Assembly (NCBI RefSeq): GCF_040954835.1
Contig: NC_090706.1
Coordinates: forward strand, 32,125,148 to 32,189,147
Origin: Lepisosteus oculatus
Lineage: Eukaryota; Chordata; Actinopteri; Semionotiformes; Lepisosteidae
Length of the DNA: 64,000 nt
Direction: 5' to 3'
Shown: piece after piece, positions 1-64,000 of the stretch
Position numbering within the stretch: the first letter of the stretch is position 1
How the letters are laid out: every line of letters begins with the position of its first letter
Position numbers and translations under genes: made by a program
Notes under the pieces: generated by a model
Seen by the model: only the letters and a program-made list of their open reading frames with translations
What the model was told of the DNA's origin: nothing
Databases searched by the model: none

Positions 1-1681
1 CTGGGGTCTTCCGCCCCAAGTGTGACGAACAGGGCAACTATCTGCCCATGCAGTGCTGGTCCAGCACGGGCTACTGCTGGTGTGTGGACAAGAATGGGGA
101 TGAGCTCCCAGGCACCAGAGTCCGATTCGGAAGACCTCAGTGTGATAGTGGGGAAGGTAGGCCAGAGATTTCCTTAAATCTAAGTTGAGATTTGCATGTC
201 CTTCCAAAGATGGAAGTGCTAGATTGAACAGATCTGCTCACAACAACAACAAAAAAAAACCACCTTCCCCTTACCCACCCCCCTCTCCTCACCCAAATAA
301 CAGCTTAATAGATGGTGTGTTTAATAGGATGCATGTTAACATGGTGTGCATGGTCAGACCCCAGATTCCATTTACTATCCAAGCATTTATGTAGGCTTCA
401 CTGTGAGGATCGTGAATGCTCTTGGGAGACATTGAATGCTGTCGTTGTCATTAGTTTTATCTCATACTATGAGACCTGTTACTCTATGCTCCTCAAAACC
501 CCAACTCCAAACTCTGCAGCATCTATAGTGACTGATAGGCATCACGCTGAGTGTTCGCAGTGGAATCAGACCTAGAATTCAACTCCCAATGCCTAAAACA
601 AGACTCCTATACCAGAGGGCCATCACTGTAACCTTACACCCATTGCGTTGTGTCCTCCAAGTCAAGAGGATAAATGTCTATAGTCAATCTAGCCTTAGTC
701 TTCTCTTTCTCTCAGATGTCACAGGGACCAGCGACATAGATATTTTCTGTGAAATGCAGTAGGTCAAGCCGGATTGACACACTCTTTGGGGATTTTTGTT
801 TTAAGCACCAGTGGTGTTTATAGCTTTGAATTTCCCTTATAATGGCATGATTTGGTTGCTAACCTCAGAAAAGAAAAACAATTTGATGATCAGGCCTTAT
901 ATACTGTAAGATCTGTGTGCCTCCAGTTCTGTCCCATTACTACTTCAGTCTGGTTTATAGTGAATTTTCAGAACAATGGCCAATTAGGCACATAAAATGA
1001 TTTAAATAAAGCCAAATATTGGTTCAGAATATTATGTGTGATGCACAATAAATACAATTAAGAATAAAAATGATTATGAGCCTGTCCGTCACAACAGATA
1101 TTTTTTTGATTAACAGGAAAAGGCCGTAAGATGGCTTTGCCAAGCTTTCCCAAAATGATGGAGCTGAAAGGTGAGTTCTAAGAAGAGAAGCCGTGATACT
1201 AACCTCTTTTAAAACGAATGAACGTGTAGTTAACTAACAGCACTAATGTGAAATAAGAAACATTAATCAACAAACAGGGGTTTGCTGATTTTTGTTGACT
1301 CACCCAGAATTTGCTAGATTTTCCTCACATGTAGATCTGTTTAATTCTTCTACATGAAAAGATGTGAGTAATTTCTTTCAGGTATTTTCTTTCCAAAAAT
1401 GGTATGAGAGTAGAAAGCAAGGACTGTCAACCTTGCACAGTTTCCTTTCTTATTGAAATCCCACGCGGCTAATGTGTAAAAAATTAAATATAACTAATTA
1501 TTATCTTATAATAGAAATAGTAATATTATGTCTGTCAGATGAGTATTTACCACAGAATATACAGGTATTTACTTTTTGAGTTTTAATACATACAATGGTG
1601 TGCCACACTGCTGTCAGATATATATATATACACAAGAGTCAGGATATCTAACTCTTTAATGTTTGTTTTCCAGATGAGTAA
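1..1681 (+). CDS. cd74: CD74 (MHC class II invariant chain), 3' coding exons only
   Basis: CD74 is the class II chaperone that occupies the peptide groove and escorts MHC II to endosomes. Three coding exons are visible: 1-156 (5' part outside the window), 1117-1170 and 1674-1681. The first encodes a thyroglobulin type-1 domain, with the PMQCW, YCWCV and PGTRV signatures and the closing cysteine of PQCDSGEG. In mammals the matching exon is alternatively spliced (p41 form) and the domain inhibits cysteine cathepsins. The second exon encodes a basic linker ([11 protein letters not shown]...MMELK). The third adds only Asp-Glu before TAA at 1679-1681. All joins are phase 1. The cytosolic tail, membrane anchor, CLIP and trimer regions lie upstream of the window. 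The identity rests on the Tg1 sequence together with the exon layout; another Tg1 protein is possible but much less likely. Confidence 0.85.
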
Positions 1682-2359
1682 ATTACATGGGAAGGATGCT
1701 TACAAGTGACAGCTAAGAAGCGCTCCTAAAACCTACAATTGTGTAATCATTAAATATCTGTGATCAGGGCTTGAAACCATGCTAACAGCTTTTAGAGAAC
1801 CATTACTGACATTAGTGGGCATATTTTTCTGAGGGGCTAAAGCATTTTTTTTATTTTTATTACTTAGTTCTCGATTGTCTATAACAGTGAGTCATACTGG
1901 AATGTGTTACATTCAATTTATAACAGTGGCTAAATATTTCTTGTCAAATAAATTAACCTCTCTTGCACTTAAATTGGTATGCCATCAATAAAGAGCCATT
2001 TGAAAGCACCTTAATTACAGCCGCCCATACTGTAGCAGATTTAAGACACCATCCAAAATCTATTGTCCTCCTGAAAACAATTAAGTATTACTGTAGAATT
2101 GTCCCCAACATGTCCCCAGTACGTCCACTCACAAACCACACCTTGGAACTTCAACCAAAACAAAATCCTCACTGCAGTTATTTTTTTTAATTAAAATTGA
2201 ATAAAATGAATAATTACTGTCCATATTTTATGTATACAATACCTTCTGTCTTTCTTGTGCTTAATATTTGCTAAGATCGAAGTTATGAAGTGCAGGGTTT
2301 TGAAGACTGGAAGAGATGTAAATGTATCTGAGAAATGGAAATTAAAGATGGTTTTTCCT

Positions 2360-2365
2360 AATAAA
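2360..2365 (+). terminator. Candidate CD74 polyadenylation signal
   Basis: AATAAA about 680 nt after the CD74 stop, followed by a T/GT-rich stretch (TGTATGATGC, CTGTGTTTCC) suitable as a downstream element. An earlier AATAAA at 1947-1952 is an alternative. Which one is used cannot be told from sequence. Confidence 0.4.
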
Positions 2366-2821
2366 CGTAGCTGTATGATGCTTTACATCTGTGTTTCCAT
2401 ATAAATGTAATACTGCACTGGATTTAAAGATTCTGTTCAATCTTTTTCATTTAAATGTTCCAAGGTATTAGGAACACAAAAGTGTCTTGTGAAAGAGCAC
2501 TTTCATCAACTGGTTGTTTCAAAGCAGTTCAAAAGATTGTTATGGAAGGTTTTGTTTCCAGCAAAATCTTTACCACAAGACAAAATGAAAGGAAAGTGTG
2601 TCCATAAGGCCAGTTAAAACAATGATTTGTTAAAGGTAAGTAAAGTAATAAGGATACTATTTCACTGTAATGAGAAAACTACTAAAATGGATAAGGGGAT
2701 ATCTACTGAATTGCCCCAAACACAGTGAAACAGCAGCACAAACTCCTTGGAAAGCCTTGATTTCATATCCACTATATTTTTGCTTTTATCTGTCTCCAGA
2801 CTGATAAAAACACTATAGTAA

Positions 2822-3150
2822 TGTAACATACACGGCCGACATTACAGGTTGTGCGAGCCGGCTTACCAGCATGGTAATGTCACCGCCCTTCCCTGTAAAT
2901 AGCAGGGACCTCAGCTGCCGGGCTGAGGGGAGATTTCTCTTTAGCTCAACTGGCTGGATCCCTGTTGAGTGACGCTGGAGGCCTGGGTTCGAGTTCCCAG
3001 CATTGGGGGGCTGACCTAAGGTGGCACGGGTGAGGGCGCATACCCGCATGAACCTGAGAGCGCTACATTGGTGTGAGAGTGGGATGGGATAGCCCTTCCC
3101 CGAGGATGGCGAATTAAGTGGGGGAGAGTGTAACGCATACGTGTAACAAC
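2822..3150 (+). repeat. GC-rich repeat with a tRNA-like Pol III promoter
   Basis: An abruptly GC-rich block in AT-rich DNA. At about 2940-3003 it has an A-box-like TAGCTCAACTGG and a B-box-like GGTTCGAGTTCC 49 bases downstream. The two ends carry similar TGTAAC(GC)ATAC strings. It may be a tRNA-derived SINE, or a solo LTR starting TGTAAC and ending GTAACA. No clean target-site duplication was found. Confidence 0.45.
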
Positions 3151-3794
3151 AGATCAGCTGATACTTCCTGCAAAGTGATGCCAGTTCCTCCTGGTTTGCT
3201 GACGCAAATTGCTGAGTTTTTGACTAGATGAAGTTAGTCTTTTTTTAAAAAAACTTGCAAGAAGTTAAACATTTTAAATGGAAACCTATGAAGCATGAAG
3301 CCTCAGTTCCTTTTTTTCTCAAACAAAAGCACAAAAACACACAGTGAATTGTTTTTTTCTTAATTTCTATTCTTCTATTTATAAAGAAGTGAGACTACTG
3401 TACAGTACATACTTTTTAGAGGGGGATTGCGTAGAATGAGAATACAACTGATACATTGTTCTTTATATTTTTATATGTCCCATCACTTTTTTTCTGATTT
3501 ACTTTTCTTAAATTGGTGAAAGACAAATGATAAACTGATGGAAAATTACCACATACATAACAATATATGAGAAGTTTAGGATAAATTACAAAAACATATC
3601 TCATAAATTACAGATTAGAACAATGGAAAAGATGTACTTAATTGGTTGTTTTACATACATTTTAACAAGTTATACTTTTCAGGTGGCATTTGTTTTTGTG
3701 TATGATTGCCTGCCTTAGTAACCTTTTTCTTTGAGTATTTTTAGAAATTGACTTTGCTCACAAATTTTGCAAAAAGAAATACTGAATCAACAGT

Positions 3795-3950
3795 GAGTGA
3801 GTGTGTGCTTGTGTGTGTCCGTGTCTGTCTGCCCATTGATGGACTGGCGTCCATCCAGGGTGTATCCGCCTTGTGCCCATTGCTTGCTGGGATAGGTTCC
3901 GGCTGTCCTGCAATCCTGAACTGGAAAAAGCAGCTAAAAAAAGGGGCGGA
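3795..3950 (+). repeat. tRNA-derived SINE, 3' portion
   Basis: Contains the sequence common to the family in this window: GTGTCTGTCTGCCC, GATGGACTGGCGTCCATCC, CCCATTGCTTGCTGGGATAG, ending in CTGGAAAAAGC. Other copies lie at 16255-16530, 27735-28070, 33850-33985, 37345-37640 and 55085-55370. Confidence 0.7.
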
Positions 3951-4724
3951 TGGAAATCACCAGTGAGTTCATGGTTGTGGGTTCACTGTTTTTGTTTCCT
4001 CTGCTCAATGAGAAATAACTGCTTTGGAAGGAGTGCATATGGAAAGTCCCTCAGATTCCTGATAGACTTGGCAAACACACCAGGAAAATTTCTAGCCCTC
4101 AGACAATCGTGACATGAGCCAGGATGGTACAGTAGCTCCCAAAAGTTCCTGATATCTACCAATACGCTAGACATTTACTTTTCATATATGCTGTAATAAC
4201 AAGTAAAGGGAAACTGAATCTGCAAATAGTGCTTAACTAATAACATTCAACTTCAAAAGACATTATAAATTATTTTTGTTAGAATCATAGGTAATTTGTT
4301 TTTTACCTCTGTAGAGTTTTCTAACTCAACAAACGTCACACATACAGTTTAAGTTGCATTTTGTTCACACCTAGCATAATCTGCAAAATTGGAAAACAAC
4401 TCCCATTATTCAGCATTAGGAACAACAGTAAATTGAGTAGAGGAATACCAAAGTTTGTCACTAGAGGTCACAATATACCAATGGATAACCTGGGAAAAAT
4501 CACACTAATACTACAGCATCATTCTAGGAAGAAGGAATCAAGTAAATTTTATTTAAATGAACACATAACCCACCCTAAAACCTATGGATCTAAAACACAA
4601 TATCCTGAGTTTATGAATCTTGTTATGACAAGAATAGTAGTGAAATGAAAAATAAATCATGCATTAATGTTCTAACATTATAATTATTATCTAAAAACAT
4701 CTATGAATTGGCTTCATTACTCTG

Positions 4725-4892
4725 CTCTCCTCCCCACTAATAGCTGATGTGTGGTGAGTGCTCTGGCACACTATGGTTGCCGTCGCATCATCAAGGTGGG
4801 TGCTGCACATTGGTGGTGGTGGAGGGGAGTCCCCATTACCTGTAAAGCGCTTTGAATGGAGTGTCCAGAAAAGCGCTATATAAGTGTAAGCA

Positions 4893-4936
<44 letters not shown>
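4725..4936 (+). repeat. 5S-rRNA-derived SINE (SINE3-like), 3' portion with (ATT)n tail
   Basis: Carries the family's shared 3' part: TAGCTGATGTGTGGTGAG, GGAGGGGAGTCCCCATTACC, GTAAAGCGCTTTGAATGG and GAGTGTCCAGAAAAGCGCTA, then about 12 ATT units. The 5S-like head is missing here, but full-length relatives in the window (32.7-33.2 kb) show it. Confidence 0.75.
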
Positions 4937-4940
<4 letters not shown>

Positions 4941-5379
4941 ATTCCAGCTGCCAGATAGGTTTGCCATTTACTTTATATATCTCTGAAGTCCTATAGCTGC
5001 AGATGTGATTCTCAATGTAAATCATTTGTAAAAGTGCATACATGAATACTGTTACTTTTTTCCTCCGATGTCTCAGTGTTATACAGTATATTGTAAAGAT
5101 GATTAAGAGATTGTGTAAAATGGCTCAGTACAAAATCTTATTAAATGCTTATCTAGATTCTTATTCCAGCCATGAACTGTATATAGATTTTATTATGTTA
5201 TTTACAGTATATAGCTTTTTATATCAAGGAAACAATGCAAAGAATGAAGTACTTTGTAATTGTAACTTATGCTTCCTCTAATGCAGTGCACTACAATATT
5301 ATTAACACATACAGTAGGCTTATACATTTTTTATTTAAACCTTATATTGTCATAAAGTATAGTGTTATTTTTAAGCAGT

Positions 5380-5590
5380 TCATCCAACCACCCCTCAATC
5401 TGAAAGGCTCTTATTCCTGGTTAGGGTCGCAGCAAAATGGAGTCTCTTCTCGCAAAACAGGTTATGAGGTGAGACAGCACCTCAGTGGAAAGGCAGTGCA
5501 TTGCAGGAAGCACACACAACCACATGGACAAATTAGAGCCTATTTACCTAGCCTGAAGGTCTTTGGAAGGCATGAGGAAAACAGAGCATG
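5380..5590 (-). repeat. Degenerate tRNA-derived SINE copy
   Basis: Much decayed. It retains the reverse complement of the SINE order: CATCCAACC, GGGTCGCAGCAAAATGGA, CAGGAAGCACACACAACCA, and TAGCCTGAAGGTCTTTGGA, which corresponds to the CCAAAGAC region. Confidence 0.4.
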
Positions 5591-6391
5591 AGGCTGTTCA
5601 TATGACCTAATGTTGAGCAAATTGCCTGGGTCATGCTAATGAATCTTCACAAAGACTCGGCGCCAGGGCAGTTCAGCTGCAAATTCAAAGTCTGAGTCTG
5701 AAGCATTTGTGCCTCCTATGTAAATTTTTTTTTTAAAAATTGATGAACTTTCTGACTTAAAAGTGTGTTTACTTTGAAGGACTAGATCCACTGAAATATA
5801 CCACAACTGCTGGTCTGGGTTTCTTCCCAAATGTATTTCTGATGTTGTAAATTTTCTGCACGTGTGCTGCCTGTAAAAACTAATGTCAAAATATTAAAAT
5901 AATATAATAAATAAATACATGAAAAAATAATAAAAATCATCATAGAGAATTAATGAACAGAATAGGAAGTTAAAGCCATCAAATAGTTTGACTATAAGCA
6001 TCTACAAGGACAAATAACAATTTTTTGCAACCAGAACTTCTACAGGAACTAAACCAAGACAAGCAATGATTCCTGAGCTCTTATTAATATATTTTTTTAT
6101 ATACATCTTCATTCTGTATTATAACATTGTTTTTTTTCTTCTTATGGTGTTATAAACTATTGAAATATTCAATATATTTCAATAGGGTACCTCAATGTAG
6201 TCTCTGTTAATAAAGACATGCTTAGTTTTTTAGTCTTCATATTTAGTTAATTAACTGAGACTTTTCCCTTTGAAATCTAATCTTTGAAGACAGATTGACA
6301 GGAGACTGCTTCTATGAATATTTTACAACCTTGTAACTGAACACATTCCAGGCTCGTTCCAGAACTTACCTAAGGCTTCATCTCTTCAGAC

Positions 6392-9300
6392 ATGGATTCT
6401 GGAGACGTAAGTAGTTATACAAATTTTATAACTCTTTGTTTTATATTACACAATCTGGTTTATGCAATCCGGACTTGAAAAGTGCCTTATTTTGGAGAGA
6501 ATTGCAAAAATAAAGATTCCCTCATGTTATATCTTTAAAGATAGGTGCTTTTCAGAAATTATTACAGACTGTGGAATTTCTTTGATTCTGAGGCTGGGCT
6601 CAACTTGCTTTACTAAAGCTCTTTTCTGACAGTTCTGACAGTTCAGGGTGTATAAATTTAACTAAGTAATACTAAACGTCTGAGGATGGTCAGTGTTAAA
6701 CCCCAATACAACTTGCTGGAGATAGGAAATGATTTGAGAGTGGCTAAACATATATTGACATAGGAACAAGTAATAGGTTTATTCCATGCTGAAAAAAAGA
6801 AGAAAGAGAACACAACGTTTCGGCCGTGGAGCCTTCTTCAGGTGTGAAGAAGGCTCCACGGCCGAAACGTTGTGTTCTCTTTCTCCTTTTTTTCAGCATG
6901 GAATAAACCTATTACTCGTTCCTTTGCAGCCTACGCATCCTGACGCAGCTCCCCACCTGAACATATATTGACATATTTTTGTTCTCAGAGTTCCAAGGAT
7001 GTTGCTGTGCGAGTGGGTGTGATATTTACACAGAAGACAGGTAAAAGTGTTATTATTATTATTATTAAAATAACTTGTTGTCTATAGTGTATTTTTCCTT
7101 CTGGTGCCATTTAGGGAGTCAAGTTAAGATGATTTGTAAGACAGAAGCAGGTAAAATGTTATTTCTTAACAATACCACTGGGTTATTTTTTGTTCCATTG
7201 TGACAAAATATTAATTTTAGTTAATGTATAATTAACCTGTGTGTGAATGATTAGGAATATAGTAAATGGCAATATTATGAATCCAGTGAGCATTTAAGAT
7301 TCTGGCAGATAAACATAAAACCTGGTGCAGAAAATCATTATTTTATAATTCCACATTGCATGTACTGTATTGTAGACGTAAATACTGTATAAAAAACATG
7401 TATTTGACACTACGAGGACAGGTTTAGAACATCTAGGGTTCCAGAGACAATGATAATTGAAAAACATTACAGCTGACAAATGACTATTCTCAGGAAAAGC
7501 AGGCAACAATGCCTGAAACAACAATATCTGTGTGCCTCAACCTATTTCAGAAATATTTTGAAAAATCCCATGGTAAATATTGAAAGCACTTGTAGCTTTT
7601 CTTAAAACTTTTTTTTAGGAAATGAAAAAAACAAGCTACGACTAACTTTAAATGAAGATGAAAACTGTGTGATTTATTGTCAAGGGGAAAGCAAGGTAAG
7701 AAATACATGATTGCTATAGGATGAAATAACATTCTGTTACTTGTATAGACTTTTCTGAAGAATGAGGAGAGTGTGTTACAATGTACTTTAAAGTCTGAAG
7801 CAGGATATAATTTAAATGTATAGTATAAGAACATTAATTGAGTAATATATAATTTATACTGTATGTGGAGTAAGAATACTATCCCACTTGTGGCCTTCCG
7901 CTGTTATTGAGGTCAATTCAGTATTTGCTACTGGTGACTCTTAGGTACACAATATCTCAACTCAAACCTCTGTCTTCCTTGGTGCAGGACTCATCCTGTA
8001 ATCTATGCATTTTTGTTTCCCTTTTAACAATTATGTTGTGTGGCCATTTTTCAGCGTTGATACAGCATCATCACCTATGTTTTTGTAGGAATGTGCCTTT
8101 TCGTTTGATGCTGTTGTGAACCATAACAGTGCACAGGTAAGAAATTTAAACAAAATGTGTTGCTAAAGTATGTTTAATTAGAACTCCACAGATGTACATT
8201 TGTATGGATTTTTACCCTATAATTTAGATTTGATAACAATTTGAGTTCATACTGGTTTTAGGAGAAACTTTACCCTGAGCTCCTGCTACCTCTGGTGCCA
8301 TTGGTGGTGTCTGGTTACAGTTGGAATGTGCTGGTGGCAGGTACGCACAGATCAGGGAAAGAGAATATCCTGTGCGGACAAGTGATTGTCAGACAGGTAA
8401 TATAATAATAATAATAAACTTTATTTTATATAGCGCCTTTAAAGGTGGCTTCTCAAAGCGCTTTACAGGATGACAATAACAATAAATAAATAAAGTAAAG
8501 TTTATTAACAACCCCTTTTACTGTTCCCCTTGTATTTTATTTTTCAGAACTTTTCAGGGAGTTTCAAAGTTATTTTGGGACAATGAAAAACGTTCTTTCA
8601 TTGCCTCATGAGAGATCTATTTCAAAGTGATTGCTTTGTCAAGTTTCTCATTGTTTGTCTTTACCTAATGAAGTGCAAATCAAACAGTGCACTTTATCAA
8701 CTCAGCCATGGCAACCAATCAGGTCAGCAATGAATGGGAAAGCTACGACTAGATTCTGAAATTCCATCATAGAATAACAGCAATAACATAACTGATGTTT
8801 GTGATAGATAATCTACAGGACTTGAGAAGCCATATGGAGATATAAATGAAACTGTTTGTCTTATTTTAGCTGATTGAAGATTTTTTCAATGAATTAAACA
8901 AGATGACAGATGGGGAATGGTTTACAACAGTGTCCTTTGTACAGGTAAATCAAATACAAATCTACCTCTACATTTGATTGCTTGTGCTTTATTCTCTTTA
9001 TCCCCTCTTTGGGGAATAAATACTCTTTGAATCCATTATATATAAGACTTAAAGATCACACTGACTGCAAATTAACACGGAGGAAAACAGTACAGTGGAC
9101 AAATCAAAATAAGATACTGCATAGTGATGGTAAATCAAACACACTTTTTTTAGTTACTGTATTACGGACTTTGATTTTTATTTTGTAGTTAAGACAATAA
9201 TGTGGTGTTGTGTTTGTTTTGTTGCTTTGTTTGCATTCAATACACCACAGTTTTACCCTGATGACACTGCAGTTGATCTCTTATATCCACAAAACCGGGA

Positions 9301-12300
9301 TCTGAAGCCTGTGACTCACCCAGTACTGGGAATGTGAGTGGAGAACTCCAACCAATACACTGATTCCTTACAATGTTGAATTTTTCTTCTTCCCAAAGAA
9401 GTTTAAAACAAATTAAAAGTAGATTCAAAGACAGTTTATCTTCATCAACTACAATAAATCATGCCACAAAATGCATTTTTCACCACCTCTGGTCCGGGCT
9501 ATGGAATAACCTACTGATACTGACTGTTCTTTTTTTAGTGTTATAGATAATGTGTGTGAAATTGTAGTGCAGACTCCGGGAGATGCCTGGAAACTGTATG
9601 ACGAAGGCAGGGAAACACAAAAAGCCACCACTGGGAATTTGATCAGCAGGTCAGTCACAAAATCCTTCTGCATACTGTATTAGTGAGGTATTTGGTCAGT
9701 TGAGACAAAATTCATCTGAGATTTTGGATTTTGAAATTCTGTATCAATGATCTTTCACAAAGGATGTGTAGTTAAAATTCCTTGATATCACAGCATTTAA
9801 ATCATTTACTGTAGACAAACTAGCATGCGTAAACAGGCACACATTCACAGTTTAGTCTCAGTTTGAGTATGAATGTGTCTTTATAATTTTTTCTTCCCTA
9901 GGTGTAGCTCCCTTTATTCCATCAGTGCTGAGAAGAGGCTCCGGTCTGACAGTGAATGTGCAGAATACAGTCTCTCCAGATTGCAGGTCTTTGATCTTGC
10001 TGGTGGGGCATTCAGGAATGATCTGAATGGGTGGGTACTGGACCATATGGCAGAGTTTTGTTGGCTTTATTCCTTTAGAATGACCTGGTTTTCCTGGAAT
10101 ATTTTAATTCTAAAGGATTAGCCCCCTGCTGAAAGTCTTGGACCAATCGGAGTCTCGTTCCACACCTTCTGACAGTCTGCTGCCTGTTGTATTGACTTCA
10201 GCACTTCATGGAAATTGCTACAATGTTCTTCTGTACTGTATTAAGCCACAGGGTGAGTATCAGGAGAAGCATTATGATACTGAAGGAGAGAGAATGGTAT
10301 GGTAACCGACAGGTAGCAAAGTCCTTTGGATGAGATGTGGTCATTAAAAATCCCAGAGCAGTTCTAGAAAAGAGTAGGGGTGCTTCCCTAATGTCCCGGC
10401 CAAATTTCCCTTCGGCCTTTCCCAAACATGGTCTCCTAATAGTCCCCATCTCTCAATTGGCTATGAATTGTTCTCCTCCTCACTGATAGCTGATGCGTGA
10501 TGAGCGTACCATCGCATCATCCAGGTGGAGAAATCACATTGTTGGTGTTGGAGGGGAGTCTCTATTACCTGGAGTGTCCAGAAAAGAGCTGTATAAGTTT
10601 AAGGAATTATGAGTCATTATTATTAAATTTTTCAAAGAAAGAAACCAGTTCAAAACAGAACATTTTCCTTTGATAGAAATTCTGTCTAATTACCATGTTT
10701 TTTTATTCCTCTTGTTTACATGCTCCATTTTCTTTTGATTATCCTTTTAATTAAGAAAACATCCTCTCAATCTGGCTCATTGACTCATAGCGGGTGTCGA
10801 TTACATTTACATTATTACTGCTTAAAAAACGGAAAACCTGTTTTTGTTCATTCTTTTTTCTTTGGCATAAAGTTTTAAACACCCCGTATCAATATTACTA
10901 GGAACTATGGCGCCAGGAAGGAAGTGTTTTGAAAGACAATGGTGTTTAGATTTCAAACCCCCAAGCCTTTGGTGTGCATTACTGTAGGCCTGGTGGATGA
11001 AGAGACCCCCTGGGCTCTGGAACTGGCTCACAGGGTGAGAGGCCTGACAACAAGGGTGTCTCCCGGGCACTGGAGTCCTCAAAGGACCACTCACAGGTTG
11101 CGGACAGTCATCAGGGAGCTGAGGAACAGCATAGTTTTACAGGGGGAGAGTGGAGATGATGAAACAAGAGAGCTGGCTGGACTCATTAAAACACTGCAGG
11201 TAAGGGAAAAACTGTAGTCAAAGTAACACTGGAGAATACATTTCAGGCTCTTGTGCACATTTCTGACATGGGAGTTGTGGGTCAATTAACCGTAAGTTAG
11301 CAGGAAACTCAAATGGTACTTTTTCACTTAGTGTGAAGTCATTTGTTCCAACGCAGAATGAAAATAAGAGAATCAGAGTAGTTTAAGAATGGCAGTGACT
11401 AACAGCAGCTTCTACTTTTTTCTAACATGTTAATTAAAAGAAAGGGACAAAGAGATACTGTCTTTCAAAAGGGGCCTTTAAAAAAGTCAAAGATGGAAAT
11501 GTTAGCCCCTTTAATCTCCCTTTTGTGCTTCGTGATCAGGTTGTCAAGAACCAGGATTGGGAGAAAAAAAGAGAAAAATCAAAAGAGAATGAAGAAAAAC
11601 GAAAGGTTTGCTTTTCAAATTTTTATTTTCCTCCCATCACAACGTGTTTTAATATTATTGTCGTTTCCAAATGGACATGAATAAAATGCGGCCAAATTCC
11701 TTTTTGGGTTGGGCTCTATTTAGGAACAAATAACAGCCAGTCATGGACTCCCTGAAATATAGTAATCAGCTATTTAATATCAAAGGAAATTTAGAAAGAA
11801 CATGTTTCATTGAAACTTTTGAAAATAGATGATAATTTGATGGAACAGTCAGCTAAAACATATAGGTATGCTTTTGTTTTCATTTTTGATAAGAAGGAAG
11901 AAATCATATATTTAACAATATACCTGCTTACACCATTCAACAAACATTATTTAAACATTACTACCTAATCTCATAGTAAAACAACTTAGTGAAGGCACAG
12001 CCTTTCTTAGTCATTTAAATAAAGGGCTTGTTACCGAACTGTGTGTGTTCTGCTGCTGAGGCAGAGCTGTGCAGTCAAATCCTCTGATGTGGGGACGCTA
12101 TCCCATGGTGCTCCTCAGCTGAGGGATATCCAGGAGAAGATTAGGCAGCTTCAGGAGCAGTTGAAGAAGGAGATGGAAGAACATCTGAGAGGTAAATGAG
12201 TATCTACATTGCAAAAGCCTTCTTACTGCAATGGTATGTGAGTCACAGTGATCTGCTGAGATCTTGTTAGTGTTGGATGTTATTGATTTATTTTCTGGAG

Positions 12301-15300
12301 GTGCATTCATCTGTTTATGTTTTTGGAGACCTAGAATTCCTCTGAATTATTGTTCCAAATGTAATCATAAGATCTAAAATATATTAAACTAAATGAATGT
12401 ATAATTATACACAATGCTGCTATAATCCTGGAATACTGAAAGAAACCCTTAAAGTTACCAAGATTCCATTTCTTTTGGGGTACCTCTTGGCCAATTAGTG
12501 AGAATTCCTAAGTAAAAATTTCTCTCTCACCTCTAAAAAAGACTTAACTGTAACTATAATCCAAAACCCAAACCAGCCTGTCCTTAAATTGATCTCAGTT
12601 TCTTTATACTGATAGTCAGTAGCCACTGGATAATTTGTAATGGTTTTTAAATACTGTGCAACACTGAAAGACTGCCCACCTGGGATTTCTGTTTAATTAC
12701 ATGTCATCATTGTGATTCATCTATGAAGAGAAAATGTAAATGATTCAAAAGGGGTATCAGGCTGTCTGCAATGCAATGAAGAGTTTATACAGAAAGAAGC
12801 AAGGCAGGATTTCAGCTTGACCTCCACCACAGATGGGAAGGTTACTGTTGACAAGAACCAGGAGAGAGTGGGCAGGATCCAGGAGCTGAGGGAAGCCATC
12901 AGAGAGGAGCAGAGGAAGCGCAAAAATGCTGATCAGGGGTCAGGCCATCTACAGCATTGCAATGACCAGGTATCTAATGCCCTCTTCCCTTGGACTATTT
13001 TATAAGAAAGTGTTTGATGGAGATTATGCAATACTTGGCCAAACAGCATTACCATTGCTGGTTTCATCCTGAAATGTCTCCATTTGGATTACATGGCAAA
13101 GCCCTTGTATCTCACTGTATGACCTTGGCCCACTGACATGGTTTATTTCCATGTTTTATATAACTACTGTGAGAAAGGCATACGGCAGCAACATCCAAAT
13201 ATAAAGATGCAGCACATTCTTTCATCCCATAAAGTAGCCTTTTCAAGGTTTTCATCTTCGCAAAAGCAGGAGATTTCAAGTAACTTTCAAAATGTAGTAG
13301 TAAAAACAAAATAGAAAATGAAAGAATTCAAATTAAAGGTTACTATCTCGAGGAAGGGAATAAAAACCAGTAGGTGAAGGGGTAGTCTCCATGGTCTTGT
13401 TTTTGGCAGCCCTGAATTAAAGGCTAGTATAGAAAATACTGAAAGATAATCTCTAAAAATTAACAGATGGAAAGCATATAATTTTCTAATAATTGCCTTG
13501 CAGTGTAAATATGACGTAGTATGAAGAATATGATTCCTATGCGCAGATACAAACAATAAAAGAAAACTGAACAAATACTTTTGTTTCACCCTTCAGAAAT
13601 AGTCTACCGTAATAACTGGGCTAAATTATTACCTTTAGTATTAAGCTTCTTAGATTTGTTTTAAATTGTCAACAACTCATTTTCTGTTAGGCAAATGATT
13701 CTTGTGACAAAATGTCTGACGCGGAGCTGGAATATAGCCAGGCTCTGAACAGGAGGAGACGACTGAAGGAGGAACATGGTGATCTAATTCACAAGGAACT
13801 GCTGAAGATGGAACAGGAGCTGGAGGCTGAGAAGGTGACAGGGATGTTCAGTGTGCATGTTAGTGGACACTCCTTAGGAAACAATTAAAGGGGAACTGCA
13901 ACGTTATTTTTACATTTCGGGGGTTAGAAAGAATCATCATTGATGAGTGCATTTCAAACCACAATAAAAGTAAAAGGTCCACAGTAAGTTGTAAAACCTT
14001 CAATTTACGTCACAAAATTGAGAAACTTTCCAAGTATGTGCAGTGCCATATTCTGAGATTCAGAACAAGGCAACCAAACATCTGGTGATTTGATGCAGCT
14101 CTGTCTGTTACATTGTAGGCAGCAGGGAGAGCGCCTCCTGCTGGCCCCACTTACACCTCTTCCAGCAGCAACCTTAGCTTTCCCAGGAGATCTCCCACCC
14201 AGGCACTGGCCAGGCTCACACCTGCTGCGCTTCAGTGGCTTGCCAGTTGTGAGTTACAGGGTGATATAGCAGCTGGTTTTGAACCAGCTTGCAAAAGCAT
14301 GAGTCCTGAGGGTTGCTGTCTCTGTCATGTGCAGGACGAAGGCCAGGCCGTGGAGGTGCGGCGCTTGGACAGAGAGCGGGAGATCCTGGTGTTGCAGCTG
14401 GAGGCACTACGGAGAGAGAAGGCCGAGGCAGAGAAAGACCTGGAGGCTTACCACCACAGACGCATTCAGGAAATGGACTCACTCCAGGCAGAGAGCCTTC
14501 AGGTCAGCAGGTGTCAGAACACCCGAGTGTTTTGCAGTTATCTGTCCAAGAAAAGATAGATAGAAGACCTATCCCTTCTAATAGATTAAAATTAAACACT
14601 ACAAGGATCTACAGTTTTAACCTGTTTTACAGGGATTTAATCCCTTATAAACCAATAAACTGGGGGAAGCCTAAACAGTGAAGTTTAGAGAAGATACGTT
14701 TCTGTCTTATGTTTCTAATGTATTTTTTATTATTATGTAAATGTAAGACACAACAAGGATAGTTTTCAGTTGTTTGGTTGGCATGCTGTCAATTTGGATT
14801 AAATCCTGATTACAAACTACAGTATGTTTGCTTAAACCGGTTCCTGCATTTAGGTTTTTCGAGCCTTTCGAGAGGTTTTTGAGGACCAGGTAGAGACCCT
14901 GGAGAAGCGCTATCGTGGCCTGTTGCTGGAGGTCATTCAGGACGCAGTGTACCTATCAACTAGGAACCAGGAGCTGGAGGCAGAGAACAAGCAGCTCGAA
15001 CAGGGTGAGACAAGTCAAAGAGGCCGTAACACTTTTTAAGGGTAGAAAATTTCAACATGTAGAGAATACTAACCAAAAAAAGATTTCAGCATGCTTCCTG
15101 TCTTTCGGTAGATTTAGTATGATTTGTTACAGAAGGCTTACAGAATTTTATAATGTGAATCCAGGAATGAGTCTTAAATCACAGCAGTGTATAATTTGCA
15201 CAAACTACACATGTAGCTTGATGGCTGTACTTGTGTTGTGAATTATTATTATTTGTATTCTTCTTCTTTCTTGTTAGTACTGTAAAATATTCCTTCTGAA

Positions 15301-15495
15301 AAAAGCACAGGTGATGGTGCTAACCATGATCCTATAGCGTGATGAACATGGCCTTTTTTACTGAGGATTTACTGGAGTAACTTCAGGTTTTCTATTTTTA
15401 TTCACTTAGCACTGGCAAAACACAGAGATGCTCTTACTGTTGAGAGAGGCCTTAGGAGAGCCCAGCAACATCACCGGGAAACTGCCTCACTGTGA
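6392..15495 (+). CDS. Divergent kinesin-motor-like protein with C-terminal coiled coils (19 coding exons, 694 aa)
   Basis: Coding exons: 6392-6406, 6989-7040, 7115-7150, 7619-7695, 8089-8136, 8262-8396, 8870-8944, 9251-9333, 9539-9649, 9902-10030, 10122-10252, 10988-11199, 11540-11605, 12065-12191, 12731-12969, 13691-13834, 14335-14502, 14854-15004, 15410-15495. All splice phases agree, giving one 694-residue frame with MDSGD as the first codons and TGA at 15493. Residues about 1-320 follow the kinesin motor order. SGYSWNVLVAGTHRSGKE (P-loop, about 93-110) stands for GYNGT-xx-AYGQTGSGKT, ISRCSSLYSI (about 209-218) for the SSRSH switch I, LQVFDLAGG (about 240-248) for DLAGSE, and ALHGNCYNVLLYCIKP for the ALGGN-xx-CxSP strand. 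The catalytic Thr of the P-loop is Glu, SSRSH is lost and DLAGSE ends GGA, so ATP-driven movement is doubtful. Residues about 370-694 are rich in E/K/Q/R heptads, hence coiled coil. I do not recognise a named family member, and the start codon is the least certain point. Confidence 0.75.
6763..6960 (+). mobile_element. Short palindromic retroelement insertion with 15-bp target-site duplication
   Basis: Two 78-bp arms (6763-6840 and 6845-6922) are inverted repeats with about two mismatches around a 4-base centre. An unpaired tail (6923-6960) follows, ending CCCACCTGA. The insertion is flanked by identical ACATATATTGACATA at 6748-6762 and 6961-6975. Single-arm relatives lie at 46696 and 59866. 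Fixed 3' end, variable 5' end, long duplications and no poly(A) suggest a retroelement of Penelope-like type; the class is inference. It sits in intron 1 of the kinesin-like gene. Confidence 0.75.
8401..8495 (-). repeat. SINE 3' tail fragment
   Basis: (AAT)n followed by ACTTTATTTTATATAGCGCC and CTCAAAGCGCTTTACAGG. This is the inverted tail shared by the window's SINE families, here right after the donor site of exon 6 of the kinesin-like gene. Confidence 0.6.
10320..10625 (+). repeat. SINE3-like copy, 5' truncated
   Basis: Shares the SINE3 order: GGTCATTAAAAATCCCAGAGC, CCCGGCCAAATTTCCCTTCGG, TGATAGCTGATGCGTGATGAG, CATCATCCAGGTGGAG, GGAGGGGAGTC and GTGTCCAGAAAAGAGCTGTA, with an ATT-rich end. 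It lies in the intron after exon 11 of the kinesin-like gene. Confidence 0.65.
14100..14285 (-). repeat. SINE3-like 5S-derived head
   Basis: Reads as the reverse complement of the family's 5S-like head. It has CTTCCAGCAGCAACCTTAGC, AGATCTCCCACCCAGGCACT and GGCCAGGCTCA, then CAGTTGTGAGTTACAGGGTG and ATATAGCAGCTGG, which resembles the 5S internal region. It ends about 50 bp before the acceptor of kinesin-like exon 17 (14335). Confidence 0.65.
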
Positions 15496-15952
15496 CAGGG
15501 AGAGGAAGATCTGCTTTCATGCGCACAGTGGGGCTAATTCAATTGATCTGGCATTCAAAATGTCAACTGAGGGAAAGGAAAAAAGCAACACAGTGCGTAA
15601 TACCCATGGAGGAGGATACAAATTGACAGGATTCAGTTCTCTGTTATCACAGCACTGTATTTGATTATATCCAGAACTGGTAAGCAGTTCATGTCTCATG
15701 TGTCCACATACTGAAAGTTCTTTATGTGTCTGGATGTTGAAGTTACTCCATAGATGAATACTGAAATCGTGCAAATGACTTACCAGCCCGATTCCTACAC
15801 TGGTTTCCTCTATGAAAGAAAATAATAACATCTGACGTAAGAATTTTGAATAATACATCAAACCTGAAAATTTTAATCCTTTCCCACGGAGTCGGAACTG
15901 TAAAATAATTCAAACAAGAACAAGTGAAAAGCATATATATTTAATTGAATGA

Positions 15953-15958
15953 AATAAA
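15953..15958 (+). terminator. Candidate polyadenylation signal of the kinesin-like gene
   Basis: AATAAA 458 nt after the TGA, followed by a T-rich stretch with TTTGTTTTATTCC. It is the first clear signal on the + strand after the stop. Confidence 0.45.
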
Positions 15959-16254
15959 GCATCCTTTTAATTACCTTTGTTTTATTCCTGCTTTCTTAAA
16001 GCATAGCTTGTTATTTAAATGACCTTTGTTTCAATACAGAAGCAAAGCCTACAAGGACTGTCATATCCATTTGCAAATGAGAAGGGAACTTGACATTGGT
16101 TGAAGTGTCTCTTAACAAATTGGAGAAAGTTCGTGTTTATGTTTTGTCATTGGTCAGAACAGACCCAGGAATATTGTTCCAAGGTTAACTTTTCTCAAAA
16201 AATGTTTACAAGAGTAAGACATCTCATTTATTTTAAGGAAGTAGTGTATATCAG

Positions 16255-16530
16255 AAGGGGAGCACAGTGGCTACCATTGTTGCCAGGGGCCCTGGGTTTA
16301 ATTCTGGATGTGTGTATGTTCTCCCAGTGTTTGTGTGGGTTTACTTCATGTGTTCTATTTTTTTCTCGCAGTCCAAAGATCTTCTTGTAGGTTACTGGCT
16401 TCTTGGAAAACTGGATCCTGGTGTAAGTGTGTGTCTGTATTTGTGTCTGTCAGCCCTGCAATGGACTGGTGTACTGTTCAGGGTGTACCCTGCCTTGCAC
16501 CAATTGCTTGCTGGGATATGCTCCTTTAGA
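16255..16530 (+). repeat. tRNA-derived SINE, near full length
   Basis: Starts GGGGAGCACAGTGGCTACC (A-box side), then GGGTTTAATTCTGG (B-box-like). The body follows in family order: TTTGTGTGGGTTTACTTC, GCAGTCCAAAGATC, GTAGGTTACTGGCTTCT, CCCTGCAATGGACTGG and TTGCTTGCTGGGATATGCTC. It fills part of the spacer between the kinesin-like gene and the convergent SLC35A4. Confidence 0.8.
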
Positions 16531-17075
16531 AAATATGTACACTTTATATGCAACTCAAATAAAAAAATCAAATACCGAAAGAACTGTAAATAGCACTTTA
16601 TTTATTAGCAGAGCCCTTAACAAAAATAAAGCAGTTCTGAAGGCCAAACAATATGGTAAAGCATATGGAAACTGCATTTAGACAAGTCATGGACTTATGA
16701 TGTTTGAGACAAAAGAAGGCAACTCAAACAATATGCAATGAATATGGCATGTAACAGTCACTGAGACATCCTACAATTTCAGAATAACAAAAATATGATT
16801 GGCTTATTGTCTGGAAACTGATGGTAAAGATGCTTAAGAGTATCAAATAAAACACAATTCAGACCCAAGGTAAAAGCACCATCTTCATGAAAAGTCATAA
16901 ACAAAGTCATTACAAAAACAAAGAATCCTCTTGAACTTTGGCAATCAAATGAAACTGTATTTCCTTGGGATTTTTCCAAACCACTGTTTAAAAAACAATA
17001 GTTTGCTAAGGTGCTGCTATAATCTCGACTGGTCTTACCCAAGTCTACTTTGAAATGCTTTGGACGTCAGGCTTT

Positions 17076-17081
17076 TTTATT
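17076..17081 (-). terminator. Candidate SLC35A4 polyadenylation signal
   Basis: AATAAA on the minus strand (TTTATT in the given strand), 417 nt past the SLC35A4 stop codon. A further TTTATT near 16600 is an alternative. Confidence 0.35.
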
Positions 17082-17497
17082 GCACCTCAAATTTGTGACT
17101 CCTACCAGGAATAAAGGACGAAGGATGTTTCTTCAAGCCAAGCTCCAGTTTGCAAACTGAGTCCCAAAACTAAGTATGTACTCCCATTTGAAATATCTGT
17201 CCTGGCTTGATAAAGTCATCAGATGATAATCACTAGATTCCTTGAAATGTTGGCACATAATTGGCTTAGTGCTACTGGCGATATGACAGGGATTAGATCC
17301 TCCATTGCCTTCTCTTCTCTTTCCATTTGCTTGTGGTGAAATCAGTGAGGCACACACCTTCATTTGGCCTGAGCCACCTTTATGTTGTTGGTACTTGAGG
17401 TGTATGGAAAAATAGTTTCATGGGTGGGAAGGTCAGAGAAGTCCATCAGTATTGCCCCATCTTGTTCTTGAACTAAAAACATCGGGATAGCTTTTGC

Positions 17498-18469
17498 TTA
17501 AGCATGGTAGTACAAGTAAATGGCCAGACCAATCAATACAACTGAGACAAAGAAAAGAGGTGTGAGCTGGAGACTGAATAGGGAAACAGAAAGCACTGCG
17601 TTCACAAGCATGGAGCAAGAAATGACAAAGAGGCGTGTGATGTTACTACTGTGTTTCATGACAAGGGACATGAACAGGCCATTCAGTGCCTGAGTTGTCA
17701 CAATCAGCCAAACCACCCAAGAATACCCCTCAAAGAACCCAGGGCCAGCATTGGTAAAGTGGGCACAGCAATTCACTGCCACTCCAAACACATAGAGAAA
17801 GAGATTCTGTAAGTTCAGTGGCAGTCGCTGAGTCTTCAGAATAAGCTCAGTGTAGACAGCAGCCAAGCCAGACACAAAGCAGTATGAGAGAACTAAAACA
17901 AGACCCAGGACACTGATATGAAACTGTGTTCCTACTACAGCTTCCCCTTTTTCTTCCTCAGTGTGATCCAAGCTGCTGTATGTATGGCACACTCCAGCCA
18001 TCATAAGCAAACAGACTGCCCACCACTGGACTGGCAGTAGGTGTTTGTTTAGAAAGAGGCTATACAGCAGGGCAGTGGAGATAATCTTCAGGTTGCTCAA
18101 GACTTGGAATGTGCTAGGATCCATGTAGAGCTGCATATAGACCACCAAATTATTATTGATTGCGTACAGCACTGCTGGAAAGGCATAAGGAACCATGTGG
18201 CCCCAGGAAAGAGTGACTTGTAGGGAGTGCAAATCCTGGATCAATAGCAGCCCCAAGGAGATCAAGAGCTTGGTTACCTCAATCAGCACCACACAGGATG
18301 AGGGGCTAAAGGGGACTTTACCATCGACTTTACAAAGCGTAATCAGGGGGGCATGAGAGCCATAGATAAAGACAGAAAAAACAAGAAGGAATAGCCATCC
18401 AGTTTGTGTGAACCTGCTTTTTTGCTGAGTAGAGACATCCAAAGATCTCACTTTTTTAATCACAATCAT
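17498..18469 (-). CDS. slc35a4: SLC35A4, nucleotide-sugar transporter family protein
   Basis: One uninterrupted 323-codon frame, close to the 324 residues of human SLC35A4. The SLC35A family comprises Golgi nucleotide-sugar antiporters with ten membrane helices. For A4, transport of CDP-ribitol has been proposed, so the substrate here is inference. The protein starts MIVIKKVRSLD with a short cytosolic head. Hydrophobic helices follow, starting with TGWLFLLVFSVFIYG. Family landmarks include VLIEVTKLLISL, LYAINNNLVVYMQLYMDPS and FQVLSNLKIISTALLY in the first half, and TQALNGLFMSLVMKHSSNI and GLAIYLYYHA in the second. The start codon has A at -3. This ORF lies about 980 nt downstream of the microprotein ORF on the same strand, so initiation after a long leader is expected. 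Neighbour APBB3 is also its neighbour in human 5q31. Confidence 0.95.
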   Translation of the reverse strand: MIVIKKVRSLDVSTQQKSRFTQTGWLFLLVFSVFIYGSHAPLITLCKVDGKVPFSPSSCVVLIEVTKLLISLGLLLIQDLHSLQVTLSWGHMVPYAFPAVLYAINNNLVVYMQLYMDPSTFQVLSNLKIISTALLYSLFLNKHLLPVQWWAVCLLMMAGVCHTYSSLDHTEEEKGEAVVGTQFHISVLGLVLVLSYCFVSGLAAVYTELILKTQRLPLNLQNLFLYVFGVAVNCCAHFTNAGPGFFEGYSWVVWLIVTTQALNGLFMSLVMKHSSNITRLFVISCSMLVNAVLSVSLFSLQLTPLFFVSVVLIGLAIYLYYHA

Positions 18470-19448
18470 TTTTAGAAGTCAGTATACACATCCACACTAC
18501 CTATAAAACACTGTGATAGTGGTTTCAACCAGTTAAGGCTTAATATTTTTTTCTTCAGCATAAGCTTCCATAATACCAAAATACTGATAATCTAAACATG
18601 CACTCAACCCAGTAGAAGGAGTCTTTAAGACCTTTAGCTAGCCTTTAAGACCTTTTAAGTTAAAAAGGTGGGTTTGATTGAGAACTTACTACAGCAGTAA
18701 AACAAACTTGTTTAGACTTTTTGCACTGTTCTTTGCATCTCAGTTATTAACCATGTCTCATTAGAAAAAACAAAACCCAGTAGCCCCGCTAACTGGCTGA
18801 CGCCATGTAACAAAAACATACAAATCCTGACTTGTGTAAAGAAATGAGCTTGACAAAATGGAAAGTTCAATTACCATTACACAGTAAAAGCCTTTTGAAA
18901 CTCCCCAGTGTGCAACAATTCGTTTGTAAAGTCTTATGAGATGATCTATTCAATCTGCTTTGTACTTTTGTCCAGCTATTCAAAACAGTGATTCCAATAA
19001 CAAACCAACATTGCTGCTCCCCTGTACAGAAGTTAGATTCATGATAAATTAGGCTGCACTGGGCAACATCTTTAAGGCAATTCAATTCTTAAAAGTCAAA
19101 CCACCCAAACTGTATTCTTGCATAAGCACTTTAAAAAAGTTCTTACAAAGGAATTAACATAGGTCTAAATTATTGCCCTGTAGAAGAACTATTGCACTTT
19201 CTGAAGATCAGCTTTACAGTATGATTTGGACCCTGATTTCTAAGTTTTTGCCATGCATTAGCCCACAAAGCTTCCATGCTGTGCCCTAGAATGGACTGCA
19301 CCCCTCCAAGTAATATATCAAAGCATTATTCAGTTTGAAGGAAATAGAAAACAGGTGTCCTCCAGAAATAACTTTGGTTGGGGACCCTTTCTGGAGTGGA
19401 GGAAAAGGCATGGCATGTGCCAGCCCTCTGCAGAAGGACCTCTCCTGG
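18470..19448 (-). other. Inter-cistron leader between microprotein and SLC35A4 ORFs
   Basis: This stretch, which would be mRNA sequence between the two ORFs, is AT-rich. I saw no repeat and no convincing splice acceptor just before the SLC35A4 ATG, so the two ORFs are probably in one exon. How ribosomes reach the second ORF (leaky scanning, reinitiation or an alternative promoter) is not visible. Confidence 0.5.
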
Positions 19449-21907
19449 TCAGTTGGGCCCTTTCTTCATGGAATTGAAGTAGTCCTTAATGGATTTTTCT
19501 ATGTTGGGCACATCATAGTTCTGCGCGGCAAAGATTCCCGTGAAGGTTCCTACAAGCACCCCTAGCACAGCAGAGGAGCGGAGCTTAGCTACCACATAGC
19601 CGGCCAGGAACCCCTTCAAAAATGGAGATGCCAGCAAGCTCCCTCCCTAAAAAATGAAAACAACAGTGTTGGAAATCAGCAGTTTTCCTTGATCAACTGC
19701 GTCTGGTTGAGAATGCGGTCTCGGGAGAATGGAAAGTGCTTACTGGTTCTGACTTCTATTTTAGTTCATTTTAAGAGCTGGTTTTGATTAACTCCTGGAA
19801 AATGATGTGACAATTGAAGCTTACAATGGTTTCTAGCAAAGTCTTTTAAACTTAACCTCCCATTACCTATGGTGTGAAAGTGATTTAAAAAACATGTGGA
19901 GTTCAATTATATATAATCTCCAATGGTACTGGATTAGATGCACGGATGAAATAGAGAACAAATAGTTACCTGTGGTATTCCTGCTTGCACTTCGCTTTCC
20001 ACTCGTTTTTGGATATCCTCCAGCTGATCTTTGAGCTGAGCAAGGTCCTTCAGCTTCCTCAGAGGATCCTGCAACAAATCCATTTCAGCCAGGTGAGCTC
20101 ATGTGCACTTAAACCGGGGACTGTACCCGAAGACACCCACTAACATACAAAATATCCCCCAGAAAATAACATGCTTAATGCAGGCCTGCAGAAGCTAATA
20201 CCAGAATGCATTTGTATCAGGTTTACTCAAAAAATATCACAAGTAACTGTTCCTGAGTTCAGAAACCCCCCCCAAAAAATGACATTTACATTTTAATGTA
20301 TCACATTTTGATAAGCTTAATAAATTAAATCTTTTTTTGTCAACTTCCACAAACCAAACATTCACCCCCTTCCAATTCTTTGAATTTCCCTCCCTGGCAC
20401 CACAAGAAGTTTGCTATCCCACAGGTCTTCACAAGTGCTGAATCACTTTACCATGTTCCTCCTCATTCATTTGTTTCAGTACACAGTTGCCTCATTTCAA
20501 AAGAAGGCTGGAGAATATATGTACTACATTAAGATATACATACTTTTGTAAAGACATGCATTCATTTGTAAAACAGTACATATAGAAAGAAAAAAAAAAG
20601 AAAGGCCCCAGACAAGAGGAAGGCATCTGTAAAACGGACCTTTGATGACTAACACCTAATCACAGGGCACATTTTATTGTGTAGTTTTGACACTTATTTC
20701 ATATGCTTTGTCACACAACCAGCAAGAGAGATTGACTTAAGGAAGAAAGTACATGCATAGAGGCAATAGCTTACCAAACACAATTCAACAACAATGAACA
20801 GAACTGCTAGGAAGAAAAATAAGTTCGCCAACCACATTCTGAAAAAGGTCACTTCAAGGACATCTGATAAAAACTGCACCGAACCACAAGAAAATGTCCC
20901 TTTGTGTATCTGCATTAAAAATATGGTATTATTATGCCTACTTGGGTCTTCCACAATTTTAAGAGCTGGAAATCCTACAGTACAAAGTATGACTTCCTAC
21001 AACGTTCAGAACTAATCTACATGTACTCAGGTTTCACTGTTTTGTTTTGGCTTGGTTTAAAACAACATGTGAAAGATTTCGTAGGGAGGAAAAAAAGACA
21101 ACGTTTGCAAGCCATTTTACTGTTAAGGTTATTAAGCTCGATTTTTTTAAATTACTGAATAGGACTACGAAAAACATGCTTACTTTTTCTAACTAATGTT
21201 TAATGTAATACAGTTTCTAGGGTGATCTTCTCTTGTGGTATACCACAGAAGGAATGCGAATCGCAATTACGTTCAAATGGTGAGTATTAAGTCATCGGGC
21301 GTGGTTCAACGTTTACTTTTTTTCGTTCACAAATTCGGTTTTTCCTGTCACCACAGCGCATGCACCAGTACTACTGATCTCAAAACATATATTTAGTCTG
21401 CAACCACTAGATTTAGACGAAAACAGATTTATTGTTAATCTTTCACCGGTACAATATTTAACAACAATACAGCAGGTACTGAAGTATTATCTACTATTGA
21501 TTACACAGGTCTGCACAGGGAAGCTCAAAGTGTCGGTGAAATATAATATAGTATAATCATTGTATTCGTTTTCCTATGCATAACCATATGCGTTCTCCTG
21601 TACAAATGTAAACAATCCAGTATTGCAGCCCATTAAATGACTGAATGAAACAAGTAGGCATAACCCGTCCATACTCAAGGTAGTGCAACCATTTAGGGTC
21701 TATTAAAGGCATGAGAAAGACGATACGTGTTAAATATATGTCCCAAAATGGCTGAAATAAAGTTAGAATTTCCTCTGTTTTACACAAAACAGCCGCGTCC
21801 CATTACACAAATGCCTGTGAACTTAATCGTTATAAAACAAAATACACTGCACTAACATAAGGGAATTATTTTAATCCAAAACACACACTCACCTTGTCTT
21901 CCGCCAT
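19449..21907 (-). CDS. slc35a4: SLC35A4 upstream ORF: conserved SLC35A4 microprotein (103 aa, 3 exons)
   Basis: Coding exons on the minus strand: 21893-21907 (MAEDK), 19970-20068 (33 codons) and 19449-19646 (65 codons plus stop), all joined in phase 0 with GT-AG borders. The 103-residue product has the same length as the human SLC35A4 upstream-ORF protein, reported as a single-pass protein of the inner mitochondrial membrane. Order: acidic start MAEDK; an amphipathic coiled-coil stretch (LAQLKDQLEDIQKRVESEV, residues about 14-32); a membrane segment FLKGFLAGYVVAKLRSSAVL then GVLVGTFTGIFAA (about 46-79); and a polar tail ending MKKGPN. The start has strong context (AACATGG). This ORF precedes the transporter ORF on the same predicted mRNA, so the locus is bicistronic. 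Exon sharing is inferred from order and strand, since no transcript can be seen here. Confidence 0.93.
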
Positions 21908-22100
21908 GTTAGCTCGTCACAAGGGAATCCCTGGGATAGGAAACTGACATCTCGTTAACTGGGGAGACTGGTTTAGTCTGGATGGATTGTGTTTTGTACT
22001 CTGTGCACGATTAGTTATCCTTATGTGCAGGCGTAGAGTTGTTGCAGTGTGAGTATTGGTCATATGTGCGGGTGAAACGCAGGGCGAGTACATGTCTGGG
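21908..22100 (-). promoter_or_regulatory. Likely SLC35A4 5' UTR and promoter region
   Basis: DNA immediately upstream of the MAEDK exon. It is slightly richer in CG than its surroundings (GTCACAAGGG, GTGCGGGTGAAACGCAGGGC), without a TATA box. Assigned by position only. Confidence 0.35.
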
Positions 22101-22489
22101 GCTCGGTATTGAATTCAATATAGAATAGAATTCAATTCAATGAATTTAAAGCAGAATTGCATTTCTTTTTTTACATTTAATCGTATTATTGTACAAAAAC
22201 ATACATACCGGATGCCGTTGACTAGGTATGCAGACCAAATTTTAGGTACAAAGCAGAAATATAGTAGTATTTTGAGGGAGAATGCAAATAAAATGTGTCG
22301 AAGTGCAAAAAAGCATGTAAGAAATTTTGAAAAAAAGGATAAAATATTCCAAAGTGAAAAAAAGGATATTTTAAAGCTAGTAAAATTCTATTGAAAACCC
22401 ACTTGAAAACTTAACATACATTAATCTTCTAACAGTTTCATTCAATTTAGGGTCGCAGTGGTTATTCGTACTGTGTAACAGATTTATGG

Positions 22490-22665
22490 GAGGGCGATAC
22501 GGTGGCGCGATGGTAATATTGCCGCTTTGCAGACCTGGGCTGCTACCTGCATTCTCTCCACTGGGTGCTCCAGTTTCCTCCTATAGTCCAGAGACACACT
22601 GGAAGGTTAATTTGCTTTTAGGATAATTTTATACCCTGGTGTGAGTGTGTGTGCCCTGCAAAAAT
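22490..22665 (+). repeat. tRNA-derived SINE, truncated
   Basis: GGGCGATACGGTGGCGCGAT, CTCCAGTTTCCTCCTATAG, TCCAGAGACACACTGGAAGG and CCTGGTGTGAGTGTGTGTG follow the tRNA-SINE order. The 3' half is cut off by the SINE3 material that follows. Confidence 0.65.
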
Positions 22666-23345
22666 AATATATAGAGCTTTTCCTGACACTCCACTCAAAG
22701 TGCTTTATAAGTAAGCCCTCACCTGGATGATGTGACGGCAGCCAAAGTGCACCAGTACTCTAAGCACACATCAACTGTTAGTGAGGAGAACGTCCACAAC
22801 AGTAATAGCCCATTATGGTGAGCAACTCCTACTAGTCCCACTACCTCCTCTTCCAGCAGCAATGCTAGCTTTTCCCAGGTGGTCTCCCATCCAGGTAATG
22901 ACCTGCTGTCTTTGTGGATCCTAATGCCCCAGTATAGTGACGGGACACTGCACTGTAAAAAGGTGATGTCTTTCGGTTGAGACGAAGAACTGATGTCCTG
23001 ACTCTCTGTGGTCATTAAACCTCCCAGGGCATTTCTCTAAAAGAGTTGGGGTGTAGCTCCGGCATCCTGGCCAAATTTCCCATTGGCCCTTACCAGTCAT
23101 GGCCTCCTAATAATCCACATGATTTCCCCACGAAATCTATGATTTGCCTTCATCACTCTGTTCTCCAGACAGATAGCTGGTGTGTGGGGAGTGTTCTGGC
23201 GCACTATGGCAGCTGTCGCATCATCCAGGTGGAGCTGCACATTGGTGGTGGTGGAGGGGAGTCCCCATTACATGTAAAGAGCTTTGAGTGGAGTGTCCAG
23301 AATAGTGCTATGTACAGTAATTGTAAGGAATTATTGTTATTATTT
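22666..23345. repeat. Composite of SINE3-like copies in opposite orientation
   Basis: 22666-22910 reads as an inverted tail (CTTTTCCTGACACTCCACTC) and an inverted 5S-like head (CTTCCAGCAGCAATGCTAGC, GGTCTCCCATCCAGGTAATG). From about 22915 a forward copy runs through GACGGGACACTGCACTGTA, GTGGTCATTAAACCTCCC, GGCGCACTATGGCAGC and GGAGGGGAGTCCCCATTAC to the AT-rich tail. The internal deletion and switch of orientation suggest a nested or recombined pair. Confidence 0.65.
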
Positions 23346-26300
23346 TTATGCTTGCCGAAAAAGACCACAAAAACGTTGGTCACCATGGAAAACCATAACC
23401 CAGAGCTTGTTGTAAAGTCAACAAATCAATTTACAGATTACAGATTATGTTTTTGGACAGCTGTACTTGTGCAACATAACCAAATATTTAACCTGTCACT
23501 GCTTGTTACAACTATTTGCCCGGTCCTTTTGTTACAAAACAAAAGGTAGTTGAAAAGAAAAGGCTATAAATGTTTCAAAATGTGTAAACAGGTAAGAGGA
23601 TTTTTCTACCATTTTAAAATAATTTTTAATCAAAAAAGAAATCTAGGACATTACCTGTGCTCCAGAATGCTCCAGTCCAAAAGGTTTTTAGGGTCACCCT
23701 TAATCATTTGTTTCTAATCATAGGGAACACAAGTAAGTTGTTTATCAATTAATGATGTAAAGTACCCAAGGAAACTTTCATCCTTAATGATTGGTAGTTT
23801 AATTCCTAACAAAGTCTAGAAGACTTATATTGAACAAATCACTTGCTAAATTGCTGCACTAGAAATGGATGATTTAATGATTATGTATAAAACCTACTGT
23901 ATTGGGAGCAAAGACAGTTCCATATAGTCTTTGCAACTCTTACCTCACCAGTGAATGAGTGTCTTTTTTGGCTCAACGTTTAGATGATGAAGAAAATTCC
24001 AGTGTATTATTATTCCAGAGTTTAACAATAAATTAATTTAGAAAAAAATCTCTAGTAAACAATTTCAATGTCTGATTATTAGAAAGTATCACAATGCTTT
24101 CCTGGGAATCCTCTGCACTTTATCTAAATTCTCCCTGTAGGTTTGGTATGCTAACTGCGTTAACAGATTTTCTTGGTTGCATATTTGCATTGATACTATG
24201 AAACTTCAAAAACTTTTAAGGAAGCCAGGGGTTAGACAGAGACTTAGCAGAACTGTGCTTAATAATCACTAAAAAGCATTATGTGTGTTAAAATGAACTA
24301 AGACCTATTCCGTATTTCTGTATTTAAAGTGATAAGTTCCTGTTTTCATTTACATGTTACCTGTTTACCTGTTTTCGTTTGTCTCACTATACATTATGCT
24401 ATGGTGCAGTACTTACATTATACAGTTCATTAACTGGATAAAAGTTTAACTACATGTATTATAAATAATAGTTGTAGTTTACCTTTGTGTTGCAAAACAG
24501 TAAAAAGTTTCAAAGCACTGTTAAAATCAAATTCTAAATGTTTTGCACTGAAATGTCCATTTGAATCCATATTTCAGCAGGACTGCTCTCTTTTGGTGAA
24601 TCTGTGTTGATTGTTTATAAATAATTGGCAAATACATCACAAATTTACAAATAAATACATTCCAAATGAACACAAATTCAAATCCCCGTTGGGCACAGAA
24701 GTCAGTGCCGCAGTATTCAAGGGGATATGTTTTTTTTTTCTGAAGAAAAACTCTTTTGTTGGTAAATCCCCAGTAGACTTATTCATGGGGGGTGCTTTAA
24801 CTGTTAGTTGTAATCCACTCTCGTCGTGATTGCCCCTGCTGCAGTCTGGATGCTAGGCCTTGGTTGCTATGGGAACAGATGGAGGTGATGAAAGGATGCT
24901 GCTGGCAGCTGCAGAGTTGAGTTAGTGTGATGACGGAACATGAAAAACACCCAAAGCCCACCTTCTGTTAAGGTGGATCTGTTCAAAATCTGTCAGTTGT
25001 GTTTAAAGAGTGCTATTTACTCCTTTCCCGTTACATTTCCTATGCTTTTTGCAATGAAATATATTTTGTCGCATGTGCTGACCAAGTAATAGTTGTTAAT
25101 AACAAGTTAGATTGCTGTGGTATTTATGTTATATGAGTATTGTTGCTTTTAATGACTCCTGCCATATCTCAGTACATTTGCTCACTAGCTGAGTAGCAGT
25201 AACCTTTTCAAGCTCTTAAATTTGAGAGCTTTTTTGTTTAATTTGAGATTATTCTCATCTTTATTATTAACTTTTAATTATATTTTAATATTAATTAAGC
25301 TTTTATTTATTTTATTTTAATACATTATGCCATTGCACAAATTCTAATTTATTTCAAATCAGAGTTTCTGCAGCTACTGTTCTCCAAAAGTGCTGCAACA
25401 GCAGCGACAAACCTGTTTTTTTTGCTTTACAGTCAAGCAATTTGTATTTGCAATCATGAGATTATTTTATTTTTGAATGGGTACCTGCATATTTTTGATC
25501 ATATTAAAACAAAGGCACACTTAAACAACCCAGTGATTTCAATGGACCATTGGTATTGGAGCTCATTCACTAAGTGAATTTATGAGTATACAAGTCAATA
25601 TATAGTTGCATTTGAAGCAGTAGCTGCATGAAGTCTACCATCCATTGAGCTCAACTGACTTTGTGAATCAAAATTGAGCAGCTATTATGGATTTTTGTCT
25701 ATTGTTGGAGCATTCAGCCTTCATTTTTTTATTCAGCATATAAAATGCCAGCTCAGTTGGCTTTAAATCAGTACATTGACTTGGTCTAAGATTTTTATCC
25801 TGTTGGAATCCTTGGTTGATTTGGCCGTATGGTTTGGTTTATTGTCAAGAAATATGGTGAAGAGCAGCCCAATAAATAGGGGAATAATTTCTTGTTCAAA
25901 AGCCAACAAACGGTTTCTGTAAATGTTAGAATTCTTTTTGCTTCTGCCATCAGCACCTGCACATTGTTTTCTTTTAACACACAAAGGTGTTGGAAGTGGT
26001 GACTCAACGGGGTGAGTGAATTTAACAGTTGTCCATTTAGATTTAGATGGATATTTAGATACTGTATGTGAGATATAGCTGTTAAAGGCTATGATATAGC
26101 TCAGAATTGTTCCCCCTGCTTTCTCTAAGGCTTTGATGATTGATTAAAATTTCATTCCACTGATGCAACCAACATGTGAGCAACAGATGAAGAAAAGGTG
26201 AATTTCGGTCTTATTTTCATTTGAAGAACACAATCAGTGCAGTGTTTCTAATGTGTTGATATGAGGGTGTCATATATCATCTTTTTCTTCATTGTGTGAG

Positions 26301-27734
26301 CTTTGACTTCTGCAAAACTACAGTCTTTCTTTTATAGTCCTGTGTATACTGTACTGTTGGCTGTTGTAATTTTATTTTCACATATGTCATTCAGCTTTTA
26401 TTTACAGTTTAGCTATTTTAAAAGTGTGTTTGTCAAGACGATTTTTATCAACACTTTTATTTTTTAATTCTATATATTTTGAGTAAAACATTTTCCTCAC
26501 TTTCTTAAACAGACATATCTCCTTAGTTCATGAATTGGTACATGTTTTAATTCTCCTCTAAAAGCTGATTATTAAAACTATTAAGATAAAACTATTATAT
26601 AAATCAAGGGATTTTCTATTCTCTTTCATTTGATCAAGTGATTGTTTAGGGAAAGAGGAGGTTTTATTTTTTGTAGTAATAGCTAGATCTGTTGTTTGTT
26701 TTCAATGATTATTTATTTTATGTTGAGTGTTATTTTTTGTAGTTTTGTATGGTGATGGCAAAGAATAATTTCTACCCTTTTGGATGGAAAAGAAAGTTAT
26801 ATATACTATACTATACTGACTAGGATGTAAAAAAAATATCAGTTAATGATACAGAAATTTTAATGAAGAGTTTTAGAGAAAACAATTGGCATTATGGTAT
26901 TCCAGATATATCAACATTGTAGAAGGCTGGAAGATATTCATACATTTATGGCAGTAGGAGAAAATTGTGAAACATTTCCTTTCTCTTAAATAATCTGGTA
27001 AGATAGCAAATGAGTCTTGAATTGTTTTAACAAAAGGAATAATACCTGCTGATCTGCCTCTGAAACATTCTGTAAAACAGGAAAAAAATCACTGTGAATG
27101 TGCTCATTTTACCAACCATTTTTAATTTAACTTTGAAAAACAGAAATAAATTGGGGTTGGCTCAATTCCTCAGCAGTCCAGATATTTAACAGTTCACCGT
27201 TAACACCATGTACATTTCTCGTCATTCCATGCACATACAGCACAGTTTGTAAAAATAACATCTAGGGCCCAAAACCTAAACATTCTGCAATCTGTTTTGA
27301 GTCTCATATAACATTATTTTCAGATGATTTTTATAAAATATACCAACTAGTTGAATAAAGTAAATGAAATAAAGGTTTTGTATTCCACAAATCAGGCTTT
27401 AATATTATCTAGCTCCTGTTTTCGTCTCTTTTGACATGTGTGCTGATAATGTACAAAAAAACATTGTTAGATGTTGATGTACATCAGCCCACACTCTGCT
27501 CTATTGTGGCTGCTGTGAACCCAGCTAGCAAAATCTTTGTCCCAGTATTTTTAAAATCCCTACGGAAATAAAATATTCTCATAAAATATAAATAAAATAA
27601 TCTCATGAATACTAGTTGCAGAATAGTATTTTTTCGTTTTCTGTCTGCTATCAATAGTAACGATGCAAGTTGCTAACAATAACATACTGTGCAACATATT
27701 CTTAACTCTGGAAAGCATTCAGCTTTTAATAAGT
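23346..27734. other. Intergenic region upstream of APBB3
   Basis: About 4.4 kb, mostly AT-rich with long T/A runs. I find no exon with coherent frame and splice sites on either strand. The only locally distinct patch is 24820-24980, which is more GC-rich and holds a near-palindromic GTTGCTATGGGAAC (24863-24876) resembling an RFX X-box. It might be an enhancer or a distant promoter. Confidence 0.5.
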
Positions 27735-28070
27735 CATCCATGCATTTTTTAGCCACTTCATCCAATTTCAGAGTCATAGGGTGAGCTGGAGCCTATCCCG
27801 GCAAGCAATGGATGCAAGGCAGGATGGAATGCCAGTCCAGTCCTAGGCAGACACAGACGCACAAACTTCTGGATCAGTTTTCCCAGAGGCCAAGTAATCC
27901 ACCAGTATCTCTTTGGGCTGCGGGAGGAAACCGGATCACCGGCAGGAAACGCATGTGAACACGGGGAGAACATACAAACTCCACGCAGATAGCACCCCCC
28001 GTCCGGAATTGAACCCAGGGCCCCAGCGCTGTGAGACAGCAATGCCAACCACTGCGTCCCCATGCTGCCC
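27735..28070 (-). repeat. tRNA-derived SINE, full length
   Basis: The most complete copy in the window, inverted. It starts with the tail (GAGCTGGAGCCTATCCCGGC, AAGCAATGGATGCAAGGCAG), then GGGCTGCGGGAGGAAACCGG, CGGGGAGAACATACAAACTC, a B-box-like GGAATTGAACCCAGG and the head GTGAGACAGCAATGCC. Similar TTAATAAGYC strings just outside each end (about 27725 and 28072) may be its target duplication. Confidence 0.8.
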
Positions 28071-28811
28071 CTATTAATAAGCCTCTAAATGCTAATGCTG
28101 TTGCTGCTACAAAGGAACAAGAAAGTTGCCAGTCCTTTGTTCCGCAGCCGTGACTAATTTGAGAGTGGCTGCCGCTTTTGTATAAACTTGATCCACGTTA
28201 TTAAGCTCACAGTTACACCACTGCAGCAGATGCTCAGCTACAAGCTCCAAATTAAATTAAATCCTATTAACTTTGCCTCTCATCATAATTCTGACCTGGA
28301 AATGGCAATCATGCTTTGTTTTTTTTTTTCCCCATGCAGCCCAGTGGATGAATTTTTGTCCTAAAAAGCACTACTATTGGCAATCCAGAGATCCAAGAAA
28401 GCTATGTAACAGTGTTTCATCACTGACCTGCAGCCAATGTGCTGCTGTTGCAGGCATCCTTAAGGCAGTCATGGGAGGATAGGACACAGAGGGGAGGCGA
28501 GGGGGAGTGACGAAGTGGGAGCTGCAGGCGTATTAAACACAGGATACCCAAGGAGAAGTGAACCAGCTCCACAAGCACGGCTGTATCGATCCACCAGCAG
28601 TTTCCGAGAAGTGGGCTTGAGTTAATTACTCTTTGTGTGGCTACACAGGTTGCAGGGTGCGTAATCTTAATCTCCTTGGCATGCTTGATCTGCTCTCCCT
28701 GTTTGCAGAAGTGCTCCGGGTAGAGTTGTCTTGGCAGCAGCTGGGCTGGAGTGAGATGTACTGCGGCTAGCCAGTTCAAGGCTGGAAAACTGCTCATCTC
28801 TGGGCTCCAAC

Positions 28812-31800
28812 ATGCTGGGAAAGGACTACATGCTGGCTATCATCATAGTCAACTATGATGGTGAGTAGTGGGGCTTTTTTCTTTATATCTGTGGTTTTCT
28901 GACTGTATGGCTGTGTTTTCAAGCGCTGAAGAGAACTCTATGCTGCGTTTTCCGTGACTTAAGTGCACAGAATGCCGTTTTGTGACAGCTCTTAAGTGGC
29001 TTGCTTTAGAGTTTACACTACTGCAGATGTAGAGCCCACAACCCTATTTAGCATGGTCTGCTGCACACAGAAACTCTCACTACTGCTCTGCTGCCTTATA
29101 GATCACTGGTGCACCTCAGTGATCACCCACTTGTAACAAAAGTACAAAATACAGCCCCCTTTTTTACTTTCATATTTCGGTGTCTTTTCAGTCTGTACAA
29201 TTTCCATCATTTGTAATTCCGTAAAATGATGAATCCCCCAAAAATTAAATGTCCTGTCACATTTGAGAGCCCACAGACTGTAAGTAGATATAATGTGAGA
29301 GGGCTCCTTTTTCAGGTTGGGTAGTGGTTATTTTATTAAGTATTATAATCCTTTGCAATATAAAAGCTTTCAACTTTTATTAGAGTATGAAGATGCCATA
29401 CAAAATGAAAATTAATAAGGTGTGAAAGACATAAAATGCATTTTGTGTTTAAACTTTTGAAAAACATTTGATTAGCTTTCAGGTTTGAGAGAGACAAAAA
29501 GTGGAGCAGCTTTTCCTCTAGAGCTTTTAACATTGATTGATGGAGGGAAAAGGTGTAGAAGTGAGCATCTTTGTACAATATGTCACAGATCCCTAGCGAA
29601 GGGTTTGATGTTTTGAAAAGCTGAGCAATCTGTGTAGAATGTTGAGGCCATTCACAAGAGCTTTATAGCAACACAGAGGCTGACACAAAATGGCCTTTGA
29701 TCACTCCAACGTCTAGAGTGTAGTAACTTAACATTTCCAAGGGCCTAAGGCTGTAGACTGGTCAATAATGCAAACCTTTAAGGGGTTCCACAGGCTGATC
29801 CTCAGGCACTTTCATTTAGAATCCAAGTGAAATTCAAGACTTGCTATCCATAATGTACTGTACTGTATGCATCCTGTAGGTTTGCCCAGTTGACCTTGCT
29901 ATTACATTGGTATTAGTTACTCACTGATATTGATTAGAAACATAAGAAAGGCCAAAAGACAAAATGTAAAAACGTGTGTCCTGTGCTCCATTTTAAATGT
30001 CCTTTCCTGCAGTTTTAATTTGAATCCTCTTGCTTTTGTTTCACTGTTGATTATGAATGAGTTCAATGGGCTTATTTTGTCGGTGCCTTTAAGGACATTG
30101 TATACTTGAATACTTGAATCAGGTCCCCTTGTAGTCCTACTAAAATGACTAAAAAAATCAATTTCCAAGACCCTAAGGCTGTCAGTGTAGGAGATTACTT
30201 TAAGGAATGTAGCTGATGATTCCACTCTGGACTGAATCCAGCAATAGTGATTTTGTGATGATCATAGTTGTTCTAAATGAAGTCTTTCCAGCGCATTTTA
30301 ACCACACATGCTGGAAAATAAATGCATCACTTAACCTAACATTGTCTCCCTCACTTTGTTTAGTTAGAAGATAAATATTACGTGTCCACATAAACATTGT
30401 TCATGTTTCTGCACTTCTCTACATGAACTATCGTTTTCCAGGCATTTCACCAGTGTTGAATTTTGTGAATGGCATTTTCAGTTTATTTTACGTCTTCTAC
30501 TGTTTCCTACTATTTTGAAAATCACCTGTGAATTTCACTAGTTTACTATCTATGCCATTATCTAGGTCACTGAAATAAATTAGGAAGAGCAGTTGCTCTA
30601 ATACAGATCCCTGTGGTACTCCACTAATTATGAGATCCCAATTTGAGCATTTATTTTTTTTCTGTACTCTCTGTCTTCTATTCAGTATCCACTTCTGCAT
30701 CCAAAAGAGTTATGTGCTGACATTTTTTAACTACTCAGTTCTGTGTTTTGAAAAAGATAACCTGTTATAAGGACAGTAAAGCCCAACACAATAATCTTAC
30801 AGGTTTTTTTTCATTTGTTGATTTTTTTTCTCATTTCTTTAAATAATAACATCATGTCTTTGCTTGTTCTGGAGCTTTGTGACCGAGCAGCCTACATCCC
30901 TGTTTAAAGAAACTATGCGAACATACAAAATATAAGTTCTTGATGTAGTATTTGCAGCTAGTGTAAATGTGGATGGAAAGGTGCACATAGAATTATATAA
31001 TGGTCTCACCTCGCTTTGTGACTTAAAAAAGCTAATTTAACCTTGATGTTTTATAGGATACATTTTAAAATAAAGGTATTTTACCAAACAAGTTTTAATT
31101 TACTAAACAAAAATTCCTACATGGAAGTTATAGCATTTGTTTGCACCCAGCCAAACTTGATCAAACATTCCTGTTCATGTATTTATGGTTACTAATCCCA
31201 CTAAAGTTTATAATAGTGGCAACACTCTCAATCTATCTACCCTATGGATTCTAAAACCTGGCCATATCAATTTGTAATAAACCAGGGAGGTATATTTTGT
31301 ATTTACATTTAGAAATGACACAAAAACAAAAAACATCATTGGTTACATTAAGGTGTAAACATATATTTTGTTTTATACTTCTTCTTTGTTGTACAGCAGA
31401 CGTATTTTGTGCCCTATATGTGTTTTAATGGCAATGTTTAGGTGTTAGTTTAGTTTAGTTTACTCTCAGGGGAAGAGCCAGGATAAAAGGGGAATATTTT
31501 AATTTGTCAGACAGCCTTGTTCTAAGGTCCAGCAGAGAAGCAGGTTAAGGGTGAACTTTGTCTATGCAATTAGTTTTTAGCTTTTCACTTTATTTGTCTG
31601 ACACCTCTAGCACTTGTCCCTCACTTTGTCGAGATAGGAGATGAAGATTAAGTGTCACTAGGTGTTTTTGTCATCTAGCGTCCTACTTTTTGTTCACTTT
31701 TGTCTTCTTTGTTTTGTTTTGTACTCTCTGTGGCCGTTTCATCTGCAATTCCTGCATTTGTTAGAGTGTCCCATGGAATTACAGTCCAACCATGTAGGCA

Positions 31801-34800
31801 CACACTTCACATTTGGTGAGGAGAAATGGGATGCCAAAATGGAGGAGATCCCAAAATCTGAAAATGACCTGCTAGTTCTAGAAAACATGCCATAGGGAGA
31901 GCTAGCAGAAGAACTGGCAAGTTCCAGATATTTCTCTATAATCCAGAAGCTACTAAACAGGAACACAGATATAAACACATGGAGCTGCAAAGTGTGGGGG
32001 GTGAACCAAGCTGAAATGCAGTGCCTTTGCCTGGAAGATGGAGAGAACCGAAGCTGGTAAAACATGAGGTGTCGGGCTACTGAACAATTACTGATCACCT
32101 TTGAAGAACTTCTACAGCGTGTTCTTGGGACAGAAGGCAGTGGGCCATTAGGCTGATTTCCTGCCAGAATGAGACAGGACTAATCAGACATTGATTAGGT
32201 GGTAGGAGCCTCTGGACTACAGAAAAATCAGGGGAGCCATTCTGAGAAAATATGAGATTAACATGGGCACCTACCATTAGCGACGCAGAGCTTTGACTAT
32301 GTAGCTGGAAGAGACCCCACAGACATTGCGTGAACAATGCAGGAGTAGTATCAGAAGCGGATGTAAGCTCAGAAAAACCAAGGCTCTTTATTAGTAAAGA
32401 GCCATGGGTATTAATATTTAACTGCAGCTTTATTAATATTTAAAAACTTTAGCTAGCAAGAAATGTCTGAGGTGGCAATTTTCTATTACCCACCCGCTGA
32501 GCTGGAGAACTGAGAATAATGAAATCAAACTATGCATATGCGGTGCCTCCAGTAAATTAAGATGAAGCCTTTTATGTAGTAACAAAACCAATAACAACCA
32601 ATTTCACTTTAGTTTTCAAACTTGTCTATATTGCCTTGTTTCTATTGGGTAAATTCAAATTGGATTATGTAACATTCTGATGTACTGTACATTATTTATA
32701 ATAACAACAACAACAATAACAATAATAATTCCTGACACATATATTATATAGCACTTTTCTGAACACTCCACACAAAGTGCTTTACAGGTAATGGGGACTC
32801 GCCTTCACCACCACCAATGTGCAGCACCAGTGGGGAGGAGAGCACAGTGATGAAGCCAGTTCATAGAGGGGGATTATTAGGAGGCCATGATTGGTAAGGG
32901 CCAATGGGAAATATGGCCAGAACACCGGAGTAACACCCGTACTCCATTCTAGAAACGCCCTGGGATTTTTAATGACCACAGAGAGTCAGGACCTCAGATT
33001 TATGTCTCATCCGAAGGACGATGCCTTTTTACAGTATAGTGTTCCCGTCACTATACTGAGACATTAGGACCCACACAGACTGTGGGTGAGCGCCCCCTAC
33101 CGGCCCCACTTGCACTTCTTCCAGCAGCAACCTTAGTTTTTTCCAGGAGGTCTCCCATCCAGGTACTGACCAGGCTCACGGGCTTTTTATGCAGACTGTG
33201 CTAAATCTATCATTATTATTATTGTTGTTATTATTCCACCTGTAAGTCACCAAGAATGAACTCTCATTTCTAACAATAACCTGGTAACCAGATTATTCCA
33301 GAGGGCATTTACTGAAGCGTTTTGAGTGAATCTCCTCGTTCAAGGCTACTACAGCAGTATCTCACCTGAGATTTTACCACACAACCCTTTGGGGTGGAGT
33401 CCAGAGCCCTGAACACTATACCTTATTACTGTCTCCCTTTTACGTGTTTATATGCTCATAAATGCAAGCTGAATTGTTGGAAATGTGCATTCCTTACACT
33501 AAAACGTGTCTAATTGTGAGAGCAGAATATGCTCACTTTGTTTCCCACCATGTATCTTTGTTACAACTTCAGCAGCGCACTGCAGAACACGTGATTGAAT
33601 TTCTGATTGAGAGCTAATCCAATGTATTTACAACAGCTAGTAATGCATAAACACAATAGGAGCATGAAGGAGTGAGCCTAATAATATCTCTGAGAACTGA
33701 AATTAGAAAAAAATGATCTAATATGTCTGTGGATGGCCATTGCCGTTTGATCGCCATTTTAAGATTGTATGTGGGTTTCCTGTAGGTGCTCTGGTTCAAA
33801 GACATGATAGTAGGTTAACTGGGTTCTATGAAAACTAGCCCTACATAGAACGTCTGTGTTTCTGTGTGTGTCTGCCTTGATATGGACCGGCATCCCATCC
33901 GGGGTGTAACCTGGTTTGAGCTTGTTGCTAGTCGGGATAGGCTTCAGCTCCCCCACCACCCTGTATTGAATAAAGCAGTTGGAAAAAGGATAGTATATCA
34001 AGGACAGAAGCATCGAGTAAAGGAAGGTCAGAACAGGAGAGGACTGTGAAATGTGTACGTATAAGATGTGTCACTTGAAAGTATAAAACAAATTGCAAGT
34101 CTCCCAGGCGGTTGTACCTCTTGACGTTATTGATCCAGGCCTCATGACTGCTACAGCAGCTTGAGCCTTAACATCTGCAGAAGCCCAGATTGATGTTTTG
34201 ATCTACTCAGACTTTAATCTTTTGCTATGCAGAGAATCCTGACCTTGTATTAAGCACTCGGCCTCTCTTTTGGGATTACCCCATGCCAGATGTATCATTA
34301 AATTAATTAGTGGATAAGATAAAACTCCTCTCACACAGTTCCCAAGGAGACATGCCTGGGCGGAGCACAAACGTCCTATGGAAGACGAAATCTGCAACCG
34401 AGGACAATCATATCTCTTTTGGTTTGGCTAGCCAAGTAGTTTTTGGTTAAAAATGGCTTTTGAGTAATTTAACGTAGAGCACATTTAGTTTTATATATGA
34501 TTTAAAATAAGAGTGAAAATATTGAGGCACTAGCTGGAGGTGGGTGTTTTAATATTAAGCCTAGAATTGAAGCAGGCAAAGCATACATTGTACTCTATTT
34601 TATCTTAATTGTACAGATGATGGTGGTCAAATGCTTAATGTGCTAGTTTCTTTAGTAAAAAACTACCTGTGCAGATTGAGCCTTGGTTTTGTAGATAAAG
34701 TGAAGAGAACCTCTCTGTTTTCTGCATCATCAACATAATTAACACTTCAGTTGGTCAAACCAATAAATAAAATAGAGACCTGATACTCTTAAATAGATTA

Positions 34801-37800
34801 GAGGTGATACATTTTGCCATATTGTGTAGCATAAAAAAGTCCTAAAGAATACTGGTGTTTAGTGTATATTGAGTAAAAATCAAAGGGCTCCTTTTAACAA
34901 CATAAGAAGAACCTTTATGGGATCCACTTTTCTATCTGGCTTATGTACTGGTTGTTATTTTTTTCAATGGCTACTTAAGAACTACTGAATTTTCATATGT
35001 ATTTTTAATTGCATAGTTGATCCTATGATGAAACTTGTTTCTTAGGTACTGTATGAACCTGGCTTAAGGAAGAATCCATGGCAGCTATTTGTTATTGAAT
35101 GCAACATCTTGATTTTTTTAAGATGTCAAATGCCTATTTAAGAGTATCCAGAGCACGGATCACAGTACTATACAAATGAAAATTCTTGTTAGCTGTTCGC
35201 TTTGCCCAGTCCTGTGAATCCAATGTATCAATAATACAAAGCATTTCTGTTTTTCTTTGGAAAGGAAGAGATTACTCTCTAATACATCAAAATGTCCAAA
35301 GAAAATCCAGGAAATTCACTTAACAAATTGTCTTACAGTAGACAAGCATTTTTGCATAAATTGATTCAGTTTTGCTTCTTCTACTAAACACATCTATATC
35401 AAATGCTGCATTTTTTTAATCTATGATGCACTGTTACATTTAAACATAATGTTTAAATGTCAGCCTTATCCAATTGTTTTTTCATTTCTTTTTTATGACA
35501 AGAAATCATCAATGCAATTACTTGCATTGTTCAATACTTTAGTTCTGTATTTTATTTTCAGACATGCCTTAAATATCACAATGAGATGTTCATGATCCTT
35601 ATTTTTTTCAGTCATTTGTCTATTTATAGAAACTGATACAAAAATATAAACTGTAAACATTCAGATAATCCTTTATAAGGAAGATGACAAAATCTTTCAC
35701 AGTCTGTAGCTGCTGCTTTGACCCAGTTACTGTATCTACCACAGCCCATTGTTTGATATTTTTACGTTACATTTCTCTGCTTCTAGCAACATTGACAATA
35801 TTGTCAGCATCTGCAGTGTTTGTTGTGTCTTTACCTTCTCTAAAAGGAGGTCACCCACAGACCTAGTCTGAAATGTAGATAGAGCATCCCTGCATTATTT
35901 TGCTCTGATAGCATTATCAGGCTGCTGAAAACACAAGTAAGGACATCTGCGTAAAAGTCTGGTCATCAAATTGGGAAGTATTACTTTTAAGCTAATTTCC
36001 TCCTTGCTTAGTCAGGCTGAAACTGAAAATCCCTTTTACATAAAACATGTGTTGCAATAGTGGAGGATGGTTAGAAATCCTCTAAGATGTTCTTTGAAAT
36101 CTGGTTTTGGTTTGCGTGACATTTTTGCAAGCAGTGTGTAATTTAGTCATTGGGAGTACAACAACATGTAATAGTAATTGTTACGTGAATGAATTAGAAG
36201 GAAGTGCTTTGTGACTAAGCTGCTTTCATACCAGTGATCCATACAAAACGATTAGCCACTCCCTGCAAAAAAGCTCATTCAACATATGGGAAACCTGATA
36301 ACAGAAAAAGACCTTTCACATTTTGTATTGGTTTTTACTCCTTTATCCTTCAAAACTTGAATTACTTGAATTCAGAGTGGCCCTAAAAGCTTTAAAGTCA
36401 TATGTTATGCTGTGCTGTGGACTCAGATAAAATATTGTGGATAGATCTATGTAGTATGAAGCTAATGAAGATGAGGTCCTTACTGTAAATTTTAGCTATT
36501 ACGCACTTCAGTGACATGATTCGTTGTTTAGTTCATCCTGTGTGTCTTGGTAGGATTAATGGTCATTATTATTGTTATTAATTATATTTCCTTGCATTAT
36601 GTATGATCCTGTAGGATCCCAAATCTTTAAAAGGGCTCCTATCTCAATACTGACCAGGCTCAGCTTTGCTTATTGTCTGTGAACTGATGAGATCAAACAA
36701 GAGTGCTGCTGTCAGAGAAGAATGATCAATGTGCAGGACAAGACATGATAGAACAAATTATAAATACCTTTTGCACAGGCTGCTAAAAAAGGCAGCTTTG
36801 GCTACAATCCATTTGGCAACTACTGTAAGGAGCCACTTGCATGCTGATCAAGGAGAATCTGCTGTAAAAGAGCATGGCAGAGCATTAGGGAAAAACATAA
36901 TCATAATCAACATTGAGATTGTAATCATTGCATTTGTTTTTCTTTTGCACTGTTTCAGGTCCAGCAATTAAAAAGTATGTGACAATTAAGACGTAAATTG
37001 CTAATTGTCTGGTTTTCTAGAAGGACACTGAGCCATAATTAATCCACTAGACACATACGTTCCCTTGACATGTGTCTTTGTCTTTGGCAGTAGATACAGC
37101 AGCAGGGGCTGGGTGAATCCATCTTATTCCTGCCCACTCTGTCCTGGAGGATTGAAGGATGGGCTAATGACCTTGAGTTCAAGCTTTAATCGTTTGGAGT
37201 GCCTGGGCTCTTTTATTAGACACCGCTGTAACATTGTTCCGGCGCCTTGCATGCTGAATGTAGGTACACTCTGTCCAAAGGTGTTTTGTTTTGCACCTTG
37301 TAAAATGGTTTTGGGGGGGAAATCAAAGCTTGTGATTGGGGACTGCAATGAGGCATTGCAGTTAGTGCTGTTACCTCACAGCTCTTGGTTCTTGGGTTCA
37401 GTTCCGGACTGGAATCCCTTCTGTTCCAGTGTGGTGTTTGCATGCTTACCCCATGTGCATGTGTGTGCTTTAGTTTTCTCTCACCTTCCAGCGAGATGTT
37501 GCCTAGATTATTGGAGTTGCTAAATCACTCATCTGTGATTTATGTGCATGCCCTGTAGCAGACTGATATCTTGTTCAAGGTGTAGTTCTGCCTCATGCTT
37601 CTGGGCTACGGGCTGCCAGGACCCTTTCCAGGACTAAGTGGTTTTCTGATAATGGTCAGATATCTTGTGATTTGATATACAGTATGCCAGTACTGGACTG
37701 TGTCCTGTATTAGTCATGCATTAGTTTTAAAATACACACAGGAAGTAGGATTTGCTTAAAATAAAATTGGAATAGAATACATACGGCAGAGTTTGTTTTA

Positions 37801-40164
37801 AGGGAAATACTTTTTATTTCCTAATATGTCAATGAAATTTATGATGATTTGTTCTGTAAGTGGTACTCTGCTTAAAGATGGCATAATCTTTAAATAGAGG
37901 CTAAAAAAGGAAGCCATCAGCCTCTGTCTGAGATGTCTGTGGTGGAATATTTAGATAAATGATTATGCAAGCAACATTGGAAGTATTTCTTCTTCATATA
38001 TAATTTACTACTGAAAAAAGGTACTTATCATTTATTTTATTAGGGATAACAGTCACCCTGTTTTGCCATACTAGATATTAATTGATAAAAATATCTTCAG
38101 AGCAAAAAAAGTAAAAATGTAATGCAATCTTCTCTTGCCAAAATACCTTTCATAGTATATAACAGTAACTACTTTCATTATCATTAAGTTAAGCAAGGAA
38201 AAAATAATGGAATGAATTGAATATAAATAATAAACCTGCAAACAAAAACCTGAAAAATATGTTGATAATTAATAAAACTATGTATCAAACAAATAAGTTA
38301 TTTTTAATGGAAAAAAGATTAGCTACCTGTGGTACTGCATTAATTTTTTGGCAAGACTGTGCCTTGTTATTATGCTTCAGGGTAAATCAAGATGTAATGG
38401 TCTATACAGAGCTCTATCTTTTTTTAATATCTGTTTGACTTTTGTGCAGAACAATCTCCAATCCAATAAATAAAAATGTATCATTTTTTCAAATTAAATT
38501 TATTGGAGTGCTGCAAAGAATAGAAAATCAGTTTCATGATCCATACAGTAAACACAAAGAGTATTTGCGAATCCATTTCATGCTGTAGATTGATGGAGCA
38601 AATTTTCACCCATTTGTGCTATTTTTCACAAATGTCATTAAATGCTTGCTTTTTCAACAGCTACAAAGCGCTATGGTATTACCTGAAGTGATATTAATCG
38701 CTTAAAATGATAGCCTGCAGTGTGTTACAAATCTTAAATATATGTGTTTGTGGTAGGAATACTGAAATCAATCAGAAATAGGACAAAGAGTGTTTATGGA
38801 AAGCACTCTGCAGTACTCCACAGTCTAGTTCAGCATCCTGCTTTCAGCACTTCACAGCTCAAAACATCTGTTGTGTTAGATGTAGCTTAATTGAATCTGA
38901 TATGTTTTAAGTCTACTAATCATATTTCTTGAAAGTATAACATATAAACATATACAAATATAAACATATAAAATAGCCTAGCTACCGTTTTAAAGTGTAC
39001 CATAAAGTCTATAGTATTTTATGTTCTGAAAAGATGATTACATGCCACGAATGGAGCCTGGATTGGACATTTTGAGTTTTAAATGTGCCTGGTTTCACTG
39101 AATTCTCAGAAAACAAGGAATTTCATTGCCTGCCTATACACTAATCAAAACAACTGTAACTGTTAATGTTGCAATTTACCATTACATTGTTGAGGTATGC
39201 ACTGCATGAAACATTTTAATAGCATTTTATTGATATTAGCAAAACAGTGGTGTAAATAATTGCATATACATGAAGATAATCTACAAGAAAGACAGTAATA
39301 GTTAACGTATGCATATCTGTAGATATTATTTCATGGAATTCCTTAACTCCTTAACTAAAAGTAACTTTCCTCTTACTCATTTTGAGGTTACTTTGCTTTA
39401 TCTAACTAATATTGTACTAATATTGTATCTAACTAATATTGTATATTGTTAATATTGTATTAAATGGTGTTGTTATGTGTAGTTTTTTGTCCATGTATCT
39501 GGCTCACATGCTGACTTAACTATATACTTGATGCTTGGTGAGGTAAACCCTTTCTGTTTTGTTTTAAATAAACGCTCTTAAAATAAAAATATATAAATTA
39601 TTTTCAATACTTTAGCATCTAGAAATCATTATCACATATTCACACTGTATATGACAACTTAGTGTACAGTATATAACAATAACCTAAAGCCTGGCCACTA
39701 TCATGCCTATCCAGCAAAACTACGCTATCTTACTACCCATGCAAGTGCAGTCACATGTCACATGTCCCAGTTTAATTTTCCTTTAAGAAAACTAAAAGCA
39801 GTGTATTTCATAGAATTTGCAATGTTGGCACTCTGGTTAAGCACTTCAGATGAGCAGCCTTTACTAAATTGAGCAAAAGAACAACACAAGCATCTTTAAA
39901 GGAACTTGACGGTTTGTCATTTTATTTCCCCAGCATAATTAACCATTGATATGTGTGGAATTAATTTAAAACTGAAAAAGCCGTCTACAGTTAGTTGAGC
40001 ACAAACTAACAAAACCACTATGTATCATTTTCTATTGCCCTCCCCCCCCCAATTCACTAGGATACATTCCATGAGGGAAGCGGTTCATAAAAACAAATGA
40101 TTACAAAAACCTTGAATTGACAGCATCATGTTTATTGTGGTATTTTGAAAGGTTTTTAGTATGT

Positions 40165-40244
<80 letters not shown>

Positions 40245-43200
40245 TGCTTAGACTTATATAGTGCTTCTTGAACACTCCACTCAAAGCGCTTTACATGTAA
40301 TGGGGATTCCCCTCCACCACCACCAATGTGCAGCCCAACCTGGATGATGCGACAGCAGCCATAGTGTGCCAGAATGCTCACCACACATCAGCCATTAGGG
40401 GGAGAAGAACAGAGTGATAACGCCAGTTCATAGATGGGGATTATTAGGAGTCCATGATAAATAAAGGCCACTGGGAAATTTGGCCAGGACACCAGGCTTC
40501 CAACCCTAGTTTTTTCAAAAACACCTGGGGAGTTTTAATGACCACAGAGAGTCAGGACCTCAGTTTTACATCTCATCTGAAGGATGCCGCCTTTTTACAG
40601 TATAGTGTCCCCGTCAAAACTAAAACGGCTTAAAACAATGAAATGGATCTAATATAGTCTGTATCTTTAAGACTTTTTTTTTCATTCAGGACCTGAATAA
40701 GGTTTGTCAAAAATTAGTCCACTTGAGAAAAAAACTTGTCCAAATGATCTCCTCTTCTGCCCAGATAACATTTGGAATGACCAGAATTTGGAGCCGGACT
40801 CGGATCTCCCACCAGGCTGGAGGACAATCAGGGACAGTACTGGCACCTATTACTGGCACGTGCCAACTGGCACCACTCAATGGCATCACCCATCCTGCAG
40901 CTCTGATGGAGACCAGACTGCAGTCAGTGGATTTGCAACCACAGGATATGAGGCAAGTGAACACATGGCTTTTCTCAGGATAGGAGCTGTGTTAGCTGAG
41001 TTTTCTTTTTCATCTCAGTGATGCAAAGTTGACATCCAGACACTTATTGAAAAAGCTAAGATGATGTGGGAATGGATTTTGACATATTCACATTCTAGGT
41101 CATTTGTCTTTTTTTAAACGATGATACAGAGATTATTGTATTCCCTTAGAAACAGTGTGTGCCTCCACACTTTCAATACCAGCCTCAAGTGTTATTTAGG
41201 GTTCTCTGATGTTAAGGTGAGATGATTTTCTCATTTTCCTCCAGGGATTCCATCCTGATGGATCAAGACAATCTAGAGGAAGACAGATTGAGAGCCCCAT
41301 GGCCTCCATAACCAACAGGTACCAGTTTTAGTCTGTTAAGAGGCAGGCAGCCTACTTGGTCTAAACTCAATTTTCCTCTCATGCCTCATGCACATCTGAG
41401 GGTGAATTAGGTCAAAAGTTTAGGTACTGTATGCACTTACCAGTCCCTGTGGAGATTTTCAGTATGTGTTTTTTTTAATCTGAAGTGCCATCACTTGACT
41501 TGTCGTGGAGACAGTGTGTATAAAACTCTAAGTTAAGCAATATGGTTAGAATTACTTTCCTTTGTGGTCGCCATTTACTTTTACAAATCAGATTGAAAGA
41601 TTACTAACCTTCAGGTTTCTACGGATTCTAGATGAAATCTGCTGTCATTTGTCTTACAGAGTTTCATTAGTTATGTTATTAACTCAACAGCAGAATAGTT
41701 CTGCCCAAAAAGTTAATTAAAGAAGAAAGTTATTGTTATCGTTTTTATTACAAAGGCAATGAATAATGTATGCCATCCCAAATATTCCATGGTTAGGGTC
41801 CATTTTATTTTTTACAGTAATTGCTTTTATGCTTCAGTGAGTGCCGTGAAGTGCTTAAGTAGACAGTGTCTGCAAAAACAACGCTACTCTATTGCTCTCC
41901 TTGCTCTGGTTGCTCCTTGCTGACCTTGTGACCAATAACTGCCTGTAGGCTGCAGATACACTGTATATAGAACCCTCTGTTGACTTTTTTCCCCTTTAGA
42001 AATAGTGCTTGCTTATGTGTTAATAGTTGTCATTTCCATGGGAACACAATTAACGTATGAAATTAATAGGGGATAGATACTGTATTTGCAGCCATCATTC
42101 AGTGTCAGAAGAAAATGAAAGGTATTTTTAACAGACATATATTATTATAAACAAATTGTTTTTTGTGATTGCTATTGCCTTGCATATAAAGTTATTTATC
42201 TGCAGGGTATGACTTATATATACAGTAATTGTTTATGATGTACTTGTTGGCATCAAACTATTTTCTTTGTTTTTGAATTAGAATTTTGGACAAATGTTGC
42301 TGAGCTATTTTATTTGGAAGGATGGATTTTAGTTTGGCCAATACTATTCTGGAAATTTAGCTTTCCATTGTGGGATAAGTATTATTCTGGTCTGCTTTAT
42401 GTCTACACTGTATTCTTGTCCCTTCACTAAAAAAAGTAACATACTTAGTTGTTTTTTTACAGCTTTGTGCAGGTAATGAACTTATTGGTTCCAATTAGTC
42501 AACCATATACATTTACAGCAAATGTGACTCCTTTTTTGCTGCATTATCAATGTCAAATATAATACATTTCTCAATGAGTTTCCCCTCTTTTTGCCCCCAT
42601 AAGGAAGTACTGTAGTTATAAATGAGAGAAGCACATCTGTATCCTTGTTGCTGTGTGCATCCCCTGTGAGTGATAAAAAAAATTCAGTAAATCTGGGATC
42701 ATTTTTTTAATCTTGTAGAGTGATTTGGACATGCAACATGTCCATTAACTGGCTGTGTCCTTCACTTTGTGGAAAATCAGGCTTTTGAAGTCTTTGAGAA
42801 GCTTGGTTTGGCTTCCTTCCTCTCTCCTTTTTTTCTTTTGACACACCTTTGATGTATTCATCTGTGATCTTTCCAGTTCTAATCATATCAGTACAGTACC
42901 TCTGCTACAGAAGGCTTACCTAGAAGAGACATGTTGAATATTTCCAAGTTCTGCAATATCCTATGGGAAAATATCTTTGTCACTTTTGCGATTGTGACTA
43001 AAATAGTGTAACAAATAAAATCCATTCAATGAATAAAGAAATCAATTTCCCTGTGAAACTGAGCAAAAGGAAAATCAGTCCATCTGTAGACACAAGGAAT
43101 TCAAGAGGGTATGTATTGGCTCAATGGGCAATGCTCTTGCATTTTTCAGTATTGACAGCAAATTTGCCACACTGAAAAAAATGTTCTTTATTTCAATGTG

Positions 43201-46200
43201 ATATGTTTATTATGAAAAATTCTAAAAGTATAAAAAACATATGTTGTCTGGGGTTTTAAGCTTATATATTCCTAAACTGCTATTTGACAGAATATATTTA
43301 GAACTAGCACTCCTGGTATTGGCAGCAAAAATCCAACCACCTTATATTCATAGCAGATCCTTATGACAGAATCCTGCTTTGCAGGGGTACTGTAATATGA
43401 ATAATCAGGTGCACCAGACAAACTCCTGAGCAATGTTATAAATAATTCCCCTTGATGGGAATTAAACAGATCTGAGACCTTTGAGATGCTTCTTTCTTTT
43501 CAAAGCGCAAGTGTGGCAGAAACCTTTTCTTATGATTTTCTAAGACAAAAGAATACAAATCATATCAGAAATGTCTCCACTGAGGAAAGGAATGCTTATC
43601 ATGCAATTTTCATTATTATTCCTGCTGAAAGAGAGCACATTTTAACTGTTCTTTTGATATTAGATTGTTAAGATTGTATCGAAAGGTGTAAAATATACAA
43701 TACATTAGACAGGTTTATTCAGCACAGCCTTTATAAAAGCAAAAGCATTGTAATGTATAGTAATATGAAACCCAACAGAACACCTTTTTCTTACATTTAA
43801 ACAAAATCTCTGTCTGATACCTAATATTCAGATTATCATTGGCTTTGAAAGGGAAAGTCTGTGCCTCTATGCCTTACATATTCTTCTGAGAGTGTGCAGA
43901 AACCCATTTACTGCAGGTCAAGACTAGTTTTGAAAACATTTAGGTAAGGCTGGCAGAACATGCTTTTAAAGTGTTGTGTGAATTTACGATTTCATAGTCT
44001 GAATCATTCACCCAGTCAATATAAATATACTGCTTATCTTGGTGTGGGTCATTGCAAGATGGAGTCTACACCACAAGCTGAGGTCACAAGACAGGACTGA
44101 GAGCGCAAATGCACTCTGCCTGAATGGGATACCAGTCAGTTATAAGGCTACTGTGAAACGAACAGTGAGAAATGTAGAGTAAACAGATCTAGCCATCATG
44201 TCTTTAGAAAGTAGAAGGAGCCAGAGCAAATGGAAAAGAACCCATATGAACATGGTGGGGAACATGCAGACTCTCCACAGACAGACACCTGAGGCTGGAA
44301 TCAAATCTTGGAGCTGTGCCACAGCATTACGAGCTGCCAGAGCAGCCCTGCAGCTGGAAGAAGGTTAAGAAAAGTCTGTCTCAGCAATGTATCTTTGTGT
44401 TTTATAAATAGCACAACAAATTGTGTCAGTGAGCCAGACAAAAAAGGAAACACTGCATTCAAACCTCAGTGATATTGAAACTTCTCTCACACAAGGTCAC
44501 CCAAAGCACAGCTGTCTCCTGTAGAGAAAAAAAAAACAAATATCTTGCAACCCTATGAAAAATACACATGTACATATAAAATTACCCAGCAGATAAACAA
44601 CTAATTAAAACAACCGTCACACTCCTGTTCACAGAAAAGAAAATGACTAAATGTTATGACCCTTAGAACATACAAAGAGAAGACTCTCTCTTTCACTCAT
44701 TTTGGTAGTTTAGTAGCTAAGTGTTGCCAGTAACTAGAAAAAGAGTTACCTCCTACCTAGGAAGCCAATTCCAGGAATTCATAATGGTTTGTGAAAGAAA
44801 TGTTTCCTCTGCTCCATCTTAAATAAATTTGATTTTAGGTTCCATTTGTGAGCAATATCCTTGTTGTGCTACAGAGAATAAGATAGTTCCCTAGGCTGCT
44901 GTATAGAAGAGATTTAGCCCCCTTAACCTATAAACATTGGTAAAATTGGCCCTGTTTGTTTTGCAGGAGCTCACTTCCTTGGCAAGAGGAAGATTATTTC
45001 CAAACCAATAGTGACCCTGACTCTAAGGTACAGGTATAATTCAATACTTTTATGTTCACAAGACCTGTAATGAACTAACAAGGTCTGTTGTCTGAGATGC
45101 CTCATCTGTGTATAAATGGTACAGCTCACACAACAAACTTGTATTCTTTGTGTCCACGGAGGACACTCATTGGCAAGTAAAACTCATCATACAGTATTAA
45201 AAGACAAATATATATTTAGTTTTGATTTGAATTACCTTTGTCTCTACATGTCAGGTGAGCGTATTCAATATACTAATTGCAACAATTGTGTTGTATCTGT
45301 TTGCAACTAGATTGTATATTTTTATAATAAACAAATAAAAACTGAAACATACTGTAAACTCCTCTCCGCTGAATACAAACAACACAGTTGAACTGACAAA
45401 GATGTACTGCACTGGTACTTTCTGCATTATTTACAGTGCAAAGACAATACAACCACAGCCTAATTAAAAAATCAAGTTTTATTTTGCTAAGAAGTATAGT
45501 TAGTTCAGGGCTGAGGAAAAGTCTGTGATATTTTAGTCATTTGGGAATTGTCATTTACATACACGGTAGTGATCACTCTTTATTCACAAATTTGTACATC
45601 TTTGACATGAATGAAAGTTTTGACAGCTCTACTGATGTTCAATTACTTCCTGTAGAAAATGTAGACAGTGACTTCCTAAAAAAACAGTTAGGTACAGATG
45701 AAACCAAAATAAACAAACAGTCTAAGAGAATATTTGTGCTCCTATCAACAATATGTATGAGGTGGATCAAGTTTGTTCCCTGGGATCCTGGTTCTTTGGT
45801 CTTTGTTGATCAACATGATCCTGTCTCTGTTCCCAATAGTGCTTCGCTGTGCGCTCACTGGGCTGGGTGGAGATCCCTGAGGAGGACCTAGCTCCAGGCA
45901 AGAGCAGCATAGCTGTCAATAACTGCATTCAGCAGCTGTCTCACAGTAAGTGTGAGGGCCGGGATGCTGTAGGAGCCTGGGGGGAGGTGAGTATAGCATT
46001 GAGAAAGAAGCGCCTTTCAGTCACTGGCCTAGTGCACATCAAGCTGAGAAGGAAATGTCTAACTGTGTTGAATATATTTTTACCACTGTTTTTGTTTTTC
46101 AGATTTTGTGTCTAAAATGTCAAGGATTACGTCATTCTTGTGCTTTTTTCATTTTCTCTTTCTTTTGTAGTTCAGTGCATTAGAGCTTAGTAAAGACTGA

Positions 46201-49200
46201 TTGCACCATCCCCATCTATTAGATATATTTGAAACATTTGGTAAAATTGACTTTAATACACAAGTGTTACTTGATGCAGAAAGAACTTGGGTTTCAAACA
46301 TATTAAAACTTACTTATTTAAAATACTCCACTAATGTAAATATTCAATGTACATATTCAATGTAAATATTCAAAATATGCAGAGTACCAGTAAGAGGTTT
46401 TCCTTCTGTCTATACACTTTAATTTTTTTTTTATTTAACCAAAACTTGATACAGACATTTTAAGAGCAATCTGGCTTTTAGTTATGGCCATATTAATACT
46501 GGGTCAGTGTAGACATGCAATAGTGAATAGGAAAGACAGAAACCACAAAACCTGCAGTCTGATACCAATTACAATCTGTAATCAGCTGACGAATCAGTGA
46601 CAAATGTATGTCCAGAAGGCAATGGCAACATAAAAGGCTGCTTCAGTAACATTGGAATTAATAGCACTGTGCCCCACAAATACTACTTTTAAATGAAAAA
46701 GTAATAGACACCTTGAGAATGCTCCACGGCCGAAACGTTGTGTTTTCTCTCTTCTTTTTTTCAGCATGGAATAAACCTATTACTTGTTCCTTTGCAGCCT
46801 ACACATGCTAACGCAACTAACCACCTGAACTACTACTTTTAAATGTAGCCTTGCAGATTTTTTTTCGTGATTTTTATTTTATTTTCTGGAAGGCAGTAAT
46901 CTATCTGGCTAGGAAATTGCTATAGGGGTTAATTGTACAGGGCCTTTATTCCCAATTACTTTTTTGATTATTAGTTGTCCAGACCTAGCAGTCATCAAAT
47001 GAACTCAATGTACTGGACTTGTACCCTGATAATGTCTCATGTGCTAATTGACTTCAGCTCAGGTTTGGTAGGTCTTTTATGTACTCACTTCTTTGACGTT
47101 TCCAATGAGGTAATTTAGAAAGCTTTTCGAATTATAGAAATAGACTGTTGGCGTGCCATAAAGCATAAGAAACACCTTGGGAGACAGTGAAGTCCAGAGC
47201 GGATGTGAATTAATAGGTTGTTTATAGGAATCTCAATGGATAACTGCCACTGCCGAAAATAAGAAAATACTGTATCTATGTGCTCTATGTGGGCTATAAC
47301 TTGTACATTGCATTACTTGACTACGGTTTTCAACCCACAGGGCCAGGACATGGTAATGATTCTGAAGAAGGACACTCTTAGTCTGGTTGACCCAGTAGAC
47401 CACAGCCTGATCCACTGTCAACCCATTATTAATATCCGAGTATGGGGGGTAGGCTGTAACAATGGCAGGTAAGACTTCATTGATGACATGAAAAGGAGAT
47501 CTCAAGCACATCAGGTATCTTTACCAGAATAGTAAAGCTAACTGATTAATCCTAAAGTTAGAGGGTTCTGGTGTATAGTGGAAATATTGATAGGTTAAAA
47601 ATTGGTGAGCTGGATGAATTGGTGATACGTTTTGTGTGATAATCCAAGCTAATTCATGGGTGGTTAGGAATTTTATAATACCAGCATTGTGAATTTTACA
47701 GCCTTTGGCCAGTGTAATGTTGGCAGCTGAAGCCTCCAATTTTTGTCTTGGTCCTTGCATGAATCACAGTTAAAAATTTATATTGTAAGCTTAAACTGTT
47801 TTATTCTAGGGCAGCCTATTCTTGATTGCACAGACCTGAGTGATGACAGGATATATAATGTCCCTCTTGTTATTCTCTTCACTAATACACAGCAAAGAAC
47901 CTCAGTTAAGAATGGAAAGTCTTTAGATTAGTGTACCGGGAGATTTTCTTCAAACAACCTAGGAGGTAACAGTACAGTATGTTTAAGTACTGAAGCTTGC
48001 AGAGGACGTGATCTGAAAATTAGAATTCCTACTGTCATCTGTGGAGAACTCTTTTTGGCACTGTTGCTGAATACTCCTGAGGAATAACCAGCAAGCGACC
48101 CTGGTGTCTAATTTGATGCAGCCACATACTATGACCACTGGAACTTACATAGCAAATTATGCCAAGAAAATTAAATGGAACAGAACTGTTAAATATCTGC
48201 ATGCAATGGCCTTAGGATATTTTGATATAATCTTCATTTCTACCTTGTACTTACACACTGGTGCAAACTGGGTTGAAGATAATCTGTACATTTCATTTTA
48301 AAATGAATTTTAGGAACTATATTTTTTTGTTTTTCCCACTGGGTTGTATAAAGATAAGAAGAGACAAGTTTTCTCAGCTAACAAGATAAAAAAATGACTA
48401 CTAGGGGAATTCATTCTGACAAACTATTGTACTGTAAGTCAAATGAATTAGAATTTCCTGTGGCTCATCAGCATTAAGTTAATGTGTTTAATTTATGGAT
48501 ACATTGTTGTTTTGAGATGGGGTTTCTGTCTGTTGCTATCAATTTTAGCACAGCAATAAAATATTAACTATAAGGGGTTTGCAGTTATCCTCTCACTCCT
48601 AAACCTTCCCTTATAGGTAACATGCATTACAGGGAAAGCTCTAATGCAGTACAATACTTCCATGGTTTTAGTAGCATGCTAACACAGTGGTTTATTTTAC
48701 AACATTATGCCCTTTACGCATGTGCATTCTAAATACTTTGCATCATTCTTAAGGAACTACACAGTCCCATGAAGAGCTTTGTGTTATGTGCACACATTTC
48801 CTGTAATTTACAGTGATTCCCACTGCCTTACTCTTCTAAGGAATGCATATAAGACAAGCCAAGCCATTAGATGACAGGTTTAGTGTTTCTCATTGAATGC
48901 CAAACTTGCCACCAGAGTGGTGTCATTTTTAACAATGTTTTTTCTTTCATTTTTGATTGCTACCCTCGAAACAGAGACAGGTAACTACTCTTTTGGTTTA
49001 CAAGGTTATTAATGTAGCAATAGTTTGCATGGTACTAATCTTTTCAATAATGCCTAAAGGGCACAAAGCTTATATATTATCATTCATTAAGAAGTTATAT
49101 TGCTTTTCTACATTTCATTAGTACATGTACAGTATAGTATCATTTTCATACTAAGACAACTCATAGATTCTTATGGAAACATATTCCCTTACACATTTGA

Positions 49201-52200
49201 GATTATGAACAGGACATACTTAAATGAATCCATTTCATGCATTGATGAGACATTTTTAATAAAACACCCTCCATTCCTTTGAACTACAAATAGTACATTT
49301 ATTAAAAAAAAGAAATAGGAAATAAAAACCTAACCTGCATGAGTCAATTAGCTGCTCTTTGGCTGTCAGACATTAGAGAAAAGATTAAAGATTAATGTGC
49401 TTAAAGAGTTCAATATTTTTTCTATACCACATACCACATAACCACTGCTGTATGATAATGTGCCCTTATAAAAAACAACAACTTTCTGCCACATAATTAA
49501 GATAACAAGTAAATCAATAAATGTCTGAGATGTACAGTAGTTTTAAAATATGATAACAGTTTTAATTAAATGGTTGTGTGACCTCAGGTCATTTATAGGA
49601 AAAGGAAGTGAAAATGTTTTTAGGTTTATGGAGAGCTCACTGAAATGAAAATGATTCAATTAATTTTAATCTGCAGTTAAGCAAGCTTCTTTTAGATTTA
49701 ATGGATTAACGTATGTTTTTATGTAGGCTGAAAACAAAAACAGTGCATTATCCAGTACTCACTGTAATGCTACCAAAGTAAGAAAAGAGTGCCTTTCTAT
49801 AATTTTTAACCCTATTATTTTTTCCCCAGCACTACTTCTTGAACTGCTAAAATTAATACAACAATTGCTTATGTTGAAAAATATTTTAGAACTTGCCACA
49901 CATATGTTTTAGGCAATAACTGTTACTAAAGTTTTAATTCTGAAACAGAACAAGAAACCATGTGATAATTATCTTCCTGTGTGCCCCACACTGAGCTACT
50001 TTACACATTTGGGGGTACGTTTTGACTTGAATTTCTGGTGTTTAGATCAATTAGATTGACCCAAGTATAGAATGTCACTCCACATGCTACATGCAGATTA
50101 TCTATGAAAGTGAATATTAATATGTAAATAATGAAATGGAAATTAGAATTCTGCCATTGCTACCCAAAGAAAAATAATTTATCTTTCTCTTTGATCCTAG
50201 TGTTTGCCCTGAATAATTGAAAAGCTGTGGGAACTGCAATTCTCTTACTGTCAGCACATTAAAGTGTTGAAATAACACATACAGGACACCAAGCTTGAAC
50301 TGCATGAAGAACAACATTATTAATATAGTGTATTGTTTCAGCTTTGAATAAAGACATCCTGCTTAAAATCCTAACTGACTTCTTAGGTGATTATATTTGT
50401 TAAACTTCTTGGGTCTTAATTTAAAGATTATCAGTAGTTCTTATCTACTAATAAACATTTTGTTATGTGAGTCTGTTAATTAAATTATAAAGTGTCCTGT
50501 AGCTGGATATTTCACCTTCATCTACTGCAAAACTGTTGCAAATAACCACAATGGGTCATTAGTTCTAGGTTCTCAACTCACACCATCAGAAAGATGAGGT
50601 TCAGGTCAACAGAAAATAGATATTATTCTTTTATAACACCTAATTTCTATTAATAACAAGGCACTTCAAATAAAACAGAATTAAATCTAATTTGTTAAAC
50701 TGTCTCTCTATGATTCTGTTATAACTCTTGTATGTGTGTAAATTTCAAATCTCAAATGGGGGTGACTTGCGTGTTTGAGAAGTTCTCCAGTGGATCCTTG
50801 ATTACTTGTGTAATCAGTACAACATTCCAGGCTGGTCTGCACGTAAATTACTTGCCATACTGGTACCGATCAGGTATTTTAAACTCAGTTCCTCCCAGGA
50901 CTCTGTATATTCAGGGCCAGTCAACGTAGTGGTTGCTTAGATGGTATAATTGTTTGACAAATTGACACAATGCAGCAGCTGTTTTTCTTATCTCTTCAAC
51001 ATTTTGCATGAAATTTCCCTTGAATGAAGTGCATCTGTGAAGAGGTCAAGTTCAACGTGAACAAAACATTAAGTGAGTGAACAGAGTGATCTTGTAAGAT
51101 CAAAATCAGAAGAAATGAACTAGCAGAGCTTATGATTCTTGGGAGAGGAATTGAACAACCCAGAACACATTAAGAGTGGAAAAAAATATTTAATACTCCA
51201 GTCTTTGTACAAGTATACCCCCCCTCCCCCAGACATACAACCGTTCCCAGTTCAACACTCATCTTTTATTTTTTATTCTTGTCAGATTGAAGAAAGGCAT
51301 TTGAACCTTTAAAGTAGTTTAATTCAGTTTCTGATGTCAGACTATAGCAGTTCCATGCGTACATTAAACCCGTGGTAGAAATGTGAAAACTCAGGTACTT
51401 ATGCAAGCAAAGCATATAAGGCAATCTTAAGGTGGGAGTTGGCGCGCACAGCTTTCCAATTTCGCAACTCTCCTGCTAAGTTCTCTTTATGGTTGTTCTC
51501 TGTCTCTTCTCTTCAGAGACTTTGCCTTTGTAGCCAGTGACAAAGACACCTGCATGCTGAAGTGCCATGTGTTTCGCTGCGATGTTCCTGCCAAGGCTAT
51601 TGCCACAGCTCTCCATGACATGTGCTCCAAGGTGATCACAACACAGTCTGAACTGCTTTGCGGAAGTGAGGGGAGTCCCTGTAACTTGAAAACACTCCCA
51701 GCTCTAAAACATCCAGCTCCAAGAATGACTGGAAAAAAAATTTCAGTCATGTTTCATTTTGTCCTTTCCTTGCGATTCCAGTGTACATTTGATTGGCCTG
51801 GCATTACCTACAAATCTGTCCTGCTTTTTTCAATGTACTTATTATAATGGCAATGCAATGTCTGCTGCCTGCGATTGAATAAAGCAGTGGTCTGGGATTG
51901 GAAAGGTGAGCTCACATGTAGGCGGCAGGTCAGGATTGCCCGGTGAGAACAAGCAGGTGGGGGAAGCAGACAGCCAGGCGTTTGCAGCAGGGCGGAGGAA
52001 ACAGGCAAATCACAGTCCAGGGTCACAGTCCAAACAGGCGAGATTCAGAACCACGTAGACAGGCAAGGCACAAAGAGGAGTCCATGGTCAGGGTCGAGGT
52101 AAGCACAAGGGAAAATCCAGGGGTCAAGGTCAGAGGGAGCGAGGGTCAAGAATCCAGGGTGAGACACGGCAGAATTCGGGAAACTAGGAACGAAGTTAAG

Positions 52201-55200
52201 TGATAGGTGAGCAGAGGCATGGCTGGCTACCACGATAGTGCTAGTCTACTCTACAGTGCTCCAGTGGGCGTGAGCATGACAGATTAAGACTATTATTGCT
52301 GAAATAGAGTCGAATACTTCTACATGCTGCATTCAGTGTAAATACAATCTGTTTATTATAAGCAGCTCACAAATTCCTGAAAGCAATATTATCGTACTCT
52401 GCAAAATTAACCTTTAAGACCCATTTGAATCTATTCTGCAGAGCTTCCCAGTCCTTCCTAAACTTGTTCATGGTGCTGTTTGCTGAAAGTTGGGTAAATA
52501 TGTTAAAGAGCAGTGAAATTATGTGACCATACTGTATACACATGTGCCCAGATTGTTTCATACAACATGTATTCCCCAAAATCAACCCTTTGATGGCACA
52601 ATCATTGAGGAAGCATGGTAATTTAATAGTTATTGTTGAAATTGACCATATTTTTTAAATCTTTAATTGACTCAATTAAGTCATTAAGGTGAAAAAATCC
52701 CCAAATCCTACAGTTTTTAAAGACTAGAGGTTGACTTTAATGGTCTATATTTTAATAATATTTACAAAAAAGGGAGCTGTCTTTAGCTTTCAAAATCTGT
52801 ACTTTTTCTTAGATCATGGCTGAACGCGCATCGATGCACCCCTCTATGACCAGGTCTCTCACCATGGAAAGTATCTCCCCAGAGGACTTACCACTGCAAG
52901 GTAATGAAACTCCAGGCTTAAGAAGGCTCAGTGTATTTTGGAGTAGTGAGGAGAGGCTAATGAGATTACAGAGGATTTATGACAATCTCTTATTACAGTG
53001 ACAAGGTTTTAATGCGAGGCCAGTTTGCTCCAAACGTATTTGGTCAGTGTAAAGCGCTCATTTTCGGTTTATGTGAGCTTGAATGCTCGTGGAATTATAC
53101 AGGTGCATCAAACAGTTTCACTTTTTACAAAGCTTTGAATATGTTTTAAAGTGCACAATGGGGTTCATCCTCTCCCATCTGGACTTTATAACATTCATAA
53201 CTCTGATTCCTTTTTGACTGGTAATGTTTCCACTAAGTTATTTCCATTTTCTGTTTCATCCTTTTATCACCCCTTTCTATGAATCCAGTGAAATTAAATT
53301 CAGCTGTTAGTTGGTTTCTGTCGTTTATTTGGTTTAATAGTTTATTTTAATATTCAATAATGTTTAAGAATATTTAAAATTGAACTAGCTAAATATTTTC
53401 TAGATGTGTGTATTTTCCATTTTAAACATATTTTGTAAATAATCACTGAATCAGTAATTCTTGACTTAAAACTGAAAACAAATATTGAAAAAACAGAAAT
53501 CTTTCAAACATTATGTTATTCTACCAGAAAATCTGACTGCGGATTGGAAATTGTAGCATTAAATTTACAGGCAAATTTCTTAATAATTAAGAATACAAGT
53601 TCTTCAGAAAAGGAAATGACTCTCCATTAATTTACTGTGTGAACTAATGAGTTGATGAATCGATTAAAAGTGCCTTTAGGTTTGGAAAAACACATTTGTT
53701 TCTTTTTCTGAGGAGGCTGGGAGCAAAGAAAATGCCAAGGACCATTTTGAAAGACGGCTGCTCTGAAAAAGGTCCCTCTTGTGGACATTGGAGGTGTTGC
53801 AGATTTGTAAATGGCTCTCTTCTATTTTCACAGTAGATTTCCTGGATGCAGTGAGACTGAGTGTACAGAAATTTCAGGTACTGTACATTGGACACCAGCC
53901 TGTCCCCAGAGCTATGGGTAAGTGTCACGAGTTTGATGATGATCTGCTATTCCATACATTTGAATTTGACATTATTTCCAACATCCCAAACCACAATTAT
54001 TCCAGATGTTTTTTTAAATAGCAACTTCTTTATCTTGCTAGATTGTCCAGGTGAACTTAGAATAATTCCTCCACAGGTTTCAATGCTTTTGAATTAAAAC
54101 TTTCAAGGTTATCATTAAATAGTTTTTGTGTGATCAGTGAAGGCAGGTGTTCATGTGCATGTATGTTCATTTGCAGGGATGGAAGTGCTGAACAGAGCAA
54201 TTGAAAATGTCACAAATTCAGTTGACAGAGATGAATGGGAGCCCATTACCATCCATGTGTCTGACACTCTTTTGTCACTGTGGAAAGGAGAGGTGAATTA
54301 TGTCAAGCTGTGAAAAACTAATTAAATAGTTTTTGTTGTGTTTTTCTGCATGTAGTTGTTACAGTAACACTTTCATAATTTTTTTAATTAATAAACACAT
54401 TTCAGATGATGATAAATCACAATTTAAAGAATATCCCTAAAAAATTGAAAATATAGTATTCATATTCCATGTAGTTTTGCAACATTTTGGTCAGAGATGC
54501 AATTGTGTATGATAGACCACAGAATTTCTTCTATCCTCTGATACAGTTGTGATGCACAATTTAACTTCCTTTGTGGTGAGTTTCATATAAAATAGATCTC
54601 AAGAAAGGCTCTGGGTTGTAACTTTTTCCACTTTCCCTGTCAGGACGGTGACGACCCGTTTTGGGAATGCCAGGTGAGGTATTTGACCTTCCTTGGTGTG
54701 GGGCACGACACTCACACATTTGCAGTCATCATGGATGCAGGGCGCCAGCGTTTCGAGTGTCACGTGTTCTGGTGCGAGCCTGATGCTGGAAGCGTGTCCG
54801 AAGCAGTGCAGGCGGCTTGCATGGTGAGGACTGCTAGGACCGAACAAGAGATAAGTCTCTATAGCGCAAAGAACGAGCAGCCACTCATTCAGCTTCCAGC
54901 AGTGTTGGGTCATGTTTAGGAAATAAAGTGTTTGACCTTCATACTGTACCATAACAAATGTTCCTTTTCTGCCCACAAAGATCATGAGTAGTTAGCGAAA
55001 ACATGAAATAGTTCTTATTAAAGCTCTCAATTCTCAGTCTTTACTGTATTTCAAGTGTTTTCTACCATTGATCTGTGTGAGATAAGTATTATCCATCCAT
55101 CCATTTTCTTACAGGTAGGGTAGTTATGGGCACAGGCTGGGATACACCCTGGATGGGACGCCAGTGTATCACAGGGCAGACAGACACAAACACACTCACA

Positions 55201-56479
55201 CCAGGATCAGTTTTACAGAAGCCAATTAACCTACCAGCATGTCTTCGGACTGGGGGAGGAAACCAGAGCACCCAGAGAAAACCCACACGAACATGGGGAG
55301 AATATACAAATGAGCAATTAGCAATTATTAATGCTAACCACTGTGCCACCATGCCACCCTGTTCTCGTTCTTGTCCTTGCTGTCATCCTTATCCCTCATG
55401 TCCTTGTCTGAATGTGGTGACATTAATTGCTGAATTCTAAAACAACTGATGTTACTCATAGTGATCATTTATGGATCACTCAGATCTACTATACCCGTAT
55501 AGATAGCAGATCAGGGATGCGGCAGGTAGTTCTCCGAGGATCCTGTGCGTAGCCGTGAACTCTGCGGGATGCAGAGGCAAACAATCCAAAATCATAATCC
55601 AGAAGCAAGGTCGATAGGCGAAGCTAGAGCTCAGTTAACCAGAAAGAGCTGAGACAAACGGAGAAGACAATCCAAAGGCAAAATCCAAAAGACGAGATCA
55701 AAAGGGAAAAGTTAAGTCCAAAAACCGAAAAAGCCAACAAGAAAATAACTTGCACTGGAAAACACTAAGAGGCTTTTCAATAGTGAGCAAGGTTTGGCGC
55801 GTGAGGGAACTTTAAATACTGAAGGGAGAGGAACGTGGTTGAATAATTGGTTCAGGAGTGATCTGTGGTATCTGGTGGCTGTGAGAATATGATGGGTTGA
55901 GTTAGGAATGTGAGCGTGAAACAGTGGGTTTAGGAATGTAATGGGGTTTGCGAAGACATGATAGTAACTAAGGGGTGATATGCACAGTATTGGACTTAAT
56001 GTGTTGCTTGAAATGATCAGATGCATAGATAGGGATAGATATCTGATGCATAGATAAAATAACTAATAAAGATAATATAATTATAGAATGTCTTAACTAA
56101 TTAAATTGAACATGTACAGTAATTACTTTACACACACACAAAGAGGATCAAACGCTGTTTGATCCTCAAGATAACTACTTTTCATATTAGTTATGTTAAT
56201 AAATACATCTGTTGTCTATATTGCTGTCCTAACAGTGGTTTTCTTCTTCTGCAGGTTCAATATCAGAAATGTTTGGTGGCTCAGACCCCACCTTTGAAAT
56301 CAAAAATGTCTCGAGCCAGCACCAAGGTGAAGCGTGCCACCTCCATGGACAGTTCGTCCTTTGCCCCCCGTCGCCGTGGGAACTCCCCACCAAAGTTTGG
56401 GGCCTCTAGCATGAAGAAGGGGGTGCTGGCCTTCTTTGAGACCTTGAGAAACAAGCAGTCAGCAGTACCTATGCCCTAG
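28812..56479 (+). CDS. apbb3: APBB3 (Fe65-like 2), amyloid precursor protein-binding adaptor; 12 coding exons, 484 aa
   Basis: Adaptor that binds the cytosolic tails of APP-family proteins. Coding exons: 28812-28860, 40765-40952, 41245-41318, 44967-45027, 45840-45986, 47341-47468, 51517-51631, 52813-52900, 53834-53917, 54177-54292, 54644-54823, 56255-56479; phases agree throughout. The start [11 protein letters not shown] is nearly identical to the human protein. A WW domain spans about residues 30-60 ([24 protein letters not shown]). PTB1 starts at about residue 125 ([20 protein letters not shown]) and runs to about 255 ([18 protein letters not shown]). PTB2, the APP-binding domain in the family, spans about 284-420, with [16 protein letters not shown] and [15 protein letters not shown]. 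The tail is basic and ends NKQSAVPMP. Length matches the human protein (about 486). Oddities: a probable GC donor after 40952 and a candidate 6-nt microexon between the exons ending 47468 and starting 51517. Confidence 0.96.
29917..30720 (-). mobile_element. CR1/L2-like LINE relic, reverse transcriptase and 3' end
   Basis: At 30497-30700 the minus strand reads [17 protein letters not shown] and [17 protein letters not shown]. This is the conserved non-LTR reverse transcriptase block, with the catalytic FADD decayed to FTGD. At 29930-30150 the frame [19 protein letters not shown] resembles the C-terminal end of the same LINE class. Frames are broken between the parts and most of ORF2 is missing. 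An old, dead copy. Confidence 0.7.
31640..32380 (+). repeat. Unclassified possible retroelement relic
   Basis: A stretch with locally higher GC and several short broken frames. One (from about 31760) reads [19 protein letters not shown], and the end has GGAAGAGACCCCACAGACAT. The texture suggests a decayed coding repeat, but no family was recognised. It lies in APBB3 intron 1. Confidence 0.25.
32695..33185 (-). repeat. SINE3-like element, nearly full length
   Basis: Inverted copy: AT-rich tail, CACAAAGTGCTTTACAGG, CCACCACCAATGTGCAGC, GGGATTATTAGGAGGCCATG, TTTTTAATGACCACAGAGAG, GCGCCCCCTACCGGCCCCAC. It closes with the 5S-like GGTCTCCCATCCAGGTACTG and ACCAGGCTCA, which matches the complement of vertebrate 5S rRNA around its internal promoter. 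Confidence 0.8.
33850..33985 (+). repeat. tRNA-derived SINE, 3' portion
   Basis: GTTTCTGTGTGTGTCTGCC, GACCGGCATCCCATCCGGGG, GTCGGGATAGGCTTCAGCTC and CCCCCACCACCCTG, then AATAAAGCAGTTGGAAAAAG. This is the family tail. Confidence 0.7.
34440..36590. other. AT-rich part of APBB3 intron 1 with nothing recognised
   Basis: No coding signal, no clear repeat family and no simple-sequence array stands out in this 2.1-kb stretch. Confidence 0.5.
36600..36715 (-). repeat. SINE3 5S-derived head fragment
   Basis: CTCCTATCTCAATACTGACC, AGGCTCAGCTTTGCTTATTG and ACTGATGAGATCAAACAAGA follow the complement of 5S rRNA, from the GGGAGAC region through AGCAGGGTC to GATCTCGTC. Confidence 0.6.
37345..37640 (+). 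repeat. tRNA-derived SINE, decayed copy
   Basis: GCATTGCAGTTAGTGCTGTT, ACCTCACAGCTCTTGGTTC and GGGTTCAGTTCCGGACTGG (B-box side), then CAGTGTGGTGTTTGCATGC and TATTGGAGTTGCTAAATCAC. All are family landmarks with many changes. Confidence 0.55.
37641..40164. other. AT-rich part of APBB3 intron 1 with nothing recognised
   Basis: No exon or family-level repeat. A local tandem of a TATTGTA/CTAACTAATATTG-type unit lies at about 39403-39465. Confidence 0.45.
40167..40243 (+). repeat. (AAT)n microsatellite
   Basis: About 25 uninterrupted AAT units. It is the simple-sequence tail of the inverted SINE3 copy that follows, and is probably polymorphic in length. Confidence 0.95.
40244..40615 (-). repeat. 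SINE3-like element, inverted, head truncated
   Basis: CACTCCACTCAAAGCGCTTT, CCACCACCACCAATGTGCAG, GATGCGACAGCAGCCATAGT, GGGATTATTAGGAGTCCATG, TTTTAATGACCACAGAGAGT, CCTTTTTACAGTATAGTG. It ends about 150 bp before APBB3 exon 2. Confidence 0.75.
44040..44345 (-). repeat. tRNA-derived SINE, decayed inverted copy
   Basis: TGGGTCATTGCAAGATGGAG, CCCATATGAACATGGTGGGG, AACATGCAGACTCTCCACAG, GGCTGGAATCAAATCTTGG (B-box side) and GCCACAGCATTACGAGCTGC follow the inverted family order. Confidence 0.55.
44640..44935 (-). repeat. Possible LINE 3'-region relic
   Basis: AGGAAGCCAATTCCAGGAATT, TTTGTGAAAGAAATGTTTCC and TGAGCAATATCCTTGTTG resemble the 3' part of CR1/L2-like LINEs read in reverse. Weak and old. 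Confidence 0.3.
46696..46830 (+). mobile_element. Short 5'-truncated retroelement copy with 15-bp target duplication
   Basis: Same family as the palindromic element at 6763: GCTCCACGGCCGAAACGTTG, TTTTTTTCAGCATGGAATAA, ACCTATTACTTGTTCCTTTG, ending ACCACCTGAAC. Identical TACTACTTTTAAATG flanks it at 46681-46695 and 46831-46845. It lies in the APBB3 intron between the exons ending 45986 and starting 47341. Confidence 0.75.
47469..51516 (+). other. APBB3 intron holding the candidate microexon
   Basis: Phase-2 intron of 4 kb. Apart from the AGACAG candidate at 48975 it is AT-rich, without recognised repeats or other exons. Confidence 0.6.
48975..48980 (+). other. apbb3: Candidate 6-nt APBB3 microexon (AGACAG)
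   Basis: AGACAG lies between an acceptor (CTCGAAACAG, after a T-rich tract) and a good donor (GTAACT). Flanking exons are phase 2, and 6 nt keeps the frame. Inclusion changes GRDFAF to GRDRDFAF in PTB1. The paralogue APBB1 has a neuron-specific 6-nt exon inserting two residues at this same place. Only the sequence match is seen; use is inferred. Confidence 0.6.
51855..52285. repeat. Unclassified G/A-rich dispersed repeat
   Basis: Composition changes sharply to G/A/C-rich: GGCAAATCACAGTCCAGGG, ACAGTCCAAACAGGCGAGA, GGTCAGGGTCGAGG, AGGGTCAAGAATCCAGGGT, and AGTGGGCGTGAGCATGACAG at the end. The pattern of repeated 'cagtccaa / ggtcaagg' strings recalls the non-coding part of fish transposons. The block at 55490 has a similar texture. 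Confidence 0.45.
55085..55370 (-). repeat. tRNA-derived SINE, near full length
   Basis: ATCCATCCATCCATTTTC at the tail, GGGATACACCCTGGATGGGA, CGCCAGTGTATCACAGGGCA, CAGAAGCCAATTAACCTACC, GCATGTCTTCGGACTGGGGG, GAACATGGGGAGAATATAC, CTAACCACTGTGCCACCATG. The B-box region is disrupted by an AT-rich stretch. Confidence 0.8.
55490..56030. repeat. Unclassified dispersed repeat in the last APBB3 intron
   Basis: Purine-rich block: GCGGCAGGTAGTTCTCCGAG, AACAATCCAAAATCATAATC, CAGAAGCAAGGTCGATAGG, GACAATCCAAAGGCAAAATCC. It resembles the texture at 51855 and typical non-coding ends of fish DNA or LTR elements. Borders are uncertain. Confidence 0.4.
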
Positions 56480-57892
56480 CCGCTGTGGAGAACAGAGAGA
56501 GAGCAGAGACAGACATGTCCTGCCTTTGTCTTTAAAGTCGGAAAAGTCCAGAACAGGATGGGATTTTAATCCTCCTACAGGTGATAGCCTCATCCACAGG
56601 AAATGCACCGAGCACAGGGACTCATTTTGCCTGCTTTTAATGGGACTGTCAGTTTTATTGTCTCTAAAACGATTTACATATCTTTACAGGGCACATTTCA
56701 GGTGCAATTTTAATATGAAAAAAAAATCAAGGTGCTGTTTTTTCACATTCCATACTTCTCCTTCAGTGGCTCCAAATGCTAAGTATGAAAAAAAATACAA
56801 AATGATACTTTAAAGGTGAGTTAACATGAGAAAGAAACAGGTGTATAAATCATCACTGATGAGCGGGATGACTTTAGGTGAAGTGTGGAATATAAGAGAC
56901 TGCTTAATGCAACTCCATTCCCCACATAAAATCTATATATAATTAATAATCTGTCAAATCAGTGGATATGAAAAATACTCTTTATTTTTGCATAGTATAG
57001 GTTATAGAAAGTGTTTACACTAAAACATAATTCATCTGAATCTCTGTATTGCTGTTGTGCTTCGACACTTTTCTTGACGTTTACTGAAGGACAAGAACGT
57101 CTCCCAACCCAGAATTTGTTTACCTTTTTGTGAAAATTATATCTGGCATTAAATAGGTATACAACTGACCATTGCAATACAAATAATCATTAGAGTAAAG
57201 TGGGGATCTATTTCAACCGAGGTTAGTGGACAACCCTAGTAGGGTTTATTTCAATATATCAATTCATGAGCAACTCTTAAGTCAAGGCCTAACGTTTGCC
57301 TTTGTTTCTCAATCCATATATCAGCACCATGACCATTCTGGCAAAGGTGACAATTGTAATGTGTAGTTGACAAACTACAGTAAGGACACTTATGAGAAGG
57401 AATACAAATTTAGACTAAAATGGCATATTTTTGAATAGTGTATGTTGGTGCATGTGCTTTTTTTTCCCTTCTTTGTCTGAAGTATTTTCTGATGACCCTA
57501 TTCACATCCCCTGAATGTGTTGATAGATAATTGCCAATGTTCTGGGGAACTTTTAATTCTACAATGAATTGTTTTTCCCTGAAAAAGTGTATTATAAAGC
57601 AAATTAACTCAGGTCTCCTTATTAATATACAGGTAAAAAGAATGGTAATGACTGCATTCTGGCATGTATAAACATGTTTATTGAATTCCTGATTAAGGAG
57701 AATTATATGAGATGCTATCACTATGATTTCTGTCTTAATTTATGTGGTTTTGCTGTTTATACTACCGGTAAAAATTCTGCAACATATTAGCACAACAGTA
57801 GAACATGTATGGATTTGATTGTAATTTTTTTTTATTGTAAGAATACATATTCAAAGTGCAGAAGGGATCCTATGCCCTGTGCTTGTTTGAAC

Positions 57893-57898
57893 AATAAA
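57893..57898 (+). terminator. Candidate APBB3 polyadenylation signal
   Basis: First clear AATAAA on the + strand after the APBB3 stop, 1.4 kb downstream. An ATTAAA near 57148 would give a shorter 3' UTR. The stretch 56480-57890 holds no ORF or repeat that I recognise and is probably 3' UTR. Confidence 0.35.
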
Positions 57899-58086
57899 CT
57901 GCTTGAAAATACACTATTGAATGGTAACGTTTTTGCATCAGCAGGTACAATAAGTGACCACACACTGTACTTTCAGACGCGTGATACATGTACATTATAG
58001 GACAGAGCTTTAAGTTACCTGAAACATAGTAAAACCAAACGCATATTGTTTTCAGTACTGACTCACTACTTGTTGAGCAGTTCTCT

Positions 58087-58092
58087 TTTATT
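58087..58092 (-). terminator. Candidate polyadenylation signal of the Ig receptor gene
   Basis: TTTATT in the given strand (AATAAA on the minus strand), about 630 nt beyond the stop of the minus-strand receptor. The convergent APBB3 3' end lies close by. Confidence 0.3.
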
Positions 58093-58724
58093 CTGGAGCT
58101 GCCGCATTTGTTACAATACTAAAAGATAAAGTTAAGTTGTTTTGTTGTCCTTTTTTTTGGATTGGACATGGTATGTCCTATTGCAAGTATAGTATGTCCA
58201 CAAAAACCCCCAAACTCATGTGTTCAATTGATGTTTTGGGAAGCTTTCCATACATTTGATCTTCTTCTGTTTACAAACTTTCTGTTTTTATAGGACTATT
58301 GAAAAGAGATTAGAAAGAGCTACATGCTACTGCATGTCCAAGTGTAAGATTAAAATATACATATTTTTTTAATATGATTTTGGAATGAACCTCTCAAGGA
58401 AATGTACTTTGCTTCTCCATTCATAAGGACATACTGTAAGTATTCTTCTGAAAAAGAACTAATTCATTATATTTCCCTTTTGAACAAATGTGTTTCAAAT
58501 GACATGTTTAACAGTAAATGAGATTTTTAAAAATAATTTCTTAACAGATGTCCTTATCCATGGCAACTTAGAATGCATCCAGAATAAAACAAACTAATCA
58601 AACTATGATGTTTCGTCACAGCCCAATCAAGCTAGCTGTCATGAATGATAACAGTTAAAATACATTGTAAGCTGGCATCGTGTACAGCAGATCCACACTA
58701 TTGGGGCTCTCTCTTCTGCCACCT

Positions 58725-61700
58725 CTAGCGTATCCCAAAGCTCTGGTTACAGTCGCTGTACACATCTATCAAGACAAATAAAACATTTTTTTCCAATTGG
58801 CTTTGGTATATCTTGAAAGCTAAAAATACCACAGAACATTTTCAAAAGCACAGCGCAGATAATAACAATGAGACGGAAACACAAAAGTAAGGTACAGTCA
58901 TAGGAAATTGTGGGTTGAGAACTGACATTTGTCTAAGCATTCTTACTCAAATGTTGATGCTAGACCTACTCCTGCATCTACCACATGAGACATGATTGTT
59001 AGGAGATCGTATTTCTTACTAAAGTGTTCTGCAGTTTCTTGGAAAATTAAAAACACTCAACAATATGTACAATATAATACTGCAAGGGAAAAGAGGAATG
59101 AGGTGAAAGCAAAGCTAGATCTTCATGGCTTTATTATTATTGCAATCTCACTATTTTAAACTCCATGTGCTGCCTTTAGTTCCTGTTTATTTATAATATC
59201 CAACTTACCATTATACGAATTGTCTCTGCGTAACATCTCATAGTGCACACTTTCATAATCTTCCTCCATTTCATCCCCTTAAGAAAATTGCTGCATGTTA
59301 ACACTCATGATTCTTTGCATGATGGAGCAATTGACTATTTAGGTCCATACACAGAGTCCATAACACAGAGTCTATACAGGAATTAAGATGAATGGTAACA
59401 TCAGGAACAAAATTAAGAAAGCAACAAGTTGTTTCAAGCAGTTTTTATAGGGTCTTTGGGATTTCTATAATAGAGAATGTTCTGCTTGGAAACTTGCTGG
59501 GCACCATTCTTGTTTAGAAAAATGAAAATTGTCTTAATAGCAATGAAAAACAGAACAGCCTTTAAACAACATTATTTCAAATTATTAAAGGTGTTTCGTT
59601 AGTAAAATGTATTTTATTTCTGACATTTGATTTGTTTCCTAGGTAAGGCCCCTGTGTCCCTTGACTTTCAGGAACATTATTAGTCATACCTTATGTTCCT
59701 TAAAAAAACACAAGGTTGCCTTGTGTTGAATAATTGATCTTGTTTTTTTTATTATATCCATATTTCACAAGGAAATTATTTCCAATAATTATAATAATAA
59801 ACCAATATACTTTTCAGTAGTTCAGCCAAATATTAATTTATGTGACATAAAGGCTAAATGTATCAGACCAGAAGAAGGATCCACGGCTGAAACATTGTGT
59901 TTTCTTTCTTCTCTTTTCAGCATGGAATGAACCTATTACTTGTTCCTTTGCAGCCTACACATGCTGACGCAGCTACCCACCTGAACTAAATGTTTCATAG
60001 TTTAGGTTTAGTATCAAAGTTGCCTGGCTGAGGGAACACACCAGTCCATTACAGAGCCTTAAATAAGCACCTATTCTCTGATTGCCAACTGTTTAAACCT
60101 ATGGGTTAATTAGACTACTACATGTGGAGAATGAGGGCTCAGAGTCATGCTCCTGTGACACACTCATCAAAGCTATTTATCCTTTCATATGCTGCAAGCT
60201 ACAGAGTGCCTTACAGTGGGGAGGCTTGGAGAGGTTCTTTGGACTTTATGCCAAGAGCCCAGCAGGTCACCAGCGCATCTCTATTTTCTCAAATCCAAAG
60301 AAGATCCAGGAAAAGTAATGTCCATGCTAAAATCCTGATCATTGTCCACTTCTGCATTCCAGTAATACTTGGCTAATGACATGACCCAGGGTCTGTCCTG
60401 CAACAGAGGGGTCAGAAGGCTCATTACCCGCCCTGGGCATGCTACCATAACCCACTAAATGAATTTGGAATTTAAGCCTGACCTTAAGAAACAATGATGC
60501 TAACCTGAAATGCTGTTTTGGAAGGCGTTCGTGAAGACTTCTGCGTATATATGCTCATCACCCATCCTCTGACCAAGATTGCTCCGACTACAAGTGCCTC
60601 CAGTCCTTGCAAGAATGAATTGAGAGAATCAACAAACATTGGTCATTAATTAGAAACTGTATAATTATCTACTGTATTGAATTAACAGCACTATTTAGTG
60701 AATGGTTTTTCAGTGCTTACGGCAAACTACTGTACATTCAGTACCGTATACTGTCTATTCAATTGAGATAGTGCTAATTTGATTTTGAGATGTTTATTGG
60801 ATTTAAAGGACATCAGGATACTTCAGATTGCATGTTAATCAACCACAGGCATACAGACGTGTTCTAATATGCTTTGGCTGACATTTGAGATATAATTAAA
60901 TGCTATATTCCAAATAGCGCTACTGCAGTGAAACCGCAAATGTAAATATTTTGGGAAAATTATTTTAAAAAAACACATTCTTGTTTTTTATCATAAAGAA
61001 ACTTCAACATTACAAACTCTTTGTGCAGATGGAAACTTTCTGTGGGAGAGTTTATTCCGGTGAAGATAAGATACAAAAAGGGACCTTTGATTTTGTGTGT
61101 CCATATTTTTCCAATCCATAGATTAAAATAAAATCTGATGGATTGATTTTTTTATGTTTCAGTTACTTTTATAGTAAGATATTTCCTAGTTCTATATCTT
61201 CAAATTTTAAACAGAAAACAACAGTCACTACACTGGGTCAGTAGTGGCAAACTCACTACAGTATGCTTTATTGTCAATTATAAGATCTAAATAATATAAT
61301 TGTTAATTTGTTATGCATGCATTAATGTGGCATTCTCTCTTCAATGATTAGATTTTATTTTATTTTCAGAATTCTCCATCATTTCCTATTAGTGTGTAAT
61401 CTGAGGTTGTGCAACCAGTTTCATGACATTATGTGAACAGTACACCTGGGTAGATTCCACGGTTTGAAAATGAGTGCCATCGGTCTCACCTTTGCTGATG
61501 TTGTCTGTACTTCCAGAAGAAAAAGAGTAATGGACCGAGGAAAATGGAGGTGACACATAGTGCTGTGATGGTGACAGTAGACAGCAGAGATGATCTTTCT
61601 ATCCTTGACTGCTCTTTAAAGGAAACTGTGGTTAAGCCAGCTTGAATGTTCAGACTGTCTGAAGGTCTTGTATTTAGATGGCTCTGTTGTGCTTGTAAAA

Positions 61701-64000
61701 AATAAATAAAAAGAAGAAAAATAAAACTGAGCAGGAAACATATGAATATTCAATATGTCTATTCATATTATAAGATTACTCTTTTTACAGTGCTTTTTAA
61801 GAAATTGAGAAAGATGTGAATAGGCTTTCTTTCTTAACCTAACAAGCTATGACACTAAATGAACACAATCTCAACATGAACAACCATAATGTTCCTTCCA
61901 TTTCATTTTGTATGTTTGAATCTATGTATTTATGAAGTTGCCTCTTTTCTTTATCAAACCCCATGTACTCCCATTAAATATTGTTATAATTTAGAATAAA
62001 ACAGGACAAAAAGGTGTAACTTGATTGCCAATTTGAGGCAAAATATGCCGAATTCTTTTGAGAAATGTGCAGTACAGTATTTTCTACATGTTGCAAGGAG
62101 AAATGTAGGAAAAATGCAAGGTTCAGACCCACTACAGTATTTACCAAAATGTTTAGATCAATATTCACATATATTCATTCTTAACTCAGTTTCAGTTCAG
62201 TTATCCTTGATCTTCATTTGTTCAGGTTGCAAAACCTCTCTTCAATAAAAGACTGATCACTTAATCATATCTTCAAGGATTTACAGTAGAGTGGCAATTT
62301 TCATATAAAGCCACAGATGACAAAAAAAAAATCCAGAATTCAACGGAGAGATTAGATCTCACACCATCCCGATTTAATGCAAACCTCTCATTTTGAAGTT
62401 ACCATGCTGTTATAACCTTCTAGAGGTGACCTTATTTCAAAGGAGGTTAAAAAACATGTACTGTATGGCAGCTACTTCGACACACAGGAAGCAGCTCAAA
62501 GGCAGAGAGAAGCTTTCAGCAAACAGTTTACTCACATAACCTCACAACATTTGAAATTAAAATCTCAGGCACACTGAAAATAAGTGTTTCACTGTATGAA
62601 AAGGTTACGATTTCCTAAGGCTTTTGGTATTACACAGGTCTGTAATGATTAGGAAAATCATGGTGAGAATTTAGCCATCAAAGCCTTACCATTGGTAACT
62701 TTGAGATGTACTGTGTGTGTTGTTTCTATTTGATGTAGATTATACACCACACACTGGTACAACCCCTCATCTTGGTGATGGATATCTTTGATGATAATGG
62801 AGAAGTGAGGTTGCTTAATTTTCCTGGACTGAAAACTTATCCTCTTTGCGTCTTGTTTTACGATCAGCTTTTCTGTGGCTGTGTAGGTGATGAGCAGCTG
62901 GTTACACGTTGTATCGGAGCATCTGTACCATGAAACTCCAGCATCAGGGTTTGCATTCCAAAACCTGGTCCCTACTTCACAAGGGAGCTGAACTGTAGAT
63001 CCAGCTGTGCAACTGATTTCAACTACATCTGTTGAAAAAAATAAGGAGCAAGGATAACACAGATGTTAAAAATAAAAATCTAAACTATTTTCCATGAAAC
63101 TGAAGGTTTTTGTCCATACTGCATTTGACGCTATTCCTGAAAGCTGGCTGAAGATACCAGGTAAATTATATGATTTCATTAGTTTATTAAGTAGTATTTA
63201 TTTATTATTGACACATAAGGTTTAGTGGGTGCTTGGAGTCAGCAGAGAGCTAATTTAAAATCTATTTCTGTTTTCCTTACAATGACACAATACCGTACTT
63301 GAACTGTCAGTGATGATTACAGTGCAATTTCAGATCCATGAAGCACATTAAAAGCTTATTTTTCATAATAAAAATATAATTAAGGAAAAATAATGATTTT
63401 TGAGTCATTTGTGCTTTCAATTAATTTTGTATAGGATGTGGGGACAAACATTTTCCTAATTTGTTATACTGTAGATCTACTGCATATTTTGTTAATGTAT
63501 TCGGAGTAGAAAATGCTTTTAAAATGCCATAAAACAATTTGTAAAATTAATTTAGGGAATGTGTTCTTTACTTTTGCTTTACTGTAATTTTAGATGTGTT
63601 TAATGTTTAAATGACCTTAAGTAAAGAAGAAACGTCACTAATATACAGTAGTATCTGTTGGATTTAATTATCAGGAAAAGTAGATATAAATAAATTAGCA
63701 TATGAAGCAATTCTTTATAAACATGATGTGAACTAAACAACATTGTGAATCTGACAAATGCTTATATTGTAAAATATATGAAGTGCAATAAAGCAAGCAA
63801 AATTAAATTGAAAAATACTTAACACCTGTAGATATTTCACATATTGTACATAAATTATTCAGAGAAGGGATAAAATCCAGATATGTTAAAATACTTTTTT
63901 TTTACATTTTAAAATTACTTTGTATGATTATCTGTTCTTACCTGAGACATGCTGACAGACTGTCTGGTGATGAACTAATATTAAAAAACACAAAATCACT
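58725..64000 (-). CDS. One-IgV-domain type I membrane receptor with ITIM (5' end outside window)
   Basis: Six coding exons on the minus strand: 63942-64000 (signal peptide, incomplete), 62690-63028 (Ig), 61490-61691 (stalk and membrane), 60505-60605, 59209-59277 and 58725-58765 with TAG. All phases agree. The signal peptide core is VILCFLILV. The Ig domain has STVQLPC, the core Trp in VSWYRC and the DEGLYQC hallmark; a further CSDTTC pair could form an extra disulfide. After a stalk of about 37 residues, TVTITALCVTSIFLGPLLFFF spans the membrane, followed by WKYRQHQQR. The tail carries IYAEVF, EDYESV and VHYEML. The last fits the ITIM rule (V-x-Y-x-x-L), so an inhibitory signal through SH2 phosphatases is inferred. 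The closest general types are CD300/TREM-like, PD-1/BTLA-like or fish novel immune receptors, but I cannot assign a family. The last exon (DVYSDCNQSFGIR) is short and less certain. Confidence 0.75.
59866..59985 (+). mobile_element. Short retroelement copy with 12-bp target duplication
   Basis: Third member of the 6763/46696 family: GAAGAAGGATCCACGGCTGA, AACATTGTGTTTTCTTTC, TTTTCAGCATGGAATGAACC, TACCCACCTGAA. The flanks CTAAATGTATCA (59854-59865) and CTAAATGTTTCA (59986-59997) differ at one base. It lies in an intron of the Ig receptor gene, in the opposite orientation. Confidence 0.7.

Follow-up and report, generated by a model that had tools for sequence, protein, structure and literature searches.

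Can a gene discard the residues by which a kinesin hydrolyses ATP and holds the microtubule and still be kept as a gene, and what would its product then do? This question is raised by a locus at positions 6392-15495 (+) of the window, namely, the whole stretch of 64,000 nucleotides analysed here from Lepisosteus oculatus (contig NC_090706.1), where the predicted protein carries a kinesin-like head with an altered P-loop, switch I, and switch II. To our knowledge, non-motile kinesins are few, and a kinesin without its nucleotide and microtubule elements but with the core kept would show the worth of the motor fold without motion.

The gene model and its coding evidence

The gene at 6392-15495 is composed of 18 exons with every join GT-AG and in phase, which gives 2025 nucleotides encoding 674 amino acids with no internal stop and a single terminal one. 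All of the gene's features given below are on the plus strand. Exons 1-6 are located at 6392-6406, 6989-7040, 7619-7695, 8089-8136, 8262-8396, and 8870-8944; exons 7-12 at 9251-9333, 9539-9649, 9902-10030, 10116-10252, 10988-11199, and 11540-11605; and exons 13-18 at 12065-12191, 12761-12969, 13691-13834, 14335-14502, 14854-15004, and 15410-15495. In-frame stops are present upstream of the ATG, and a candidate polyadenylation signal (15953-15958) is the sole AATAAA in the 1 kb past the stop. Two optional segments keep the frame: namely, a 12-residue (36-nt) exon with AG/GT borders between exons 2 and 3 (7115-7150), and an 8-residue extension of exon 15 (13835-13858), which ends at a GT donor 24 nt later. 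When both are included, we reach the in-phase form of 19 exons and 694 residues that had been described in the first-pass annotation; the 674- and 694-residue forms may both be regarded as candidate splice forms.

Codon-position asymmetry was 0.042 in the coding sequence, whereas none of the 2000 samples drawn from the introns exceeded 0.0041, and the G+C content was 49% versus 35% in the introns. Random sequence with the same dinucleotides would hold about 34 stops per 675 codons (minimum of 17 in 300 simulations), and the remaining five frames of the joined exons contain 19 to 44. Because the exons of our model were picked for open frames, nonetheless, the stop count is biased, and we hence place most weight on the Pfam Kinesin score as the less biased proof. 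Indeed, the Kinesin profile (PF00225) matches the 674-residue protein at 82.9 bits (E of 2.6e-23), far above the cut-off of 29.3, with residues 44-305 aligned on positions 35-325 of the 327-position profile; for two intact paralogues, the scores are 415 and 419 bits. A chance assembly of exons as the source of the open frame is ruled out by this score and the codon statistics, and the gene is real. Furthermore, the open frame of 18 exons, the codon periodicity, and the hydrophobic core described below suggest that it is probably constrained, in line with the earlier view of an intact and functional gene.

When residues 1-310 were searched against PDB sequences, 131 distinct sequences were hit at E up to 10, and the best 60 of the 131 were kinesins, led by Plasmodium kinesin-8 (5e-20) and followed by KIF4 (6e-14) and CENP-E (1.6e-13). 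From the Pfam profile and these PDB chains, the kinesin head is assigned to approximately residues 6-309, which are encoded by exons 2 to part of 11 (6989-11052). The protein had been considered to belong to no recognised family at first pass; this no longer holds for the kinesin superfamily, in which the Pfam score places it, but does hold for the subfamily, which neither the tree nor the approximately unbiased (AU) tests described below could settle. No family was hit in the NCBIfam search. The gene's exons were also absent from the matches when the entire genome was searched exon by exon for the Kinesin family (with 122 of 259 candidates scored), because they are singly too divergent. A match to Pfam Microtub_bd is uninformative, since three ordinary kinesin sequences match that profile better.

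Two introns carry elements of their own. In intron 1, a near-perfect hairpin with two 82-nt arms, 96% complementary and 4 nt apart (6759-6926), may be a folded-back mobile element; in intron 15, the minus strand at 14160-14277 matches the 5S rRNA family at 38.7 bits (gathering score, 38) and is perhaps a 5S-derived SINE and not a 5S gene.

Motor motifs and fold core of the head

The head was compared with 30 further motors encoded in this genome after alignment to a profile made from its kinesins; among those 30, the rows with sequence at the motif, which we call readable, numbered 28 for the P-loop, 28 for SSRSH, and 27 for DLAG[ST]E. Family names of these loci (KIF3-, KIF18-, KIF19-like, etc.) were assigned by recognition of sequence signatures and are presumptive. 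The P-loop consensus G....GK[ST], intact in all 28 readable motors, is replaced in our protein by GTHRSGKE (residues 91-98, exon 5, 8340-8363), in which GK is retained. In switch I, ISRCS (residues 197-201, 9642-9908, split by intron 8 at 9650-9901) takes the place of SSRSH, which is intact in 27 of the 28, and the loop ahead of it is shortened. Switch II reads DLAGGA (residues 230-235, exon 9, 9993-10010), while DLAG[ST]E is found in 26 of the 27. The first-pass annotation had reported the altered P-loop and DLAGGA exactly as we find them, and the kinesin-like order and spacing of the three motifs agree with ours in the 674-residue numbering. It had also taken SSRSH to be lost; the motif is certainly altered, but two of its letters, S and R, are kept. 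Apart from this gene, the KIF20-like locus L023 (G000 C6:49231000-49239500) was noticed to have SSRRY for SSRSH, which is probably an artefact of script assembly because the site is at an exon edge.

The changes extend to the microtubule side of the head. In loop 11 and the start of helix alpha4, 16 of 20 profile columns (238-257) are gapped, and this deletion, located across exons 9 and 10 (10008-10150), is new here, beyond the motif losses noted before. A missed exon that would restore loop 11 is unlikely, because intron 9 at the deletion site is only 85 nt long. Locus L035 likewise has 20 gaps in the loop 11 segment, but these arise because its row is incomplete. By eye, loop 12 is read as P-SDSLLPV versus [YF]R....T in the 28 readable motors, and the N-terminal RxRP motif, ahead of where the alignment begins, as RVGV.

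In kinesins, the Ser/Thr of the P-loop coordinates Mg, the Glu of switch II pairs with the Arg of switch I for hydrolysis, and loop 11, helix alpha4, and loop 12 make the main contacts with tubulin. Because the residues for all three tasks are altered or deleted, catalysis and strong microtubule binding are predicted to be lost; we thus infer a head that would neither hydrolyse ATP nor walk, with weak microtubule binding if any. The head may still bind microtubules via other surfaces.

The interior of the head, in contrast, appears to be retained. Taking the columns with a hydrophobic residue in 85% or more of the other motors, we find our protein hydrophobic at 67 of 73, versus 56 of 212 among the other aligned columns (binomial p of 2e-18). 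At the 71 positions where the 30 other motors show conservation of 80% or more, our protein has the same residue in 32 and a deletion in 7. Given the 67 hydrophobic columns that stay hydrophobic, which is an indirect sign of selection, the protein looks to have been selected for its fold and not for its chemistry.

Possible roles of a head predicted not to walk

The head is followed by a charged tail of 365 residues (310-674, 11053-15495), which is rich in Glu (14.5%), Arg (11.2%), and also Gln, and poor in Pro (0.8%). A heptad period of 3.5 is strongest at residues 341-424 and 461-544 and not elsewhere; the windows across residues 481-624 peak near 2.7 and some others near 3.7. The composition and period would thus be those of a partly coiled-coil-like tail, and a PDB sequence search with the tail gave no match.

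Taken together, a functional pseudo-motor is the reading that we favour and consider probable: a non-motile kinesin head joined to a charged tail, which would serve as a passive partner or, like KIF26/VAB-8 or Costal-2, as a scaffold. Substitution has removed the Ser/Thr of the P-loop, part of switch I, and the Glu of switch II, and deletion, as seen in the alignment, most of the segment from loop 11 into alpha4, while the hydrophobic core of the kinesin fold was kept; the head would then serve for passive interactions, with dimerisation or partner binding left to the tail.

Costal-2 of Drosophila is a non-motile kinesin-like scaffold related to KIF7. By analogy, our gene might act in the same way, but it differs in that its affinity to kinesin-4 finds no support in either the tree or the AU tests. 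KIF26A/B, which serves as the precedent among vertebrates, and VAB-8 of C. elegans have a kinesin-homologous head that is thought to be without ATPase activity, according to the available part of the source (PMC13228590); in the available part of another (PMC5590807), no statement on ATPase was found. In the gar genome, the KIF26-like locus L026 (G000 C8:18180500-18188000) resembles our gene in an altered switch II (DLGSCE) and in 5 gapped columns of loop 11, but its loss is milder: SGKT is present in the P-loop segment and YRDSKLT at loop 12, and our gene has 16 gapped columns.

Instead of a scaffold, the protein might be a passive heterodimer partner, the tail of which would pair the head with a catalytic kinesin, whose motility would change as a result. 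There is a precedent in yeast: as described in the accessible text of PMC4338441, the motor homology domain of Vik1 and Cik1 contains a microtubule site but not the elements needed for ATP binding and hydrolysis, and it acts as a foothold for Kar3, a kinesin-14. A head with no recognisable ATP site and a charged tail would fit such a partner, and the absence of the ATP-site elements is as we predict here from sequence. Nonetheless, so far as that text goes, Vik1 and Cik1 still possess the microtubule site and carry their head C-terminally, whereas in our protein the microtubule surface seems lost and the head is N-terminal. Any sequence relation to Vik1/Cik1 was judged by Pfam Microtub_bd alone. 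Because loop 11 and alpha4 are mostly deleted, a foothold is less likely than a scaffold, and we regard this alternative as rather unlikely.

More doubtful still is a former motor drifting under relaxed constraint in this lineage, with its frame open by chance or recency. A branch as long as the one seen here (3.2 substitutions per site) and changes at positions fixed in other motors would be expected of such a gene, but the absence of a stop across 18 exons, the 67 of 73 hydrophobic columns retained, and a codon periodicity ten times that of the top intron sample argue against it. It is very improbable that wrong splice choices in our model created the motif losses, as the two optional segments and the intron within switch I might suggest, given that the P-loop and DLAGGA each lie within a single exon and that the deletion site has just 85 nt of intron.

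Copy number, origin, and surroundings

Searching the 1.2-Gb assembly in six frames (E up to 0.01) gave 17 matches, 15 of which fall on exons of the gene itself; the other two are KIF3-like sequences with identities of 23 and 24%. No close paralogue was thus found within this search; a recent duplicate is rejected, and the gene is single copy within the search.

The subfamily of this pseudo-motor candidate was then sought with the 30 other motors, whose rows were assembled exon by exon by a script, many being incomplete. By eye, the 130 matches of the exon-by-exon search correspond to about 48 kinesin genes, about 17 of which are not in the tree. Loci L001-L008 were omitted as overlapping copies, and L038 as too short with 89 columns. 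In the tree, the branch of 3.2 substitutions per site is placed by kinesin-3 with a support of 40, and the 15 nearest rows are 22-27% identical to our head, the median among the other motors being 40%. In AU tests of 17 constraints, only KIF12 (0.042), KIF24 (0.007), and KIF19 alone (0.007) were rejected as sisters; a clade with KIF26 was not rejected (0.546), as was the case for most families tested. Neither the tree nor the AU tests, nor the intron positions or the phmmer and blastp scores, point to a single kinesin family.

A divergent kinesin-8 on the KIF18/KIF19 side, with its motor function lost, is conceivable as the origin, and this would be compatible with the above readings on function. 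The best PDB matches are those to Plasmodium kinesin-8 (5e-20, versus 6e-14 for KIF4), but yeast Kip3 and KIF19 (5gsz) score under KIF4, CENP-E, and kinesin-1 in the same search, and KIF17-, KIF7/27-, and KIF3-like rows outscore KIF19 in phmmer and blastp. The letters TQxxTxxN ahead of switch I are otherwise present only in KIF18- and KIF19-like rows among the rows listed; they align with kinesin-8 in phmmer but are two columns off in the profile alignment, and the motor motifs are intact at those loci. Two introns match the KIF19-like gene in position and phase (P of 0.009 for any one gene sharing two), but two of eight intron positions being common to any gene in the set is not unusual (P of 0.115); one of them is also found in KIF4- and KIF18-like rows and the other in a kinesin-14 row. 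The table of intron positions behind these values omits four low-scoring introns (one of L015, two of L023, and one of L026). In the AU tests, a clade with the KIF18, KIF19, and KIF24 rows reached 0.375, but the value fell to 0.051 without KIF24 and to 0.061 with KIF18 alone; KIF19 alone was rejected as described above, and the free tree, with its position by kinesin-3, gives no support for the grouping. The lead to kinesin-8 is hence weak, and we hold such an origin to be tentative.

Also with some hesitation, we consider it possible that the gene represents an old and separate vertebrate class of kinesins, in which the ATP site and the microtubule element were discarded, the fold was kept, and the head was turned into a protein-interaction domain; its absence from mammals would then explain why it was missed by a human-based catalogue of kinesins. 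Among the matches listed in a literature search, none was about such a gene, which may nonetheless have been annotated already. If orthologues confirm the loss of both elements with the core kept, one more vertebrate cytoskeletal gene, missing from human-centred lists, would be added.

The gene had been placed between CD74 and SLC35A4, and the flanking sequences agree with this. On the left, a thyroglobulin type-1 exon (3-158, +; Pfam, 6.8e-20) has MHC invariant chain as its best match after multi-repeat thyroglobulins and saxiphilins, in keeping with the final portion of a CD74-like gene. On the right, an open reading frame at 17498-18478 (-) is matched by Pfam as a nucleotide-sugar transporter and is consistent with SLC35A4. 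The CD74-SLC35A4 interval is thus a plausible location of the gene. Farther along the window, an immunoglobulin V-set exon is found at 62658-63065 (-; Pfam, 7.3e-14).
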